Assembly (NCBI GenBank): GCA_946554335.1
Contig: CAMNSA010000001.1
Span: 1-64,000, forward strand
Source: an uncultured Neglectibacter sp.
GTDB lineage: Bacteria; Bacillota; Clostridia; Oscillospirales; Acutalibacteraceae
Direction of reading: 5' to 3'
Length of the DNA: 64,000 nucleotides
Shown one piece after another: positions 1 to 64,000 of the stretch. Under the pieces are notes generated by a model that saw only the letters and a program-made list of their open reading frames with translations, was not told where the DNA came from and ran no database searches. The position numbers and the translations under genes are program-made. The first letter of the stretch is position 1. The number at the start of each line of letters is the position of its first letter.

Positions 1-3000
1 GCGGCAGAGTTGAAGAGGGTTGAAGCTGCTGCGTTTACGAAAGGAACAACAACTGGCTATGGTCCAGATGACACATTCTATGTTGCCATGGATCTCGACA
101 CGACCAATTTAGCGGATGCATATGCAGGTGCTACTGGAATTATGGGAATGCAGGTCTTTTTCAAAATTCCGGAAGATACTTTTGAATTGGTTAAAGCCAA
201 AGCATCCGATCCTAATATAGTTATAATGAACCCTGCTTTGACAGGTAAAGTAGCTAACGGAGATGATGTTGGCTATGAGGATACGGCTGGGCTTGAGGAC
301 TATTACGGTAGTTGTACTGCTTCTGTGGATATTAACACAACCAACGGGAAGTCTTACATTGTTGTGACACTGCAGATTTCAAGCGGGAACTATCTTATTC
401 CTGTGAAGCATACTGGATGGGAAGTACTTTTCCCAGTAAAGGTAAAAAATACGGCGGCACCTGGCTCAAAATCTATTGAGTTTACTACGGAGGCTGTTGG
501 TGCTGGTGGCACCGAGATTCAGTATGTTACGAATGAGAATGGACAGACACCTACAAAAGCGGGTGAGGTCACTCTGGATAAAATTGAAACAGCCGCTCTT
601 TCCCTTAAAGTAACCGGCCCCTCTATCGAACTGAAGGGCACTCCCAAGGTACTGAACACGACTGGTCAGAAGGTTACTGTTACGCCTGGCGGCGGCTTGA
701 CCCCAGCATCTGACGCTGAGTGGCTTATTTGTGAGTCTGGTCAGACCACAGGTGTTACCGCTACTGCTGTAGCGAAGGGCGATGACTATGAGCTCACCTT
801 CGATGCCAGTACCTTGAAGACTGACGGCGCCACCGAGTATGTAGTTGTTTACAAGAAGGACACTACTACTCTGAAGACCGAAGGCAAGTTCAAAGTGCTG
901 GCCGCTTTGACCGGTACTGCCAAGATCACCGGTACGGCCAAGGTAGGCGAGACTCTGACGGCAGCTCTTGATGGCGGCCCTGCCGGCGCTACCCTGAAGT
1001 ATCAGTGGACTGCGGGCGGAAAGAGCATTTCCGGCGCGACCAGCTCAACCTATACTCTTACTGCTGCTGAGGCAGGAAAGACGATCAGCGTTGTGATTTC
1101 AGCGACCGGTTATGAAGGCACCAAAACAGCTCCCGCAACAGCGGCAGTTGCTGACGGCGACGCTCCTTCCATTAGCGGAGTAACGATTGATACTGCGGAA
1201 TATGGTGCGGACATCACCGCTGCCATTAAGGCCAAGTTCACTTCGGATGCTTCTTCGACCTTCACCTTTAGTGCGGTTAACAACAGCATTCTGAAGGTTG
1301 ACAGCAACAAGGTTACAGTTGGAAAGGGCGCCATTTCCGGCGGCAATAACACTGTAAACGTTTCTATCAAGCGGCCTGGTTATGCTGCTGCCAGCACCAC
1401 GGCTACCTTGACTGCAAAGACCAAGAAGCAGTTGACCCTGGCAGCCAGCGGCACGGCAGGAAGCGGCGCTGTGTATAATCTGCCCACTCCCACCGGTATG
1501 GTTTCCGGCGATACTGCTCCCACAGTGACCTGGACCAAGGGCACCGAGACCGGATGTACCGCTGTTCTGAGTGGCACAACGATCACGGCTACTCTTACTG
1601 ATCTTGCCATTCCCGGCACGGTCGCTTTGACAGCTGCTATCACCTCTGATGATTATCAGCTGAACAACACCAGCTACACACTGAATGTTTCCGCTGCGGC
1701 TATGACCAGTATCACCCTGGATGCTCCCACTGGCTTCTCTGTAAGCCCGGATGCTGTTGTTCAGGGCTCCACAGGCAACACGATCACCATCACTCCCGCT
1801 GAGGATTATGCCATCGATAGTGTTACCGGTACCGGTGTAACCTGGACCTCCGGCAATACCTTCACGCTGGATACCACTGCGGGCCAGGCCAGCGTAACGG
1901 TGAAGATTACCGGCCATGCTGCGAAGACCATCACCGCTACAGTGCCCTCCAAGCACTATGACGGAACGAACAAGGTAGAAGGCACTATCACCTTTGCTGA
2001 TAAGGGTGGAAATCCTGTAAATGCCACTTATACTGACGCTACCTTCGCTGACGCCAATGTTGGCACCGGCAAGGCAGTTACCATCAATGGCATTGTATGG
2101 CCCAACGATGGCAACACCTACACCTATGTTGCTACCGGCGACATTCAGGCTACTACTCCCAGTGCAGCAACTGCTGCAGCTACGGCTGTTTCTACCACTG
2201 CTCCCACTGCGGATGCTGTGAAGGAAGCCATCAAGGCTGCTGTGATCACCTTTACCAATGAGGACGGCAAAACCTTCACCAAGACAGTAGAAGATCTGCT
2301 TTCCGGCTCTGCTGATCTGGATGCTGCCATCGCCGCTGCTATCAACAACGTAGAGGCCTTCAAGGGCCCGATGGAGGCAGGTCCCGAAGTGAAGTTTGAG
2401 GCCAGTGCAGATGTTGCAGTTGAGAGTGCTCTCGCTGTGAATGCTACTCAGAACGGCACCATTGTTCCTGAGAACACCGTTGCAGGCGCTGCTTCCTTTG
2501 GCTTTGCAGATCCTGCCCCGGCTGGCTTGACCATTGATGCCACCACTGGTAAGATCGCTGTTGCTGAAGATGCAGACACTGCTGCTCCCATTGCGGCTGT
2601 TGTTGAAATTAAGGGTGCAGATGGAACCGCTCTTGCTACCATCAATATGGCAGTAACTGTGTCGGCCGGAACTTATGGCTATGCCATTGAGAACTTGGCT
2701 GAGAATGCTACCGGCGCTGTCGACCTAGGCAACATTGTTTCCATGCTGGATGTATCCGGTGACGCGAACATCACCGCTCTGCCCGCTACCATTGAGCTGA
2801 GCCTGAATGTGACCAAGAGCACCACTCCCCCTCCCGGACCCTCCGGTTCCTTCAAGCCTTACATGGACGGCTACGAAGACGGCACTCTGTTGCCCGGCAG
2901 GTCTGTGACCCGTGCTCAGTTCGCCAAAATGCTGGTGATCGCCACCGGTAAGTTCGACGAGACCAAGACCTATGAGAAGCCTGACTACCCGGATGTCATC

Positions 3001-3471
3001 GAGGGCAAGTGGTATGTTCCCTACATCGCCTGCGCGGTGGAGAACAAGATCATGGACGGCAAGGAAGACGGCAAGATGTATCCCAACAAGACCATTACCC
3101 GTCAGGAAGCCGCCAAGATGATCTATGTTGCCCTGGGCACCACGGATGAGATCAAGACCACCGATAAGGTCAAGGACTTTGACTCTGTACAGAACTGGGC
3201 CAAGATGTATGTGGCCACTCTGGTGGAGAAGAACATCATCAAGGGCTTTGACGATGGTACCTTCAAGCCCAAGAACAACATCACCCGTGCACAGGCCGCG
3301 GTTATGATCAACCGTCTGCTGGGCTTCGATCCTGACGAAGCTGAGCGGGCCAAGATCGCAGAGCTGACCATCGAGGATCAGTTCCCCGATGTGAAGCCCA
3401 GCGGAAACTGGTCTTATGCACACCTGATGTATGCTGCCGGAAAGCTGCCGGATTCCTATTACGCTGGCTAA
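1..3471 (+). CDS. SLH-domain surface protein with Ig-like repeats (5' end outside window)
   Basis: The reading frame is open from the first base, so the true start and probable signal peptide lie upstream. About 1,156 residues are visible. The first ~190 resemble a cohesin-like/carbohydrate-binding beta domain (inference). Then come Ig-like repeats, including one with the common Y-Q-W...I-S-G-A-T...Y-T-L-T pattern (nt 900-1150) and a Y-D-G-type repeat (nt 1950-2160). A Thr/Pro linker (TTPPPGPSG) leads to three SLH domains from about nt 2850 to the end, with the usual F.D...W....I......I..G......F.P...ITRAQ layout. SLH domains bind pyruvylated secondary cell-wall polymer, so the protein is anchored on the outside of the cell. 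The first ~600 nt are visibly richer in A+T than the rest. A strong terminator follows. The ligand is unknown. Confidence 0.85.
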   Translation, partial: AAELKRVEAAAFTKGTTTGYGPDDTFYVAMDLDTTNLADAYAGATGIMGMQVFFKIPEDTFELVKAKASDPNIVIMNPALTGKVANGDDVGYEDTAGLEDYYGSCTASVDINTTNGKSYIVVTLQISSGNYLIPVKHTGWEVLFPVKVKNTAAPGSKSIEFTTEAVGAGGTEIQYVTNENGQTPTKAGEVTLDKIETAALSLKVTGPSIELKGTPKVLNTTGQKVTVTPGGGLTPASDAEWLICESGQTTGVTATAVAKGDDYELTFDASTLKTDGATEYVVVYKKDTTTLKTEGKFKVLAALTGTAKITGTAKVGETLTAALDGGPAGATLKYQWTAGGKSISGATSSTYTLTAAEAGKTISVVISATGYEGTKTAPATAAVADGDAPSISGVTIDTAEYGADITAAIKAKFTSDASSTFTFSAVNNSILKVDSNKVTVGKGAISGGNNTVNVSIKRPGYAAASTTATLTAKTKKQLTLAASGTAGSGAVYNLPTPTGMVSGDTAPTVTWTKGTETGCTAVLSGTTITATLTDLAIPGTVALTAAITSDDYQLNNTSYTLNVSAAAMTSITLDAPTGFSVSPDAVVQGSTGNTITITPAEDYAIDSVTGTGVTWTSGNTFTLDTTAGQASVTVKITGHAAKTITATVPSKHYDGTNKVEGTITFADKGGNPVNATYTDATFADANVGTGKAVTINGIVWPNDGNTYTYVATGDIQATTPSAATAAATAVSTTAPTADAVKEAIKAAVITFTNEDGKTFTKTVEDLLSGSADLDAAIAAAINNVEAFKGPMEAGPEVKFEASADVAVESALAVNATQNGTIVPENTVAGAASFGFADPAPAGLTIDATTGKIAVAEDADTAAPIAAVVEIKGADGTALATINMAVTVSAGTYGYAIENLAENATGAVDLGNIVSMLDVSGDANITALPATIELSLNVTKSTTPPPGPSGSFKPYMDGYEDGTLLPGRSVTRAQFAKMLVIATGKFDETKTYEKPDYPDVIEGKWYVPYIACAVENKIMDGKEDGKMYPNKTITRQEAAKMIYVALGTTDEIKTTDKVKDFDSVQNWAKMYVATLVEKNIIKGFDDGTFKPKNNITRAQAAVMINRLLGFDPDEAERAKIAELTIEDQFPDVKPSGNWSYAHLMYAAGKLPDSYYAG

Positions 3472-3511
3472 ACCGGTAACAAAAAAGAATAAGTCTCCTT
3501 GGTAGACTGAG

Positions 3512-3552
3512 AGAGCCCCCCGCGCGGATTCCGCACGGGGGGCTCTTCTTTT
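3512..3552 (+). terminator. Rho-independent terminator of the SLH protein gene
   Basis: An 11-bp stem, AGAGCCCCCCG (3512-3522) with CGGGGGGCTCT (3536-3546), is followed by TTCTTTT. It lies 40 nt after the stop codon. Confidence 0.9.
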
Positions 3553-3589
3553 CTTGCTTTTCCCACCACTTGCTTGGCTTTCCCACTAC

Positions 3590-3935
3590 TTACTTGCCTC
3601 TCCCTTTGGGGTGAGTACGCGCCGGTGGGGCGTTGCTACGAACTGACCGAGCCGGCAGGCGAGACGGCGGCATGGTGAAGCCATGACGGAGAGGGCAAGA
3701 ATCAGCGCGAAAGGACACAACCTCTCAGTCAGCCTAGCGGCTGCCAGCGTCTCCACTTCCGTTTCGGTCAGCTCGCGGCTTGTGTCCCACCGGGACACGC
3801 TCGCCCTTACTCAGAGGAGCCAAGTCTAACGACTAACATCTAGCATCTAACAACTACCAAGGGGGGAGCTAGGGGAAAGGGCACGCCCTTTCCCTTGACC
3901 TTGTCTAACAACTAATATCTAACATCTAACAACTG
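3590..3935. repeat. Dispersed intergenic repeat cluster, copy A
   Basis: No gene is seen between 3472 and 4030. The stretch carries the modules that recur in other spacers of this window: a CTCTCCCTTTGG/GGAGAGG-type segment, CTGACCGAGCCGGCAGGCGAGAC (near 3644; similar at 7712 and 7768), a CATGGTGAAGCCATG hairpin, GCCAAG, and strings of a degenerate 7-mer (TAACGAC, TAACATC, TAGCATC, TAACAAC) at about 3827-3857 and 3902-3931. There is also a GAAAGGGCACGCCCTTTC hairpin near 3873. These are spacer elements of unknown function. Confidence 0.7.
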
Positions 3936-3963
3936 CTGCGCGGTGCCAAGGGGGCTTTCTCTC

Positions 3964-3992
3964 TTGCGCTTTTGGGGAAAAACGGGTAAAAT
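3964..3992 (+). promoter_or_regulatory. Probable promoter of lepA
   Basis: TTGCGC (3964-3969), a 17-bp spacer and TAAAAT (3987-3992) lie 44 nt before the lepA start. Confidence 0.6.
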
Positions 3993-4036
3993 AACTACAA
4001 AGCTCTTTTTATTCCGAAGAAAAAGGACAAGTGCAA

Positions 4037-5839
4037 ATGGATAAAAGCAAGATCAGAAATTTCAGCATTGTGGCCCATATCGACCACGGGAAAAGCACCC
4101 TGGCAGACCGGATTCTGGAAGAGACCCAGGCGGTGTCCAAGAGAGAGATGGAAAATCAGCTTCTGGACAACATGGATCTGGAACGGGAACGGGGCATCAC
4201 CATCAAGGCCCACGCGGTCACCCTGAACTACCGGGCAGACGACGGGGAAGAGTACACCTTTAACCTTATCGACACCCCCGGCCATGTGGACTTCAACTAC
4301 GAGGTCTCCCGGTCCCTGGCCGCCTGCGAGGGGGCTGTGCTGGTGGTGGACTCCTCACAGGGCATTGAGGCGCAGACCTTAGCCAATACTTATCTCGCAG
4401 TGGATGCGGGCTTGGAGATCGTGCCGGTGCTCAACAAGATCGACCTTGTAAGCGCCGACCCGGATCGGGTCGCTCACGAGATCGAGGATGTGATCGGCAT
4501 CCCCGCCATAGACGCACCCCGCATTTCCGCCAAGACAGGCCTCAACATCAAAGAGGTTTTGGAGCGGATCGTCACCGATATTCCCGCGCCCAGGGGGGAC
4601 GAAAACGCGCCTTTAAAAGCTTTGATCTTCGACTCCTATTACGACGCCTACCGGGGCGTGATCGTCTATGTGCGCATTGTGGACGGCACCCTGCGGGCAG
4701 GGGACGCCATCCGCATGATGGCCTCCGGGGGCGAGTTTTCCGTGGTGGAATGTGGTCTCTTGCGGGCCACCTCTTTAGAGCCCAGGGAAGCTCTCTCTGC
4801 CGGAGAGGTGGGATATATCGCGGCCTCCATCAAGGAGGTGCGCCAGGCCAGGGTGGGCGACACCGTTACCCTTAAGGATCATCCCGCAAAGGAGGCGCTG
4901 CCTGGATACCGGGCGGTACAGCCCATGGTATTCTGCGGAATTTATCCGGCGGACGGCGCCCATTATGCCGATCTGCGGGACGCCCTGGAAAAGCTGCAAT
5001 TAAACGACGCTTCCTTGAGCTTCGAGCCGGAAACCTCCGTGGCCCTGGGGTTCGGATTTCGCTGCGGCTTTTTGGGGCTTCTGCACATGGAGATCATCGA
5101 AGAGCGGCTGGAAAGGGAATACAATTTAGATCTGATCACCACCGCCCCCAGCGTAGTTTACAAGATCGTCAAAACCAACGGGGAAGAGCTGCAGATCGAC
5201 AACCCCACCAATTATCCGGACCCGGCGACCATTAAAAGCGCCGAGGAGCCTATCACAAACGCCCACATCTACTCCCCCTCGGAGTTTGTGGGAAATATCA
5301 TGGAGCTTTGCCAGGAGCGCAGGGGCGTATTCCAGGATATGAAGTATCTGGACACGGACCGGGTGGATATCCACTACGAGCTGCCCCTCAATGAGATCAT
5401 CTATGACTTTTTCGACGCCTTAAAGTCCCGCACCAGGGGGTACGCCTCCTTTGATTACGAGCTTCTGGGCTACCGGAAGAGCGAGCTTGTGAAGCTGGAT
5501 ATCATGCTCAACGGCGAGGTGGTGGACGCGCTGTCCTTCATCCTTCACGCGGAAAAGGCCTATCCCAGGGCCAGAAAGATGACGGAAAAGCTGAAGGAGA
5601 AGATCCCAAGACAGCTTTTCGAGGTGCCGATCCAGGCCTGCGTCGGGGGAAAGATCATCGCCAGGGAGACGGTGAAGGCCATGCGCAAGGACGTGCTGGC
5701 CAAGTGCTACGGCGGCGATATCACCCGGAAAAAGAAGCTGTTAGAGAAGCAAAAGGAAGGCAAGAAGCGGATGCGTCAGTTGGGCACGGTGGAGGTCCCC
5801 CAGGAGGCCTTCATGGCCGTTTTGAAGCTGGATGAATAA
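4037..5839 (+). CDS. lepA: Elongation factor 4 (LepA), ribosome back-translocating GTPase
   Basis: A 600-residue translational GTPase, the usual LepA length. It begins [20 protein letters not shown], with the G1 loop AHIDHGKS, G3 DTPGHVDF and G4 NKID. The LepA-specific C-terminal domain is complete, ending in the basic [20 protein letters not shown] stretch. LepA binds stalled ribosomes, promotes reverse translocation and helps 30S maturation; it acts in the cytoplasm at the ribosome. I chose ATG at 4037 because AAAAGGAC sits 9 nt upstream; an in-frame GTG at 4031 would add two residues. It appears monocistronic, with its own promoter and a 550-nt repeat-filled spacer after it. Nothing in the protein looks abnormal. 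Confidence 0.97.
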
Positions 5840-5937
5840 GCGGAAGGTGAGACAAAGACCTAAAGCCTTCCCTTATTTATAGAAGGGGAACAGACTGTTT
5901 CACAGTCTGTAGGAATCGGCGAACACCGCTTACTTTT

Positions 5938-6094
5938 CTCTTGCCTCCCCTTGTTTACAAGGGGAGGTGGCATGGCGTAGCCATGACGGAGAGGATAAGG
6001 AAAAGTGACAAAGTTCCATCCCTTCCCCTTCTAGAATCAAGGGAGAGCCAAGCTCTTATCTAACGACTAATATCTAAAATCTAACAACTACTAT
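5938..6094. repeat. 157-bp direct repeat, unit 1
   Basis: It is identical to 6165-6321 apart from one base (G at 6047, A at 6274), at an offset of 227 bp. The unit contains an inverted repeat CCTCCCCTTgtttacAAGGGGAGG, a GGCATGGCGTAGCCATG hairpin and the degenerate 7-mer string. The near identity implies a recent duplication or gene conversion. Confidence 0.92.
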
Positions 6095-6164
6095 GGGAGA
6101 GCCAAGTCCTTTCTAACGACTAACTACTGAACGCTAACAACTACTATAGGGAGCCAAGCCCCTG

Positions 6165-6321
6165 CTCTTGCCTCCCCTTGTTTACAAGGGGAGGTGGCAT
6201 GGCGTAGCCATGACGGAGAGGATAAGGAAAAGTGACAAAGTTCCATCCCTTCCCCTTCTAGAATCAAGGGAGAACCAAGCTCTTATCTAACGACTAATAT
6301 CTAAAATCTAACAACTACTAT
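6165..6321. repeat. 157-bp direct repeat, unit 2
   Basis: This is the second copy of 5938-6094, with one mismatch at 6274. It ends 70 nt before the hemW start. Confidence 0.92.
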
Positions 6322-6391
6322 AGGTGAGCCAAGCCATCTCTAAACGACTAACTACGGAACGCTGTCAACTACCCGCAACGGAGGGAACACA

Positions 6392-7498
6392 ATGGACAGA
6401 AAACTGGGAATTTATCTGCACGTCCCCTTCTGCAACGGGAAATGCCCTTACTGCGACTTCTATTCTGTTTTCCGGGACGAGGAGCTGATGGACCGGTATG
6501 TTCGCCGGATGACGGAGCTTGTGAAGCGCTGGGGCACGGGGGAGAAGGTTTCCTCCGTTTATTTCGGCGGCGGAACCCCCAGCCTTTTAGGGACGAAGCG
6601 CCTCTGTGAGCTGCTGAGAGCGGTGAAGCAGGCCTTTTCCCTCTCTGCAGACGGGGAGGTCACGGTGGAGATGAATCCGGCTTCCCGGGGGGTTCCGGAG
6701 TTCTTTCCCGCGCTTCGAGAGGCGGGCTTTAACCGGCTTTCCATTGGGGTGCAGTCCGCGAATGAAGACGAGCTGCGGCTGCTGGGGAGAAAGCATACCG
6801 CCCGGGACGCCGCTTTCACAGTGGAGGCGGCGAAGGAGGGCGGATTTTCCAATATTTCCCTGGACATGATGCTGGGGCTGCCCGGAGGGAGCAGAGAAAA
6901 GCTGCAAAATACCATCGACTTTTTTACCAACCTTGATCCCACTCATATCTCCGCCTATCTGCTGAAGGTGGAGGAGGGCACGCCCTTTTTTCAGAGGGGG
7001 GTGGAGGAAGCTCCGGAAGAGCGGGCCTGTGAGGAATATCTTTTTTGCGTGGAAGAGTTTTCCCGGCGCGGCTATGGGCAATATGAGATCAGCAATTTCG
7101 CAAAGCCCGGAATGGAGAGCCGTCACAATCTGCTGTACTGGCATGGGGAAGAATATTTGGGCTTTGGGCCGGGAGCCCATTCTTTTTACAAGGGAAAGCG
7201 ATTCTACTTTCCACGGAATCTGGAGGGTTTCCTAAAGGGAGGAGAGACGCAAAGCGATGGGGAAGGCGGCGGCTTTTCGGAATATGCCATGCTGAACCTG
7301 CGGCTTTGCGAGGGCCTGAGAAGGGAGCGATGCCTGAAACGGTTTCCGGAGGATGGGGAGGGTAAATTTCTTTCCATGCTGGAACGGGCCCGCCGACTTC
7401 CCGGTTCCCTGGTTCAATGGGATGAAAAGCATATCGCCCTTACGCCGGATGGCTTTTTGGTATCCAATGAGGTGATCGGGCGGCTGCTGGGATTTTAA
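6392..7498 (+). CDS. hemW: Radical SAM heme chaperone HemW (coproporphyrinogen oxidase-like)
   Basis: 368 residues. The N-terminus has the radical-SAM cluster motif CNGKCPYC (C-x3-C-x2-C), preceded by GIYLHVPF, and the glycine-rich SAM motif FGGGTPS. The motif RHNLLYW (H-N-x-x-Y-W) is diagnostic of HemW rather than oxygen-independent coproporphyrinogen oxidase HemN. HemW binds heme and is thought to insert it into respiratory enzymes; older annotations call it HemN. GGAGGG lies 8 nt before the ATG. In many Firmicutes hemW follows lepA directly; here a 550-nt repeat spacer separates them, so the genes may be transcribed separately. Length and motifs are normal. Confidence 0.95.
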   Translation: MDRKLGIYLHVPFCNGKCPYCDFYSVFRDEELMDRYVRRMTELVKRWGTGEKVSSVYFGGGTPSLLGTKRLCELLRAVKQAFSLSADGEVTVEMNPASRGVPEFFPALREAGFNRLSIGVQSANEDELRLLGRKHTARDAAFTVEAAKEGGFSNISLDMMLGLPGGSREKLQNTIDFFTNLDPTHISAYLLKVEEGTPFFQRGVEEAPEERACEEYLFCVEEFSRRGYGQYEISNFAKPGMESRHNLLYWHGEEYLGFGPGAHSFYKGKRFYFPRNLEGFLKGGETQSDGEGGGFSEYAMLNLRLCEGLRRERCLKRFPEDGEGKFLSMLERARRLPGSLVQWDEKHIALTPDGFLVSNEVIGRLLGF

Positions 7499-7835
7499 CA
7501 GAAAAGCGCCCCTCTCCTTCTGGGGACAAGGGAAGCCGAGGAACGCCCTCACAGTCATGGCTTTGCCGTGCCAGCTCTCCCAAAGGGAGAGCCAAGCTCT
7601 TGCTCTTGCCTCCCCTTACACAAAAGGGGCGCTGGTCTCCGGTGGAGAACTCAGCTGCCGCTTCAGGCATTGCTGGATGTGCCCCACCGGGGCACATCAA
7701 CCGTCCAGCGCTGACCGAACCGGCAGGTGAGACCGCTACTAAACGCATGACTGACACTGGCATGCAGCAACCGAGCCGGTAGGCGAGACAGGGGACTATG
7801 CCGAAGCATGGGGGTGGGGATCAAAGGTCTTAAAG
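7499..7835. repeat. Dispersed intergenic repeat cluster, copy D
   Basis: No gene is seen. The stretch contains GGCTTTGCCGTGCC and CTCTCCCaaaGGGAGAG hairpins, GCCAAG, CTCTTGCCTCCCCTT (shared with the 157-bp repeat), a GTGCCCCACCGGGGCAC hairpin near 7679, and two copies of the ACCGA[AG]CCGG[CT]AGG[CT]GAGAC motif near 7712 and 7768. Confidence 0.65.
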
Positions 7836-7876
7836 AAAAGCTCCGGAGCTTTACTGTGAAGGCTCCGGGGCTTTAT
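7836..7876 (-). terminator. Terminator of the ogg operon (minus strand)
   Basis: AAAGCTCCGGAGC (7837-7849) pairs with GCTCCGGGGCTTT (7862-7874). On the minus strand the stem is followed by TTCTTTAAG. It lies 17 nt past the ogg stop. Confidence 0.7.
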
Positions 7877-7892
7877 AAAATGTTGAGGAGCT

Positions 7893-8714
7893 TTATAAAA
7901 AAAGTTCCTTGTGCATCCGGCTGTAATGGAACAGGTATTGCTGGGCAAGGCCGGCGTATTCTCCGAATTCCGCCGGTGTGCGGTCGGGAAGAAGCTTTGT
8001 CATCACCCGCTTCATCCACACATCCATGGGGAAGCAGGAGGTTTTATGGAACCCGTAAAGCAGGGTACATTCCGCAACCTTGGGCCCCACGCCGGAGATC
8101 TTTTGCAGCTCCTGCCGTCCGAAGTCCGCCTCCTCCCGGATGATGGCCTGAAAATCGACCTCTCCCGAGACCACTTTCCGGGCGGCGTCCAGCAGATATT
8201 TGGCCCGGAAGCCCGCCCGCAGGGGGGAAAGCTGTTCCAGCGACAGAGAGGCAAGGCGCTCCGGACCGGGAAAAGCGTGAAGCTCGCTTCCCGGGATGGA
8301 AGAGCCGAATTCTCCGCAGAGGCGCTCAATGATCCCTTTGATGCGGGGAATATGATTGTTTTGAGAGATCAGGAAGGAGCAAAGGGCCTCCCAGGGCTCT
8401 TGACAAAGGAGGCGGATGCCCGGGGCAAAGGAGCAGGCGTCCTTCAGGAGCGGGTCTATAGAGGCGAGGCTTTCCCGGAGCCTGGGGTAGTCCGTACTCA
8501 GGTCAAAATAGGGGGTCCAAATAGTTTGAAACTCCTCCTTCGTACAGAAGAGGAGAAGCTTGTCCCCCTCTCTGCGAAGCCGCAGCGCTTTCCCGAAGGC
8601 CGCGCCCTCCCACAGCGAGCCATCCTCTTCTATGCAGCGCCAGCGAAAGGCCTGCCCGCAGTCCAGCGTTTCCGGCAGGTCAAAGCAGGCGGGAATGGAA
8701 ACGACCTCACTCAT
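7893..8714 (-). CDS. ogg: 8-oxoguanine DNA glycosylase (HhH-GPD family, OGG1-like)
   Basis: 273 residues. The N-terminal domain starts with the OGG signature F-D-L-P-E-T-L-D-C-G-Q-A-F-R-W. The HhH-GPD core ends in ISGVGPKVAECTLLYGF, whose Lys aligns with catalytic Lys249 of OGG1, and CFPMDVWMKRV, whose Asp aligns with the conserved Asp268. It should excise 8-oxoguanine opposite C and nick the strand by beta-elimination. The ATG overlaps the stop of the upstream gene by 4 nt (ATGA at 8711-8714), so the two are translationally coupled. A terminator follows. Oxidised-base repair in what looks like an anaerobe fits occasional oxygen exposure. Confidence 0.9.
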   Translation of the reverse strand: MSEVVSIPACFDLPETLDCGQAFRWRCIEEDGSLWEGAAFGKALRLRREGDKLLLFCTKEEFQTIWTPYFDLSTDYPRLRESLASIDPLLKDACSFAPGIRLLCQEPWEALCSFLISQNNHIPRIKGIIERLCGEFGSSIPGSELHAFPGPERLASLSLEQLSPLRAGFRAKYLLDAARKVVSGEVDFQAIIREEADFGRQELQKISGVGPKVAECTLLYGFHKTSCFPMDVWMKRVMTKLLPDRTPAEFGEYAGLAQQYLFHYSRMHKELFL

Positions 8715-9418
8715 CTGTTTTTTTCATCGGCCTTCTGCCGGTCCTGAGGCTCCCGGGAGGTGAGAAAACGGATGGAGCGCTCAATGGCGTCCTTGGAGTT
8801 TCCCCAGTCGCTGCCTGTGCTGCGGTAGTCGAACATTCGGCAGAAGTGGGTCACATCCTCGTTTAAAGCGGCCAAATATTTTCCCGCCAGAGCAGTCGTG
8901 TCCTCGTAAAAGAGAGAAACGCTTTTTTTCGGCAGGCCTTTCGCCGCTTCCAGGACCTGCAGGTAATGGGGGAAGCAGATGTATTCCTGCTCCTGATAGA
9001 GCGTTCGGAATTCCGGATCCTTCTGCCAAAGGTCGACCATCGTCTCCAGCAGATGGGCGGTGTTCTTTTCCAGATTTTCACAGATAAAGCAGCTGTCCTT
9101 CCGCCTTGCGAGGGTGGGAAGGACTTTTTTGAGGGGCGCCGCCTTTTTCGGAAAGGCCTCGCTTCTGATCTCGGCCAGCAGGCTTTCCAGGATCAGCGCC
9201 ACGGAAAGCCTGCTGCCCCGGGCGAGGATCTGGTTGAAGTGCTCCTCGCAAAAGCCCAGGCGGTTGGTTTCCTCCCGCACATCCGGCTCCATCATGGCTG
9301 CGCCGGTGATATAGGTGGCCATTCTGTCCTCCAGCATATCCCGCATCCGGCAGAAGGGGCAGCCGTCTTTGGGAAGGAAAACATCATGGATCGGAATAGA
9401 GCACAAATCTTCGCGCAT
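8711..9418 (-). CDS. DUF6062-like cysteine-rich protein of unknown function
   Basis: 235 residues, no signal peptide or membrane segment. It has paired Cys/His motifs: C-P-F-C near the start, G-F-C-E-E-H-F, then C-F-I-C and C-F-P-H in the second half. This suggests two similar halves, each with a CxxC + CxxH site that could bind zinc or a cluster. I recognise the overall pattern as the DUF6062 family of Clostridia, from memory. I start at ATG 9418 because GGAGGT lies 7 nt upstream on the minus strand; the frame could open 17 codons earlier without a ribosome site. It is the first gene of an operon with ogg (4-nt overlap), so a role with nucleic acids or oxidative damage is possible but unproven. 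Confidence 0.75.
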   Translation of the reverse strand: MREDLCSIPIHDVFLPKDGCPFCRMRDMLEDRMATYITGAAMMEPDVREETNRLGFCEEHFNQILARGSRLSVALILESLLAEIRSEAFPKKAAPLKKVLPTLARRKDSCFICENLEKNTAHLLETMVDLWQKDPEFRTLYQEQEYICFPHYLQVLEAAKGLPKKSVSLFYEDTTALAGKYLAALNEDVTHFCRMFDYRSTGSDWGNSKDAIERSIRFLTSREPQDRQKADEKNR

Positions 9419-10080
9419 GTCAAGACCTCCAAAATGTATGATTCCAAAAAAAGAAGAATAAATATTCATTCAAATTTTCAGGAAAAAACCGAAATGTTTC
9501 ACGGATAGGAACGGGAGATTTCTGTGAAAAGTCAGCCTTTTGGAACAGTATAGCACAAAACAGGGAAAAAAAACAGGGGGCCTTTCGTTTGAAACCTGAA
9601 AAAAGACTTCGGATGTTTCAAATGAGTAAAATTCATGGAGCGGGGTGCTTAAAAGGAAATGGTGAAATATTTTGACTTGACAATATTTCCACAAAATATG
9701 GAACAGAAAAAAGGAATAACACAATGTATTGATTAATTTTCCAGAAAAGGGAAATGGCAAGTTTAATGCTTGATTCGAATAAAAGGAAAAGGCGTTTACA
9801 TAAGAACTTTTCTGTTTTCTCCTTTTGAGATTTTGAAAACCGCATAGGACAAGGAGTTTTTCACATTTTCCACCGAGTTTTCCACATTCCAAAAGAAATG
9901 GGTAAGGGTTCTTATGTCAACTCGCAGAATCGAAGGAAAACTACCCATTCAAAAAAGGATATTTTTTCATAAAACGTATAAAAATTTATTTTTCAAAATG
10001 GTGGAGAAAAGGTCTCAAAAAGGGAGAGAAAGGAGAATTCAGGGAAACAGCGGCCTTTCCAGTATTTTTATTTGAGATTT
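9419..10080. other. AT-rich non-coding stretch with DnaA-box-like 9-mers
   Basis: No credible gene. Composition drops sharply in GC relative to both sides. Three tandem 9-mers fit or nearly fit the relaxed DnaA-box consensus TTWTNCACA: TTTTTCACA (9857-9865), TTTTCCACC (9866-9874, one mismatch) and TTTTCCACA (9878-9886); a fourth, ATTTCCACA, is at 9685-9693. A possible minus-strand -10 for the DUF6062 operon (TATACT) is at 9547-9552, with a poor -35. Confidence 0.5.
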
Positions 10081-10100
10081 GCGGGGGAGTATGTTATAAT
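10072..10100 (+). promoter_or_regulatory. Promoter in front of the hairpin-element region
   Basis: TTGAGA (10072-10077), a 17-bp spacer and a consensus TATAAT (10095-10100). Transcription would start at about 10107, inside the left arm of the first long hairpin, and would run toward rlmB. Confidence 0.7.
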
Positions 10101-10242
10101 ATTCTCACGCTGTAGCCCAACGCTCTGCTTTGCAGAGCGTTGGACAGCTGAGAGAATATTGAAACATGATTGCGTTTCACCTCAGGGATGAAACGCCAGA
10201 GGACGAATCACTTTGTGATTCAATCATGTTATAATATCCTCA
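10091..10242 (+). repeat. Structured element, copy 1: long hairpin plus three-way junction, flanked by a 17-bp direct repeat
   Basis: Left part: AATATTCTCA and GCTGT pair with ACAGC and TGAG-AG-AATATT around a perfect 12-bp hairpin CCAACGCTCTGC / GCAGAGCGTTGG (10117-10143). Right part: AACATGATTG (10163-10172) pairs with CAATCATGTT (10221-10230) and encloses GCGTTTCA/TGAAACGC (10172-10196) and GAATCAC/GTGATTC (10205-10221), a three-way junction. ATGTTATAATATTCTCA (10091) recurs at 10226 as ATGTTATAATATCCTCA. No open reading frame of interest lies inside. Confidence 0.85.
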
Positions 10243-10327
10243 GCGAGTTACGGTCGGGTCAGTCGGGGGAGTGTTTAAACAAAGCTGCTTCACGAGTGCC
10301 CGCCGCAGGCGCGGTATTGAACGCCTC

Positions 10328-10359
10328 GCAAAAATGCCCTTGCAAGCAAGCATTTTTGC
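10328..10359 (+). other. Perfect hairpin between the two structured elements
   Basis: GCAAAAATGC (10328-10337) pairs with GCATTTTTGC (10350-10359); the loop contains CTTGCAAG. A short TTTG follows, so weak termination is possible. Confidence 0.6.
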
Positions 10360-10370
10360 TTTGTGGTATC

Positions 10371-10477
10371 ATATTCTCACGCTGTGACCCAAAGCTCTGC
10401 GAGGCAGAGCTTTGGACAGTTGAGAGAATATTGAAATGTGACGGTGTTTCACCTCAGGTGTGAATAATGACCACTCC
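10371..10477 (+). repeat. Structured element, copy 2
   Basis: Same architecture as copy 1: ATATTCTCACGCTGT (10371-10385), inner hairpin CCAAAGCTCTGC / GCAGAGCTTTGG (10389-10415), then ACAGTTGAGAGAATATTGAAA and a shared GTTTCACCTCAGG (10446-10458). The inner stem differs from copy 1 by one C-G to A-T pair change, that is by two matching substitutions. A perfect hairpin ATGACCACtccGTGGTCAT (10467-10485) follows. Confidence 0.85.
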
Positions 10478-10582
10478 GTGGTCATATGGGAGAACCCCCA
10501 AACCGAGAGGCGGTTTTCTTTTCTCGCAAGTTCGAAAAGCACCGGGCTTCTCCAAAGCAGATGGTGCCTTTGGCGCTAATGA

Positions 10583-10599
10583 ATTTCTCACGCTGTACC
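10583..10599 (+). repeat. Structured element, truncated third copy (left arm only)
   Basis: TTTCTCACGCTGTACCC matches the left arms at 10102 and 10373. The right arm is absent; an 11-bp tandem repeat stands in its place. Confidence 0.6.
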
Positions 10600-10603
10600 C
10601 TAA

Positions 10604-10647
10604 AGCCGAGCGGTAACCGAGCGGTAACCGAACGGTAACCGAACGGC
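10604..10647 (+). repeat. Four tandem 11-bp repeats before rlmB
   Basis: Units: AGCCGAGCGGT, AACCGAGCGGT, AACCGAACGGT, AACCGAACGGC. The array ends 23 nt before the rlmB start and just ahead of its ribosome site. Confidence 0.85.
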
Positions 10648-10669
10648 AATGGGTAAAGGAGTTTTAGTT

Positions 10670-11455
10670 TTGAAAAATACAAGGGAAGAGCCCTGGGGGA
10701 CAGATCTGGTCGCCGGGAGGAACGCGGTGGCAGAAGCCCTGAAGGCAGGAAGACCCATAGACAGCCTTTTTGTACAGAGAGGGGAAAAGAGCGGCGCGCT
10801 TCTCTCCCTCATCGCCAAGGCCAAGGCGGCGGGCGTCACCATCAAGGAGGCGGACGGGAGAAAGCTGGACAGAATGTGCAACGGCGCGGTGCATCAGGGT
10901 GTTGTGGCTGTGGCGGCCGTGAAAGAATACGCCTCTCTGGACGCGGTGTTCGATCTGGCGGATAAACGGGGGGAGCCCCTGTTTCTGGTGATCTGTGACG
11001 AACTGGAGGACCCGCACAACCTGGGGGCGGTGATCCGCACGGCGGAGTGCGCGGGAGCCCACGGGGTGGTGATCCCCAAGCGGCGCAGCGCGGGCCTTAC
11101 CTACGCGGTGGGAAAAGCCTCGGCCGGAGCAGTGGAGCATCTTCCTGTGGTGCGGGCGGACAACCTCGTGCGGCTGCTGGACCAGCTGAAGGAACGGGGC
11201 GTCTGGGTGTACGCGGCCGATATGGACGGCTCTCCCTGGTGCGAGACGGAGCTTACAGGGCCTGTGGCGCTGGTGATCGGCTCCGAGGGAAACGGCCTGG
11301 GACGGCTCGTGAAGGAAAAATGTGATTTTGTGCTTTCCCTTCCCGTAAAAGGGAAGGTGAATTCCCTGAACGCCTCTGTGGCGGCAGGGATCCTCTGCTA
11401 TGAGGTAGCCCGTCAGAGAAGCGGGATCCAGGCGGTGAATCCCCCGGTGGCCTGA
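10670..11455 (+). CDS. rlmB: 23S rRNA 2'-O-ribose methyltransferase, TrmH/SpoU family (RlmB-like)
   Basis: 261 residues. The N-terminal substrate-binding domain (VAGRNAVAEAL...) is followed by a SPOUT methyltransferase core with the three family motifs: DPHNLGAVIRTAE, LVIGSEGNGL and SLNASVAAGIL. These form the knotted SAM site. RlmB methylates G2251 of 23S rRNA; the paralogous TrmH branch is the main alternative. I take TTG at 10670 as start, because AAAGGAG ends 8 nt before it and would otherwise lie within the coding region begun by ATG 10649. The long structured leader upstream, with its own TATAAT promoter, may influence expression (inference). Confidence 0.88.
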   Translation: MKNTREEPWGTDLVAGRNAVAEALKAGRPIDSLFVQRGEKSGALLSLIAKAKAAGVTIKEADGRKLDRMCNGAVHQGVVAVAAVKEYASLDAVFDLADKRGEPLFLVICDELEDPHNLGAVIRTAECAGAHGVVIPKRRSAGLTYAVGKASAGAVEHLPVVRADNLVRLLDQLKERGVWVYAADMDGSPWCETELTGPVALVIGSEGNGLGRLVKEKCDFVLSLPVKGKVNSLNASVAAGILCYEVARQRSGIQAVNPPVA

Positions 11456-11583
11456 ACGCAGGCGGAGCGGGAGAAAGCCGTGAGGTGATAGAGCAGGCCT
11501 TTGTTTTTTGATGGATCGCCGGATGGATCCGGGCAGCTTTTGCGGATCTATGTTACAAATTCAAGCAGGAATTGAGGATTGTT

Positions 11584-14565
11584 ATGGCAGACGAAAACAA
11601 AAAAGAATTCTCCGTGGAGGATATTCTTGAGGAGCAGCGCGAGGCACGGGATACGACGCCTTCCGCTGAAGACAGGTCTGCAAAGAAGACGCAGGCGCCC
11701 CCTGAGGAGCAGGAGGTTTCAGAGGACACGGCAGATCTGAACGCTTTTGCCACGGGCAATATTGCGGTCCCCGGCTACGGTCGCTCCAAGGGAGAGCCTG
11801 TGGAAGAGCGTTCGGAGGGCGGCCAGAAGGGGAAAAAGAAGAAAAAGAAAAGCGGACTTTTCGGCCGGAAAAAGCGCAGTCCTGACTTCGACGAAGAAGA
11901 GGACATGTACTACGGGATCCAGCTCAAGCCCATTGACGAATACCGCAAGGGCTTTGACCCCGCCACAGGAGAGTTCTCCATGGAGGGGGACAGCTTCAAA
12001 GCCCTTTTTGACGATTCCAAAAAAGCCATCGACGACGAGGTGGAGGCGAATTTCCAGAAGCTTCAGAAGGAGCGCCGCCGCCGGGTGGCTCAGGCGGTGC
12101 AGACCGCCGGAATGGACGAGGAGCAGATCGCGGACGAGTTCGGTATCGTAGCCCCCATGCCGGTGACGGCCTTTGCCGCGGACCCTTATGCGAAGCAGCA
12201 CGGGATCGAGGTAGAGGGCGGGGAATCGGGCGAGCAGATGTCTGAGATCCAGCGGGCCATGCTGGAGACCTCCACGGACAAGACCATGGAGATCAAGCTC
12301 AATGTGCTCAATGACACCATCGAGCTGCAGCGGGTCAAGGATGTGCCCGCGGTGAGCGAGGAATCGGTGAATAAGATCCTGGATTCCGTCGGCTCTCATC
12401 AGGAACAGGAGGCTTTGGAGCAGGCAGAGGAAGAGCCGAAGGAAGCAGTGCAGGAGGAGCAGCCCGTCTCCCGGGAGGAGACAGGCTCCGAAAAGGAGGC
12501 TGTTTCCCAGGAGGAGATTGCCCCGGCACAGGAGCCCTCTGGAGAGGAGCGGGTGAAAACCGTTCAGGGCGAGCAGGAAAAGGCCGCCCCACAGAGACCC
12601 CTGGGAGAGATCCCTCAGGTAGCCAGTATTTACGAGTATCGCAGCCGCGGGATCCCCACCCATATGATCAATGTGGAGGTTCTGCAAAGCGCCCTGCTTA
12701 CAGAGTCTGAGGCGATTTTGGAAAAATCCCGCCGGGAGGAGGGAGCCCAGGCGCCCCGCAGACGCGTCCAGAACCAGAAGCTGGAGGAGCAGCGGGAAGA
12801 GCCTTTGGAGGAGATCTCCCAGGAGGACATCGACGATTACACGGGCCCGGAGGACGCCAAGTCCATTTCTCGGGAGCTCCGGGGAAATATGCACGAGCTC
12901 ACCCTTCGGATGCTGATCACCGGGGTGTGCACCGTGATCCTCACCATTGTCAACATGATCTTCGGCGGCACCTTTGCCGCTACGCCCATTGGGGAGCTGG
13001 GCTCGGCCCCCATCGTTTATCTGATCCTGACCCTGGTGTTTTTCGGGGTGTCGGCGGGCGTCTGTTACCGCACCATCGGGAACGGGCTCAGGGCCCTGCT
13101 TTCCTTTAACGCCAATTCCGACAGCGCTGTGGCGGTAGCCGCTGCTGCGGTGCTGGTGCAGACGGTGAGCGCCCTGTTCTTCACCGGAGATCTGGGCGAG
13201 GGAAAGGTACATCTGTACGCGGTGGTGCTGTGCGCGCTGCTCTTTATCAACGCGGCGGGAAAACAGACCATGCTCCGCCGGATCCACAGCAATTTCCGCT
13301 TCGTCACCTCGCGGGAGCAGAAGTACGCTGTGCGCACCTATGACGATTACAATACCGCCCTCAAGATGACCAAGGATTGCGTGGCGGAAAAGCCGCTGAT
13401 CGCCTATCAGTGCAAGACCGGGTTCTTAAAGCGGTTTTTGGAGCTTTCCTATAATCCGGATCCTGCTGAGACAGCCTCCCAGTTCCTTGCGCCCTTCGGC
13501 CTGATCGCTTCGCTGGTGCTGTGCATTGTCTGCCTGCTGGTGACGAGAAGCGTCTCCACGGCGCTGAGCGCCTTTGCGGCGGCCGCCTGTACCTGTGTGG
13601 CGGCAGGCAATATGCTGGCGATCAACCTTCCCGTAAGCCGTCTGTGCAAAACGGCCCGTCGGGCCGGGGCTATGGTCTCCGGTTTTGGAGGCATCACAGA
13701 GCTGGGAAATGTGAACGCGGTCATGGTGGATGCAGAAGAGCTGTTCCCCTTAGGAACGGTAGTCCTCAACGGGATCAAGACCTTCGGCAACAAGACGGGC
13801 GCAGAGGAGGCGATCATCGCATCCTCCGCCATGATGAAGGAGGTTGGAGGACCTCTTGCCGGTGTGTTTGAGCAGGTGATCAGTGAAAACGAGGAAAGTC
13901 TGCCCCAGGTGGAGAGCATTTCCTTTGAAGAGGGAAATGGCATTACCGGACGGGTGGACTCAAAGCGGATCTATATCGGCAATCGGGGGCTTTTGGTCAA
14001 TCACCGCATCGAGCCGCCTGCCCGGGAAGAGGAAAACCAGTATGCCTCCGGCAATCAGCAGGTGGTGTATCTGGCGGTGGACGACCGGGTGTGCGCCATG
14101 CTGATCCTCACCTATACGGCGGACCGCAGGAAGAAGAATGAATTGCAGCGCCTGGAGGACAACGGCATCAGCGTGGTGGTGCGCACCACTGATGTGAATG
14201 TCACACGGCAGCTGATCTCCCGCCTGTTCGGGATCGACAGCGCTTCGGTAGGAATTTTAGACAGCCAGCTGGGAGAGCTTTCCAGAGGGCTGATGGAGGA
14301 GGAGATCCCCCGGGCGGACGCCAAGGTCGCCACCAAGGGCCGGGCGGAGTCTCTGATGAGCGTGGTCTGCGCCTGCGTGGGCGAGCTGCGCAGCGCGGGA
14401 CTGATTGTCGCCCTGCAAAACGCCGCGGTGATCCTGGGATTTGTGCTGGTGGCTTTCCTCTCCTGCTTCGGCGGCATGAAGCAGCTGACCTCCTTTGTGC
14501 TGTTTGTGTTCGAGCTATTCTGGCTTTTGGTGATCCTTTTGATCCCCAAGCTGAGAAAACGATAG
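11584..14565 (+). CDS. Degenerate P-type ATPase-like membrane protein with long acidic cytoplasmic N-terminus
   Basis: 993 residues. Residues 1-~435 are hydrophilic, Glu-rich and low-complexity, with a Lys-rich patch near 80-100 (KGKKKKKKSG). Eight hydrophobic segments follow in a 4+2+2 arrangement (about 440-560, 637-680, 938-990), the layout of P1B ATPases. Between segments 6 and 7 is an N-domain-like stretch, GNGITGRVDSKRIYIGN, which matches heavy-metal ATPases. The catalytic signatures are gone: V-D-A-E-E-L-F stands where D-K-T-G-T belongs, R-T-T-D replaces T-G-D, and the G-D-G-x-N-D hinge is absent; the CPC of segment 6 reads C-T-C. Transport by phosphorylation is therefore unlikely; sensing or scaffolding is possible. 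Start ATG 11584 follows a weak GAGG. A terminator lies 6 nt after the stop. Family resemblance is by eye. Confidence 0.75.
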   Translation: MADENKKEFSVEDILEEQREARDTTPSAEDRSAKKTQAPPEEQEVSEDTADLNAFATGNIAVPGYGRSKGEPVEERSEGGQKGKKKKKKSGLFGRKKRSPDFDEEEDMYYGIQLKPIDEYRKGFDPATGEFSMEGDSFKALFDDSKKAIDDEVEANFQKLQKERRRRVAQAVQTAGMDEEQIADEFGIVAPMPVTAFAADPYAKQHGIEVEGGESGEQMSEIQRAMLETSTDKTMEIKLNVLNDTIELQRVKDVPAVSEESVNKILDSVGSHQEQEALEQAEEEPKEAVQEEQPVSREETGSEKEAVSQEEIAPAQEPSGEERVKTVQGEQEKAAPQRPLGEIPQVASIYEYRSRGIPTHMINVEVLQSALLTESEAILEKSRREEGAQAPRRRVQNQKLEEQREEPLEEISQEDIDDYTGPEDAKSISRELRGNMHELTLRMLITGVCTVILTIVNMIFGGTFAATPIGELGSAPIVYLILTLVFFGVSAGVCYRTIGNGLRALLSFNANSDSAVAVAAAAVLVQTVSALFFTGDLGEGKVHLYAVVLCALLFINAAGKQTMLRRIHSNFRFVTSREQKYAVRTYDDYNTALKMTKDCVAEKPLIAYQCKTGFLKRFLELSYNPDPAETASQFLAPFGLIASLVLCIVCLLVTRSVSTALSAFAAAACTCVAAGNMLAINLPVSRLCKTARRAGAMVSGFGGITELGNVNAVMVDAEELFPLGTVVLNGIKTFGNKTGAEEAIIASSAMMKEVGGPLAGVFEQVISENEESLPQVESISFEEGNGITGRVDSKRIYIGNRGLLVNHRIEPPAREEENQYASGNQQVVYLAVDDRVCAMLILTYTADRRKKNELQRLEDNGISVVVRTTDVNVTRQLISRLFGIDSASVGILDSQLGELSRGLMEEEIPRADAKVATKGRAESLMSVVCACVGELRSAGLIVALQNAAVILGFVLVAFLSCFGGMKQLTSFVLFVFELFWLLVILLIPKLRKR

Positions 14566-14570
14566 GAGAG

Positions 14571-14600
14571 ACTGCCGGAGATTTCTCCGGCAGTTTTTTA
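14571..14600 (+). terminator. Terminator after the P-type ATPase-like gene
   Basis: CTGCCGGAG (14572-14580) pairs with CTCCGGCAG (14585-14593), followed by TTTTTTA. Confidence 0.92.
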
Positions 14601-14781
14601 TAAGCTGAGATTGCTTGAGCGAAGGGGGACTACCGGATGGTTTACCTGCGAGGTAATTTCTCGGTGCAGCGGTAAGTCCTGACAGCAGGCTGTATTCGAG
14701 ATGAAAAGACTCTGCTGCCAGGCGGCTGCGCCGAATTCGTAGAGGAGAATACCAAACGATACGAAAAAAGGAGCAGAGCTC

Positions 14782-15546
14782 ATGAGCGAAAAAGAAAAAT
14801 TGCTGGAAAGCTGGAAAAAAGAAGAGGCGGCCGCTCAGATCCACGGCTGGGGTTTTTCCCATATCGCAGGAAGATATCGGGAAGAGCGGCTTCCCTGGGA
14901 TTATCGAGAGGAGATCAAAAGGTATCTCGGGCCGGAGAAAAGGGTTTTGGATATAGATACAGGAGGGGGAGAGTTTTTTCTTTCCCTGGGCCATCCCCCG
15001 ATGCTCTGCGCCGCGATGGAGGGATATCCCCCCAATGTCAGGCTTTGTGAAAATGTTCTTTTGCCGTTGGGAGTGGATTTCAGAGCGGGAAAAGCAAGCG
15101 AGGAATATCCCTTTGAAAGCAGCCGCTTTGACCTGGTGCTCAACCGGCACGGTGGATTGAATCCGCAGGAGACCTATAGAGTGTTAAAGCCCGGCGGCCT
15201 TTTTATTACCCAGCAGGTAGGGGCACAGAACGATCGAGATCTGGCAGAGCTGCTGTTTTCTCCCGCGCCCCCCGCGCCTTTTCCGGAGCAGACCCTCGCT
15301 TTGCAGAAAGAGAAATGGGAGGCGGCGGGATTTCGGCTGATCAAAGGGCGGGAGGCCTTTCGCTTCGTTGAATTTCAGGATGTGGGGGCGCTAGTGTGGT
15401 TCGCCGGGGTCCTTCCCTGGGAATTTCCGGGCTTTTCCGTACAAAGCTGTCGGGACGGGCTTTGGAAGGCTCAGGCGCTTTTGGAAAAGGACGGCATGAT
15501 CCGGGGAAGGATCCACCGGTTTCTTCTGGTGCTGGCAAAGGTTTGA
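14782..15546 (+). CDS. Class I SAM-dependent methyltransferase, substrate unknown
   Basis: 254 residues. Motif I is R-V-L-D-I-D-T-G-G-G-E-F, the post-motif acidic residue lies in A-A-M-E-G-Y, and a later R-V-L-K-P-G-G-L-F stretch matches the methyltransferase strand 4/5 region (YRVLKPGGLFI). It is cytosolic with no extra domain. AAAAAAGGAG lies 8 nt before the ATG. It stands alone between a terminator upstream and a terminator downstream (15593-15623). The ~180-nt leader contains a TTACCTgcgAGGTAA hairpin (about 14640-14655) whose role is unclear. Substrate could be a small molecule or tRNA; nothing decides it. Confidence 0.85.
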   Translation: MSEKEKLLESWKKEEAAAQIHGWGFSHIAGRYREERLPWDYREEIKRYLGPEKRVLDIDTGGGEFFLSLGHPPMLCAAMEGYPPNVRLCENVLLPLGVDFRAGKASEEYPFESSRFDLVLNRHGGLNPQETYRVLKPGGLFITQQVGAQNDRDLAELLFSPAPPAPFPEQTLALQKEKWEAAGFRLIKGREAFRFVEFQDVGALVWFAGVLPWEFPGFSVQSCRDGLWKAQALLEKDGMIRGRIHRFLLVLAKV

Positions 15547-15592
15547 AGAGGTTCAAAAGCGCGTCGATTATGGAGCGGATCATAAAAAAACG

Positions 15593-15626
15593 GACGGTTC
15601 TTCGATTTATTGGAAGGACCGTCTTC
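15593..15626 (+). terminator. Terminator of the methyltransferase gene
   Basis: GACGGTTCTTC (15593-15603) pairs with GGAAGGACCGTC (15612-15623), followed by TTCTTCG. The U-run is imperfect. Confidence 0.6.
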
Positions 15627-15728
15627 TTCGTAGGCGCGTTTTGGGGGTCTAAAGGGAAAACTTTTCGGCATAGTATATAAAATCAAAAAGAAAAAAACAT
15701 AAAATTCAGATAAGTTTAGGTTTTTCCA

Positions 15729-15757
15729 TTGTATTCTCGTTTCCAATGCGATATAAT
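15729..15757 (+). promoter_or_regulatory. Promoter of the EF-G-like gene
   Basis: TTGTAT (15729-15734), 17-bp spacer, TATAAT (15752-15757). About 90 nt of leader precede the start codon. Confidence 0.75.
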
Positions 15758-15855
15758 GAAATAGATTCCACAAGCTGGACCCTCATGCGTGGGAAACTAA
15801 GCGGCCGGAGTTGGCAAAAGCCATGGACCAGGCCCATAAAAGGAGTGTTTCCAAA

Positions 15856-17928
15856 ATGAATCAATACCAGGCAAAAAATATCCTGAACCTTGCGGTGGCG
15901 GGCCACGGCGGTTCCGGAAAAACCTCCCTGACGGAAGCGATGCTGTTTCTTTCCGGAATGTCTGACCGCAGGGGCAAAGTAAATGACGGAAACACGGTAA
16001 GCGACTATGACCCGGAGGAGATCCGCAGGAAGACCTCCATCTCCGCGGCGGTCGCACCCTTTGAGTGGAAAAATAAGAAGATCAATCTCCTGGACGCCCC
16101 CGGCCTGTTCGACTTTGAGGGCGGAGCCTGCGAGGCGATGCGCGCGGCGGATACCGTGCTCATTGTGATCTCGGGAAAGAACGGCGTGGCGGTAGGCACG
16201 GAGAAGGCCTTTGCCGCCGCTGAAAAGAGAGGGTTGGCGAAGATCTTCTTCGTCAACGGACTGTGTGACGAAAGCGCCCGTTTCTACCGGGTATTTGAGG
16301 ATCTGAAGGCGCAGTTCGGCCCTTCGGTGTGCCCGGTGGTGGTGCCCTATATCCAGGACGGCGAGGCCAATGTCTATATCAACCTTTTGGAGTACAAGGC
16401 CTACGATTATTCGGAAGGAAAGCCCACTCAGGTGCCTATGCCTGACATGGGAGACCGGCTGGAGGGTTTGCGCACGGCCATCTACGAGGCTGTGGCGGAA
16501 ACGGACGACGCGCTGTTTGAAAAGTATTTCGCCGGCGAGGAATTCACGCCGGAAGAGGTCATCGTGGGAGTCAGCAAGGGCGTGAAGTCCGGCACGATCA
16601 CTCCGGTGTTCTGCGGCGACGCCATGCTCATGCGAGGCATGGAGCAGTTTATGGACGGGCTTGCGTGGCTGGCGCCTTCCGCTCAGGAAAAGGCGGAGGA
16701 GCTGGGCGTAGATGTAGACGGGAACCCGGTGGAGCTTGCGGTAAATGAGGAAGGCGCTCCGGCGGCTATCGTGTTCAAGACCGTGGCGGATCCCTTCATC
16801 GGAAAGCTTTCCTACTTAAAGGTGATCTCCGGCAAGGTGTCGGCGGATTCTCAGCTTCTGAACATGCGCACGGGCAATATGGAGCGTATCGGAAAGACTG
16901 TGATGATCTGCGGCAAAAAGCAGGAGGATGTGAAGTATATCGGCGCCGGAGACATTGGGGCAGTGCCGAAGCTGACTGCCACCAACACGGGAGACACCCT
17001 TTGCGCCCCTGCCAGGAAGGTGCTGCTGGATGGAGTGGAGTACCCCACTCCCACCCTTTCCATGGCCATCGTCCCCCAGAAGAAGGGAGAAGAGGATAAG
17101 ATTGCCCAGGGCATGATGCGTCTTTCCGAAGAGGATCCCACCCTCAGCTTCTCCACCAATACGGAGACGCATGAAATGATTTTAAGCGGCTTGGGTGAAC
17201 AGCATCTGGATGTGGCCGTCTCCAAGCTGAAGGCAAAATTCGGCGTGGAGGTCACCCTGAAAAAGCCCAAGGTCGCCTACCGGGAGACCATTCGCAAGAC
17301 TGTACAGGTTCAGGGACGCCACAAGAAGCAGACCGGCGGCCACGGCCAGTTCGGCGATGTGTGGATCGAGTTCTCCCCCTGCGACAGCGAGGGGCTGGAA
17401 TTCGGGGAGCGCGTGGTAGGCGGAGCGGTGCCCAAGGGCTTCTTCCCCGCGGTGGAAAAGGGCCTGAGAGAATGTATCCTCAAGGGGCCGCTGGCCGGTT
17501 ATCCGGTGGTAGGGCTTTCCGCCGTGCTGTATGACGGCTCCTATCATCCGGTGGATTCCTCTGAAATGTCCTTTAAGATGGCGGCTGCGCTGGCCTATAA
17601 GGCGGGAATGCCCCAGGCAAACCCGGTGCTGCTGGAGCCTATCGGTCATTTGAAGGCCAGCGTTCCGGACGCCAACATGGGCGATATCATGGGAGAAGTC
17701 AACAAGCGCCGGGGCCGTGTGCTGGGCATGGATCCCGCCGGAGAGGGCCGACAGACGGTGGACGCCGAGGTGCCCATGGCCGAGATGCACGATTTCTGCA
17801 CCTATGTCCGTCAGGTGACCCAGGGCAGAGGAAGCTTTACCTTTGAGTTTGAACGGTATGAGGAAGCTCCCGCCAATGTGGCTCAGAAAGTGATCGAAGA
17901 AGCCAAGGCGGAAGGCGCAATAGAATAA
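15856..17928 (+). CDS. Elongation factor G-like GTPase (FusA2-type paralogue)
   Basis: 690 residues with all EF-G domains. G1 is GHGGSGKTSL and G3 is DAPGLFDF. The G4 position, normally N-K-M-D, reads N-G-L-C (FFVNGLCDES), so guanine recognition may be altered. Domain IV keeps GGHGQFGDVWIEF. The GHxGxGKT loop and this domain IV mark the EF-G2-like branch rather than the canonical translocase, which is usually next to tufA and rpsL/G. Role unknown: ribosome recycling or a stress-related function are candidates. ATG 15856 is chosen because AAAAGGAGTG lies 8 nt upstream; the frame opens 15 codons earlier. It has its own promoter and a perfect terminator. Confidence 0.85.
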   Translation: MNQYQAKNILNLAVAGHGGSGKTSLTEAMLFLSGMSDRRGKVNDGNTVSDYDPEEIRRKTSISAAVAPFEWKNKKINLLDAPGLFDFEGGACEAMRAADTVLIVISGKNGVAVGTEKAFAAAEKRGLAKIFFVNGLCDESARFYRVFEDLKAQFGPSVCPVVVPYIQDGEANVYINLLEYKAYDYSEGKPTQVPMPDMGDRLEGLRTAIYEAVAETDDALFEKYFAGEEFTPEEVIVGVSKGVKSGTITPVFCGDAMLMRGMEQFMDGLAWLAPSAQEKAEELGVDVDGNPVELAVNEEGAPAAIVFKTVADPFIGKLSYLKVISGKVSADSQLLNMRTGNMERIGKTVMICGKKQEDVKYIGAGDIGAVPKLTATNTGDTLCAPARKVLLDGVEYPTPTLSMAIVPQKKGEEDKIAQGMMRLSEEDPTLSFSTNTETHEMILSGLGEQHLDVAVSKLKAKFGVEVTLKKPKVAYRETIRKTVQVQGRHKKQTGGHGQFGDVWIEFSPCDSEGLEFGERVVGGAVPKGFFPAVEKGLRECILKGPLAGYPVVGLSAVLYDGSYHPVDSSEMSFKMAAALAYKAGMPQANPVLLEPIGHLKASVPDANMGDIMGEVNKRRGRVLGMDPAGEGRQTVDAEVPMAEMHDFCTYVRQVTQGRGSFTFEFERYEEAPANVAQKVIEEAKAEGAIE

Positions 17929-17933
17929 AAAGA

Positions 17934-17965
17934 CAAGACCCGGGCAAAGACTTGCCCGGGTCTTG
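17934..17965 (+). terminator. Strong terminator after the EF-G-like gene
   Basis: A perfect 14-bp stem, CAAGACCCGGGCAA (17934-17947) with TTGCCCGGGTCTTG (17952-17965). It may also serve the converging minus-strand operon. Confidence 0.85.
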
Positions 17966-17995
17966 CTGTGTAAAAAGCTTTTTTACGGGAGGGGC

Positions 17996-18472
17996 TCACG
18001 GCTCTTCCAATTTGCGAATGGGGAAAAGCAGGTAACACTGACCGTTTTCTTTGGGCAGATAGAGCTCCTGCACTGCTCCAACGAGGGGGAGGTTTCTTTC
18101 CTTCAAAAGGGAAATGCCCTCCTGAAAGCTGTGTTCTCCTTCCGCCTTCACACAGAGATATTCAAAGCCGGGAATTTTCCACAGGATCCAGCCCTCCACC
18201 TTGGGACAGTCCTCTGTCACCTCTGTCCCGGCCAGATACAACCCCTGGGAGAAGCTTTCTTCCCAGGGCAGGAAGGAGAGGGAGAAGTCGGACATAGCGC
18301 CCCAAACGGCGCTGACGGACCCGTCCGGGTCCCGCTTCACAAGGGACGCGATCTGTTCAAAGGCTCCGTTTGCCTCCTCCCACAGCTTTTGTACGAAATT
18401 TTCCCCGTCCCGGGAGGAGCCAAGCTTCCCCAGAACGAAAAAAGCCTTTTTTGTCAATCGCTTTACTTCCAC
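17996..18472 (-). CDS. GyrI-like/effector-binding small-molecule-binding protein
   Basis: 158 residues, no DNA-binding or membrane segment. The C-terminal part (...GWILWKIPGFEYLCVKAEG...) and overall layout resemble the GyrI-like effector-binding fold that also forms the C-terminal half of the AraC regulator two genes upstream. It overlaps the transglutaminase-like gene by 10 nt and is the last gene of that operon. Such free-standing domains bind hydrophobic ligands. The assignment rests on resemblance and context, not a catalytic motif. Confidence 0.6.
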   Translation of the reverse strand: MEVKRLTKKAFFVLGKLGSSRDGENFVQKLWEEANGAFEQIASLVKRDPDGSVSAVWGAMSDFSLSFLPWEESFSQGLYLAGTEVTEDCPKVEGWILWKIPGFEYLCVKAEGEHSFQEGISLLKERNLPLVGAVQELYLPKENGQCYLLFPIRKLEEP

Positions 18473-19419
18473 AAAAATCCTTCCTTTCCTCCTGAAAGAT
18501 GGTCAGAGTCGCCTACGAGAGGGCTGTTTAAGATCCGGAATTTCCGCTGGGTATCCCAGAGCGTTTGCAGGGCGGAAAAGTTCTCGTCCGGGGAGAGCAT
18601 CAGCTCAGCTAAACCGTCCAGCTCCTCAAGGTCCCGTTCTGTCAGAGAATCCAGTTTCCCGTCGATATAGGCGGGCAAAAAGAGATAGGAGATATCATCG
18701 TTCATCAGGGCGTGAAAATCATAAAAGAGATAGCGGATCACGGCGCGCAGGGAGCAGGTCCCCAGGCCGTCTGCATAGAGAAATTCTTTGCCGTCCGTTT
18801 TGCCCCGGCGGATGGCAAGCCACGACCCCGCAGCCCAGTGGAACTCACTCTCCTTCAGGTCGTATTGGTCGATCCCCATCAGTTCCTCCCGGTAGAGGCC
18901 GTCCGCGTCTATGGTTCGCCACCGGTTTTCCCGGCTGTCCCACACCTGATTGATCCAGTGGTCCATGCTGACTCCCGGCTTAAAGTAGGGCGCGAAACCG
19001 GCCCGGCTGCGGCAGGGGATCCCCTTTGCCTTATAGATGGCGGACACCAGCACCGAAACATACCGGCAGGTGAGCACCAGCTTGTGCTCCACTTTCCTGT
19101 CCGGGAGAAAGCCTCTGGAATCCAGCCGAAGCAGCTCTGCGGTCATGGCGGGAGCCGTCAGAAAGATATCATCCTCACAGCGCATCCGGTGCCAGGGGTA
19201 TTCTCTCATATCTCCATAGCGCAGGTCATCGTTTGCGCCCAAGTTTCCCTCATGCAGGGTGACCCGATGGAGAATCTGATGGGAGAGCAGATTCCCCAGC
19301 TCTCTGGGGTCGTCCGGAAGGCTTTGATAAAAATCGCGGTAGGGCCCCGCGCAGGTGTAAGGCCCCGCGGTGAGAAAATGCGCTTTTGCTTTAGGCGTCA
19401 GGAACTCGCTGGACTTCAA
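18463..19419 (-). CDS. Transglutaminase-like protein
   Basis: 318 residues, without signal peptide. The central region has the transglutaminase-core Cys-His-Asp order: LVLTCRYVSVLVSAIYKAKG for the Cys, S-M-D-H-W-I-N-Q-V for the His and R-T-I-D-A-D for the Asp. The Cys sits in T-C-R-Y rather than the common G-x-C-W/R. Bacterial relatives are mostly cysteine peptidases or amidases. It is the middle gene of a three-gene operon: its start overlaps the stop of the AraC-type regulator by 4 nt, and its end overlaps the GyrI-like gene by 10 nt. A ligand detected by the regulator may therefore be its substrate or inducer. Confidence 0.8.
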   Translation of the reverse strand: MKSSEFLTPKAKAHFLTAGPYTCAGPYRDFYQSLPDDPRELGNLLSHQILHRVTLHEGNLGANDDLRYGDMREYPWHRMRCEDDIFLTAPAMTAELLRLDSRGFLPDRKVEHKLVLTCRYVSVLVSAIYKAKGIPCRSRAGFAPYFKPGVSMDHWINQVWDSRENRWRTIDADGLYREELMGIDQYDLKESEFHWAAGSWLAIRRGKTDGKEFLYADGLGTCSLRAVIRYLFYDFHALMNDDISYLFLPAYIDGKLDSLTERDLEELDGLAELMLSPDENFSALQTLWDTQRKFRILNSPLVGDSDHLSGGKEGFLWK

Positions 19420-20291
19420 GGTAAGTCCTCCTTTCGCTTTTTATGGGGATCGCCCGATCTTTCTTTTATGGGGATCCAGATCTCACTGTAATAGGAAGGG
19501 TCAGCAGCGTCCCCTTCTGTGTAAAGCTCCACCTCGCAGTCGGGAAGAAATTCATAGCCCGTTTGCGGAAGCCACTCGCTGTAGATCTGCTTCCACAGGG
19601 ACTGCATGGTTTGGGGCAGGCTTCCGCGGCAGGGAAATACCGCCCAGGTGTGGGCGGGGATGGAAAGAAGCCGGAAGCCCTTCGGCCGGGAGACGATCAG
19701 GCTTTGTTCACAGCCGATCCCATATTCCCAATGGGACGCCTCGTGCGAAGGGGGCAGACAGACGCCGAATTGCCCAGGCACCTGTTCTCCCAGCCCTGCG
19801 GCAAGGTATTCGTCCCAAAAGGTGGGAATCCCGGAAAAATTGTTTTCCCAGCTGAAGCTTCTTGTAAGGGCCAGGATAGAAAAGGCGGGCTTTTTCTGAA
19901 GCTTATAGATAAGCTTTTTTCCTCCCTCCAGAGTGACCTTGAGCTGTAAAGGAGAAAAGGCCCTGAGGGCCGCGCCGGTTTTTTTGACGCCCTGAGGCGA
20001 CACTCCGTGAAAGCGCCGAAACGCCTTGGAGAAGCTTTCCGGGGACTCATACCCATAGCGCAGGGCCGTGTCCAAAACGGAGGCGCCGGAAAGAATCTCC
20101 TCTCCCGCCAGGGACAGTCGGCGGCTGCGCAGATATTCCCCCGGGGTCATGCCGGTCAAAAGGGAGAAAGCCCTTTGAAAGTGAGAGGGAGAAAGAGAAC
20201 ATTCCCGGGCGATCTCTTCCACGGTCAGCGGCTGGGAGAGATGGCTTTCCATATAGCGGATGGCCTTATTTAAAGCGGCGGTCCATTCCAA
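19416..20291 (-). CDS. AraC-family regulator with GyrI-like effector-binding domain
   Basis: 291 residues. Two helix-turn-helix motifs of the AraC type occupy residues ~8-105: L-T-V-E-E-I-A-R-E-C-S-L-S-P-S-H-F-Q-R-A-F and then A-L-R-Y-G-Y-E-S-P-E-S-F-S-K-A-F-R-R. Residues ~125-280 form a GyrI-like ligand-binding domain (...YYSEIWIPI at the end), as in SoxS/Rob/BltR-type multidrug sensors. It is the first gene of an operon with the transglutaminase-like and GyrI-like genes, and diverges from the GH42 gene across ~210 nt. It probably controls its own operon and possibly the beta-galactosidase (inference). Confidence 0.9.
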   Translation of the reverse strand: MEWTAALNKAIRYMESHLSQPLTVEEIARECSLSPSHFQRAFSLLTGMTPGEYLRSRRLSLAGEEILSGASVLDTALRYGYESPESFSKAFRRFHGVSPQGVKKTGAALRAFSPLQLKVTLEGGKKLIYKLQKKPAFSILALTRSFSWENNFSGIPTFWDEYLAAGLGEQVPGQFGVCLPPSHEASHWEYGIGCEQSLIVSRPKGFRLLSIPAHTWAVFPCRGSLPQTMQSLWKQIYSEWLPQTGYEFLPDCEVELYTEGDAADPSYYSEIWIPIKERSGDPHKKRKEDLP

Positions 20292-20397
20292 GATGATCCT
20301 CCTCTCTGAGGAAGCGGTTGTCTGATTACTAGGATACCAGAAATGGGCGGACTTGTCCTGTCAATTTCTGCGCGATTTTGTCTTTTTTTCAAAAAAG

Positions 20398-20430
20398 AAG
20401 ACTCTGGGCTTTTTCAAACCAGAGTTCTGT
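20398..20430. other. Hairpin in the AraC / beta-galactosidase divergent spacer
   Basis: GACTCTGG and CCAGAGTT pair across an 11-nt loop. The 210-nt spacer between divergent starts also has TTTTTTTCAAAAAAGA (about 20384). No consensus promoter is clear in either direction. Confidence 0.45.
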
Positions 20431-20501
20431 TGTAAAATGGAGCGTAGAAGCTTATGGGACTGCTTGCCGGATAAAACATTTTTGAAAGGGGTCGTTTTCA
20501 G

Positions 20502-22526
20502 ATGAAAATTCAACTTCCCGAAGGGATCCGCCTGCTTCACGGCGGCGACTATAACCCGGACCAATGGCTTGACCGGCCGGATATCCTCGAAAAGGATATT
20601 GAGCTGATGAAGAAAGCCCATATCAACTGCGTGTCGGTGGGGATCTTTTCCTGGGCCCGGCTGGAACCGGAGGAGGGGGTCTATGATCTTGACTGGCTGG
20701 AGAAGATCATCGATAACCTCTATGAAAACGGCATTTATACCGTGCTGGCCACGCCCTCCGGGGCAAAGCCGGTGTGGATGAGTGAAAAGTATGAGGAGAT
20801 CCGGCGGGTGTCCTCTCAGATGGTGCGAGATCAGACAGGCGGCCGGCATAACCACTGCTATACCTCTCCCTACTATCGGGAAAAGGTGAGGGCCATTAAC
20901 GGCCAGCTTGCCAGGCGCTTGGGAAAGCATCCCGGTGTGCTTTTGTGGCATCTTTCCAACGAGTACGGCGGCGTCTGCTGGTGCCCCCGATGCCAGAGAG
21001 AATTTCAGCAGTGGCTCAGGAAAAAGTACGGCGCCATTGAAGAGCTTAACCTCCAATGGTGGACCGCCTTCTGGAGCCATACCTATCAAAGCTTTGAGCA
21101 GATCCACGCTCCTGTGGACAACGGAGAGCGGGACACTCACGGCCTTGTGCTGGACTGGAAGCGCTTTACCACAGATCAGGTAGTGGATTTCATGGAGGAA
21201 GAGATTCGGGCAGTGCGGGAATTTGCTCCGCAGCTTCCGGTGACCACCAATCTGATGTACTACTTTACCCAGTATAACTACTTTAAATTTAAGGATGCGT
21301 TGGATGTGATCTCCTGGGATTCCTATCCCCAGTGGGGCCCGGGGGACAACAGCCGCCAGGCCTGCGAGGTGGCGCTGTGGCATGATGTGATGCGCTCCTT
21401 GAAGAGACAGCCCTTCCTGCTGATGGAAAGCACCCCCAGCACCACCAACTGGATGGCAGCTTCCCGCCTAAAGCGGCCGGGGATGCACCTGGCGGCCAGT
21501 ATGCAGGCGGTGGCTCACGGGTCGGACTCCGTACAGTATTTCCAGTTCCGCAAGGGCAGAGGCTCTTCCGAAAAGTTCCACGGCGCAGTGGTGGACCATG
21601 TGGGCGAGCCTGTGACCAGAGAATTCCGGGATGTGGAAAGGCTGGGAGAATACCTGGAAAAGATCGGGGAGGTGCAGGGCAGCAAGACAGAAGCGAAGGC
21701 GGCCCTGGTGCTGGACATGGAGAACCTTTGGGCCATTGAGGAGGAACGGGGCCCGAGAAATTGCGGGATGCACTATCTGGAGACCGTCCAAGACCACTAT
21801 CGGGCTTTTTGGAAGCGGGGGATCAGCCTGGATGTGATCGACGAGGAGTGCGAGCTTTCCGGCTACAAGCTGGTGGTGGCGCCCATGCTTTATCTGCTGC
21901 GGGCCGGGTTTCAGCAAAAGCTCAGGGATTTTGTGGAGCAGGGAGGCGTCTTAATGGGCACTTACCATACAGGGCTTGTGAACGAAAACGACCTGTGCTA
22001 TTTGGGAGGCTGGCCCGGAGAAGGGCTTAGTGAGGTATTCGGCGTGTGGCATGAGACCACGGACGGCCTTTGGGACGGGGAGAAAAACAGCCTCGTTTTA
22101 GAAAACGGAAAGGCCTATGAGCTCAGCGAGCTGTGCGCCCTGATCCACCTGAAGGGGGCGAAGGCCCTGGGCTATTACGGCAGCGACTTTTATGAAGGAG
22201 AGCCCGCCTTGAGCGTGAATTCCTTTGGAAAGGGAAAGGCTTACTATCTGGCTGCCAGAGCGGGGGAGCCCTTTTATGAGGACTTCTATGAGAAGCTTTC
22301 CCGGGAATTGAAGCTGCCCCGGGCGCTGGAGGAGATCCCTCAAGGAGTGGAGGCCTGTGAGCGCAGGTCGGACAAAGAGCGTTATCTCTTTTTACAGAAC
22401 TTTTCCGGAGAGGAAAAGCAGATCCGGCTGCCGTTGGGGTATTTCGACCTCGTTTCCAAAGAGGAGAAGAAAGAGGTGACACTTTCGGGCTATGACGCCG
22501 TGGTTCTGCGCACAACTGCCAAATAA
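20502..22526 (+). CDS. Beta-galactosidase, glycoside hydrolase family 42
   Basis: 674 residues, typical GH42 length. The N-terminus HGGDYNPDQW and the TIM barrel are clear. Acid/base Glu154 is in L-S-N-E-Y-G-G and nucleophile Glu309 in L-L-M-E-S-T-P-S. A structural zinc site is suggested by C-W-C-P-R-C just after Glu154. A trimerisation domain and a small C-terminal beta domain complete the enzyme. There is no signal peptide, so it works in the cytoplasm on imported galactosides. The ribosome site is AAAGGGG. It stands alone, divergent from an AraC regulator that may sense its substrate, and no sugar transporter is nearby. Confidence 0.95.
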   Translation: MKIQLPEGIRLLHGGDYNPDQWLDRPDILEKDIELMKKAHINCVSVGIFSWARLEPEEGVYDLDWLEKIIDNLYENGIYTVLATPSGAKPVWMSEKYEEIRRVSSQMVRDQTGGRHNHCYTSPYYREKVRAINGQLARRLGKHPGVLLWHLSNEYGGVCWCPRCQREFQQWLRKKYGAIEELNLQWWTAFWSHTYQSFEQIHAPVDNGERDTHGLVLDWKRFTTDQVVDFMEEEIRAVREFAPQLPVTTNLMYYFTQYNYFKFKDALDVISWDSYPQWGPGDNSRQACEVALWHDVMRSLKRQPFLLMESTPSTTNWMAASRLKRPGMHLAASMQAVAHGSDSVQYFQFRKGRGSSEKFHGAVVDHVGEPVTREFRDVERLGEYLEKIGEVQGSKTEAKAALVLDMENLWAIEEERGPRNCGMHYLETVQDHYRAFWKRGISLDVIDEECELSGYKLVVAPMLYLLRAGFQQKLRDFVEQGGVLMGTYHTGLVNENDLCYLGGWPGEGLSEVFGVWHETTDGLWDGEKNSLVLENGKAYELSELCALIHLKGAKALGYYGSDFYEGEPALSVNSFGKGKAYYLAARAGEPFYEDFYEKLSRELKLPRALEEIPQGVEACERRSDKERYLFLQNFSGEEKQIRLPLGYFDLVSKEEKKEVTLSGYDAVVLRTTAK

Positions 22527-22794
22527 TCTTTCGGAACAGTGGGAAAAATTATCTGCTTTGGGAAAAACGAAAAAAAGGCAGGGTTTTCTGTAGAATTGCG
22601 CGTGATTTTGTGTTAATATTTTCTTAACAAAGATGAGGCTCTCCGGCTTTGCCGGAGGAAACAACAGAACAGGACTCGCCCGTTTTGTACGGCTCTTTTT
22701 TGGGGAGGCCATCCGGCGGTTCTCCAGCGGAGAGAAGATCTGGAAAGACGGGAGGGGGATCCTCGGCTTGCAGCAGAAAGGATGACGAAACACT
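22527..22794. other. Spacer before PRPP synthase with one hairpin
   Basis: 268 nt without a gene. CTCCGGCtttGCCGGAG (22641-22657) is a perfect hairpin. A/T-rich runs lie at 22540-22625. I find no promoter with good spacing. Confidence 0.4.
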
Positions 22795-23979
22795 ATGGAA
22801 CAGTCGGCTCAAGTCTTTTTCAATCCCGGGAACCGCGTCGCGCCCCTGGGTATTGTAGCTCTGGAAGGTGCCTCTGAGCTTGCTCAGAAGATCGAGGAAC
22901 ACTTGCTTCGCTGGGCAAAGGAAGCCAATATGGATGTGGACACCTTTCAGATCCCCAATTCCTGCCCTCGCTTCTCCTCCGGAGATGGCAAGGGAATGCT
23001 CAATGATACGGTACGAGGCTACGATCTGTTTTTCATTGTGGATGTGGGAAACTACAGCTGCACCTATAACTATTTCGGGAAAGAAAATCACATGTCTCCT
23101 GACGACCATTTCCAGGATCTGAAGCGGCTGATCCAGGCGGCCAGCGGGAAGGCCCACCGCGTCAATGTGATCATGCCTTTGCTGTACGGAGGCAGACAGC
23201 ACCGCAGAAGCTACCGGGAGTCGTTGGACTGCGCCTTTGCTTTGCAGGAGCTGCAGCATATGGGCGTTTCCAATGTGGTGACCTTTGACGCCCATGATCC
23301 CAGAGTGATGAACGCTGTTCCCATTATGGGCTTTGACAATCTGATGCCCAGCTACCAGGTGCTGAAAAAGATGTTTAGAAGCTTTCAGGATATCTCTACA
23401 GACCGGGAGGATTTTATGATCGTCAGCCCGGATGAGGGCGCCTTGAACCGGAATATGTACTATGCGTCTGTCCTGGGGGTAGAGCTTGGCATGTTCTACA
23501 AGCGCCGGGACTATTCCCGCGTGGTGGACGGCCGCAACCCCATCGTCGCCCATGAATATCTGGGCTCGGATGTGGCGGGCAAGGACGTATTCATTTCCGA
23601 CGACATCATCTCCTCCGGAGAGTCCATGCTGGATATCGCCTACAACCTGAAGGAGAGAAAGGCAAAGCGGATCTTTGCCTACGCCACCTATGCCATCTTC
23701 ACCAACGGTCTGGGCGCTTTCGACAAGGCCTATCAGGACGGCTATATCAACGGCGTGTTCGGCTCTAACCTCACCTACCGCACAGAAGAGCTGAAGGCCC
23801 GCCCCTGGTTCTATGAGGTGGATGTGTCCAAGTATATTGCCTATTTTATCGCGGCCCTCAATCACGATATGTCTATCAGCTCTCTCATTGACCCCCACGA
23901 GAAGATCAAGGCGCTTCTGGAGAAGAGAAAGGCGGAAAGAAGCCAGTATGAGGACGTACAGCTGAGCTTTGAGAAATAA
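22795..23979 (+). CDS. prs: Ribose-phosphate pyrophosphokinase (PRPP synthase)
   Basis: 394 residues, longer than the ~315 of classical Prs and typical of the second, clostridial-type form. Signature residues are present: V-T-F-D-A-H-D-P-R (nt ~23280) and the PRPP loop D-D-I-I-S-S-G-E-S-M (nt ~23600), close to the type I phosphoribosyltransferase motif. R-R-x-Y-R-E-S near nt 23205 matches the ATP/ribose-5-phosphate loop. The product, PRPP, feeds purine, pyrimidine, NAD, His and Trp synthesis; nadE lies elsewhere in this window. AAAGG lies rather far (~14 nt) from the ATG. A strong terminator follows. Confidence 0.92.
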   Translation: MEQSAQVFFNPGNRVAPLGIVALEGASELAQKIEEHLLRWAKEANMDVDTFQIPNSCPRFSSGDGKGMLNDTVRGYDLFFIVDVGNYSCTYNYFGKENHMSPDDHFQDLKRLIQAASGKAHRVNVIMPLLYGGRQHRRSYRESLDCAFALQELQHMGVSNVVTFDAHDPRVMNAVPIMGFDNLMPSYQVLKKMFRSFQDISTDREDFMIVSPDEGALNRNMYYASVLGVELGMFYKRRDYSRVVDGRNPIVAHEYLGSDVAGKDVFISDDIISSGESMLDIAYNLKERKAKRIFAYATYAIFTNGLGAFDKAYQDGYINGVFGSNLTYRTEELKARPWFYEVDVSKYIAYFIAALNHDMSISSLIDPHEKIKALLEKRKAERSQYEDVQLSFEK

Positions 23980-24023
23980 GCGAGCCTGAAAAGAGCGGAA
24001 GAGAAGACCTGCTGGACGAGAAA

Positions 24024-24066
24024 ACCCGGCGGCACAGAGGATAAGCTGTGCCGCCGGGTAATTTCT
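24024..24066 (+). terminator. Terminator of the PRPP synthase gene
   Basis: A perfect 14-bp stem, ACCCGGCGGCACAG (24024-24037) with CTGTGCCGCCGGGT (24046-24059), followed by AATTTCTT. Confidence 0.9.
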
Positions 24067-24101
24067 TGGAATCTGTCAGTTTTCTTTTAATGGGTTCTCA
24101 A

Positions 24102-24338
24102 TCATGGTGTTTTCGCTTTTACGGATGGTGGATAGGGTCGCGCTTCATCCGTCTTTCCCAGCAGATAATCGACGCTGGTATGATAGAATTCTGCAAGCTC
24201 CAACAGCACATGGGTGGGGATATCGTTTTCTCCGGTTTCATATTTTGAGTAGCCTGTTTGCGACATGGAAAGCCTCTTTGCCACTGCTGTCTGACTTAGG
24301 TCTTTATCCTCTCTCAAATCCCGAAGTCGCGGGTACAT
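24102..24338 (-). CDS. XRE-family helix-turn-helix regulator
   Basis: 78 residues, essentially one Cro/CI-type HTH: LRDLREDKDLSQTAVAKRLS, then Q-T-G-Y-S-K-Y-E-T-G and Y-H-T-S-V-D-Y-L-L-G-K-T. No effector domain. GAGGTGA lies 5 nt before its ATG. It is divergent from the small membrane protein at 24468, with two AACCT-N5-AGGTT palindromes between them. It most likely represses itself and that gene (inference from position). Confidence 0.93.
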   Translation of the reverse strand: MYPRLRDLREDKDLSQTAVAKRLSMSQTGYSKYETGENDIPTHVLLELAEFYHTSVDYLLGKTDEARPYPPSVKAKTP

Positions 24339-24365
24339 GAAATCACCTCGGGGATATTTTATGAT

Positions 24366-24405
24366 AACCTATTTCAGGTTATTGACTTTTAACCTGAATC
24401 AGGTT
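24366..24405. promoter_or_regulatory. Two palindromic operators for the XRE regulator
   Basis: AACCTATTTCAGGTT (24366-24380) and AACCTGAATCAGGTT (24391-24405) share AACCT-N5-AGGTT, with centres 25 bp apart. The second extends to TTAACCTGAATCAGGTTAA and sits between the -35 and -10 of the rightward promoter. Confidence 0.85.
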
Positions 24406-24410
24406 AAAAT
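24382..24410 (+). promoter_or_regulatory. Promoter of the zinc-ribbon/SHOCT gene
   Basis: TTGACT (24382-24387), 17-bp spacer, TAAAAT (24405-24410). The spacer contains the second operator, so a bound repressor would block RNA polymerase. Confidence 0.8.
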
Positions 24411-24467
24411 CTTTTTCAGGACATTTGCTCTGCAAGGGGGAAATATTTTATTTAGGAGGGTTTCAAT

Positions 24468-24923
24468 ATGGTTTTTCTCTATTTGATTCTGGCAGTTATT
24501 TGGGGCGTTGTTTGGGGCATAGCAACTTATAATGTCATTGAGAACAAAGGGTACAGTGACAACTGGTTTTGGTGGGGCTTTTTCTTCGGATTTATCGCGT
24601 TGATCGTGGCTCTCACCAAGCCTGATGCCAATCAGTACGCTGTTTCTGCTGCACCTGGAAAAAGTGGGATAGATCAAAAAATGCTGGATAACGGCGGCTG
24701 GAAATGCACCTGCGGGAGGGTGAACCCCTCTTATACCGGAACCTGCGCCTGCAAAAAGAGCAAGCAGGAAGCTTTGGAAAGGGAAAAGAAAGTACAGCAA
24801 GCTAAGGAAGAAGAGCAGGAGCTTGTGAAGCTAAAAAAGCTGAAGGAATATAAGGAGCTGCTGGACGCGGGAGTGATCACGGAAGAAGAATATGAAGTGA
24901 AGAAAAAAGCAATATTGGGATAA
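24468..24923 (+). CDS. Small membrane protein with zinc ribbon, coiled coil and SHOCT domain
   Basis: 151 residues. Two hydrophobic segments (about 1-20 and 30-50, rich in Trp: IWGVVWGI, NWFWWGFFFG) are followed by C-T-C-G...C-A-C, which resembles a rubredoxin-type zinc knuckle (about 80-98). A charged helical stretch (about 100-125) and a C-terminal SHOCT motif, L-K-E-Y-K-E-L-L-D-A-G-V-I-T-E-E-E-Y-E, close the protein. SHOCT modules are often oligomerisation tails of phage or stress proteins. AGGAGGG lies 8 nt before ATG. It is controlled with the divergent XRE gene, probably as a switchable module. Exact role unknown. Confidence 0.85.
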   Translation: MVFLYLILAVIWGVVWGIATYNVIENKGYSDNWFWWGFFFGFIALIVALTKPDANQYAVSAAPGKSGIDQKMLDNGGWKCTCGRVNPSYTGTCACKKSKQEALEREKKVQQAKEEEQELVKLKKLKEYKELLDAGVITEEEYEVKKKAILG

Positions 24924-24929
24924 AAGCAG

Positions 24930-24957
24930 AAGGCGAAGCGGAAAAGCTTCGCCTTTT
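24930..24957 (+). terminator. Terminator after the zinc-ribbon/SHOCT gene
   Basis: AAGGCGAAGC (24930-24939) pairs with GCTTCGCCTT (24946-24955), then TT. Confidence 0.85.
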
Positions 24958-24978
24958 GAGATTTTGGAAGCCTGTCGT

Positions 24979-25275
24979 TTATGCCCTTAGCCCCTTACGC
25001 AGGGGCGCTAAGGTCAAGACCTTGGCTCTCCCTCTGGGAGAGCTGTCACGGCTTCGCCGTGACTGAGAGGGCGTGCCTTTTTGTTGTTAGTTTTTAGTCG
25101 TTAGTGATTAGAAAGGACGCTTTTTCCCTCTCAGTCTCGCTTGCGCTCGACAGCTCCCCCCAAAGGGGGAGCCAAGCTAAGAGCTAATATCTGACATCTA
25201 ATAACTACTCTGAGGGGGAGCCAAGTCCAATGACTAATATCTAAAACCTATTCTGGGGGAGCCAAGTGTTCTTTC
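24979..25275. repeat. Dispersed intergenic repeat cluster, copy E
   Basis: No gene. It has a GCCCCttacgcaGGGGC-type hairpin, CTCTCCCtctGGGAGAG, TCACGGCTTCGCCGTGA, an inverted TTGTTAGTTTTTAGTCGTTAGTG stretch and its complement-like 7-mer string GCTAAGAGCTAATATCTGAC, CTCTCAGTCTCGCTTGCGCTCGACAG, and three GGGGGAGCCAAG copies. Confidence 0.7.
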
Positions 25276-25345
25276 CAACCAACTACTCTCAGCAGAAAAC
25301 CAGCCCTTCTCAAAAAAGATTTAACCCCATTTCCGAATTCTCCGG

Positions 25346-25374
25346 TTTACAAATCGCCGGGAAAGGCATATAAT
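25346..25374 (+). promoter_or_regulatory. Promoter of the cysE-cysS operon
   Basis: TTTACA (25346-25351), 17-bp spacer, TATAAT (25369-25374). The T-box leader follows. Confidence 0.8.
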
Positions 25375-25380
25375 AGTCCT

Positions 25381-25613
25381 ATCTGCAAGGAAGGAGCCAA
25401 GTACCCGGACCGGATTTCGTAGAAAAGAGAGGAGGGGACGCCCGAAGGGCGGCTGAGATCCCCTTTTGCGAAAGGGCGGGGGAATGCACTCCGGAGCTGG
25501 CAGGGGGAAATCCCTGCCCGGCGGGCGCCGTTACCAGCCTTCAAGAGAAGAAAGCGAAGTGGAACCGCGGTGAAAATCGCCTTCGCGCACCTTTTTCGGG
25601 TGCGCGATTTTTC
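25381..25613 (+). promoter_or_regulatory. T-box leader, probably cysteine-specific
   Basis: The T-box sequence GAAGTGGAACCGCGG (25556-25570) is clear and is followed by a terminator stem TCGCGCACC / GGTGCGCGA (25583-25607) with ATTTTTC. Upstream, the ~170-nt Stem I region has G-A-A-T-G-C-A at 25482-25488; the TGC (25485-25487) fits a Cys specifier codon, which agrees with cysE-cysS downstream. Uncharged tRNA-Cys would stabilise the antiterminator and permit transcription of the operon. The specifier assignment is inferred; the T-box motif is seen directly. Confidence 0.92.
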
Positions 25614-25633
25614 ATTTTTAGGAGGGATTTTCC

Positions 25634-26347
25634 ATGTTCAAGACCCTTCGGGAGGATCTGGACGCCGTGATGCAGCGGGATCCGGCGGCCCGATCCCGCC
25701 TGGAAGTATATTTTCTTTATTCCGGATTTAAGGCCGTGAGGTCTCACCGCCGGGCAAATTGGTGTTACCGGCACAACCTGAAGTTTCTGGCCAGATGGAT
25801 CTCCCAGCGCTCCAGAAGAAGGACGGGGGTGGAGATCCACCCCGCCGCGAAGATCGGAAAGGGCCTGTTTATCGATCACGGTATGGGAGTGGTGATCGGG
25901 GAGACCACCGAAATCGGCGACGACTGCACCCTGTACCAGAATGTGACCTTGGGAGGCACCGGCAAGGATCACGGAAAGCGCCACCCCACCCTGGGAAACC
26001 GTGTGATGGTAGGAGCGGGCGCGAAGGTGCTGGGCCCCTTTTTGGTGGGGGACAATGCCCGGGTGGCCGCAGGCGCGGTGGTGCTGAGTACGGTGCCGCC
26101 GGACGCCACGGCGGTGGGCGTTCCCGCGCGAGTGGTGAAGATCGGCAACAAGCGGGTGGGAAACCCGGTAGGGACTCTTGATCAGATCCATGTGGCGGAT
26201 CCGGTTTCCATGGAGCTGTGTCATCTGCGGGGAGAATTGGAACGCCTGCAAAACCAAGTAAACGAGATGGAGAGCAAAGCCCAAAGGGGCGATGCTCCGG
26301 ATTTGCTGAATCAAGAAAAGGAGAGAGAAAAGAATGGAGCTTTATAA
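25634..26347 (+). CDS. cysE: Serine O-acetyltransferase
   Basis: 237 residues. A helical N-terminal part (MFKTLREDLDAVMQRDPAARS) leads to the left-handed beta-helix with hexapeptide repeats: I-G-K-G-L-F-I-D-H-G-M-G-V-V-I-G-E-T, then the catalytic/CoA loop GGTGKDHGKRHPTLG. It makes O-acetylserine from serine and acetyl-CoA, the first step of cysteine synthesis. AGGAGGG lies 8 nt before ATG. It is controlled by the cysteine T-box and overlaps cysS by 14 nt, so supply of cysteine and its loading on tRNA respond together. The C-terminal ~45 residues are a charged helix beyond the catalytic helix. Confidence 0.95.
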   Translation: MFKTLREDLDAVMQRDPAARSRLEVYFLYSGFKAVRSHRRANWCYRHNLKFLARWISQRSRRRTGVEIHPAAKIGKGLFIDHGMGVVIGETTEIGDDCTLYQNVTLGGTGKDHGKRHPTLGNRVMVGAGAKVLGPFLVGDNARVAAGAVVLSTVPPDATAVGVPARVVKIGNKRVGNPVGTLDQIHVADPVSMELCHLRGELERLQNQVNEMESKAQRGDAPDLLNQEKEREKNGAL

Positions 26348-27752
26348 CACCCTGACCCAGAAAAAAGAGCCTCTTTTGTCCCACGAGCCCGGGAAGCTGA
26401 GAATGTACACCTGCGGGCCCACCGTCTATCATTTTGCCCATATCGGGAACCTGAGAAGCTATTTGATGGAGGATGTGCTGGAGAAATTCCTCCGCTACAG
26501 CGGACTGGAGGTTCAGCGGGTGATGAACATCACCGATGTGGGCCATCTTTCCAGCGATGGAGACACCGGCGAGGACAAGATGCTCAAGGGCGCTAAAAGA
26601 GAGCACAAAACCGTGATGGAGATCGCGCAGTTTTACACGGACGCCTTTTTTGCGGACTGTGAGAAGCTCCATATCCGCAAGCCGGACACCGTGGTGCCCG
26701 CCACCTCCTGCGTGGCGGACTTTATCAGGATGATCGAGGTGCTGCTGGAAAAGGGGTACGCCTATCTCGCGGGGGGCAACGTCTATTTTGACACCTCCCG
26801 GCTTTCCACCTACTATGTGTTCGGGAACCAGAACAGCGAGGACCTGGCTATCGGGGTGCGGGACAGCGTGGAGGAGGACGAAAACAAGCGCAATAAGGCG
26901 GACTTTGTGCTGTGGTTTACCAAGTCGAAGTTCGACAGCCAGGAGCTGAAATGGGAAAGCCCCTGGGGGTTGGGATATCCGGGGTGGCACATTGAATGTT
27001 CTTCTATCAGCGTCAAGTACCTGGGAGAGTATCTGGATCTTCACTGCGGCGGGATCGATAACGCATTCCCTCACCACACCAACGAGATCGCCCAAAGCGA
27101 GTCTTATCTGGGGCATCCCTGGTGCCCCCACTGGTTTCATGTGCTTCACCTGAATGACAAGCGGGGGAAGATGAGCAAGTCGAAGGGAGAATTCCTTACG
27201 GTTTCTCTGCTGGAAGAGAAGGGGTACGACCCGCTGGTGTACCGGATGTTCAATTTGCAGTCTCACTACAGAAAGCCGCTGCTCTTCTCCTTTGAGGCGC
27301 TGGACAACTCCGCCCAGGCTTACAGGAAGCTGGTGTCCCGTGTGGAGGCATTGACCCCCGGCGGAGAGCCTGACCCCCAGGCGGCGAAGCCATATCGCGA
27401 CGAGTTTTTCGCGGCGCTTTCCAACGACCTGAACACCTCTTTGGGGCTTACCGCCCTTTACAATGTGCTGAAATCAGATCTTTCCGACGCGACAAAGCGG
27501 TATCTTGTGGAGGACTTTGAACAGGTGCTGGATCTGGGGCTTCTGGAAGCGGCAGCGAAGACGGAGAGCGGGCAGGCCCAGGAGGTGTCCGCGGACTTTG
27601 CACGGCAGGTGGAAGAGCTGATCGCCAAACGCAGCGAGGCCAGGAAGAATAAGGATTGGGCCCAGGCGGACGCCATCCGGGATGAGCTGCAGAAGATGCG
27701 CGTGGTGCTGAAGGATACGCCTGACGGGGTCACCTGGCAGGTGGAAAAATAA
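26334..27752 (+). CDS. cysS: Cysteinyl-tRNA synthetase
   Basis: 472 residues, class I aaRS. Zinc-site Cys in M-Y-T-C-G-P-T-V-Y; HIGH variant H-I-G-N (FAHIGNLRSYL); second zinc ligands in H-I-E-C-S-S-I-S and F-P-H-H-T-N-E; KMSKS in RGKMSKSKGE. It charges tRNA-Cys in the cytoplasm and provides the tRNA sensed by its own T-box. The start, ATG 26334, lies inside cysE with AAGGAGAG upstream, an overlap of 14 nt. The next gene begins 30 nt downstream and could share the transcript. Confidence 0.97.
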   Translation: MELYNTLTQKKEPLLSHEPGKLRMYTCGPTVYHFAHIGNLRSYLMEDVLEKFLRYSGLEVQRVMNITDVGHLSSDGDTGEDKMLKGAKREHKTVMEIAQFYTDAFFADCEKLHIRKPDTVVPATSCVADFIRMIEVLLEKGYAYLAGGNVYFDTSRLSTYYVFGNQNSEDLAIGVRDSVEEDENKRNKADFVLWFTKSKFDSQELKWESPWGLGYPGWHIECSSISVKYLGEYLDLHCGGIDNAFPHHTNEIAQSESYLGHPWCPHWFHVLHLNDKRGKMSKSKGEFLTVSLLEEKGYDPLVYRMFNLQSHYRKPLLFSFEALDNSAQAYRKLVSRVEALTPGGEPDPQAAKPYRDEFFAALSNDLNTSLGLTALYNVLKSDLSDATKRYLVEDFEQVLDLGLLEAAAKTESGQAQEVSADFARQVEELIAKRSEARKNKDWAQADAIRDELQKMRVVLKDTPDGVTWQVEK

Positions 27753-27781
27753 GAGAAGACAAAGGGAAAGGGGAATAGAAA

Positions 27782-29059
27782 ATGAAGATCAGCGGAGAAA
27801 GAGAGCTGGAGCTGCTGAAAAAGATCGGATTTACCCGGGTGGCCGGGTCGGAAGAGGAGCAGAAGGCGGCCGTGCTGTTACAGCAGGAGTGTGAGAAGCT
27901 GGGCGTGTCTGCGGAAATTGAGAAATTCAGTATCGAGGACGCGGTGATTGAACGGGCCGAGTTCCAGATTCTGGAACCCTTTGAGAAAAGCTATGAGGTG
28001 ACGGGGTACAAATGCGCCCAGAATACCTTTGACCGGGGTGTGACGGTAGACTTCCTCTATGCGGAAAACGCCTTGGAGGCGGACCTTGCCGACGCCCGGG
28101 GAAAGATCGTGATGGTGAACGGTCCCCTGCGCCTGCCGCTGTTTCGCAGGCTGATCGACGCCGGCGCGGCGGGGATCGTGACCATGGAGGGGGATTTCCG
28201 GGACAAGCCGGAGGAGACGGACCTTTCCACCAGAATGTTGCGCCGCACTTTAAGGGCCTTTGGCAATGTGCCCATTGTGCATATGCGCGTGAAGGACGCC
28301 ATGGAGCTGGTGGCAGGGGGAGCGAGGCGGGCTAAACTGGTGCTGAAAAACACGCCCCTTGAGCGCACCTCCCGCAATGTGATCGCCACCATTCCGGGAA
28401 CAGAGCGTTCGGAGGAGATCATCTCCTTCGGGGCCCATTATGACTCGGTGCCCTATTCCACAGGCGTGTACGACAACGGCGCCGGAACGGTGATCAATCT
28501 GGAGGTCCTGCGGTATTTTGCGGAGAATCCGCCCAAGCGCACGGTGAAATTCATCTGGTATGGCTCGGAGGAGATCGGTCTGGAGGGCAGCTGGGCCTAT
28601 GTGAAAGCCCATCAGGAGGAGCTGAAAAAGCATCTTCTGATGATCAATGTGGATGTGGGCGGCCCGGTGCTGGGAGCGGACAAGGCCTCCGTTACCGGAG
28701 TCAAGGAACTTTCCGAATATATGGATTATTTTATGAAGATCAGGGGCCACCGGCTGAAGGTCAGTCAGGGCATCATCTCCAGCGATTCCATCCCCTTCGC
28801 GGCAAGCGGCGTGCCGGCTGTGAACTTTGACCGGGACGGCGCTCCGGGGGCTGCCTGTATTCACAACCGGTTTGACACGCTGGCGTTTTTGAGCGCCGCC
28901 GCGCTGGAAAAGACCACAAAGCATGTGCTGGACTTCGGCATGGAGATGGTGAACGCGGCCGTCTTCCCGGTGAAGCGGGAGATCCCGGAGAACATAGTGG
29001 AGGAGATCGACCGGTATCTCTACAAAAAGGAGCTTTCCCAGATCCGGAGCAAGGAGTGA
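27782..29059 (+). CDS. M28-family metallopeptidase with PA-like insert
   Basis: 425 residues, no signal peptide. Zinc ligands of M28 peptidases are all visible: F-G-A-H-Y-D-S-V (His, Asp), V-Y-D-N-G-A-G (bridging Asp), G-S-E-E-I-G-L-E-G-S (catalytic and ligand Glu), I-N-V-D-V-G-G (Asp) and C-I-H-N-R-F-D-T (His). Residues ~90-180 form a PA-like lid. It is probably a cytoplasmic aminopeptidase; exact specificity is unclear. GGGGAATAGAAA precedes ATG and it follows cysS by 29 nt, so it may be co-transcribed with the cysteine operon. Confidence 0.9.
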   Translation: MKISGERELELLKKIGFTRVAGSEEEQKAAVLLQQECEKLGVSAEIEKFSIEDAVIERAEFQILEPFEKSYEVTGYKCAQNTFDRGVTVDFLYAENALEADLADARGKIVMVNGPLRLPLFRRLIDAGAAGIVTMEGDFRDKPEETDLSTRMLRRTLRAFGNVPIVHMRVKDAMELVAGGARRAKLVLKNTPLERTSRNVIATIPGTERSEEIISFGAHYDSVPYSTGVYDNGAGTVINLEVLRYFAENPPKRTVKFIWYGSEEIGLEGSWAYVKAHQEELKKHLLMINVDVGGPVLGADKASVTGVKELSEYMDYFMKIRGHRLKVSQGIISSDSIPFAASGVPAVNFDRDGAPGAACIHNRFDTLAFLSAAALEKTTKHVLDFGMEMVNAAVFPVKREIPENIVEEIDRYLYKKELSQIRSKE

Positions 29060-29083
29060 GGGAAGGCAGAAAAGAGGGGCAGT

Positions 29084-30169
29084 ATGGAAAAAGAACAGGC
29101 CCGGCTTCTGGAAGAGCGGAATCGGAACATCATCGACGCGGTAATCAAAAAAGCGGATAGGCTGTGTCCCGGCTCCCTTGCGCTCATCGGCATATACGGC
29201 TCCTTCGCTACGGGGGACTTCTATGAGAAATCGGACCTGGACCTGCTGGTTTTAATTAATGATGAAAAGGGCTGGCAGCTTTCCTGTACCTTCATCCAGG
29301 AGGACCTGGAGGTGGGGCATGATATTTACTGCACCACCTGGGACTCTTTGCGGCAGGCGGCCGATTGCCCGAACGCGCAGCTTGCCAAACTGCTGGATTC
29401 CAGGATCGTCTACTGCGCGAAGGACGAATATTTGGAAGAGCTCACAAAGCTTCGGAAAAAGGCGGAAGAGATTTTGAAAAGACCCTTCTCCGGGGAGGAC
29501 TATGACCGGGCGGAAAATGAGCTCAAGCAGGCGGAGCATCATTTCCTCTGGGCCATGACCGCCCGGGACGAGGAGGAGGGAAAGCGCCAGGCGGGGCTCG
29601 CCCTGTATTTCCTGGAAAACGCGGTGGTCCTGCTGAACAAGAGGTATCTGCGCTATGGGGTAAAGCGGCTCTATGAGGAGCTGGAGTCCATGGAGAAAAA
29701 GCCGGAGGATTTTTGTGGTGGGATAGAGCGGGTGCTTTCCGCCCGCCGCGAGGACGAGAGGAAGGACGCCTTAAAAGCGCTGATGGAAAAGACGGTAGAC
29801 CTGTTCCGCAGGGTAAGGGCTCCCCTTCCCCGCGGGGAGGACGGGGAGCCCGGCGCCTTGGAGGGCACCCTGGAAGAGATGTTTTCCAACTGGCGCAACA
29901 AGCTGTATCTGGCGGCCCAAACAGGAAACCGGCACCTTTCGTTTATGAGTCTGCTGAGTCTGGATCAGATGCTTTTGGAGATCAGAAGCCAGGTGAAAAT
30001 AGGCGGCTATCATGTGTTGGAGCTGTACGATCCGGACGATCTTTGGGAAACCGCCCGGAAATTCGACAGCTTTTTAGAGGAGTATTCCGGGGAGTACAAA
30101 AAGAGAGGCTTCAAGGTGAGGCGGTATGAGGACCTGGACGCCTTTCTCCGGGACTATCTTTCGGTTTAA
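29084..30169 (+). CDS. Nucleotidyltransferase-domain protein
   Basis: 361 residues. The N-terminal ~110 residues carry the minimal nucleotidyltransferase motif G-S-F-A-T-G-D-F-Y-E-K-S-D-L-D-L-L-V (GS-x(10)-DxD). The rest is helical, with a KNTase-C/HEPN-like look (A-E-H-H-F-L-W-A-M-T...). Such proteins include aminoglycoside adenylyltransferases, toxin/antitoxin MNT partners and nucleotide-modifying enzymes. The gene follows the M28 peptidase by 24 nt with GAGGGGC before ATG, and it is the last of the cysE-led cluster. Substrate unknown. Confidence 0.8.
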   Translation: MEKEQARLLEERNRNIIDAVIKKADRLCPGSLALIGIYGSFATGDFYEKSDLDLLVLINDEKGWQLSCTFIQEDLEVGHDIYCTTWDSLRQAADCPNAQLAKLLDSRIVYCAKDEYLEELTKLRKKAEEILKRPFSGEDYDRAENELKQAEHHFLWAMTARDEEEGKRQAGLALYFLENAVVLLNKRYLRYGVKRLYEELESMEKKPEDFCGGIERVLSARREDERKDALKALMEKTVDLFRRVRAPLPRGEDGEPGALEGTLEEMFSNWRNKLYLAAQTGNRHLSFMSLLSLDQMLLEIRSQVKIGGYHVLELYDPDDLWETARKFDSFLEEYSGEYKKRGFKVRRYEDLDAFLRDYLSV

Positions 30170-30215
30170 CCCCGGGGTTGAGTGGCGTTATGGGGGTGGA
30201 GCGACTATTTTCTGC

Positions 30216-30244
30216 TTGACATTTGGGCGGGATTGCTTTATCCT
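30216..30244 (+). promoter_or_regulatory. Promoter of the ABC-F leader
   Basis: A perfect TTGACA (30216-30221), 17-bp spacer, TATCCT (30239-30244). It gives a leader of about 255 nt before the ABC-F start. Confidence 0.85.
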
Positions 30245-30490
30245 GTAGGACAGGGAAGCCCCATAAGGCGATTTTTCCCTGTGTGAGGAGCGAGAGAATG
30301 AGAAAGTAAGCAGCAGAAAAGGAACATCGGAAATTTACTCTGCCGGGATGCAGAGGCTTTTTCCCGTTGTCGTTTCTGGGCTTGCTTTTCACGGATCGCT
30401 TTGAGGATCTTTGTGGGATTCTCTGCTGTTTTGGCGCGGTTTGGGCCCAGCTTCGGCAATGCCGGAGCTGGGCCTTTTGCATATCCGGGC
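30245..30490 (+). promoter_or_regulatory. Attenuator-like leader of the ABC-F gene
   Basis: In order: stem ACAGGGAA/TTCCCTGT (about 30250-30282); a three-codon ORF with its own ribosome site; hairpin CTCTGCcgggatGCAGAG followed by GCTTTTTC (about 30342-30365); then a strong stem GGCCCAGCTTCGGCA / TGCCGGAGCTGGGCC with TTTTGC (about 30447-30480). Two terminator-like stems before the gene suggest premature termination relieved by a ribosome event at the mini-ORF. This is inference from layout. Confidence 0.65.
30298..30309 (+). CDS. Three-codon leader peptide M-R-K
   Basis: ATG AGA AAG TAA, with GAGGAG (30285-30290) 7 nt upstream. It lies ~55 nt after the promoter and before the two terminator-like stems of an ABC-F gene. 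Very short leader ORFs with basic residues are known upstream of ribosome-protection genes. Confidence 0.55.
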   Translation: MRK

Positions 30491-30506
30491 ACAAAAGGAG
30501 GATGCC

Positions 30507-32060
30507 TTGGTGCTTCAAATAAAGAATTTACAGATCGCCCTGAAAAAGGATCTCAGGGAGCTGGTACGGGATCTCTCCCTCTCTGTGGAGGCGGGGGATA
30601 AGATCGCCGTGATCGGCGAGGAGGGAAACGGAAAATCCACCCTGCTTCGGCTGATCTATGAAGGAGAGCTTCCGGAGGAAGGGTTTTCCTGGAGCGGGGA
30701 GATCTCGAAAAAGGGAATGATCTTAGGCTATCTTCCCCAGCAGTTAAGAGACGAGGAAAAGGAAAAGACAGCCTATGAGTTCTGCTGCGGGGAGGAGGCC
30801 TTTCTGGACAGCTCCCCCGGGGAGCTTGCCGGAGCCGCGAAAAAGCTGGGATTTTCCAACGAGCTATACTATGCCTCCCGAAAAATGGGAAGTCTTTCCG
30901 GAGGAGAGAAGGTCAAGCTGCAGCTTGCTTTGCTGCTGCTAAGGCGGCCGGATTGCTTTCTGCTGGACGAGCCCAGCGGAGACCTGGATCTGGAGACCCT
31001 CGCCTGGCTGGAAGAGTTCATCGGAAGCTCCCGGGCGCCGGTAATATATATCTCCCACGACGAGACCCTTTTGGAGCGCACCGCAAATAAGATCCTGCAT
31101 TTAGAGCAGCTGCGCAGAAAGACTTTGCCCCGGTGTACCGTGGTAAGGTGCGGATATCGGGAATATGTGGAGACCCGTCTCAGGCAGTTTGCCCATCAGG
31201 AGCAGGTGGCGAAAAAGGAGCGGCAGGAGGAGCGCCAGAAGCAGGAGCGGCTTCAAAAGCTTTACCAGAAGGTGGAGCACGGACAGAACTCTGTCAGCCG
31301 GCAGGATCCTCATGCGGGCCGGATGCTGAAAAAGAAGATGAAGGCGGTGAAATCCGTGGAGCGCCGGTTCGAGAGGGAGCAGGAAAACCGCACGGAAGTC
31401 CCCGATACGGAGGAGGCGATCTTAGTATCCTTTTCTCCGGACACCGGAGTGCCCGCCGGAAAAACGGTGCTGGACTTTTCCCTTCCCGAGCTACGGGCGG
31501 GAGAAGAGCTGTTATCCCGGAACATCTCCCTGTTCGTGAGGGGGGGAGAGCATGTGGGGATCATCGGCAGAAACGGCGTGGGAAAGACCACTTTGCTGCG
31601 CCTTATTGCAAAGGAGCTGCTGCCCAGAAAGGATCTGCGGGTCTCCTATATGCCCCAGGATTACAGCGAGAGGATGGACCAAAGCCTGACGCCGGTGGAA
31701 TTTCTGGCCGAAAGCGGAGAAAAGTCGGAGCTTACCCGGGCCAAGACCTTTTTAGGCAGCATGAAATACACGGCGGAGGAATGTGAGCACAGCCTTCACG
31801 AGCTTTCCGGCGGGCAGAGGGCGAAGCTCTTTTTGCTGAAGATGATCCTTAGGAAAAGCAATGTGCTGGTTCTGGATGAGCCCACCCGGAATTTCAGCCC
31901 CCTTTCCGGCCCGGTAATCCGGGAGATTCTGGAAGAGTTCCCGGGGGCGATCCTAAGCGTCTCCCATGACAGGAAGTATCTCTCCGAGGTGTGCGATGTT
32001 CTCTACGAGCTGACAGGATCCGGCCTTCACAGGGTACAGTCGGCAGAAGAGAGATTTTAA
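30507..32060 (+). CDS. ABC-F ATPase, probable ribosome-associated antibiotic-protection protein
   Basis: 517 residues, two ABC domains and no membrane segment. ABC1: Walker A GEEGNGKST, signature L-S-G-G-E-K, Walker B LLDEPSGDLD. Between about 215 and 330 is the charged interdomain linker of ABC-F proteins. ABC2: Walker A GRNGVGKTT, signature L-S-G-G-Q-R, and L-D-E-P-T-R-N-F-S-P-L-S in place of the usual D-E-P-T-N-H-L-D. These proteins bind the ribosomal E site; many displace ribosome-targeting drugs. The start is TTG 30507 or GTG 30510, both after AGGAGG (30496-30501); upstream codons lie in the leader and are not used. Drug class cannot be told. Confidence 0.85.
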   Translation: MVLQIKNLQIALKKDLRELVRDLSLSVEAGDKIAVIGEEGNGKSTLLRLIYEGELPEEGFSWSGEISKKGMILGYLPQQLRDEEKEKTAYEFCCGEEAFLDSSPGELAGAAKKLGFSNELYYASRKMGSLSGGEKVKLQLALLLLRRPDCFLLDEPSGDLDLETLAWLEEFIGSSRAPVIYISHDETLLERTANKILHLEQLRRKTLPRCTVVRCGYREYVETRLRQFAHQEQVAKKERQEERQKQERLQKLYQKVEHGQNSVSRQDPHAGRMLKKKMKAVKSVERRFEREQENRTEVPDTEEAILVSFSPDTGVPAGKTVLDFSLPELRAGEELLSRNISLFVRGGEHVGIIGRNGVGKTTLLRLIAKELLPRKDLRVSYMPQDYSERMDQSLTPVEFLAESGEKSELTRAKTFLGSMKYTAEECEHSLHELSGGQRAKLFLLKMILRKSNVLVLDEPTRNFSPLSGPVIREILEEFPGAILSVSHDRKYLSEVCDVLYELTGSGLHRVQSAEERF

Positions 32061-32084
32061 GGAAAGCGTCGGAGAATAAAGAAT

Positions 32085-32098
32085 AAAACATTTGTTCG
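32085..32098 (+). promoter_or_regulatory. Possible LexA (SOS) box before recA
   Basis: AAAACATTTGTTCG matches the Gram-positive consensus CGAACATATGTTCG at 11 of 14 positions. It lies 20 bp upstream of the recA -35. Confidence 0.45.
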
Positions 32099-32136
32099 AA
32101 AAAATCCGGAAAATCCATTGCTTTTCCGGATTTTTT
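32099..32136 (+). terminator. Terminator of the ABC-F gene
   Basis: AAAAAATCCGGAAAA (32099-32113) pairs with TTTTCCGGATTTTTT (32122-32136), a U-rich-tailed stem. Confidence 0.9.
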
Positions 32137-32146
32137 CCGCTATAAT
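32118..32146 (+). promoter_or_regulatory. Promoter of recA-recX, overlapping the terminator
   Basis: TTGCTT (32118-32123) sits at the loop and right arm of the ABC-F terminator; 17-bp spacer; TATAAT (32141-32146). Confidence 0.75.
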
Positions 32147-32216
32147 AGGGAGAGAAAAAATAAGGCCTCCTTGAAAAAACAGGGGCGGCCTTTTCAGGAA
32201 ACAGGAGGAAAGGGAC

Positions 32217-33392
32217 ATGGCGGAAAAGAACAGGACCCCCATCGCAACCAAGGCGGATGGAAGGGCAGAGGACAAGGCAAAGGCCCTGGAAACAGCATTG
32301 GCTCAGATCAAGAAACAATTCGGCGAGGGAGCGGTGATGCGCCTGGGGCAGGATTCCGCTTTGAATGTGGAGGCTATCTCCACCGGCAGCCTGTCTCTGG
32401 ACCTGGCCCTGGGCATCGGAGGGCTTCCCAGGGGCAGGATCATCGAGGTCTATGGCCCGGAATCCTCCGGTAAGACCACCCTGGCGCTCCACTGCATCGC
32501 GGAAGGCCAGAAAATGGGCGGCAACGCAGCCTTTATTGATGTAGAGCACGCGCTGGATCCGGTGTACGCGGCCAATCTGGGCGTGGATGTGGAATCGCTT
32601 TTGGTGTCTCAGCCGGACACCGGCGAGCAGGCGCTGGAGATCACGGAGGCGCTGGTGCGCTCCAACGCCATCGATGTAATCGTGGTGGACTCTGTGGCGG
32701 CGCTGGTGCCGAAAGCCGAAATCGAGGGAGAGATGGGCGACAGCCATGTGGGATTGCAGGCCCGGCTGATGAGCCAGGCGCTGAGAAAGCTGGCGGGAGC
32801 TATTTCCAAGTCCAACTGCGTGGCGATCTTTATCAATCAGCTCAGAGAAAAGGTGGGCGTGATCTACGGCAACCCGGAGGTGACGCCGGGCGGGCGCGCG
32901 CTGAAATTCTACTCCTCCGTGCGCATCGATGTGCGCAAGGCGGAGGTCATTAAGAACGGTACGGATATCGTGGGTTCCCGCACCAGGGCAAAGGTGGTCA
33001 AGAATAAGATCGCCCCGCCCTTTCGGGTGGCGGAATTTGACGTGATGTACGGCCGGGGCATTTCCAAAATGGGCGAGCTGCTGGATCTGGCTGTAAAGCT
33101 GGATATTATCCAGAAGAGCGGCGCCTGGTTCTCCTATAACGGAGACCGGTTGGGCCAGGGCCGGGACAATTCCCGGGACTTTTTGGGGGCCAATCCCGAG
33201 CTTGCCGCGGAGATTGAGAGCAAGGTTCGGGAAAATGTGGACAAGCTCTATGACAAGATGCCCGCTGTGAACGGGAATCCCAAAGAGGCGGCCAAGCCGG
33301 TGGTCCTCTCCACGGAGGAAGCTGCTGCCGCAGCCGCGCCGCAGAAGGCTGTGGATGTGAAGCGAGACATTGACATCACGGTGGACGACTGA
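32217..33392 (+). CDS. recA: Recombinase RecA
   Basis: 391 residues. Walker [10 protein letters not shown], then [11 protein letters not shown] as Walker B, loop L2 region ([17 protein letters not shown]) and a variable acidic C-terminus (ends D-I-T-V-D-D). It forms the filament on ssDNA for strand exchange and triggers LexA cleavage. GGAGG lies near the ATG (AGGAGGAAAGGACATG). A Pro/Ala-rich stretch lengthens the tail relative to E. coli. It overlaps recX by one base (TGATG), so the two are coupled. Confidence 0.98.
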
Positions 33393-34009
33393 TGGAATTG
33401 ACGGCGGCAGAGCCCAGAAGAAAGGGGTTTACGCAGCTTTACCTGGACGGCGAGGCGGCGGTGAAGATCGACACCGAGGTTTTTTTGCGTTCCCGCCTGA
33501 AGCCGGGAGACGAGATCAGCGACGAGGAGCTCCATGAGCTTTTGAAAGCGTCGGACACGAGACGCGCCCAGGAAAAAGCCCTGTATCTGCTGGAATACCG
33601 CAGCCACTCAAAAAAGGAGCTCACGGAGAAGATCGCCCGAACGGCGGCTTCCAGAGAGGCTGCCCGGGAGGCGGCTGACCGGATGGAGGAGCTGGGCCTG
33701 ATCGACGACGAGGCCTTTGCGCGAGAGTACGCCAGAACCCTGTTTCAAAATAAGGGGTTCGGCAGGCGGCGGGTCCGTTCGGAGCTCGCACAAAAGGGCA
33801 TCCGGGAGGATGTGATCTCCGGGCTTCTGGAGGAATACGGCGAGGAAGAGCTGGAAGAGGAAAACATCCGCACCCTGCTTCAAAAAAAGTATCCCTTATG
33901 GCGGGAGGACGAAAAGATTCGGAGAAGGGCCATAGGGGCTTTGCAGAGAAGGGGCTTCTCCTTTGGAGAAATCCGCAGGGCCATGGAGCTTTCCGAGGAA
34001 GACGAATAA
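33392..34009 (+). CDS. recX: Regulatory protein RecX
   Basis: 205 residues, the RecX length range. Its three-helix repeats show in A-L-Y-L-L-E-Y-R-S-H-S-K-K-E-L, L-G-L-I-D-D-E-A-F-A-R-E-Y and F-G-R-R-R-V-R-S-E-L-A-Q-K-G-I. RecX binds in the RecA filament groove and limits its activity. The ATG overlaps the recA stop (33390-33392), implying translational coupling, and a bidirectional-looking terminator follows. Confidence 0.93.
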   Translation: MELTAAEPRRKGFTQLYLDGEAAVKIDTEVFLRSRLKPGDEISDEELHELLKASDTRRAQEKALYLLEYRSHSKKELTEKIARTAASREAAREAADRMEELGLIDDEAFAREYARTLFQNKGFGRRRVRSELAQKGIREDVISGLLEEYGEEELEEENIRTLLQKKYPLWREDEKIRRRAIGALQRRGFSFGEIRRAMELSEEDE

Positions 34010-34011
34010 AA

Positions 34012-34066
34012 AATCCCCTGTCGTGAATACGCAGTTTACCCGCGCTTTCCCGGCAGGGGATTCATT
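34012..34066 (+). terminator. Terminator of recA-recX, likely bidirectional
   Basis: AATCCCCTG (34012-34020) pairs with CAGGGGATT (34054-34062), a long 33-nt loop; ATTTTG follows on the plus strand and TTTTTTATTC on the minus strand. Confidence 0.7.
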
Positions 34067-34081
34067 TTGTATAGGAACAGG

Positions 34082-34603
34082 TCATCGGTTCAGACAATCC
34101 AAAATAGGCTGGATATACTTTTTATCTGACAGGTCATAAGAGGAGGAAATCATCCGGGCCATTTCCCGCTCCTGCGGGGTTTGGTCCTTTTTGCCTTTTA
34201 AAACCTTCACAAACAGCTTCATCATCACTCTGGAGGAGAGGGACATTTTTTCGTAGTTGAGCCCGCCCGGGCAGTAAAACAAGGGGATCTCCTGCAGCTT
34301 TGGTTCATGAAAATGCTCTTTGAGAGCTTTTTGGACCTCCGGGCTTTCCAGGGGAGAGGCGCCAACACAAAAGGCGAGAAGCTTCTTGCCCTTCCACCCC
34401 TCTATCCGCTTTTTAAACCAGCTGAGCTTGCAGACAGCGCTGGCTCGCGCCCAGCTGCCAAAGATGATGGCGTCGTAGTCATTGAGATTTTTGCTTTTTG
34501 CCTGGGAGAGAGAAAGGCAGTCTGCCCTGGCTCCCTCTGCGATCCACTGGGCGTATTGCTTTGTAAAGCCGGTTTGGGAATGATAGATAACGATGGTTTT
34601 CAT
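34082..34603 (-). CDS. Flavodoxin-domain protein
   Basis: 173 residues. The N-terminus M-K-T-I-V-I-Y-H-S-Q-T-G-F-T-K is the FMN-phosphate loop (S-x-T-G-x-T) of the flavodoxin fold, and D-Y-D-A-I-I-F-G-S-W-A-R-A follows as the second strand. The second half is helical and basic. It resembles HemG-like or FMN-reductase flavodoxins. Its start overlaps the MarR-type gene stop by 4 nt (ATGA). An electron-transfer or redox function under MarR control is likely; the partner is unknown. Confidence 0.85.
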   Translation of the reverse strand: MKTIVIYHSQTGFTKQYAQWIAEGARADCLSLSQAKSKNLNDYDAIIFGSWARASAVCKLSWFKKRIEGWKGKKLLAFCVGASPLESPEVQKALKEHFHEPKLQEIPLFYCPGGLNYEKMSLSSRVMMKLFVKVLKGKKDQTPQEREMARMISSSYDLSDKKYIQPILDCLNR

Positions 34604-35136
34604 AGTGCCTCGCTCCTTTTTTTCGGTTCTTGGGGTCCGTTTGGCGGTGAATTTTCCCCGGCAGTCTGCTTTTCCAGGCGGTCGATTCCCTCATAAAGCT
34701 TTGAGAGCAGGGAAAAAAGCGTTTCCAGCTCCTCTGGGGTATAGACCTCAAAGAGATACTTTAACTCCTCCTGGTACTTGGAAAAGCTGTTTTGAAAGAA
34801 GTCCGTCAGTCTTTCTGCGGGGACGATGGCCATGGCTCTGGGATCCTGAGAGCTTTGCCGAAGGGTGATGAAGCCCTTTTTTTCCAGAGCGTCCGCCAGC
34901 TTTTTGATGTTCTGCCGCGAACAGCCCAGCAGCTCTCCCAGCCGGGTTAGGGTGAGCTGCTCTTCTGACTGTCTCACAACAGACAGCAGCATAAACTGCT
35001 TCAGAGTGATCTGAGGGATGTGGCGGTCAAAAATGGTCTGCAATCGGTTAGAGGCGATGAACAGCGTGCTGAAAATGGCCTTGCTCTGGCTTTCCGGGGT
35101 ATGGGAAAACCGGGCGATCAGATCGTTTAGTTCCAT
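34600..35136 (-). CDS. MarR-family transcriptional regulator
   Basis: 178 residues. A winged-helix core: I-T-L-K-Q-F-M-L-L-S-V-V, L-T-R-L-G-E-L-L-G-C-S-R-Q-N-I-K-K-L-A-D-A-L-E-K-K-G and D-P-R-A wing. ATG 35136 is chosen, because TTGGAGGC lies 4-5 nt upstream; the frame could open four codons earlier at TTG. It is coupled to the flavodoxin gene downstream and is divergent from potABCD, so it may regulate both directions. Cys within the recognition helix (G-C-S-R-Q) could allow redox sensing (inference). Confidence 0.92.
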   Translation of the reverse strand: MELNDLIARFSHTPESQSKAIFSTLFIASNRLQTIFDRHIPQITLKQFMLLSVVRQSEEQLTLTRLGELLGCSRQNIKKLADALEKKGFITLRQSSQDPRAMAIVPAERLTDFFQNSFSKYQEELKYLFEVYTPEELETLFSLLSKLYEGIDRLEKQTAGENSPPNGPQEPKKRSEAL

Positions 35137-35170
35137 AAATGCCTCCAAACAAGTAACTCATTACCATTCT

Positions 35171-35199
35171 AGAATAGCAACAAGTTACCTATTTGTCAA
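35171..35199 (-). promoter_or_regulatory. Promoter of the MarR-flavodoxin operon
   Basis: On the minus strand TTGACA (35194-35199), 17-bp spacer, TATTCT (35171-35176). The palindrome TTCTAGAA (35167-35174) and GTAACTCATTAC (35154-35165) lie at the start site and may be the regulator's operator. Confidence 0.75.
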
Positions 35200-35293
35200 G
35201 GGGGAAGAGGACCGGCAGGAAAAAGGGCAGATCGGCTTTGGCGCACAGGGCGGAAACAAGGCGAAAAAAGACGGGGAGATCCCCCGCTTTCCC

Positions 35294-35322
35294 TTGACAA
35301 ATAGTGGAAGCCCGATTATAAT
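35294..35322 (+). promoter_or_regulatory. Promoter of the potABCD operon
   Basis: TTGACA (35294-35299), 17-bp spacer, TATAAT (35317-35322). It shares TTGACAAATAG with the divergent MarR promoter. Confidence 0.85.
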
Positions 35323-35397
35323 CAAAGAACGAAAATATACTGAAATGGTATACATTAATGGAACGGGGTGAAAAACTCCTTCAGAAATGAGCGTTTT

Positions 35398-36477
35398 ATG
35401 GAGCACACGATTTTAAAGCTGGAACAGATCAGGAAAAGCTTCGGCGGCACGCCGGTGTTAAATGGGATCGACCTGGAGGTGGAGCAGGGTGAATTTATCA
35501 CGCTGCTGGGCTCCTCCGGCTGCGGAAAAACCACCACCCTTCGCATCATCGCCGGGCTGGAATCTCCTGATGAGGGGAGGGTCCTGCTGGAGGGAAAGGA
35601 TATGACCGGCACAGAACCCAATGAGCGGGATGTAAATACGGTTTTTCAGAATTATGCCTTGTTCCCCCATATGAATGTAGAGGCGAATATCGGCTATGGC
35701 CTGAAGATCCGCAAGCGGCCTAAAGGGGAGATCCGGGAAGAGGTCAGGAAAATGCTCTCTCTTGTGCAGCTTTCAGGGTATGAGAAGCGAATGCCCTCAG
35801 AGCTTTCCGGAGGACAGCGCCAGCGGGTAGCTATTGCCCGGGCACTGATCAACCGACCGAAACTGCTTTTGCTGGACGAGCCGTTGGGAGCGCTGGACCT
35901 TCAGCTTCGCCGGCAGATGCAGCAGGAATTAAAGCGCTTGCAAAAAAAGCTGGGAATCACCTTTATCTATATCACCCACGACCAGGAGGAGGCCCTCAAT
36001 ATGTCTGACCGCATCGCAGTGATGGCGGACGGCCGCTTCCAGCAGATTGGGACTCCCTCTCAGGTGTACGACGCTCCGAAAACCGCCTATGTGGCCCGGT
36101 TCGTGGGCAGCGCCAATATTGTTTGCGGGACGGTGAAAAGCGTGGAGGGAGACCTTGTAACCTTCCAGAACGGGGACGGTACCGGCGTGTTTCACAGCCG
36201 TGGGTTTTCCTTTTCTCCCGGGCAGCCCGTCACCCTGGCCGTGCGGGGAGAGCAGGCTCTTCTGGAGCAGGGAAACAGGGAGGGCGGCCTGCTTGCCACA
36301 GTGAAGGAGAAAAGCTTCTCCGGAGGGATGCTGCGCATCGCGGTGGAATTCTCCGAGGGAGTGGAGTTTATTTGCAGCCGCCACGGGATCGACTCCGCCC
36401 TGGCGCCCGGAGACAAGGTGCGGGTATCCTGGGAGGCGCAAAACGCCTGCCCGGTGGATTTGGAGGGGATTTCATGA
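35398..36477 (+). CDS. potA: Spermidine/putrescine import ATP-binding protein
   Basis: 359 residues. Walker A G-S-S-G-C-G-K-T-T, signature L-S-G-G-Q-R-Q-R-V, Walker B L-L-L-D-E-P-L-G-A-L-D, H-loop I-T-H-D-Q-E-E-A; a C-terminal TOBE regulatory domain follows (about 240-355). It powers the polyamine importer from the cytoplasmic side. I use ATG 35398, matching where family homology starts; GTG 35368 upstream is an alternative and no ribosome site decides. potB starts within its stop (ATGA, 36474-36477). Confidence 0.95.
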   Translation: MEHTILKLEQIRKSFGGTPVLNGIDLEVEQGEFITLLGSSGCGKTTTLRIIAGLESPDEGRVLLEGKDMTGTEPNERDVNTVFQNYALFPHMNVEANIGYGLKIRKRPKGEIREEVRKMLSLVQLSGYEKRMPSELSGGQRQRVAIARALINRPKLLLLDEPLGALDLQLRRQMQQELKRLQKKLGITFIYITHDQEEALNMSDRIAVMADGRFQQIGTPSQVYDAPKTAYVARFVGSANIVCGTVKSVEGDLVTFQNGDGTGVFHSRGFSFSPGQPVTLAVRGEQALLEQGNREGGLLATVKEKSFSGGMLRIAVEFSEGVEFICSRHGIDSALAPGDKVRVSWEAQNACPVDLEGIS

Positions 36478-37331
36478 AGAAGAGAAAAAGAAAGGGCGAG
36501 GCGTGGACAATAGTTCCCCTGTACCTCTTTACCCTGCTGTTTGTAGCGGGCCCTATCATCTATATGGTGGTTCTGAGCTTTATGACCAGGGCGCAGACCT
36601 GGGGCGTGGTGCCGGAATTCACCCTGAAGAATTATCAGGATATCGGGGAGCCCGTCTATCTCAAGACCTTTTGGGAATCCTTGAAGCTGGGCATGCTCAG
36701 CACTGTGCTGGTGACGGCTTTGGGCTATCCCTTCGGCTATTTTATGGCGAAGCTGACGGCAAAGTGGAAAAAGCGCACCATGATGCTGCTGATGATTCCC
36801 TTCTGGACCAGCTCGTTGATCCGGCTGTACGGGTGGATCATTATTTTCCGCACAGGAGGGGTTTTGGACAGCCTCCTTTCCGCGCTGCACATCACGGAGG
36901 AGCCCTTGAAGCTGCTTTACACCTATCCGGCTGTGGTGGTGGGCATGGTATACGCCCTTTTGCCCTTTATGATCTTTTCCGTCTATTCCAGCGCGGAGAA
37001 GCTGGACTTCAGTCTGGTGGAGGCAGCCAGAGACCTGGGCGCCTCGCCCATGAAGGCCTTTCTCACCGTGAGCCTGAAGCTGACCCTGCCTGGGCTGCTT
37101 TCCGGTGTGGTGCTGACCTTTGTCCCCTCCATGGGGTTGTTCTTCATTGCGGACATCCTGGGAGGAAATAAGGTGGTGTTGGTGGGAAATCTCATTCAGG
37201 AGCAGCTGATGAAGGCCCACAACTGGCCCTTTGCCGCGGCGCTTTCCGTGGCGCTGCTGGTGCTTACCACGGTGGTCATCTGGCTTTACCGGAAGCTTTC
37301 CGGCGTCAAGGAGCTGGAAGGGCTGGTATAA
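36474..37331 (+). CDS. potB: Spermidine/putrescine ABC transporter permease PotB
   Basis: 285 residues, six transmembrane segments. Starts MKKRKRKGEAWTIVPLYL; the EAA loop E-A-A-R-D-L-G-A-S-P-M-K-A-F contacts PotA. GGAGGGGATTTC precedes the ATG, which overlaps the potA stop by 4 nt. It forms the membrane pore with PotC. Confidence 0.93.
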   Translation: MKKRKRKGEAWTIVPLYLFTLLFVAGPIIYMVVLSFMTRAQTWGVVPEFTLKNYQDIGEPVYLKTFWESLKLGMLSTVLVTALGYPFGYFMAKLTAKWKKRTMMLLMIPFWTSSLIRLYGWIIIFRTGGVLDSLLSALHITEEPLKLLYTYPAVVVGMVYALLPFMIFSVYSSAEKLDFSLVEAARDLGASPMKAFLTVSLKLTLPGLLSGVVLTFVPSMGLFFIADILGGNKVVLVGNLIQEQLMKAHNWPFAAALSVALLVLTTVVIWLYRKLSGVKELEGLV

Positions 37332-37343
37332 GGGGGAGAGAAA

Positions 37344-38147
37344 ATGAAAAACAGAACGAAGCTTCCCAATGTGTATTTGGGATTTCTGCTTGCGCTGATG
37401 TATGTTCCCATTCTGCTTGTGATTATCTATTCCTTTAACGAGAGCAAGATCAGCTCTGTGTGGTCCGGTTTTTCTCTCAAGTGGTATGGGGAGCTGTTTC
37501 GGGACGCCGCCATGTTTGAGGCGTTGAAAAACACGGTGATTTTAGGAGTGCTCAGCTGCCTTTGCGCCGGGGTGATCGGCACTCTGGGCGCCTTTGGAAT
37601 GACGAGGGTGAGGCTTCGCACCAAGGGCGTGATGGAGTATCTTTCCACCCTTCCGATCATGATCCCGGAGATCATTCTGGGGATGGTGTTTCTCGCCTTC
37701 TTTTCCCTTATTGGTCTGCCCTTCGGCATGACGACCCTGGTGATTTCCCACACGGCGTTTTGTATTCCCTATGTCTATATGCTGGTCAAGGCCCGGCTCG
37801 TGGGAATGGACCCCAGTCTCGCGGAGGCGGCGCTGGATCTGGGGGCCTCCCCCAGGCGGGTATTCTTTGACATCACCCTGCCTTTGATCTCCCCCGCCAT
37901 CGCCTCCGGAATGCTTTTGGCCTTTGCCATGAGCGCGGACGATGTGATCATCAGTGTGTTTGTCACCGGCGTGAATACCAACACGCTGCCCCTGAAGATC
38001 TATACGCAGATGAAAACCGGCGTGACGCCGAAAATAAACGCCCTGTGTACCCTGATGTTCGCGGCCACTATCCTGCTGTGCGGGGCGGCTGCCCTGATTG
38101 GGCGGACAAAGAAAAATAAAACGGAGAAAGGAACTGAAAAACCATGA
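37344..38147 (+). CDS. potC: Spermidine/putrescine ABC transporter permease PotC
   Basis: 267 residues, six transmembrane segments. EAA loop E-A-A-L-D-L-G-A-S-P-R-R-V-F. It begins 12 nt after potB, with GGGGGAGAG as ribosome site, and overlaps potD by 4 nt (ATGA, 38144-38147). Pairs with PotB. Confidence 0.93.
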   Translation: MKNRTKLPNVYLGFLLALMYVPILLVIIYSFNESKISSVWSGFSLKWYGELFRDAAMFEALKNTVILGVLSCLCAGVIGTLGAFGMTRVRLRTKGVMEYLSTLPIMIPEIILGMVFLAFFSLIGLPFGMTTLVISHTAFCIPYVYMLVKARLVGMDPSLAEAALDLGASPRRVFFDITLPLISPAIASGMLLAFAMSADDVIISVFVTGVNTNTLPLKIYTQMKTGVTPKINALCTLMFAATILLCGAAALIGRTKKNKTEKGTEKP

Positions 38148-39193
38148 AAAAGCTGTTATGTCTTTTGCTCGCCGTTCTTCTTACCGGCGCGCTGCTTGCC
38201 GGATGCTCTCAAGGCGGCGGAAGTTCCCAGCTGAATCTGTATACCTGGGAGGGGATGTTCCCTCAGGAGGTGCTGGACGGCTTCACGGAGGAAACCGGCA
38301 TCAAGATCAACTATGTGAATTTCGACACGGATGAGACCATGCTTTCCAAGCTGGAGACCGCCGAGGGCGGGGACTACGATGTGGTGATCGCTGACGATTA
38401 TATCATTGAAACTGCCATTGAGGAGGGACTGGTGGAAAAGCTGGATCTTTCCAAGCTTGCGAACCACAAGAGCATCAACCCTCTGTATCAGGGGCAGTTC
38501 TATGATCCTTCGGACGAGTACACGGTGCCCTACGGCTCCGGCGTACAGACCATCGTCTACGACCCCTCGCGGGTGGACATCCAGATCACGGGGTATGAGG
38601 ACCTGTGGGATGAAAGCCTGAAGGGAAGCGTGGGGCTGATCGGCAGCACCAGAGTCATCGACGGCATGGCGCTGAAGGTGCTGGGAGAAAGCTACAACAC
38701 GGAGGATCTGGGAAAGATCGGCGCCGCCGGGGAGAAGCTTCTGGAGCTGGCGCCCAATATCCGCCTGATCAAGGACGACAACCTGCAGGACGACCTGATC
38801 TCCGGAGAGGTCAGCGCGGCGGTGATGTACACCTCTCAGGTGACCATGGCGAAGATTGCCAACCCTGAGCTGGAGGTGGTGTATCCCAAGGAGGGCATCG
38901 GCTTTGGGGTCATGGCCCAGTTTATTCCCGTAAAGGCCCCCAACAAGGAGGCGGCTTACAAGTTTATCGACTATATTCTAAAGCCCGAGGTCTCTGCCAA
39001 GTGCTATGAATATATGGGCTATTACTGTACCAATTCCGACGCAGACAGCCTGATTTCCGAGGAATTCCGAAGCTTTTTGACATTGCCGGAAAGCTTCCAT
39101 AAGGAGGATATGGAAATGATCGAGAATATTTCCCCGGAGGCGGTGGAGGAACACATGAAGATCTGGAACGAATTTAAGGCCGCCTGCGAATAA
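38144..39193 (+). CDS. potD: Polyamine-binding lipoprotein PotD
   Basis: 349 residues. A lipoprotein signal, L-L-T-G-A-L-L-A-G-C-S-Q-G-G, puts the mature N-terminal Cys at position 21 on the outer face of the membrane. The body is a periplasmic-binding-protein-2 fold: L-N-L-Y-T-W-E-G-M-F-P at the start, Y-D-V-V-I-A-D-D-Y, and V-P-Y-G-S-G. It captures spermidine or putrescine and delivers it to PotBC. AGAAAGG lies before ATG. Terminator follows. Confidence 0.95.
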   Translation: MKKLLCLLLAVLLTGALLAGCSQGGGSSQLNLYTWEGMFPQEVLDGFTEETGIKINYVNFDTDETMLSKLETAEGGDYDVVIADDYIIETAIEEGLVEKLDLSKLANHKSINPLYQGQFYDPSDEYTVPYGSGVQTIVYDPSRVDIQITGYEDLWDESLKGSVGLIGSTRVIDGMALKVLGESYNTEDLGKIGAAGEKLLELAPNIRLIKDDNLQDDLISGEVSAAVMYTSQVTMAKIANPELEVVYPKEGIGFGVMAQFIPVKAPNKEAAYKFIDYILKPEVSAKCYEYMGYYCTNSDADSLISEEFRSFLTLPESFHKEDMEMIENISPEAVEEHMKIWNEFKAACE

Positions 39194-39200
39194 AAAGATA

Positions 39201-39237
39201 CAGGGCTCTCCGGTTTTCGGAGGGCCCTGCCTTTTTT
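39201..39237 (+). terminator. Terminator of potABCD
   Basis: CAGGGCTCTCCG (39201-39212) pairs with CGGAGGGCCCTG (39218-39229; one G-U), followed by CCTTTTTT. A repeat string with TTAGTTGTTAGTAGTTAG and TAATCAACAACTAC (about 39238-39300) belongs to the dispersed intergenic family. Confidence 0.88.
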
Positions 39238-39290
39238 AGTTGTTAGTAGTTAGAGGAATTAGTAGTTAAAATAACACTCTTATCTAATAA

Positions 39291-40406
39291 TCAACAACTA
39301 CGACTGTCCGGGGATCTTTCATCCTTTTCAGGATTTGCTTTGCCGGAAAGTGAGGAGAAAAAAGCTCTGTTGTAGAGGACGGCGGGATCCTGAGGCTTTA
39401 AATTTCCGGCCAGATCGTTATATTCCTTCGCCTTTTCCACATCCCCCAGATGATACCAGCACAGGCAGAGCCCCAAATAGGGCAGAAATCCGTAACAGTC
39501 CGGGAGGACAAAGCCGCCGCTACCCTGTGGGCAGGAAAGCGCTGTTTCATACCAGAAAACGGTGCAGGAAAACTGAGAACGCTCCTGAAAAAGACGGCCC
39601 AGCTCACAGGCGATCTCCGCCCGGGGCGGGCCAAACCGGAAGCTCTCCAGAAGCGCACTGAGCGCTTGTTCCGGCTTTTGCAGGCGCATAAAGCATTGTG
39701 CCAGATCCAGAGAGGCCTGAATCTTATTTTCTACCCAGCCTTCTTCACACTCCAAAAAACGGGTGAATACCTGGGCTGCCTCCTCGTCTCTCCCGTGGTA
39801 GGTAAGCTCTCGGGCGTAATAGAACTGCTCTCTGGGGGAGAGACCGCCCTTTTCCCGGAGCAGCTTCTCAAAAATACGCAGATTCCGGTCCGGATCGCCA
39901 GGGCCCTCCTTTTGGTGCGTTATGGCAGTGTCGTTGTAAACGATCTTTCCCGCGGGAACGATCGCCTCGTGGACGGCTCCTTCCCAGCGAAAGCCGGCTT
40001 CTCTTCGCAGGAGGCGTTCCCGGTAACAGGTGAACTGCGGATTTCCGAAGGAGTCAAAGGCGGTGTGGTAGGGCATCATCACCATGTCGGTGTCAGGAGA
40101 AAGGGACGCCTTGAGGGAGAAAAAGGAAGCTTGATCTGTCTCTTTCAACACATCGTCGGCATCAAGCCACATGCAGTATTCCATAGAGGCTTTGGAAAAG
40201 GCGAAATTTCTGGCCAGAGAAAAATCGTCCTGCCAGGAGAAATCATAGACCATTTGGGTGTATTGGCGGGCTATTTCTTTGGTGCGGTCCGCACTGCCGG
40301 TATCCACAATAATGATCTCGTCTACCAGATGGCTGACCGAGTGAAGGCATCGGGGCAAGACGGCTTCCTCGTTCTTTACGATCATACATAGGCTGATGGT
40401 GACCAA
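39291..40406 (-). CDS. Family 2 glycosyltransferase with C-terminal TPR-like repeats
   Basis: 371 residues. GT-A domain: S-L-C-M-I-V-K-N-E-E at the start, I-I-I-V-D-T-G-S-A-D-R-T, and the D-x-D-like M-W-L-D-A-D-D. The second half is helical with A-L-S-A-L-L-E-S-F and A-R-E-L-T-Y-H-G-R-D-E-E-A-A-Q-V-F, in TPR style. It starts at TTG 40406 (GAGGC 5 nt upstream) and lies directly downstream of the collagen-like gene, so it may glycosylate its Thr/Ser-rich repeats, as happens in BclA-type exosporium proteins (inference). Confidence 0.85.
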   Translation of the reverse strand: MVTISLCMIVKNEEAVLPRCLHSVSHLVDEIIIVDTGSADRTKEIARQYTQMVYDFSWQDDFSLARNFAFSKASMEYCMWLDADDVLKETDQASFFSLKASLSPDTDMVMMPYHTAFDSFGNPQFTCYRERLLRREAGFRWEGAVHEAIVPAGKIVYNDTAITHQKEGPGDPDRNLRIFEKLLREKGGLSPREQFYYARELTYHGRDEEAAQVFTRFLECEEGWVENKIQASLDLAQCFMRLQKPEQALSALLESFRFGPPRAEIACELGRLFQERSQFSCTVFWYETALSCPQGSGGFVLPDCYGFLPYLGLCLCWYHLGDVEKAKEYNDLAGNLKPQDPAVLYNRAFFSSLSGKANPEKDERSPDSRSC

Positions 40407-40435
40407 GGCTGCCTCATTCCTTTCCGGATAAGTAG

Positions 40436-40454
40436 GCGCGGCTGGAAGCCGCGC
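40436..40454 (-). terminator. Hairpin after the collagen-like gene
   Basis: GCGCGGCT (40436-40443) pairs with AGCCGCGC (40447-40454). On the minus strand it is followed by CTACTT; the U-run is weak. Confidence 0.45.
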
Positions 40455-40472
40455 ACAAAATGCTATAGGTCT

Positions 40473-41810
40473 TTAAGAAATTGCGATACTGCCGCTGGCA
40501 TGGCCGGTAATGGGAAGCGTTTCGGCAGAGCCGGTGGAGGTTGCAGTGAATGCCAGAACCAACCGGGTTTGAATTGTCAGAGGAACATTCAGTGTGCCGA
40601 TGGCCCCTGAGAAGGAAGCGCCTTCCGGAACTGTGCCTGTTAAGGAAGGGGAAAGCGTCACAGAGGCGCCGGGAACCTCGGTAAATACATTGTCCGGCGC
40701 AGTAGACTGATAAAGAGCGGCTTTGATCTGAACTTTGCTGTTTCCCAGAGAAATGGTTGGATACGGGGTGAAATAAGCAGTCAATCCGGTGAGAACACCG
40801 TCTCTTGGGAGAGAGATGGGGAGGCTTCGCGCATTTCCCGCTGCATTTGTCAAATCAAAGGTAGAATTTGGGCCGAGAGTGGCGATAGAAGAAGAATGGG
40901 AACCAACCAAAACGGGAGTCCCCGCAGCGCCGTCGGCCAAAGTGGTCAGAGAAACTAATGAGTCAGAGGAAAAAGGAAGAACCGCAGCACTGCCGGCAGG
41001 CCCTGTGGAACCTCTGGGCCCAGTAGGTCCGGTAGGACCGGTAGGACCACTAGACCCGGTGGGTCCGCTAGGTCCGGTAGGCCCGCTAGGCCCGGTAGGC
41101 CCAGTAGGGCCGCTAGGTCCGGTGGGGCCGCTAGGTCCGGTGGGGCCGCTAGGTCCGGTGGGGCCGCTAGGTCCGGTGGGGCCGCTAGGTCCGGTAGGGC
41201 CGCTAGGTCCGGTAGGACCGCTAGGCCCGGTGGGGCCGCTAGGTCCGGTAGGACCGCTAGGCCCGCTAGGCCCGGTAGGCCCGGTGGGACCGCTAGGCCC
41301 GGTAGGCCCGGTGGGACCGGTGGGGCCGCTAGGTCCAGTAGAACCGCTAGGCCCGGTAGGCCCGCTAGGCCCGGTAGGCCCACTAGGCCCAGTAGGACCA
41401 GTAGGCCCAGTAGGACCGGTGGGACCGGTAGGACCGCTAGGCCCAGTAGGTCCGGTAGGCCCACTAGGCCCGGTGGGGCCGCTAGGTCCGGTAGGCCCGG
41501 TGGGACCGCTAGGTCCAGTAGGCCCTGTGGTTCCGATAGGTCCCTGGGGGCCTGTGACACCTCGAGGGCCTGTAGCTCCCGTGGGGCCGGCAGAACCGGT
41601 GTTCCCTGTGGGACCCTGAGGACCCTGGAGTCCCTGTACTCCTTGTGGGCCCGTAGGACCTATTGGTCCGGGAACGCCTTGGACTCCCTGCACTCCTTGA
41701 GGACCAGTGGGTCCTGTAGGTCCTGTGGGCCCTGGGATGCCCCCGGCGGGAGGACAACAGGGAACAGGACAGCAGCAGGGATCAGAGTATCCTGGTCTGT
41801 AAATATTCAT
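40473..41810 (-). CDS. Collagen-like exosporium-type protein with BclB-like C-terminal domain
   Basis: 445 residues. A short Cys-rich head with [10 protein letters not shown] (12-21) precedes ~83 Gly-X-Y triplets (about 24-273), mostly G-P-T and G-P-S. The last ~170 residues ([11 protein letters not shown]...) form a beta-sandwich like the BclB/TNF-type C-terminal domain of exosporium collagens. These proteins form spore-surface filaments with heavy glycosylation of Thr. The triplet tract is repetitive at DNA level (GGTCCGG/GGACCGG units), so its length probably varies between strains. Start ATG 41810 with TAGGAGATTTC upstream. No signal peptide. The neighbouring glycosyltransferase fits. Confidence 0.92.
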
Positions 41811-41841
41811 GTCAGAAATCTCCTAATAGAATAATTTGGCG

Positions 41842-41862
41842 AACCCGGCCAAAGGCCGGGTT
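41842..41862. other. Hairpin upstream of the collagen-like gene
   Basis: AACCCGGCC (41842-41850) and GGCCGGGTT (41854-41862) with loop AAA. No U-run. Confidence 0.4.
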
Positions 41863-41937
41863 TCTCCATGGCTTCGGAAAGCTTTCCATAGATAGAGTAT
41901 GCGGACAGGCCGGAGAATGTGCCGCCCGAAACAGAAC

Positions 41938-41965
41938 GCGGGAGCCGGTAAAAACCGGCTCCCGC
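41938..41965 (-). terminator. Terminator downstream of the VanY-like gene
   Basis: A perfect 12-bp stem GCGGGAGCCGGT / ACCGGCTCCCGC (41938-41949, 41954-41965), just past the stop on the minus strand. On the plus strand CTTTTTTATTTC begins 15 nt after it. Confidence 0.6.
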
Positions 41966-41983
41966 AGGAGGCTGTCTGCTTTT

Positions 41984-42811
41984 TTATTTCGTTACGGGAA
42001 AGCCCAGATACTCTTCCAGGCAAAGTCCTTGCTCCATGATCTCCTTCGCGGCCTTTTCGCCGACATAGCGGTAATGCCAGGGCTCGTAGCCGATGCCGGT
42101 CAATTCCTCTTTTTCTTTGGGATAGCGGAGGATAAAGCCATACTGGGCGCAATGCTCGAAAAGCCAGTTCTGCTCCGGTGTGTCCTCCTGCGCTTCTTCC
42201 AGGACCTGGAAATTCATGGAGACGATATCGGCGGCCAGACCGGACTCGTGCTCGCTGACTCCGGGAGGGTGTACCCACAGGGCGGCCTCCTCTCTGGCCT
42301 CTTTTTCTCCACAGTTTTTTTCCGCCATCACACGGCGTACCTTGTCTTCAAAGAGCTCCTCCTGAAGTTCACGGGAACGATAGGCGGAGCACACCAAAGG
42401 AGAAAGCCCCTCTTTGCGCATATCAGAAAGCATGGCTTCCATCGCGTCGATTGCCCGGCTGTCAAACTGTTCGTTCCCGCCGTCAATGGGAGATAATGTA
42501 AGCTCATATTCTTCTGAGAGCGGATATTCGGAATTGACCAGCAGAAGGGGCCATTGCTGAGTGGGAATCCGGGGAGAGGGAGAAGGACTTTGTGCAGGGG
42601 AAACCGAGGACAGAGGGGCGAGAGCGGGAGAGGTACTACTTTCCGGGGAAACGGTTGACTTTTTTCCGGAAAAGGCCGGGAAAATCACAAGGGAAAGAAG
42701 CAGAATGACCAGTATGCCAGCCAGGACGGCCAGGGGCGGAGTCCTGAACGGAAAAGTAAAACGCCTTTTCCGCCGGGATGAGAGAAGCCTTTTTTTAGAA
42801 TATGTTCTCAT
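41984..42811 (-). CDS. D-alanyl-D-alanine carboxypeptidase, VanY/M15B family
   Basis: 275 residues. A single N-terminal membrane anchor (L-A-V-L-A-G-I-L-V-I-L-L-L-S-L-V-I-F) is followed by a Ser/Pro-rich linker and an M15 peptidase domain. Zinc ligands: S-E-H-E-S-G-L-A-A-D (His, Asp) and G-Y-E-P-W-H-Y-R (His, preceded by catalytic Glu). It trims D-Ala from peptidoglycan pentapeptides outside the membrane. I start at ATG 42811 (GAGG 6 nt before); ATG 42823, which overlaps the upstream stop as ATGA, is an equal alternative. Last gene of the two-component cluster. Confidence 0.88.
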   Translation of the reverse strand: MRTYSKKRLLSSRRKRRFTFPFRTPPLAVLAGILVILLLSLVIFPAFSGKKSTVSPESSTSPALAPLSSVSPAQSPSPSPRIPTQQWPLLLVNSEYPLSEEYELTLSPIDGGNEQFDSRAIDAMEAMLSDMRKEGLSPLVCSAYRSRELQEELFEDKVRRVMAEKNCGEKEAREEAALWVHPPGVSEHESGLAADIVSMNFQVLEEAQEDTPEQNWLFEHCAQYGFILRYPKEKEELTGIGYEPWHYRYVGEKAAKEIMEQGLCLEEYLGFPVTK

Positions 42812-42819
42812 ATCGTTCC

Positions 42820-43515
42820 TCATTTCTTTTCGTCGTAACGGGTGATATATTCCTGTTCTTCCCCATAGGAAAGAAGCTCTTCCCTGGAAACATACCGTCC
42901 CCAGGAGATCTCACAGGTCTCATAGTCACGGTTCACCTCCGCGACGGTGACGCCATCGTCTGTTTTTTCCACTACGATCATGGAATGGCAAGCTCCAGTG
43001 AGGCGGATATGATCTCCCGGGCGCAGAGCGTCAAAATCCCGGTGAACGCTCAGGGGAGCGTCTTCCCCAAAGAGCCGGTCGCTGAAAAGCGACGCAAAGC
43101 CCAGACACTGGCACATGGGGTCGTATTGAGGAAACAGGGACCCGGTGCCTCCGCTGTAGTGGTTGCAGAACTCTTCTCCGTAGAGGGAGTGAACGCAGGG
43201 GGTCTCTGTCACGCCGCCCTCTTCCCCATTTTCCATGTGGTTCCAATAGCTGCCGTCGGGGAATTCTCTGCGCAGCTGATCGAGAGCGGCCGTGATATCG
43301 GCCTCGGATACCGCGGAAACGGCCTCTTCATAAACTTCAGAAGAGGCAGACGGCAAATTCCGGAAATCCGGAGAAAAGCCGCGGGGGCCGTGATTTCCCT
43401 GATCTGAAAAAAGCGGGGAAAGCACCGCGAACAGGAAGCCTGCGAAAAATGCAGCTGCCAAAAGCAGAAAGAGAAAAGTCCGATGATAAGTTTTCTTTTG
43501 ATGAGAAGCGACCAT
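42820..43515 (-). CDS. Membrane-anchored CHAP/NlpC-like cysteine peptidase (predicted)
   Basis: 231 residues. An N-terminal transmembrane segment (R-T-F-L-F-L-L-L-A-A-A-F-F-A-G-F-L-F-A-V) is followed by a linker and a C-terminal domain with C-Q-C-L-G-F-A-S-L-F (Cys) and G-A-C-H-S-M-I-V-V-E-K (His). This is the Cys-His arrangement of CHAP/NlpC-like amidases, but I cannot confirm the family. ATG 43515 is chosen: AAGGAGG ends 9 nt upstream. Overlaps VanY-like gene by 3-4 nt. Acting outside the cell on wall or peptides is inferred. Confidence 0.65.
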   Translation of the reverse strand: MVASHQKKTYHRTFLFLLLAAAFFAGFLFAVLSPLFSDQGNHGPRGFSPDFRNLPSASSEVYEEAVSAVSEADITAALDQLRREFPDGSYWNHMENGEEGGVTETPCVHSLYGEEFCNHYSGGTGSLFPQYDPMCQCLGFASLFSDRLFGEDAPLSVHRDFDALRPGDHIRLTGACHSMIVVEKTDDGVTVAEVNRDYETCEISWGRYVSREELLSYGEEQEYITRYDEKK

Positions 43516-43621
43516 AGAAAGCATCCTCCTTGCCAAAGATTTTTGACAGGGAATAGCTTACAGGCCGGCTGCGTCCAAAAAGCTTCCTGATTGTATCAAA
43601 ATCCCATCAGGGAAAAGGCGC

Positions 43622-44419
43622 TCAGGCATTAAAGAAAATACAAAAGTATGTTCCCTCCTGGTAAGATAAGATCCACTGGATCCCGGAGGAACTTCCTATC
43701 TGATGGAGAAAAACATCTTCCTGGTTGCTTTCCTGAAGGGTAATAGGGGAGGGAAGCTCCAGGTATTCTCCAAAGGCGGAAAGGGAGGTTCCGATCCCGT
43801 ATTCTTCAGAGGGGCCTTCCCCGTTGTCCCAATTGCCGTCATCTCCCCTTGCAGCGGAGAGCGACCACAGCTTTTGCTCCTCCGGATCCAATATGGCAGA
43901 ATAGTGACAGCTATTCATCGTGAAGCTGAACTGGTACAGGGAAAAGCTGCGGGAGAAATCCGAAACATCCGTACAGACGATCCGCTCTGCAAAATCTACC
44001 GTCAGGTCCCCTTCCCAGGAGTTCAGGGGCGCCAGGCTCCAGGGAACGAGTCCAATCTCCAGCAGGTGGGAAAATTCCTTCTGAAAGGTGAAAAACCATT
44101 CCAATTTATGGAACAGGGGAGAGTCCTCCCGTGAGGAATTCTGAATTTCGTCCGGAGAAAAGGCCTTTGATTTCAGAAGTCCTGCGGTGGAAGAGAGCAC
44201 CTGGTCTGAATTTTGAAGAGACAGGTTGTACAGAGAAAGCTTGTCCAAGGTGGTGAGGTCAGAAGAGCCGGCAGGGACTTGCGCGACCTCTTCAATTCTC
44301 ATTCCGGAAAGCGTGAGGGAATCCCGCAGGCGGGACAGAAGCGGCGGGGAAAAGACAGAAAAAGCGGCAAGCAGGAGCACTAAAAGGGGAGGCAGCAGCC
44401 GTCTAGTTACCTTTTTCAG
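43622..44419 (-). CDS. Exported protein of unknown function, apparently starting with CTG
   Basis: 265 residues if it begins at CTG 44419. From there the N-terminus is a good signal peptide/anchor, with basic residues K-K-V-T-R-R and then L-L-P-P-L-L-V-L-L-L-A-A-F. The consensus AAAGGAGG (44428-44435) lies 8 nt upstream. No ATG, GTG or TTG lies between that ribosome site and the hydrophobic core; the first canonical start (GTG 44380) has no ribosome site and would cut off the basic N-terminus. The gene overlaps the end of the histidine kinase by 17 nt. The rest shows Trp-rich beta-like patterns and no known motif. Confidence 0.7.
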   Translation of the reverse strand: MKKVTRRLLPPLLVLLLAAFSVFSPPLLSRLRDSLTLSGMRIEEVAQVPAGSSDLTTLDKLSLYNLSLQNSDQVLSSTAGLLKSKAFSPDEIQNSSREDSPLFHKLEWFFTFQKEFSHLLEIGLVPWSLAPLNSWEGDLTVDFAERIVCTDVSDFSRSFSLYQFSFTMNSCHYSAILDPEEQKLWSLSAARGDDGNWDNGEGPSEEYGIGTSLSAFGEYLELPSPITLQESNQEDVFLHQIGSSSGIQWILSYQEGTYFCIFFNA

Positions 44420-45860
44420 AGGAGACGCCTCCTTTCAAAAAGAAACAGGCCAGAGTCCCTTCACCCGGCTCGCTGTAAAACCGAAGCTCGCCGCCGTGAA
44501 GCTCTGCAACCTTTTGACACAGGGCCAGCCCCAGCCCGGCTCCGCCCTGAGACCGGGAACGGGATTTGTCCACCATATAGAAGGGCTCGGTGATCTTTTT
44601 CAGCTCCTCAGGCGGGATCCCTTTTCCGGTATCCCGCACGGCAATGAGATAGCCTTGAGGCGTGTTTTCTCCAAACAGGAGGATGGCCCCGTTGGGAGTT
44701 GCCTTGCGGGCGTTGTCCAGCAGGTTCAGACAAACTGTCTGTATGAGGTCGGGCTCCAGAGAGAGAAGGGCGGGTTTTGCGTAACAGGAAAAATGGATCT
44801 TCGCCTCTCTGAAAATGGGAGACATCTCCTGTCCGATCTTTTCCAGAAAGCTTTTGATCTCCACCGGCTGAAATGTAAAGTCTCGCTTGTCCAGCACGAT
44901 CAGCTCCAATAGCTTCATGGAAAGGGATTCCAGGCGTTTTCCCTGGGTGAAAATATAGTTGGCGGCCGTGAGGGAATCTTCCCCCTTCAGGCGTTGGGAA
45001 CGCAGCAGATCTGCGTAGCCGATCATGGAAGTCAGAGGCGTTTTCAGCTCATGGGCAAAGCTGGCGGTAAAATCCTCCCGGCGCCGGTTTTCCTCCTCAA
45101 GGGCTTCCATATGCTCTTTAAGGCTCGTGATCATCACATTGAAATCCCTTGAGAGAGTTCCCAACTCGTCCTGAGAGGAGACCGGCGCTTTCTGGGAAAG
45201 ATCGCCCTGGGCCGCCTTCCGGGCGATCCGGGACAGCTTCTGCACCGGGGAAACAATCCATCTGGACAATAACAGGCTCAGCCCGGCACAGGCCGCCGTC
45301 ATGGCAAGAGCCAGCAGGCAGTAGGTCCGGTACTGGGCGTCGCGGTTTTCAAAAAGGGCGGAGAGCTCCCGAACATTTTCCAGATAATAAACGGTTTGGC
45401 CGAATTGGACCGGTCCGGCGGTATGGAGCACAGGGAGGCTCTCCTCCCAAAAAAGCTCGCTGCCCTGCTGTGTTGGGGAGAGCCGGGAAATGAGAACGCT
45501 GCCCGTATTTCCCAGGGAACCGTACAGCGTTTTTCCGTCCTTTTCACAAAGCCGGAAACCTCCGGCTCTCAAATAGCTGTTTTCCATCCGCGTCAAGGCC
45601 TGCCGAAGGACGGAAGAAAACAGCCGGCCTCCCGGCTGAAGCTCGTTTTCTCCGATTCCCCGCAATATGAGTTCCTCTTGGGCAGAGGCGGTCTGCTGCT
45701 CCAATAACCTGCACAGCAGGAGATTTTCTTCTCTGGCAGTGGTAGTTTCACGGGAAAGGGAGGAACGAAACTGAGTGTCGATGAGAAAGAAACCCCCTGC
45801 GCTGAAGGCCAAAAGAGCAGTGGCCATCGTGCTGAGAAATACCTTCCAGAACAGCTTCAC
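44403..45860 (-). CDS. Sensor histidine kinase
   Basis: 485 residues. Two transmembrane segments (about 5-28, 180-205) flank an extracellular sensor domain, followed by HAMP (R-W-I-V-S-P-V-Q-K-L), HisKA with F-A-H-E-L-K-T-P-L-T-S (phospho-acceptor His ~270), and HATPase with N-L-L-D-N-A-R-K-A (N box), D-T-G-K-G-I-P (G1) and G-G-A-G-L-G-L-A-L (G2). It starts at GTG 45860 with AAAGGAG upstream and lies 24 nt after the response regulator. It likely senses the envelope, given its exported neighbours. Confidence 0.95.
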   Translation of the reverse strand: MKLFWKVFLSTMATALLAFSAGGFFLIDTQFRSSLSRETTTAREENLLLCRLLEQQTASAQEELILRGIGENELQPGGRLFSSVLRQALTRMENSYLRAGGFRLCEKDGKTLYGSLGNTGSVLISRLSPTQQGSELFWEESLPVLHTAGPVQFGQTVYYLENVRELSALFENRDAQYRTYCLLALAMTAACAGLSLLLSRWIVSPVQKLSRIARKAAQGDLSQKAPVSSQDELGTLSRDFNVMITSLKEHMEALEEENRRREDFTASFAHELKTPLTSMIGYADLLRSQRLKGEDSLTAANYIFTQGKRLESLSMKLLELIVLDKRDFTFQPVEIKSFLEKIGQEMSPIFREAKIHFSCYAKPALLSLEPDLIQTVCLNLLDNARKATPNGAILLFGENTPQGYLIAVRDTGKGIPPEELKKITEPFYMVDKSRSRSQGGAGLGLALCQKVAELHGGELRFYSEPGEGTLACFFLKGGVSSEKGN

Positions 45861-45884
45861 TGCACAGCTTCTCCTTTCCTCATT

Positions 45885-46544
45885 TTAATCGGAGGAATCC
45901 AGCCGGTAGCCGATCTTGTACACCGCCTGGAGCATCCCGTTCCAGGAAAGCTTTTTCCTCAGGCGCTGCACATGGAGGTCCACCGTGCGGCTGTCCTCAG
46001 GGCAGTCTCCTCCCCACACCTGCTGATAGATCCGATCCCGAAACAGGGCTACGCCGGGATTGCGCAGAAACAACAGCAGCAGATCATATTCCTTCACGGT
46101 GAGCTTTACCGGCACGCCCGCCTTTTTTACCACCCGGGAGAGGGTATCCGCTTCCACATCCTGAAACCGGAGCAGGCGGATCTCTTTTCCAAACCGGCGC
46201 AGCACCGTCTCCACCCGGGCCAGAAGCTCCAATATCTCAAAGGGCTTTGTCAGGTAGTCCTCCGCGCCCAGCCGCAGGCCCTTTACCTTGTCGTTTAAGT
46301 CCCCCTTTGCGGTGAGAAAAATCACCGGAATTCCCAAAGGACGGATATAGTCCATCAATTCAAAGCCGTCAATGCCGGGAAGCATCACGTCCAGCAGCAC
46401 CAGGTCAAAAGCCTGCTCCTCCAGAAGGTCGGCGGCCCGGATTCCGTCCTGCGCGCAGGTACAGGCGTAGCCTGCGCTTGTGAGGCTCATTCGGATCAGA
46501 TCCAAAATGGGCGCGTCATCCTCTACCGCTAAGATCTTATACAT
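45885..46544 (-). CDS. OmpR/PhoB-family response regulator
   Basis: 219 residues. Receiver: A-V-E-D-D near the start, phospho-acceptor Asp52 in L-V-L-L-D-V-M-L-P-G, and L-T-A-K-G and Y-L-T-K-P-F. C-terminal winged helix with L-T-V-K-E-Y-D-L-L and R-T-V-D-L-H-V-Q-R-L-R-K-K-L. ATG 46544 is used (GAGAGGGGG 6 nt upstream); the frame opens 12 codons earlier. First gene of the operon with the kinase. Confidence 0.95.
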   Translation of the reverse strand: MYKILAVEDDAPILDLIRMSLTSAGYACTCAQDGIRAADLLEEQAFDLVLLDVMLPGIDGFELMDYIRPLGIPVIFLTAKGDLNDKVKGLRLGAEDYLTKPFEILELLARVETVLRRFGKEIRLLRFQDVEADTLSRVVKKAGVPVKLTVKEYDLLLLFLRNPGVALFRDRIYQQVWGGDCPEDSRTVDLHVQRLRKKLSWNGMLQAVYKIGYRLDSSD

Positions 46545-46618
46545 GAAAATCCCCCTCTCAACGAGGAAAGAATAGCACAAAACTGCATCAAAGCTGTATC
46601 CGGTACCGGAAAGAGAGA

Positions 46619-47893
46619 CTAACAGCGGGAGATCATAATCTCCAGGATTTCCCGGTCGGTTTCCCGCATCCCCTCTTTGGCAAGCAGACCGATATTCTCG
46701 ATGGTTTTCTCCACGCCCTTGGACACGATCCCGTCTCCGGCATAAAACTGCTGGCCTTTTTGATACATCTGATAGCCCAGAATACCGGCGTCCACCGCCG
46801 AGGCGATTTTGGCGGCGCAGGACGCCTTCGCCCCGTCACAGACGATGCCGGACACGATGGCCAGGGAATTGACCAGGGTATGGGCGATCGCCTCGTAGCC
46901 GCCTCCGTAAAGATAGGCAATGGCCCCCGCGCTGCCGCAGCCGGCGCTGACAGCCCCGCAGTAGGCGGAAAGACGGCCGATATAGGATTTCAGGTGGACG
47001 GTGAGCAGGGCGGAAAGGGCCAGCGCCCGATAGAGCTTGTCCTTTGTGACCTTTAATTCCCTTGCGTATTCGATGACCGGAAGGGAAGCGGCGAGGCCCT
47101 GGTTTCCGCTGCCGGAGACAATGACCACCGGAAGAGAGCAGCCGTTCATTCTGGCGTCGGAGCCGGCGGCGGCCATAGCCTTTGCCCGCACCTCCACCCG
47201 GTCTCCATAGGTGGAAAGCAACACCTTGCCGATATTTGCGCCCCAGTTCCCGGAAAGGCCCTCTTCGGCGATCCTGGTATTGTATGCGATCTGACGGGAG
47301 ATGATGGGCTCGATCTCCTCCAAAGGCACCTCTTCGGCAAACTCCAGGATGTTTTCCACGGTGAGAAAGGATTTATCCGTAAGGCCCTCCTCTCTCGCGG
47401 CCTGGATGGGGATCTCATAGAGGGTTTCGCCGTTTTTCTCCACCTGTACCACATTGGTGTGATAGTTTGCGATGCGCACCCGCACCCGGTCCTCTTCTGC
47501 ATAGGCGTCAATGAGGATATCAAAGAGGAAAGCGGAATCGGAAAGCGCCACCTCAATGGGAGTCCGCTCCAGATACCGACGGATCTCCTCCTGCTGCTCT
47601 TTGGTCACGCAGGAGATGACCTCAAGCTGCTTTTCGTGATCTCCGGCCACCATCCCCGCCGCAGCCGCGGCCGGAATGCCCCGAAGGCCGCCGGTGTTGG
47701 GTACAAACACGCTTTTCACATTTTTGATGATGTTGCCGCTTGCCTCTATTTTCATCTTCTGGGCGGGTCTTCCCAGCACTTTTCTGGCTACCGCGGCGCA
47801 GTAGGCGATGGCAATGGGCTCTGTGCAGCCCATGGCGGGCGCCAGCTCCTCTCTGAGGATCGCGATACAGTCGTTTTTGACAGATGCTTCCAT
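46619..47893 (-). CDS. L-cysteine desulfidase family protein (CyuA/YhaM-like)
   Basis: 424 residues. Cysteines that would hold an Fe-S cluster are present (M-G-C-T-E-P at 23 and several between 280 and 340, e.g. S-A-G-C-G-S-A-G and G-I-V-C-D-G). The N-terminal A-P-A-M-G-C-T-E-P-I and late G-G-G-Y-E-A-I-A-H-T match the UPF0597/serine dehydratase-alpha-like family. These enzymes break cysteine into pyruvate, sulfide and ammonia. It has its own promoter at 47970-47999 on the minus strand and a weak GGAGAA near ATG. With CysE and the cysteine T-box, the window holds both make and break steps for cysteine. Confidence 0.88.
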   Translation of the reverse strand: MEASVKNDCIAILREELAPAMGCTEPIAIAYCAAVARKVLGRPAQKMKIEASGNIIKNVKSVFVPNTGGLRGIPAAAAAGMVAGDHEKQLEVISCVTKEQQEEIRRYLERTPIEVALSDSAFLFDILIDAYAEEDRVRVRIANYHTNVVQVEKNGETLYEIPIQAAREEGLTDKSFLTVENILEFAEEVPLEEIEPIISRQIAYNTRIAEEGLSGNWGANIGKVLLSTYGDRVEVRAKAMAAAGSDARMNGCSLPVVIVSGSGNQGLAASLPVIEYARELKVTKDKLYRALALSALLTVHLKSYIGRLSAYCGAVSAGCGSAGAIAYLYGGGYEAIAHTLVNSLAIVSGIVCDGAKASCAAKIASAVDAGILGYQMYQKGQQFYAGDGIVSKGVEKTIENIGLLAKEGMRETDREILEIMISRC

Positions 47894-47969
47894 TCTCCCG
47901 TTTTCCCTTTCTGTCCCAGGCGGATCTTCCGTGGAAGGACCTGGGGTTTTCAGCGCAAGGCTACACTAC

Positions 47970-47999
47970 AGTATGGCACAATACCTCGTTTTTTGTCAA
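47970..47999 (-). promoter_or_regulatory. Promoter of the cysteine desulfidase gene
   Basis: On the minus strand TTGACA (47994-47999), 18-bp spacer, CATACT (47970-47975). Confidence 0.7.
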
Positions 48000-48008
48000 C
48001 AGAAGAAA

Positions 48009-48034
48009 GCGCCGCAAAGGGTTCTTTGCGGCGC
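48009..48034 (-). terminator. Terminator of the ABC exporter operon
   Basis: A perfect 10-bp stem GCGCCGCAAA / TTTGCGGCGC (48009-48018, 48025-48034), followed on the minus strand by TTTCTTCTG. Confidence 0.8.
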
Positions 48035-48066
48035 AAAACTGCCGAAGGGGCAAGGGTTCCTTTCCC

Positions 48067-49840
48067 TTATTGGAATTGAGCGTTGTAGAGACTTGCGTAA
48101 AAGCCGTTTTTCTCCATGAGCTCCCGGTGCGTTCCCTGCTCTACCACATCCCCGTCCCGAACCGCCAGGATGCGGTCGGCGTTTTGAATAGTGGAAAGCC
48201 GGTGGGCGATGACGAAGCAGGTCTTCCCCTTCATCAGCTCCCGCATGGCGCCCTGGATCTGCTGCTCTGTGCGGGTGTCCACATTGGAGGTGGCCTCGTC
48301 CAGGATCAGCATATTGGCGTCCAGCAGCATGGCCCGGGCGATGGTCAAAAGCTGCTTCTGCCCCTGAGAAAGGCTCATGCCGTTTTCATCCAGGGGGGGT
48401 GTCATAGCCCTGGGGCAGGCTCATGATATACCGGTGGATCCTGGCGGCCTTGGCCGCTTTTTCCACCTCTTCCCTGCCCGCGTTCTTCTTGCCGTAGGCC
48501 AGGTTTTCAAAAATCGTTCCGCTGAACAGCCAGGTGTCCTGCAAGACCATGGTGTAGGAGAGACGCAGGCTCTTTCTGGTGCCCTGAGAAATGTCCCGGC
48601 CGTCTAACAGGATTTTCCCGGACTGGGGGTCGTAAAACCGCATCAAAAGATTGATCAGGGTGGTTTTTCCCGCGCCGGTGGGGCCTACAATGGCGATGAG
48701 ACTGCCCGGAGGGGCATTGAGGCTCAGGTCGTGAAGGATCACCTTCTCCGGGTCATAGCCAAAGCGGATATGCTCCGCCTTCACATCGCCGCTGACCTGA
48801 GAAAACTTCCAGGCGCCGGGGACATCCGCGGGCTCCGGATCTTCGTCGATCAGCCGGAAGACCCGCTCGGCCGCCGCACAGGCGGACTGCAGCTCGCTTA
48901 CAATATTTGCCATCTCGTTGATGGGACCGGAAAACTTTCTGGAGTAGAGCACAAAGGAGGAAAGATTGCCGATGGAGAGCCTTCCAAAGAGGAACAGGAT
49001 GGCGCCGAACATACTGATGAAGGCCAGGGAGAGGTTGTTGATAAAGTTGACGGAGGGGCCGGTCATACCGCCGTAATAGTCAGCGTTGTAGTAGGCGTCC
49101 ACCGCCTCCTTATTCTTTTGATCGAAGCGGGAGACCATGACCTCCTCCTGGCGATAGGCCTTGATCGTTCTCTGGCCGGAGAGGATCTCCTCCGTATAGC
49201 CGTTGAGCTCTCCCAGCTTGACGGAGCGTTTATGAAACAGCGGCCGTACCTTTTTCGTCATATACCGGGTGAACAGGATGGACATGGGAATGGTCACCGC
49301 AAACACCAGGACCAGGATGGGGGAGATGAGGATCATCATCAAAAGAGACCCTAAAACGGTGATGGCGCTGGCCGCGATCTGTAACAGGTCGTGGGACAGA
49401 GAGGCGTTCACCGTGTCGATGTCGTAGGAAATGCGGCTGACGATGTCGCCGGTCTGGTGCCCGTCAAAATAGCGCACCGGCAGCTCCATCAGACGCTCGA
49501 ATACCTCCTTGCGCATCCGGAACACGATCTTTTGGCTCAGGTGGATCATCAATCTTGCCAGAAGGTAGGACAGCAGCGAGGAGACGGCATAGAAGCCCGC
49601 CATGAGCGCGCAGTAGAGAAACACGGTGGGGAAATCTACCTGATGAGGCGTAAGGCCGATGGCGTCGATGGCCTTTCCGGAGAGCATGGGCCCTACAAGA
49701 GCCAGTAAGTTCCCGGAGACCGTGAGCAAAAGGGCGGCTAAAAGCATCCACTTGTGCCTGTAGAGATAAGTCCAGAGCCTGAGGAGCACCTTTTTTCTGT
49801 CTTTTGGCTTTTCAATGGGGCCGCGGGGCATACGAGGCAT
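48067..49840 (-). pseudogene. ABC exporter half-transporter (MdlB-type), frameshifted in a C7 run
   Basis: The two parts read as one protein of ~590 residues: six transmembrane segments, then Walker A G-P-T-G-A-G-K-T-T, Q-loop and, after the break, L-S-Q-G-Q-K-Q (signature) and L-I-L-D-E-A-T-S-N (Walker B). The first frame (49840 to 48386) runs into a stop just after S-L-P-Q-G-Y-D-T; the second (48067-48405) continues from P-L-D-E-N-G-M-S-L. Removing one base from the run of seven G on the plus strand (48393-48399) restores it. This may be a sequencing/assembly error, a mutation or slippage-mediated phase variation. It starts right at the stop of the partner (TAAATG), the two forming a heterodimer. 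Confidence 0.85.
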
Positions 49841-51568
49841 TTAGACCCCCTCCTTTCCCTTAGGGGCTTCGCCCATCTGCGAGGTGGCGATCTCCCGGTA
49901 GACGGGACAGCTTTCCAGCAGCTCCTGATGGGTGCCGCTGCCAATGGCTTCGCCCTCCTCCAGCACCAGAATATGGTCGGCGTGGAGAATGGAGCTGACC
50001 CGCTGAGCGATGACGATGGTGGTAAGGCCGCCGTATTCCTCCCGCAGCGCCTTTCTCAGCTTCGCGTCCGTCTGATAGTCCAGGGCGCTGGAGGAATCGT
50101 CCAGAATGAGGATTTCCGGGGAGCCCGCCAGAGCTCTGGCCACCAGAAGCCGCTGCTTCTGGCCGCCGCTTAAATTGGTGCCCCGGGAGGTGAGCATATG
50201 GGAAAATCCGTCCGGCAGGTGGGAGATGAACTCCATGGCCTGGGCGCAGCGCGCCGCCTTTTCGATCTCTTCCCTGGGAAGGCCTCTGCCGAAGTCGATG
50301 TTTTCTAAGATCGTATCCGCGAAGAGGGCGTCGTTTTGGAACACCACTCCGAATTTTCTGTGGAGAATGTCCGGCGGGATGGAATCCACCGTCTGGCCGT
50401 CAATGCGGATCTCTCCGCTGCTCACATCGTAAAAGCGCATGAGAAGAGAGGTGAGGGTGGATTTGCCGGAACCGGTACTGCCGATGATGCCCAGAGTTTC
50501 TCCGGGTTTTAGCTGAAAGCTGATATGTTCTATATTATTGTCCTTCCCCAGATAGGAGAAGCTCACATCCCGAAACTCAATATGGAAGGGAGAGTCCTCC
50601 CGTTTGACGGGACGCAGGGTAAGGTCTTCCGGAGTGTCCAGCACCTGGGCGATCCGGGCAGCGGAGGCGGAGCCCCTGGAATACATAACAAACATGCGGT
50701 TGACCGCCATCATGGCGTTGAGGATAATGGTGAAATAGCTTAAAAAGGCGATGATCTTCCCGGGCTGGGTGAGGCCCGCGTCCACCCGGAAGGCGCCTAC
50801 CAAAATGACGGCGGTAAGGCCCAGATTCAAAAACAGGTTCATCAGGGGGTTGGAAAGGGCCATGGTGAAGCCCGCTTTCTTTTCTCTGGCGACCACATCG
50901 GAATTTACCTCTTCAAAATGTCCTTTTTCATATTCTGTTTTGGAAAGGGCCTTGATCACCCGGATGCCGGAAATGCTTTCCCGCACAGTGCGCACCATGG
51001 AATCCACGCCCTTTTGCAGATCCTTATACAGGGGGATCCCCTTTTGGGAGATGCGGAACACCAGAACGCCGATAAAGGGGAGGGTGCAGACCAAAACCAG
51101 AGTGAGCATGGGGTCCAGCGTCAGGGTGATGAGGATCCCGCCCAACAGCAGGATGGGAGCCCGGATCCCAAGGCGCTGCATTCCGCCGATCATCTGATGG
51201 GTGTTGTAGGTGTCGGTGGTCAGACGGGCTTCCAGGGAGGGGATGGTGTAGCTGTCGATCTGGGAGCTGGAAAGATAGGAGATCTTTCGGAACAGGTCGT
51301 GCCTCAGGGACTGGGTGGTTTGCTGGGCGACCCAGGAGGCCATGCGGTTGGCCACGATATTGGTGACCACCGCCACCACGGCGGCTAAGACCATGGCTCC
51401 GCCCCAGAGCAGGATGGGGCCGATCTCCCTTTTCGGCACCACATTGTCGATCAGATAGGAAAGGATCCACGGAAGCAGCAGATCCATGATGGCGCCGATA
51501 AACTTGATGGTGATCCCCAGCGTCATGCGGGGAACATAGGGCTTTAAATACTGAAAGAGCTTTTTCAC
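49841..51568 (-). CDS. ABC exporter half-transporter (MdlA-type)
   Basis: 575 residues: six transmembrane segments and an ABC domain with G-S-T-G-S-G-K-S-T (Walker A), L-S-G-G-Q-K-Q-R (signature) and I-L-I-L-D-D-S-S-S (Walker B, Asp-Asp in place of Asp-Glu: a degenerate catalytic site). Such asymmetry is typical of heterodimeric exporters, in which the other half carries the normal site. GTG 51568 is chosen, since GAGGAGG lies 8 nt upstream; the frame opens 21 codons before. It is controlled by a palindrome-covered promoter. Substrate (drug, lipid or peptide) unknown. Confidence 0.92.
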   Translation of the reverse strand: MKKLFQYLKPYVPRMTLGITIKFIGAIMDLLLPWILSYLIDNVVPKREIGPILLWGGAMVLAAVVAVVTNIVANRMASWVAQQTTQSLRHDLFRKISYLSSSQIDSYTIPSLEARLTTDTYNTHQMIGGMQRLGIRAPILLLGGILITLTLDPMLTLVLVCTLPFIGVLVFRISQKGIPLYKDLQKGVDSMVRTVRESISGIRVIKALSKTEYEKGHFEEVNSDVVAREKKAGFTMALSNPLMNLFLNLGLTAVILVGAFRVDAGLTQPGKIIAFLSYFTIILNAMMAVNRMFVMYSRGSASAARIAQVLDTPEDLTLRPVKREDSPFHIEFRDVSFSYLGKDNNIEHISFQLKPGETLGIIGSTGSGKSTLTSLLMRFYDVSSGEIRIDGQTVDSIPPDILHRKFGVVFQNDALFADTILENIDFGRGLPREEIEKAARCAQAMEFISHLPDGFSHMLTSRGTNLSGGQKQRLLVARALAGSPEILILDDSSSALDYQTDAKLRKALREEYGGLTTIVIAQRVSSILHADHILVLEEGEAIGSGTHQELLESCPVYREIATSQMGEAPKGKEGV

Positions 51569-51619
51569 AGTGAAATTCCTCCTCTTCCGGCCTCTTTCCG
51601 GAGTTTCCCTAGGTAAAAT

Positions 51620-51648
51620 AGAATACCACAAAATAGTTGAAAATGCAA
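51620..51648 (-). promoter_or_regulatory. Promoter of the ABC exporter operon
   Basis: On the minus strand TTGCAT (51643-51648), 17-bp spacer, TATTCT (51620-51625). Confidence 0.75.
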
Positions 51649-51660
51649 CTATTTTGTGGT
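51625..51660. promoter_or_regulatory. 36-bp perfect palindrome, probable repressor operator
   Basis: Arms ACCACAAAATAGTTG (51625-51639) and CAACTATTTTGTGGT (51646-51660), with a 6-bp centre AAAATG. It covers the -35 and spacer of the exporter promoter. The core ATAGTTG-N6-CAACTAT resembles MarR-family operators. Confidence 0.85.
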
Positions 51661-51708
51661 AAAAATCAGATCCGTTTTTTAGGGGGAAAGGCCGGGGGCA
51701 TGGAAAGG

Positions 51709-51782
51709 TTCCCGTTCAGTGAGGAGCTTTTCGCTGAGTAAAACACTCTTCGCTGGAAGAGAATTCTCTCATTGAGCGGGAA
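51709..51782. other. Branched inverted-repeat element
   Basis: Outer arms TTCCCGTTCAGTGAG (51709-51723) and CTCATTGAGCGGGAA (51768-51782) pair with two G-U; inside is CTCTTCgctgGAAGAG (51747-51762) and a weaker GAGT/ACTC hairpin. It lies between the exporter promoter and the end of the isomerase gene and may terminate the latter. Confidence 0.55.
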
Positions 51783-51786
51783 TTCT

Positions 51787-52593
51787 TCAGTTTCGCGCTG
51801 CCAGCGAGTTCAAAAAGGCAACGGAGCTTTGGACGCAGGAGAAAAAGTCCTCCGCAATGGAGCCCTCCAGGGACAGCTTCCCCTCATAGCCGATCTCATG
51901 AAGAGCCTGGAAGAAGGGGGCGTAATCCTCCCCGTCTCCAGGCTGGGGCAGCGCCCGGCTGTTTTTCTCGCTGGCAATATGAGCGTGGGCCAGTATGTCT
52001 CCGTAATCGGAGAGGGAGCTGATCTCTTCCCCTTCGATTTGAAAATGATAGAGGTCAACCAGCAGGCGGATATTGTCCTTATCGACGGCTCTCACCAGCT
52101 TCGCACTTTCCCGGCAGGTGTTGAGAATGTTACATTCCCGCCGGTTCAAGGGCTCGATGCAGCAGGTGATCCCATACTGTTTGAGGGCGGGGGAAATGAG
52201 GTCGCTTAAAAGTTCACAGAGCTGATCGAAGGCCTTTTCCCGGGAAAACCCATCGGGGGCGCGGCGGGAGCCGCCGCTGCCCAGCACCAGACGGGAGAGG
52301 CCCAGAGGAGAAGCCTTTTCCAGGGTGGAGTCAAGATACTGGGAGATTTCGCCTTTATCCACCTTCGGGCCGGTGAGGGGGATGGAGCCCGGAAACATCA
52401 CATTGGCGGCAGGGGTGGGAACGCCGCGCTCGTGAAGCCGGGCGGCGCGCTCAGAGATCTCCTCCTTCGCGTGTCCCGCAAGCTCGGAAAAGCCCACTTC
52501 CGCGTAAGCCGCGCCCGTTTTGGGCAGGGAGAGAAGCCTGTCGTCAAAGAGAGAACCGCACAGGCCGATCCCAATCGCAGAGTCCTGTTTCAT
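51787..52593 (-). CDS. Sugar phosphate isomerase/epimerase (TIM barrel)
   Basis: 268 residues. The xylose-isomerase-like TIM barrel shows A-Y-A-E-V-G-F-S-E-L, I-T-C-C-I-E-P-L-N-R-R-E (catalytic Glu), R-L-L-V-D-L-Y-H-F (metal Asp/His), A-H-A-H-I-A and L-S-L-E-G-S (second Glu). A divalent metal is expected. Start ATG 52593, with AAAGGTG upstream. It is third of an apparent minus-strand operon after the glycosyltransferase and AlkD-like genes. Sugar substrate unknown. Confidence 0.88.
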   Translation of the reverse strand: MKQDSAIGIGLCGSLFDDRLLSLPKTGAAYAEVGFSELAGHAKEEISERAARLHERGVPTPAANVMFPGSIPLTGPKVDKGEISQYLDSTLEKASPLGLSRLVLGSGGSRRAPDGFSREKAFDQLCELLSDLISPALKQYGITCCIEPLNRRECNILNTCRESAKLVRAVDKDNIRLLVDLYHFQIEGEEISSLSDYGDILAHAHIASEKNSRALPQPGDGEDYAPFFQALHEIGYEGKLSLEGSIAEDFFSCVQSSVAFLNSLAARN

Positions 52594-52642
52594 CACTTAT
52601 CACACCTTTCCAGCGGCGGAAACGCCGCCATGGATCCCGGCT

Positions 52643-53359
52643 TCAGGAATTGGTTTTCGGGATCTTAAAAGCAAGCAGAGCCGCCTTTTCCTCCGGGCTT
52701 ACCCGGAAGGATTCCCGGATCTTCTGGATCCCTTTGTTCTGGACGAAGGGAGAGAGGCGCCCCGATCGCAGCAGGGAAAGCGTCTCTTTTGGAAATTTCA
52801 CATAGAACACGGAAACGGCCCAGGCAGCGGCCATCTGTACATAGTAGTCTTCACTTTTTGCGCTTTCCAGCAGAGATAGCCCAATTTTCAGATGCTCCTG
52901 ATCCGTGTAGTGAGAGAGCAGCATGACCAGGGCAAACCGGGCAAAGTAGGGGCGCTCACTGGGAAACAGAGGTTTTATCAGCTCCCACATGCCTTCTTTC
53001 TCGCCGGGTGCTTTCAGAGAAAAAGTGCTTACAAAGGTATCGCAGACCGCCCAGTTGTCGATCAAGGGCAGAAAGTCCTCCGTCAGCCGCAGCCGACGGG
53101 GAACAGAGGCTTTCATGCCTGCGATCACAAAGCCCCGAAGCAGAATCTCCTCGTAGGAGTCCGGCTTACTCACGGCGAGAAAGCCCTCTGGGTCTGTCCG
53201 GATCACTTCCTTTGCAAGGCCCCTCAAAAAGGGGATCCTCACGCCGTAAGCCATGGAAAGACCGGGAACCAGACCTTCGTGAAAGGCTTTGTATTTCGGA
53301 TCTCCCGCGGCCTGAAGCCGCCCAAGCAGCGTTTCATACTCTTTTTCCGAAAAGCTCAT
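52643..53359 (-). CDS. DNA alkylation repair protein, AlkD-like HEAT-repeat glycosylase
   Basis: 238 residues, all helical. Characteristic Y-G-V-R-I-P-F-L-R-G-L-A-K-E near the N-terminus, W-A-V-C-D-T-F (the Trp/Asp pair that lines the active groove) in D-N-W-A-V-C-D, R-F-A-L-V-M-L and Q-M-A-A-A-W-A-V-S. These enzymes remove bulky N-alkyl purines. ATG 53359 overlaps the stop of the upstream glycosyltransferase (ATGA, 53356-53359). Confidence 0.9.
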   Translation of the reverse strand: MSFSEKEYETLLGRLQAAGDPKYKAFHEGLVPGLSMAYGVRIPFLRGLAKEVIRTDPEGFLAVSKPDSYEEILLRGFVIAGMKASVPRRLRLTEDFLPLIDNWAVCDTFVSTFSLKAPGEKEGMWELIKPLFPSERPYFARFALVMLLSHYTDQEHLKIGLSLLESAKSEDYYVQMAAAWAVSVFYVKFPKETLSLLRSGRLSPFVQNKGIQKIRESFRVSPEEKAALLAFKIPKTNS

Positions 53360-54483
53360 ACCGCCTCTTTCTCCCGGGGAAGGGCGCAAATGAGCTCCAG
53401 CAGGTTGGGGATAGAGCGGGACTTGTCGAAGCCCGCGCAGTTTTCCCGCATGGTTTCAAGCCGCTTTTTTTCCAACAGCAGGGAAGAGATCTGCCCGGCA
53501 AAATCCCCGTCCTTCCGGATGCGTACCCCCATATCGTGGGTTTTTAAAAAGTTGGCGTTGTCCTCCTCCTGGCCGGGAATGGCGTCAAATACCGCCATAG
53601 GCAGGTTGCAGGCCAGGGCCTCCGATACGGTAAGCCCGCCGGGCTTCGTGACCAGCAGGTCAGAGGCGTGCATATATTTTTCCACTTCATCGGTGAAGAA
53701 GATCAGCCGGGTGGGAATGGTCTCCCCACGGGCAAGCTCCTTTTCAAAGGCCTCATAGAGCTTTTTGTTCCGGCCGGTGATCACGATGATCTGCATTTTG
53801 ACCCGGGTTTCTCCCAGATCCCGGTAAAGCTTGATGATGTTGGACACGCCGAAGCTGCCGGCCATGAACAGGAGGGTGGGCAGCTCCGGATCCAGCTCCA
53901 TCTCCCTCAGCAGGGTCTTCTGATCCTTCTGGTCAAAGAACACATCGTGGACCGGGATGCCGAAGGGATGGATCTTTTCCTTTTCCACGCCGAATTCCAT
54001 CAGCTCAGAGATCATGTCCTCGCTGGCCGTCACATAGGCGTCTACCTGCTTCGCGATATAGGCGCGGTGCACGCCGTAATCGGTGATGATACAGATCAGA
54101 GGGGCGCGGAGAAGCCCGTCCTCCTTCAGATCTGATACCATTTCGGTTGCGAAGGGGTGGGTGGTGATGATCACATCCGGCGCATAGCTTTCAATGGAGG
54201 GGAGAAGAAGATTGGAAAACAGGCCGGAAAGCTTGGGGACCAGGCCGGAAAAAAGGTTTTGCTTGTTGGTCTGCTTATAGAGTCTGCCGAACAGAGCGGG
54301 GGCTCTTTTAGCCATGAAGAGATAGGCGTCGCAGATGGTTTTATCCAGAAGACGGCCCACCGCTTTCAGCGCGTCTACGGTTTTTACATCGTTGCCGGTG
54401 TTTTCGCAGATGTATTTTTCCACGGCGGCTGCCGCCCGGATATGTCCGCCTCCTGTGGCGGCGGTAAGAAGCAGTATTTTCAT
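53356..54483 (-). CDS. Processive diacylglycerol glycosyltransferase (UgtP/MGDG synthase-like)
   Basis: 375 residues, GT28/MurG fold. The N-terminal L-L-T-A-A-T-G-G-G-H-I-R-A-A matches the MGDG-synthase domain; D-V-I-I-T-T-H-P-F-A and I-T-D-Y-G-V-H-R are family motifs; K-P-G-G-L-T-V-S-E-A-L-A is the UDP-sugar site. It probably adds glucose or galactose to diacylglycerol at the membrane to make glycolipids or lipoteichoic anchors. Start ATG 54483 with CGAGG upstream; the frame opens 42 codons earlier in a repeat spacer. Coupled to the AlkD-like gene. Confidence 0.88.
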   Translation of the reverse strand: MKILLLTAATGGGHIRAAAAVEKYICENTGNDVKTVDALKAVGRLLDKTICDAYLFMAKRAPALFGRLYKQTNKQNLFSGLVPKLSGLFSNLLLPSIESYAPDVIITTHPFATEMVSDLKEDGLLRAPLICIITDYGVHRAYIAKQVDAYVTASEDMISELMEFGVEKEKIHPFGIPVHDVFFDQKDQKTLLREMELDPELPTLLFMAGSFGVSNIIKLYRDLGETRVKMQIIVITGRNKKLYEAFEKELARGETIPTRLIFFTDEVEKYMHASDLLVTKPGGLTVSEALACNLPMAVFDAIPGQEEDNANFLKTHDMGVRIRKDGDFAGQISSLLLEKKRLETMRENCAGFDKSRSIPNLLELICALPREKEAV

Positions 54484-54784
54484 GGAGAAACCTCGCTTTC
54501 CGATGGGTTTGGGAAGATGCGGATGGGGAGCCTGGACGCCCTCTCCGTCACGGCTTCGCCGTGCCACCTCTCCCATAGGGAGAGGCAAGGTCTTTCCAAC
54601 ATCTAACATCTAAAATCTAATTTGGAGAAGGCTGGTACTTTTCCGAAGGAAAAGAGAAGCGCTTCGCGCTTCAAGCCTTCTCTGAGATGACTACAAGGAA
54701 ATCAGAATGATTGCCTTGCAGTCATTTTACCACAGCTCCGTGAAAAATGCCAGTTTTTTAACCGTTTTGAAACCTTTTCCCGGC
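54484..54784. repeat. Intergenic repeat cluster, copy G, with a branched hairpin
   Basis: No gene. Contains CCCTCTCCGTCACGGCTTCG module, CTCTCCCataGGGAGAG, TCTAACATCTAAAATCTAA (54602-54620), and at 54625-54682 outer arms GAGAAGGCT/AGCCTTCTC enclosing CTTTTCCgaaGGAAAAG (54638-54654) and GAAGCGcttcgCGCTTC (54656-54672). Confidence 0.75.
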
Positions 54785-54814
54785 TTTACATTTGGGGGGA
54801 ATAGGGAGTATAAT
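54785..54814 (+). promoter_or_regulatory. Promoter of the VanW lipoprotein gene
   Basis: TTTACA (54785-54790), 18-bp spacer, TATAAT (54809-54814). Confidence 0.7.
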
Positions 54815-54852
54815 ATACAATATACAAGATGTATAGAGGAGAGAAGCCCGGG

Positions 54853-54888
54853 TATGGGAGATGGGAAACGAGTTTCCCATGTCCCATA
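54853..54888 (+). other. Long hairpin in the leader of the VanW lipoprotein gene
   Basis: TATGGGAgATGGGAAA (54853-54868) pairs with TTTCCCATgTCCCATA (54873-54888), 15 pairs and one mismatch, loop CGAG. It lies ~35 nt before the start codon. No U-run, so it is not an obvious terminator. Confidence 0.65.
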
Positions 54889-54922
54889 TTCGGTATCCTC
54901 CCGGAGGAAAGGATGGTGCTTT

Positions 54923-56476
54923 ATGAACAACAAAATGAAGGCGGCCGCCTTTGCCGCCGCGCTGCTTTTGGCGGCGGGGCTTTCGGCCTGCGCGCTGAAG
55001 CCCGCAGAGACCGCCTCCTCTTCTTTGCCGGAGGATCTCAGCCTTTTCCCGGAGGGGACGAGCATCGGCGGGAAAAATATTTCCGGAAAGACCGCTGAGG
55101 AAGCGGCCCAGATCGCCAAAAAGGCCATTGAGGAAGAGATGAACGCCCTGGAGATCACCGTGAAATTCAAGGACGATACAGTGCTTCTGAGCAAGGGCGA
55201 TTTCGCCTGTCAGGAGCTTTTGGACCTCAGCATGCCCAAGCTTCTGGAAAACAGGAAGGGGCAGCAATATGAGCTTTCCTATGTGATCGACCTTTCGGAA
55301 TCCGGAAAACAGAAGCTTTGGGAAGCGGCCGAGCTGTGCTTTTCAGAGGGAAAGAACGCCACGGTAAAAAGCTTCGACGGCGCCTCCGGTTCCTTTACCT
55401 TTACGGATCCGGAAAAGGGCGAGAGAGTGGATATGGACAAGACGATGAAAAGTGTTAGGCAGCTGCTGTCTCAAAAGCACGGCGGAGCCATTCAGGCGGC
55501 CTTTTCCGAGACAAATCCCAGGCTGACAAAGGAGTATCTGAAAAAGAACTTCAAGCTTTTGAGCACCTACAGCACAGAGTCCACCAACACGGAAAACGGG
55601 AACAGCAATATGCGCCTGGCCCTTTCCCATGTGAACGGCACGATCGTGGAGCCGGGGCAGGTGTTTTCCTACAACGGGACCATCGGCGACAGCACGGACC
55701 CCGGAGCCGGCTGGCTGCCCGCGGGCGGTCTTGCCGGAGGCATTTCCGTGCAGATGTACGGCGGGGGGATCTGCCAGGGTTCCACCACCATCTATAACGC
55801 GGTGCTTCTTGCCGGAATGGAGATCGTGGAGCGGGACTGTCACAGCATGCCCTCCTCTTACTGCCCCATCGGCCTGGACGCCACTGTGGACTACGGCAAC
55901 ATCGATTTCCGCTTCCGCAATCCCACGGATACGCTCGTCTATCTCTCCTCCTGGATGGAGGGAGTCACGCTGCATGTCAGCGTGTATGGGTGCCCCAGCA
56001 AGGAATGGGACAAAATTGAAGTTTCCTCTGAGCAGACAGGCTCGGAACCGCCTCTTTCCGATGTGAGCTTTGTGAAGGACGCAGATCTCGCAAAGGGTCA
56101 ATATGTGCGGAAATCCACAGGCAATACCGGATATTCCGCCCGGGCGTTCCGCAAGTTTTATCTAAAGGGAAAGCTGGTAAAGACGGAAGAGCTCCCCAGC
56201 TCTTATTACGCCCCCACCGGCACGGTGTACGCAGTGGGCGAGGGGACTGACACCAGCAAGGTGGACACGAGAAAGCCCTCCGGCACCACGGAGACCACTC
56301 CCAGCCCAAAGCCGTCTCCCACCAAGGAGCCTACGCCTCCCCCGGAGGAGACGCCTACTCCGCCTCCAACGGAGCCGCCAGTAACGGAACCTCCCGTAAC
56401 GCAGCCCCCGGTGACAGAACCTCCGGAGCCTTCAACGGAGCCCACCCCTCCGCCCATTCCGGACGAGGAATCCTGA
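54923..56476 (+). CDS. VanW-family lipoprotein with PG-binding domain and Pro-rich tail
   Basis: 517 residues. The N-terminus is a lipoprotein signal with L-A-A-G-L-S-A-C (lipid Cys at ~24). Then a PG_binding_4-like domain (I-G-G-K-N-I-S-G-K-T-A-E-E-A) and a VanW domain: R-L-A-L-S-H-V-N-G-T, P-G-Q-V-F-S-Y-N and Y-G-G-G-I-C-Q-G-S-T-T-I-Y-N. The last ~70 residues are Pro/Thr/Glu-rich (PPTEPPVTEPPVTQPP), a wall-spanning linker type. Anchored on the outer membrane face; biochemical role of VanW domains is not known. Start ATG 54923, with GGAGGAAAGG upstream; earlier in-frame codons lie in the leader. Confidence 0.92.
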   Translation: MNNKMKAAAFAAALLLAAGLSACALKPAETASSSLPEDLSLFPEGTSIGGKNISGKTAEEAAQIAKKAIEEEMNALEITVKFKDDTVLLSKGDFACQELLDLSMPKLLENRKGQQYELSYVIDLSESGKQKLWEAAELCFSEGKNATVKSFDGASGSFTFTDPEKGERVDMDKTMKSVRQLLSQKHGGAIQAAFSETNPRLTKEYLKKNFKLLSTYSTESTNTENGNSNMRLALSHVNGTIVEPGQVFSYNGTIGDSTDPGAGWLPAGGLAGGISVQMYGGGICQGSTTIYNAVLLAGMEIVERDCHSMPSSYCPIGLDATVDYGNIDFRFRNPTDTLVYLSSWMEGVTLHVSVYGCPSKEWDKIEVSSEQTGSEPPLSDVSFVKDADLAKGQYVRKSTGNTGYSARAFRKFYLKGKLVKTEELPSSYYAPTGTVYAVGEGTDTSKVDTRKPSGTTETTPSPKPSPTKEPTPPPEETPTPPPTEPPVTEPPVTQPPVTEPPEPSTEPTPPPIPDEES

Positions 56477-56518
56477 ACCCGGGCGCGGGGAAAGAACAGA
56501 ACTGAGGTAATCGGAAAA

Positions 56519-56562
56519 GACCCCTTGCACAAATTGCACAGAGAAGCTTTGCGCAAGGGGTC
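56519..56562 (+). other. Stem-loop before nadE
   Basis: GACCCCTTGC (56519-56528) pairs with GCAAGGGGTC (56553-56562), 10 bp; the loop has TTGCAC twice. It follows the VanW gene and could terminate weakly or act on nadE; no U-run. Confidence 0.5.
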
Positions 56563-56616
56563 GCGGTGACTTTGGCCGAAGCCGAAGCCGCTCAAACTGA
56601 CAAGGAGAGAATACAG

Positions 56617-58521
56617 ATGAAGGACGGTTTTTTCAGGATTGCGGCGGCCACGCCGGAAACGAGAGCGGCGGATGTGGAAAATAATATTCTGAAGATCCGG
56701 GAGCAGATGGAAGAGGCCTGGAAAGCGGGCTGTGGCGCCATCGTATTCCCGGAGCTTGCCGTTACGGGGTACACCTGCGGAGATCTTTTCCGGGACAGCA
56801 CGCTTTTAAAGGCGGCCGAGGACGGGCTTCAAAGACTGTTGGAGGAGACGAAGGACTGGGATATCCTGGGGATCGTGGGGATCCCGGCGGCCCTTCCGGG
56901 AGCGCTGTACAACTGCGCGGCCGTATTTTTAAGAGGGAGGCTTCTGGGCCTCTCCGCCAAGGACAATATTCCCAACTACGCGGAATTCTACGAGGGACGG
57001 CATTTTACAAGAGCCCCGGAGAAGCCGGTCTCACTGCGCTTTTGCGGGGAGGAGACCGTTTTGGGAAGCGGGCTTTTGTACCGGTGCGAAAATGTGGAAG
57101 AGCTGGTGCTGGGCGTAGAGGTCTGTGAGGACCTTTGGGTGGCCTCTCCCCCCAGCGCGGGGATGGCCCTTCGGGGAGCCACCGTTTTGTGCAATCCCTC
57201 CTGCAGCGACGAGACCATCGGGAAAGCGGAATACCGCAGGGAGCTGGTGAAAAGTCACTCCGGCAGACTGTTATGCGCCTATGTCTATGCAGACAGCGGC
57301 TTTGGAGAATCCACCACCGATATGGTGTTTGCCGGACACAGGCTCATTGCGGAAAACGGCGCTCTGTTAGGGGAAAGCGAGCTTTTCACCCAGGGAATCG
57401 AGATCGCCGAGGTGGATCTGGAGCGGCTTGCCGGAGAGCGGAGAAGGATGAACACCTGGGAGGCGGCTCCCCCGGAGGAGGGGATCCCCTTTTCCTACCG
57501 GGCGGAAACTCTGGAAAGCTTCTCTGTGGATCGGACAGAGCCCTGCGCTCCCTTTGTGCCCAAGGAGGGCTTGGAGGAGCGCTGTAAAAGAATTTTGATG
57601 ATGCAGGCTCAGGGGCTGGCGGTGCGCCTCAAGCATATCGGCTGCGCCACGGCGGTAATCGGTCTTTCCGGAGGACTGGACTCCACTTTGGCGCTTTTAG
57701 TCACCGTGAGAGCCTTCTCCCTGCTGGGCCTTCCCAAAGAGGGGATCAAGGCGGTGTCCATGCCCTGCTTCGGCACCACCGGGCGCACCAAGAGCAACGC
57801 CCAGCGGATTGCGGAGGAGCTTCATGTGGATTTCCGGGAGATCTCCATTGAAAAGGCGGTCCGCCAGCATTTCGCCGATATCGGCCAGCGGGAAGATGTG
57901 TTCGATGTGACCTTTGAAAACTCTCAGGCCAGGGAGCGGACCCAGGTGCTGATGGACCTTGCCAATCAGGTAAATGGGATCGTGGTGGGCACGGGAGATC
58001 TATCCGAGCTGGCTTTGGGCTGGGCAACCTACAACGGGGACCACATGTCCATGTACGGCGTGAACGCCTCCGTGCCGAAAACTTTGGTGCGCCATCTGGT
58101 GCGCTTTGAAGCCTCCCAGAGTGGAGAGGCTTTGAAAAAAGCGCTGCTGGACGTGCTGGACACGCCGGTAAGCCCGGAGCTGATCCCGCCCAAGGACGGG
58201 GAAATCGCCCAGAAAACGGAAGAGCTGGTAGGTCCCTATGAGCTGCACGACTTCTTCCTTTACTATCTGCTTCGCTTCGGCTTTCGGCCGGGAAAGATTT
58301 ACCGCATGGCCCTGCGGGCTTTTGCGGGGCAATATGAGTCTGCGGTGATCTTAGGGTGGCTGAAGGTGTTTTATCGCAGGTTTTTTACCCAGCAGTTCAA
58401 GCGCTCTTGCCTGCCGGACGGGCCGAAGGTGGGGTCCGTGACCCTGTCTCCCCGGGGTGATTTCCGGATGCCCAGCGACGCCTCCTGGCGTGTTTGGCAG
58501 AAGGAGCTGGAAGAACTCTAA
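56617..58521 (+). CDS. nadE: Glutamine-dependent NAD+ synthetase
   Basis: 634 residues. N-terminal nitrilase-like amidase: F-P-E-L-A-V-T-G-Y-T (Glu), S-A-K-D-N-I-P-N-Y (Lys), V-E-V-C-E-D-L-W (Cys), which frees ammonia from glutamine. C-terminal synthetase: V-I-G-L-S-G-G-L-D-S-T-L-A-L (PP-loop) and G-T-G-D-L-S-E-L-A-L-G-W. The enzyme converts deamido-NAD to NAD. ATG 56617 is chosen (AAGGAGAG 7 nt upstream). Followed by a dehydrogenase after 18 nt. Confidence 0.96.
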   Translation: MKDGFFRIAAATPETRAADVENNILKIREQMEEAWKAGCGAIVFPELAVTGYTCGDLFRDSTLLKAAEDGLQRLLEETKDWDILGIVGIPAALPGALYNCAAVFLRGRLLGLSAKDNIPNYAEFYEGRHFTRAPEKPVSLRFCGEETVLGSGLLYRCENVEELVLGVEVCEDLWVASPPSAGMALRGATVLCNPSCSDETIGKAEYRRELVKSHSGRLLCAYVYADSGFGESTTDMVFAGHRLIAENGALLGESELFTQGIEIAEVDLERLAGERRRMNTWEAAPPEEGIPFSYRAETLESFSVDRTEPCAPFVPKEGLEERCKRILMMQAQGLAVRLKHIGCATAVIGLSGGLDSTLALLVTVRAFSLLGLPKEGIKAVSMPCFGTTGRTKSNAQRIAEELHVDFREISIEKAVRQHFADIGQREDVFDVTFENSQARERTQVLMDLANQVNGIVVGTGDLSELALGWATYNGDHMSMYGVNASVPKTLVRHLVRFEASQSGEALKKALLDVLDTPVSPELIPPKDGEIAQKTEELVGPYELHDFFLYYLLRFGFRPGKIYRMALRAFAGQYESAVILGWLKVFYRRFFTQQFKRSCLPDGPKVGSVTLSPRGDFRMPSDASWRVWQKELEEL

Positions 58522-58539
58522 AAAAGGAGCGGTTTTCCT

Positions 58540-59565
58540 ATGGAGCAAAAACGCATTTTGATCACTATCCCCCTGGAATCCCGTCACGGGGAAATGCTGC
58601 GTCAGATCGCCCCCGGCTGCGAGTTTCGCTTCCGGGCGCCGGAAGGGGTCAGCAGCGGCGGCGTGTTTGGCGGCCAGCGGTTTTCTCAGGTCCTGGACGA
58701 CGGGCCTCTGCGGGAGGAAGACGCCGGGTGGGCGCAGATCATTTTCGGTAATGTGGAGACAGAGTTTGTTAAGAAGGCGTCAAATCTTTGCTGGCTTCAA
58801 ACCAACAGCGCCGGGGTGGAAAGCTACCTTGCCCCGGGAGTGCTGCCGGAAAATGCGCTGTTGACCAACGCCTCCGGCGCATATGGGCTTGCCATCTCCG
58901 AGCATATGCTGGGAATGCTTTTGGAGCTTCAGAAAAAGCTGCACCTCTATCGGGAGGCCCAAAAGCGGGGAGAGTGGAGCTCTCTGGGGGCGGTGACCTC
59001 CGTGTGGGGATCCACTGTGCTGATTTTGGGAATGGGGGACATCGGCGGCGAGTTTGGCAGAAGATGCAAGGCGCTGGGGGCCTATGTGATCGGCGTCAGA
59101 AGAACGAAGAGGTTAAAGCCCGATTACGCGGACGAGGTTCATTCTCTGGAGCGCCTTTCGAAGCTCCTGCCCCGGTCGGACGTGGTGGCAATCACCCTGC
59201 CGGGCACAAGGGACACGAGGAATTTGATTGGAAAAGAACAGCTTTCCCAAATGAAGCCGGGCGCTGTTTTGCTCAATGTGGGCAGAGGTTTTATCGTGGA
59301 TACAGACGCCCTGTGCGAGGCGCTGAAGGACGGACACCTGGGCGGGGCGGGGCTGGATGTGACAGAGCCGGAGCCTCTGCCGCCGGAGCATCCGCTGTGG
59401 CAGATGGAAAACGCGGTGATCACGCCCCATATCTCCGGATTCTACCATTTACGGGAGACCCATGAGCGGATCGTGGGGATCTTTGCGGAGAATTTGGGCC
59501 GTTTTCTCAGGGGAGAGCCGCTGAAAAACAGAGTGGATTTTACCACGGGATACCGAAGCCTTTGA
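58540..59565 (+). CDS. D-isomer-specific 2-hydroxyacid dehydrogenase
   Basis: 341 residues. Rossmann motif L-G-M-G-D-I-G-G-E-F; catalytic Arg in N-V-G-R-G-F-I-V-D, Glu in G-L-D-V-T-E-P-E-P-L-P, and His in I-T-P-H-I-S-G. NAD(P)-dependent reduction of a 2-oxo acid in the cytoplasm. AAAAGGAGC precedes ATG 58540. Substrate not defined; it follows nadE closely (18 nt), so they are probably one transcript. Confidence 0.93.
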   Translation: MEQKRILITIPLESRHGEMLRQIAPGCEFRFRAPEGVSSGGVFGGQRFSQVLDDGPLREEDAGWAQIIFGNVETEFVKKASNLCWLQTNSAGVESYLAPGVLPENALLTNASGAYGLAISEHMLGMLLELQKKLHLYREAQKRGEWSSLGAVTSVWGSTVLILGMGDIGGEFGRRCKALGAYVIGVRRTKRLKPDYADEVHSLERLSKLLPRSDVVAITLPGTRDTRNLIGKEQLSQMKPGAVLLNVGRGFIVDTDALCEALKDGHLGGAGLDVTEPEPLPPEHPLWQMENAVITPHISGFYHLRETHERIVGIFAENLGRFLRGEPLKNRVDFTTGYRSL

Positions 59566-59576
59566 CAGGCTGCACA

Positions 59577-59621
59577 AACGACGCCTGCGTCGTTGGCTAA
59601 GCAGGCTAAGCCCGCTTAGCC
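59577..59621 (+). promoter_or_regulatory. Two consecutive hairpins before the cysteine desulfurase
   Basis: AACGACGcctgCGTCGTT (59577-59594) and GGCTAAGC / GCTTAGCC (59595-59602, 59614-59621), with GGCTAAGCC repeated in the loop. They precede the ribosome site by ~15 nt. Confidence 0.6.
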
Positions 59622-59647
59622 GGAAACGGAGAAAGGGAGGGACTGTC

Positions 59648-60775
59648 ACGCATTATCTGGATAACAGCGCCACGACTCAGGTTTTGCCCGAGGCGGCGCA
59701 AAAGGCCATGAAGCTGATGACGGAGGAATTCGGAAACCCCTCCTCTCTGCACAGCTTGGGCTTTGGGGCCAAGCAGGAGCTTGAGGCCGCCCGGGGCTTA
59801 GTGGCGTCCGCTCTGGGAGCGGCGCCGGAGGAGATCTGTTTTACCAGCGGGGGTACCGAGGGAAATAATCTGGCAAGTTTCGGCGCGGCGCTTTCCAGAA
59901 AGCGGCTGGGGAGCCGGATCGTCACCACCCGCGGGGAGCATGATTCCGTATTGAACCCCATGAAGGAGCTGGAACGCCAGGGCTTCGAGGTGGCGTACCT
60001 GTCGCTTGACGGGCTGGGGCATATCGACCCAGGGCAGCTGGAGGAGGCCATAGACGAAAAGACGATCTTAGTGAGCATGATGCTGGTGAACAACGAGACC
60101 GGCGCCATTTTTCCGGTGCAGCAGGCAAAGAGGATCATCATAAGGAAAAAGGCCCCTGCTCTTTTGCATACGGACGCGGTGCAGGCCTTTGGAAAGCTTC
60201 CTCTCAATCCGGAAAAGCTGGGCGCGGACCTGATGACGGTCAGCGCCCACAAGGTCCACGGCCCCAAGGGGGCGGGGGCTATCTATGTGAAAAAGGGAGT
60301 CAGGATCCTGCCCAGAGCCTTCGGCGGCGGGCAGGAAAGAGGGCTGCGCTCGGGAACGGAGAGCGTGCCGCTGATCGGCGCCTTCGGCGAGGCGGTGAGG
60401 CTTCTTCCGGAGCCCGGCAAGACCCTTCCGAAAATAGAGGCTTTAAACCGGGAATTAAGACGGGAATTGGCGGAGCTTGACGGGGTGGAGATCAACTCCC
60501 CGGAGGACGGGCTTCCCTATGTGCTGAACTTTTCCGCCGGACGGGTCCGGGCGGAGACCATGCTCCATTTTCTGGCCCAGCGGGGCGTGATGGTGTCCTC
60601 CGGCTCCGCCTGCGGAAAAGCGAAGCCCAGCCATGTGCTTACAGCCATGGGGCTTTCCAGAGAGCGGATCTCCTCCGCGCTGCGGGTGAGCTTTTCCCGG
60701 TTCAGCACCGAAGAGGATGTTCGTGCGCTGACAGAAGGAGTGAAAGAGGGGCTTGGAACGCTGGCCCACGCATAA
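59648..60775 (+). CDS. Cysteine desulfurase (NifS/IscS-like), apparent ACG start
   Basis: 375 residues if it begins at ACG 59648. The conserved start H-Y-L-D-N-S-A-T-T is encoded immediately after it, GGGAGG (59635-59640) lies 7 nt upstream, and no ATG, GTG or TTG occurs between; the next possible start (TTG 59684) would delete the conserved N-terminus. PLP Lys in V-S-A-H-K-V-H-G-P-K-G; catalytic Cys in S-S-G-S-A-C-G. It moves sulfur from cysteine to ThiI, which follows by 26 nt, so the pair makes 4-thiouridine and other sulfur products. An ATG to ACG change or a sequencing error is also possible. Confidence 0.9.
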   Translation, partial: THYLDNSATTQVLPEAAQKAMKLMTEEFGNPSSLHSLGFGAKQELEAARGLVASALGAAPEEICFTSGGTEGNNLASFGAALSRKRLGSRIVTTRGEHDSVLNPMKELERQGFEVAYLSLDGLGHIDPGQLEEAIDEKTILVSMMLVNNETGAIFPVQQAKRIIIRKKAPALLHTDAVQAFGKLPLNPEKLGADLMTVSAHKVHGPKGAGAIYVKKGVRILPRAFGGGQERGLRSGTESVPLIGAFGEAVRLLPEPGKTLPKIEALNRELRRELAELDGVEINSPEDGLPYVLNFSAGRVRAETMLHFLAQRGVMVSSGSACGKAKPSHVLTAMGLSRERISSALRVSFSRFSTEEDVRALTEGVKEGLGTLAHA

Positions 60776-60801
60776 CATAGAGAGATACAGGAGTTGACCG
60801 T

Positions 60802-61986
60802 ATGGGCAAGGAAGTTATTCTGTTAAAATTGGGAGAGATCGCCCTCAAGGGGCTCAATCGCCGGACTTTTGAAGACGCACTGCTGAAAAGCCTTCGCAGG
60901 AGGCTGAAAAGCGCCGGGGAATTTTCCGTTTCCTCTGTGCAGTCTACTGTCTATGTGGAGCCTTTAGAAGAAACGGCGGATCTGGAGCTGGCGGAAAAAC
61001 GGTGCGCAAAGGTTTTTGGCATTGTGGGGTATGTAAGGGCCGCTCAGGTGGAAAAGGACCTGAAAAAGATCCGAGAGAAAGCGGCGGAATATCTTCAGGA
61101 AACGCTGGAAGAGATCTCCAGCTTCAAGGTGGAATGTAAGCGAAGCGATAAGAAATTCCCTTATAAGTCTCCGGAGATTTCCGCCGAGGTGGGGGCGTAT
61201 CTGCTGGAGAAATATCCCCACTTACGCGTAGACGTGCATCACCCCGACCTGGTGGTGCGCGTAGAAGTGCGGGAGCAAAGCGCTTTCGTACATTCGGAGA
61301 CAAAGCCGGGAGCAGGCGGGATCCCTGTCGGGACCGGCGGAAAGGCCGCGGTGCTGATCAGCGGCGGGCTGGACAGCCCCGTTGCGGCCTACCTGATGGC
61401 CAAAAGAGGCGTGGAGTTGGTGGCGATCCACTTTGCCAGCCCTCCCTACACCAGCGAGCAGGCCCACGACAAGGTGGTGCGGCTGCTCAGAAAGGTGAGC
61501 GAGTACGCAGGAAGGATCAAGATGATCACGGTGAATTTCACAAGGCTTCAGGAAGAGATTCGGGACAAGTGTCAGGAGGATCTGAGCACGGTGATCTTAA
61601 GGCGTTTCATGCTGCGGGCCGCGGAGCAGATCGCCCGGGAGGAGGGCTGCCATGCTCTGGCCACGGGGGAAAGCCTGGGGCAGGTGGCCAGTCAGACCAT
61701 GGAGGCTATCGCCTGCACAGACGCAGTTGTTTCCATGCCGGTGTTCCGTCCTTTGATCGGCGCGGACAAGTCGGAGATCGTGAAGCTTTCCTATCAGATC
61801 GACACCTACGACATTTCCATCGAGCCCTATGAGGACTGCTGCACGATCTTTACCCCCAAGCACCCCAGGACCAGGCCGATCCTCCATTTTGTGGAGGACG
61901 CGGAAAAGGCCATCGACGGGGAAGGGCTGCTGACAAAGGCGCTGGAAAATATCGAGACCATGCAGATCTGGCCCTATGAAAGCTGA
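60802..61986 (+). CDS. thiI: tRNA 4-thiouridine synthase ThiI
   Basis: 394 residues: N-terminal ferredoxin-like and THUMP domains (K-L-G-E-I-A-L-K-G-L-N-R, F-K-V-E-C-K-R-S-D-K), then PP-loop L-I-S-G-G-L-D-S-P-V. No C-terminal rhodanese domain, as in Firmicutes ThiI. Start ATG 60802 with AGGAG upstream. It takes sulfur from the preceding desulfurase. Confidence 0.95.
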   Translation: MGKEVILLKLGEIALKGLNRRTFEDALLKSLRRRLKSAGEFSVSSVQSTVYVEPLEETADLELAEKRCAKVFGIVGYVRAAQVEKDLKKIREKAAEYLQETLEEISSFKVECKRSDKKFPYKSPEISAEVGAYLLEKYPHLRVDVHHPDLVVRVEVREQSAFVHSETKPGAGGIPVGTGGKAAVLISGGLDSPVAAYLMAKRGVELVAIHFASPPYTSEQAHDKVVRLLRKVSEYAGRIKMITVNFTRLQEEIRDKCQEDLSTVILRRFMLRAAEQIAREEGCHALATGESLGQVASQTMEAIACTDAVVSMPVFRPLIGADKSEIVKLSYQIDTYDISIEPYEDCCTIFTPKHPRTRPILHFVEDAEKAIDGEGLLTKALENIETMQIWPYES

Positions 61987-62065
61987 CGGAATTTTATGAT
62001 ACGATGGAAAAACAGGAGGCTTCAGAACAAAAGACGAGGCCTTTTACCGGGAAGGAAGGATTGAG

Positions 62066-63325
62066 ATGAACGCGGAGATCATATCGGTAGGCACAGAGCT
62101 GCTTTTGGGGCAGGTAGTCAATACAGACACGGTAATCGTGGCGAAAGAGCTTTCCTCTTTGGGAATCAATCTGCTGTATTCCGCCGTGGTGGGAGATAAC
62201 CCCCAGCGGCTGAAAGCGGCGGTGGAGACGGCTCTTCATCGCAGCGATCTGCTGATCATGACGGGGGGGCTGGGCCCCACCAAGGACGATCTGACTAAGG
62301 AGACGACAGCCGCCGCTGCCGGGAAGAAGCTGGTGCTCCACGAGGGCACTATGGAGCGGCTGAGACAGTATTTTCACACAGATACCGTCACCGAATATCA
62401 GGAGAAGCAAGCCTGGCTCCCGGAGGGCTGCACGGTGCTGCAAAACGACAACGGCACCGCGCCCGGCTGCGCCTTTCAGGCGGAGAACGGATGCCGGGTA
62501 ATGATGTTCCCCGGGCCTCCCTCAGAGCTTGAGCCCATGCTGAAGAATTACGGGATTCCCTACTTAAAGCAGTGGCAGGAGGCCGTGATCGTCTCTCACA
62601 ACATCCATATCTACGGCCGGGGAGAAGCTCCGGTGGCCCAGATGATGGCAGATCTGCTGGAGGGAGAAAATCCCACCCTGGCCCCCTACGCCAAGGAGGG
62701 AGAATGTTATCTTCGGGTGACGGCAAAAGCGAAGAGCGAGGAAGAAGCAGACCAGCTTTGTGCGCCCATCATCCAGGAGGTGAAGAGCCGCCTGGGAGAG
62801 TTTGTGTACAGCGTCGATGTGGAGACGCTGGAGGAGGTCGTGGTGAAGGAGCTCGCGCGGCAGGGGAAAACCCTGGCAACGGCGGAATCCTGCACGGGAG
62901 GCCTGCTCTCGAAGCGCATTACCGATATTTCCGGCTCCTCGGAGGTGTTTCATATGGGCTGTGTGACCTATGCCAACGAGGCCAAGGAGGCGCTTTTGTA
63001 TGTGCCCCATGAAATTTTGGAACAGTACGGAGCCGTCAGCGAGCAGACCGCCAGGGCTATGGCCGAAGGGATCGTGAAGCGCTCCGGAAGCGACATCGGC
63101 GTTGGCATCACGGGCATCGCCGGGCCGGAAGGCGGAACAGAGGAAAAGCCGGTGGGGCTCATCTACCTCGCGCTCAGCGACGGGAAAAACACCTGGGTGA
63201 GAAAGCGCATGTCCAACGGACGGATGAAGAACCGGGAATGGCACCGGCACTGCGCGGCCTCTCAGGCGCTGGACATGGTTCGCCGGTATCTCTTGGGGCT
63301 GAACGTGCTGACCGAGTACAAATAA
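62066..63325 (+). CDS. cinA: CinA-family nicotinamide-nucleotide amidase
   Basis: 419 residues: N-terminal MoCF/COG1058 domain (M-N-A-E-I-I-S-V-G-T-E-L-L-L-G-Q, M-T-G-G-L-G-P-T-K-D-D) and C-terminal amidase (T-A-E-S-C-T-G-G-L-L, V-G-I-T-G-I-A-G-P-E-G-G-T). It deamidates NMN, recycling pyridine nucleotides; in some species it is competence-induced with recA, but here recA is 30 kb away. AAGGAAGGATTGAG precedes ATG. Terminator follows. Confidence 0.95.
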   Translation: MNAEIISVGTELLLGQVVNTDTVIVAKELSSLGINLLYSAVVGDNPQRLKAAVETALHRSDLLIMTGGLGPTKDDLTKETTAAAAGKKLVLHEGTMERLRQYFHTDTVTEYQEKQAWLPEGCTVLQNDNGTAPGCAFQAENGCRVMMFPGPPSELEPMLKNYGIPYLKQWQEAVIVSHNIHIYGRGEAPVAQMMADLLEGENPTLAPYAKEGECYLRVTAKAKSEEEADQLCAPIIQEVKSRLGEFVYSVDVETLEEVVVKELARQGKTLATAESCTGGLLSKRITDISGSSEVFHMGCVTYANEAKEALLYVPHEILEQYGAVSEQTARAMAEGIVKRSGSDIGVGITGIAGPEGGTEEKPVGLIYLALSDGKNTWVRKRMSNGRMKNREWHRHCAASQALDMVRRYLLGLNVLTEYK

Positions 63326-63341
63326 AGAAATGGAAAAAGAA

Positions 63342-63382
63342 GTCCGCCGCTTTTCCGAATCGGAAAAGCGGCGGACATTTTC
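63342..63382 (+). terminator. Terminator of cinA
   Basis: A perfect 15-bp stem GTCCGCCGCTTTTCC / GGAAAAGCGGCGGAC (63342-63356, 63362-63376), then ATTTTC. Confidence 0.93.
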
Positions 63383-63420
63383 ATTTGTTCAACACACCTT
63401 CAAAGACAGCTTTTGCGCTC

Positions 63421-64000
63421 TTAGAAAATGTTGTCGATGGAGGCCTCCATTACTCTCGGATCGAAGAAACCGGGAGTCAGCGGAGCGGGACGCTCGGGGC
63501 AGGTGGTCATGGTGTACATGGTGTTGTTCGCGCAGGAATACTCGATGGCATGCATCAGCTCAACCGTATGCAGGGCCAGATCGGGGCTGCTGCGGTGAGG
63601 ACGATTTCTGCGAATGGCGTAAGCCATATCCACCACGGCGATGCCGCGCCAGCTGTTGTGGCAGGGCTCACGCTTGCCGCTGAGCGGAGGCACGCTGGGA
63701 TCGGTGTCGCTGAAGCCGTGAGTCAGAGGCACACGGAACACTTCGTTCTTGCCGTCCTTGGAGTTACCGACGCGCTTGAGATAGACCTGCTGATCCCAGC
63801 CGCCGAAGTAGTTGGGATCGGGCAGGGTGAGGATGCCCTCAGTGCCCAGGATCTCTACTCTGGGCTCTTCGGGGAAGAAGCCCTCAGCGCACAGGGTGAA
63901 GCTGGCGTACACGCCGTTTTTGAACTCCAGGCAGCCCATCATCAGAGAATCGCCTCTGGGATAGCCGCCGATCTCGGTGCTGACAGGCTCTTTATATCTG
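63421..64000 (-). CDS. Gfo/Idh/MocA-family oxidoreductase, C-terminal part (5' end outside window)
   Basis: About 193 residues are visible; the frame stays open to the window edge, so the NAD(P)-binding N-terminal half is missing. The visible part is the C-terminal alpha/beta domain: F-K-N-G-V-Y-A-S-F-T-L, V-E-I-L-G-T-E-G-I-L-T-L-P-D-P-N and H-T-V-E-L-M-H-A-I-E, standard for this family. Substrate is probably an inositol- or sugar-like compound. It converges on cinA across 95 nt. Confidence 0.85.
   Translation of the reverse strand, partial: RYKEPVSTEIGGYPRGDSLMMGCLEFKNGVYASFTLCAEGFFPEEPRVEILGTEGILTLPDPNYFGGWDQQVYLKRVGNSKDGKNEVFRVPLTHGFSDTDPSVPPLSGKREPCHNSWRGIAVVDMAYAIRRNRPHRSSPDLALHTVELMHAIEYSCANNTMYTMTTCPERPAPLTPGFFDPRVMEASIDNIF

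Follow-up and report, generated by a model that had tools for sequence, protein, structure and literature searches.

The window (the whole stretch of DNA analysed, 64,000 nucleotides) contains an open reading frame of 993 aa at positions 11584-14565, which starts with an ATG at 11584, preceded by GAGG at 11574-11577 (an in-frame TTG is also found at 11572), and whose stop codon ends at 14565. Immediately upstream, on the same strand, lies rlmB. The features of the locus are as follows.

10649..11455, + strand: rlmB, 23S rRNA G2251 2'-O-methyltransferase (TIGR00186, E 6.6e-73, over the cut-off)
11584..14565, + strand: putative pseudo-P1B-type ATPase, 993 aa (ORF, NCBIfam and PDB matches, AlphaFold core model, Foldseek)
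11584..12888, + strand: acidic N-terminal cytoplasmic tail, residues 1-435 (net charge about -40; predicted mostly disordered, with some helices)
11608..11634, + strand: N-terminal short linear motif F-S-V-E-D-I-L-E-E, residues 9-17 (overlaps predicted helix 12-23)
11827..11874, + strand: Lys patch KGKKKKKKSGLFGRKK, residues 82-97 (conservation in a 22-row alignment)
12883..13305, + strand: transmembrane helices 1-4, residues 434-574 (AlphaFold core model, hydropathy)
13306..13461, + strand: shrunken A-domain remnant, residues 575-626 (anchor distance compared with pumps)
13462..13662, + strand: transmembrane helices 5 and 6, residues 627-693, metal-site CPC lost (core model, column counts)
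13729..13743, + strand: former DKTGT site, D716-A-E-E-L (column counts, 120 members)
13789..14118, + strand: N-domain, residues 736-845, with near-invariant G786 and G799, SEHP His lost (core model, column counts)
14185..14199, + strand: former TGD site, now T-T-D-V-N, residues 868-872; family consensus T-x-D-P-N (column counts)
14344..14556, + strand: transmembrane helices 7 and 8, residues 921-991 (hydropathy, core model)

An Rfam scan of the window gave no match. Within its own genome the only match to the 993-aa protein is the gene itself; true P1B pumps are encoded there by separate genes, the best of which scores 645.9 bits against TIGR01525 and is located on another contig.

Homology and predicted fold

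By sequence comparison, the 993-aa protein is homologous to the P1B-type ATPases well beyond chance. NCBIfam TIGR01525 matched it at E 4.4e-14 (52.3 bits, not reaching the curated cut-off of 346.25) and the NCBIfam CopA model at E 1.1e-13, also far under its cut-off, while a PDB sequence search returned CopA (3rfu) at E 2.2e-13 over residues 628-949. A Pfam-A search of the protein gave nothing up to E 1.

An AlphaFold2 core model, built for residues 433-993 from a 42-row alignment, reached a mean pLDDT of 91.9 and a pTM of 0.86. Its membrane helices span residues 434-466, 475-506, 514-529 and 546-574 (helices 1-4), 627-654 and 657-693 (helices 5-6), and 921-961 and 970-991 (helices 7-8). The first-pass annotation, made from the letters of the DNA, had described eight hydrophobic segments in the 4+2+2 order of P1B ATPases together with an N-domain core; hydropathy and the core model agree on that order, and in the model the N-domain is inserted in the P-domain, as in a P-type fold. 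The structural comparison with CopA and ZntA that it had called for pointed the same way: in a Foldseek search of the core model against the PDB, P1B ATPases ranked first (4bbj at E 6.2e-17, 3rfu, 7r0g, ATP7B and ZntA, all at probability 1.00), followed by KdpB and other P-type ATPases, and the best 50 matches were all P-type ATPases (rank 37 being titled just 'membrane transport protein'). Query TM-scores of the P1B rows were 0.37-0.61, moderate values that are expected because the domains are movable and the A-domain is shrunken. The full-length model was poorer (pLDDT 61.3, pTM 0.53; 22 rows).

Pump motifs and the acidic tail across the family

The family set was drawn from 131 loci, which had been brought in by the family profile itself and 27 of which come from the window's own genus; taking the best frame of each gave 120 distinct sequences, some of them partial, and carrying DKTGT was no ground for dropping a frame. 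DKTGT was found at the catalytic site in none of the 120 members, and neither was its Lys. In the window protein the motif aligns with D716-A-E-E-L, so that the earlier claim of its replacement holds for KTGT, which is gone, but not for the Asp, which is present as D716. The phospho-Asp column is D in 65 of the 120 members. The string DKTG occurs anywhere in only two members, in both within the tail.

The two other motif losses that had been noted, T-T-D (868-870) in place of TGD and the missing GDGxND hinge, were both confirmed in the window protein, and the hinge is absent from all 120 members as well. At the former TGD site the middle Gly is replaced, yet the Asp (D870) is kept in 116 of 118 members and is followed by P (80) and N872 (98 of 118), giving T-x-D-P-N. 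The orthologues thus share the loss of DKTGT while keeping the N-domain, as had been predicted for a genuine pseudo-ATPase: G786 is found in 118 of 119 members and G799 in all 119. The SEHP His and the N-domain glycines contact ATP in ATP7B. That His is present in none of the 120 members (the window protein has G-G-P), and position 800 is Asn in just 52 of 119; because of these two features, nucleotide binding is doubtful.

Losses beyond those first described concern the metal-site CPC of M4, the SEHP His and much of the A-domain. CPC is missing in the window protein; of its two Cys columns, one holds Cys in 3 and the other in 1 of the 120 members, and no CPx-like string stands at this place in any member where M4 could be placed. 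The A-domain loop of the window protein has no TGE, a string that occurs within the A-domain remnant (575-626) of six of the 120 members, in four of them at about the same place. Comparing anchor distances between the family and three pumps, the A-domain loop has a family median of 92 residues against 157 in two pumps, about 65 fewer (the anchor of the third pump was unaligned). The P/N core, by contrast, keeps its spacing: 79 residues from M3 to the former phospho-Asp in family and pumps alike, 69 to G786 against 67-70 in the three pumps, and 84 to the TGD Asp against 85-86. The stretch after TGD comprises 122 residues, compared with 153 and 158 in two pumps and 270 in the third, which has a longer C-terminus.

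The acidic, Lys-patched N-terminus of the first description is borne out as a tail of about 435 residues in the window protein, with a net charge of about -40 and a Lys run at K84-K89. K86-K88, F93 and G94 are conserved in at least 90% of a 22-row alignment, 20 rows of which come from the window's own genus. Most of residues 1-416 fall below pLDDT 50 in the full-length model; among the tail helices, 12-23, 146-174 and 365-387 are better scored, and others, for example 259-279, are low-scored. In 110 members the frame stays clear of the locus edges; of these, 107 carry 100 or more residues ahead of the core (median 357.5), and the tail is net-negative in 101. One member begins only some 20 residues ahead of the core.

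Of the 118 tails with 60 or more residues, 56 carry a motif like FSLEDILxE near the N terminus, compared with 0.15% of shuffled tails, although 24 of the 56 are not independent because they come from the window's own genus. By pattern it is missing in the other 62, some of which are cut by the locus edge. Its hits are concentrated at the start of the tail (57 in the first 90 residues, 10,600 aa, versus 2 in the remaining tail, 33,054 aa). With a degenerate pattern, this gene was the only match in its own genome, and the motif was therefore rejected as a general tag on other proteins. A wider scan, over 40 relatives, yielded 34 matches spread across 25 genomes; of ten that were inspected, two belong to this family and eight lie inside other proteins, which appear by eye to be SecA, CBS-domain and other proteins.

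Gene order, distribution and selection

The fetched loci with at least 700 nt upstream number 80 and are not a random sample; in 77 of them rlmB is the immediate upstream neighbour and has the same orientation, at a median gap of 21 nt. The three exceptions are a broken gene with rlmB further up (L029), a broken frame (L021) and a locus without an rlmB match (L065). A consensus scan, which is weak evidence, found no promoter in the rlmB gap. Because the spacing is short, co-expression with rlmB is likely; the tie to RlmB seen here is one of gene order. A conserved downstream partner was not found among ten downstream genes, nine of which gave nine different families and one none; an EF-G-like gene lies directly downstream in 8 of the 33 loci listed. 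A further idea was that the gene had replaced YacP behind rlmB; the window's own genome lacks YacP, and 25 of 60 relatives have it.

A search started from the window protein alone matched 56 of 60 relatives at E 1e-10. A profile search then placed full-length relatives in 386 of 395 genomes of the order (E 1e-45; completeness filter 90, at most three candidates scored per genome), with one family match per genome except for two in G538. Of the nine genomes below the threshold, one has a diverged, nearly full-length match (G609, 1.5e-38) and the other eight have pump-type matches only; true loss is possible in G374 and G428, because both belong to one genus. G033 (completeness 92%) has no match at all. 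In the class and phylum searches, at most four candidates were scored per genome, which bounds copy number and absence accordingly. The class sample contains 14 genomes of the order, every one of which matched at 5.2e-96 or better across almost the whole model, and none of the 278 others had a full-length relative, the best of them (5.8e-40) covering model positions 196-476 only, the pattern of an ordinary pump. The phylum sample gave matches at E 1e-45 in all 4 of its genomes from the order and in 0 of 295 others; the two samples are not additive, because they overlap in at least 7 genomes (among the 20 of these 295 that are listed). We take the order to be GTDB Oscillospirales on the basis of the named matches, which include Neglectibacter timonensis (71% in the best segment), Acutalibacter and Oscillospiraceae.

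An unrooted tree was built from 24 members and 36 pumps, and a single branch with support 100/100 separates the two; only this split was used, and not the inner order or the root, because the much longer branches of the members meet (a program warning). Pairwise pN/pS for five near relatives ranged from 0.18 to 0.39 for the core and from 0.30 to 0.44 for the tail, and was lowest around residues 567-628 (0.08-0.22; some dS values were saturated). The gene is under purifying selection. Since the protein is present throughout the order, the dead pump would have been fixed before the order diversified. A role as a sporulation gene was rejected, as the distribution does not follow spore formation: all 20 of the 395 genomes without a SpoIIIAE match (only 20 such genomes) keep the family, and all nine below the family threshold have SpoIIIAE.

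P1B pumps over the cut-off were found in 389 of the 395 genomes. The other six (G350, G402, G438, G573, G625 and G669) all carry the family; incomplete assemblies, or the three scored candidates per genome, may explain the lack of a pump there.

Proposed role and its alternatives

The reading we consider probable is that of a pseudo-P-type ATPase which descends from the P1B metal pumps or forms their sister group, and which has been reused as a membrane scaffold or sensor. Its pseudo-enzyme part appears well supported by alignment and model, as a homologous fold is combined with a loss of catalytic residues that is conserved across orthologues, which is one mark of a pseudoenzyme, and the marks of an active P1B pump (DKTGT, GDGxND, TGE in a full A-domain, CPC and a score over the TIGR01525 cut-off) are lacking. 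ATP turnover is presumably absent. The first-pass proposal of a pseudo-ATPase used for sensing, scaffolding or as a regulatory partner is thus upheld in its first half by the fold and the shared loss, whereas its second half is still conjecture, with a scaffold or sensor role the most likely. Because nearly every sampled relative in the order keeps the protein, the dead pump was probably given another job. An ancestor would have lost the phosphorylation loop, the Mg-binding hinge and most of the dephosphorylation (A) domain, along with the metal site and the ATP-stacking His. The eight-helix core would then act as membrane anchor, and the P/N headpiece, whose near-invariant residues are the two N-domain glycines and the T-x-D-P-N loop, would bind a putative ligand or partner and undergo a conformational change in which no phosphorylation cycle is involved. 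The acidic tail, long and predicted to be disordered, would extend into the cytoplasm, where its putative N-terminal docking motif could recruit a soluble partner.

That the protein still moves an ion or lipid without the Post-Albers cycle, as a channel, facilitated carrier or scramblase on a P-type core, is unlikely. The model shows all eight helices with high confidence and the helix-breaking Pro of M4 is retained in 76 of 120 members, so to judge by that residue the membrane path could still bind something; the window protein, however, has Ala there, the metal-site Cys columns are almost devoid of Cys, and the ten downstream genes examined include no conserved transporter partner.

We regard it as rather improbable that the protein serves a genuine P1B pump of its own cell as a regulatory subunit. 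Pseudo-enzymes often regulate active relatives, and nearly all genomes of the order encode such pumps, a near-universality because of which this version is hard to test; yet the gene is linked to rlmB and not to a pump, and the six genomes without an over-cut-off pump all retain it.

Improbable to a still greater degree is a non-canonical active enzyme, either a pump or a HAD-type phosphotransferase, in which a shifted Asp replaces DKTGT. In P-type ATPases the P-domain takes the HAD fold. D stands at 716 or 717 in 104 of the 120 members and D/E at 719, the position of the DKTGT Gly, in 108 (both together in 95), followed by F (104) and P (101); this kept pair could provide residual chemistry. 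As in HAD phosphatases and phosphotransferases, D-x-D/E occupies the motif I place in 47 members and T/S the motif II place (TGD column 1) in 100, and the TGD Asp is nearly always kept. A similar claim has been made for TMEM94/ERMA with DKQGI, the Asp of which is reported to be needed for Mg uptake (PMC13322241). Unlike those HAD enzymes, however, the family conserves no acidic residue in the motif IV region: the acidic share does not exceed 52% of the 120 members in any column between residues 884 and 931, and so none substitutes for the lost hinge. The DKTGT Lys and GDGxND are absent throughout, the stretch after TGD is about 30-35 residues shorter than in two pumps, and the shift in Asp register is tolerated in the family, unlike in an active site.

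Local decay of a pump gene, which the first-pass annotation had named as its refuting case, or an assembly artefact, suggested by the lost motifs alone, is rejected with near certainty, because the protein is conserved across the order (386 of 395 genomes), its core is under purifying selection (pN/pS 0.18-0.39) and its frames are mostly intact.

With the P1B ATPases CopA, ZntA and ATP7B the family shares the 4+2+2 helices, the P- and N-domain folds, the spacing of the P/N core, the two N-domain glycines and the TGD Asp; it differs from them in lacking DKTGT, GDGxND, CPC and the SEHP His, in its shorter A-domain loop and in the long acidic N-tail that most members carry. Pseudo-kinases and pseudo-phosphatases are well known. 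No bacterial pseudo-P-type ATPase of this kind was among the literature matches listed, which cover subscription journals thinly and leave its absence from print unproven; an overlap of this family with one of the prokaryotic FUPA families (Saier's group) is conceivable. The sole other candidate for a dead P-type ATPase among those matches is TMEM94/ERMA of the eukaryotic ER, whose standing as a P-type ATPase is disputed. Compared by description, it likewise combines a P-type architecture with a degenerate phosphorylation loop and has no GDGVND or TGES, and it was reported by one group to show neither ATPase activity nor nucleotide at the proposed site, and no TGES (PMC12134183). Another group reports an essential Asp in DKQGI and GDGVND replaced by GSSANL (PMC13322241). 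Unlike our family, ERMA crosses the membrane with ten helices, and its A-like domain exceeds 120 residues; its DKQGI is near-canonical and its structure is closest, according to its authors, to SPCA.

A broader version of the pseudo-ATPase reading, possible but tentative, would make this an order-specific core gene of a gut-dominant order: a pump converted before the diversification of the order to a non-catalytic receptor or scaffold, co-expressed with an rRNA methyltransferase, whose disordered tail recruits a conserved cytoplasmic partner. A whole order keeps a protein from which the phosphorylation-cycle motifs are gone and in which the glycines, the TGD Asp, the eight helices and the rlmB linkage persist. 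As an order-wide dead pump, it would therefore make the capacity of the P-type fold without ATP chemistry directly testable; as a near-universal membrane protein of the order that has no Pfam match, it may represent a core cell function or serve as an order marker.

Genes flanking the pseudo-pump gene

The surroundings of the gene for the predicted pseudo-P1B-type ATPase (the pseudo-pump) include the following features.

10-3471 (+), protein of 1153 residues with S-layer homology domains
7893-8714, OGG-type DNA glycosylase, adjoining the DUF6062 gene
8711-9469 (-), DUF6062 protein
15811-17928 (+), EF-G-like GTPase, PRK12740-type (match over the cut-off)
18463-19419 (-), frame of 318 residues
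20361-21383 (-), frame of 340 residues
22624-23898 (-), frame of 424 residues

For the first protein, Pfam at E 1e-5 returned the S-layer homology domains and nothing further. The pair of DUF6062 and OGG-type glycosylase genes stands before the 23S rRNA methyltransferase gene rlmB also in two near relatives (loci L031 and L038). The EF-G-like gene is located two genes downstream of the pseudo-pump gene in the window, and a gene of this kind directly follows the pseudo-pump gene in 8 of the 33 other loci listed. The three minus-strand frames had no Pfam match at E 1e-5 and each is overlapped by opposite-strand frames, thus some of them may be non-genes.

YacP/Rae1 NYN domain

A search of the own genome for a YacP/Rae1 NYN domain found none; 25 of 60 relatives harboured a match. 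These matches, loci L219-L222 among them, are mostly not in a small protein but fall within frames of ~870-990 residues.

In-frame TGA codons

One in-frame TGA was found within the pseudo-pump gene of genome G058 (loci L029 and L068), and likewise one in the gene of the sporulation marker SpoIIIAE in G053 and in G357, two genomes of a single genus. These codons may represent sequencing error, decay or recoding.
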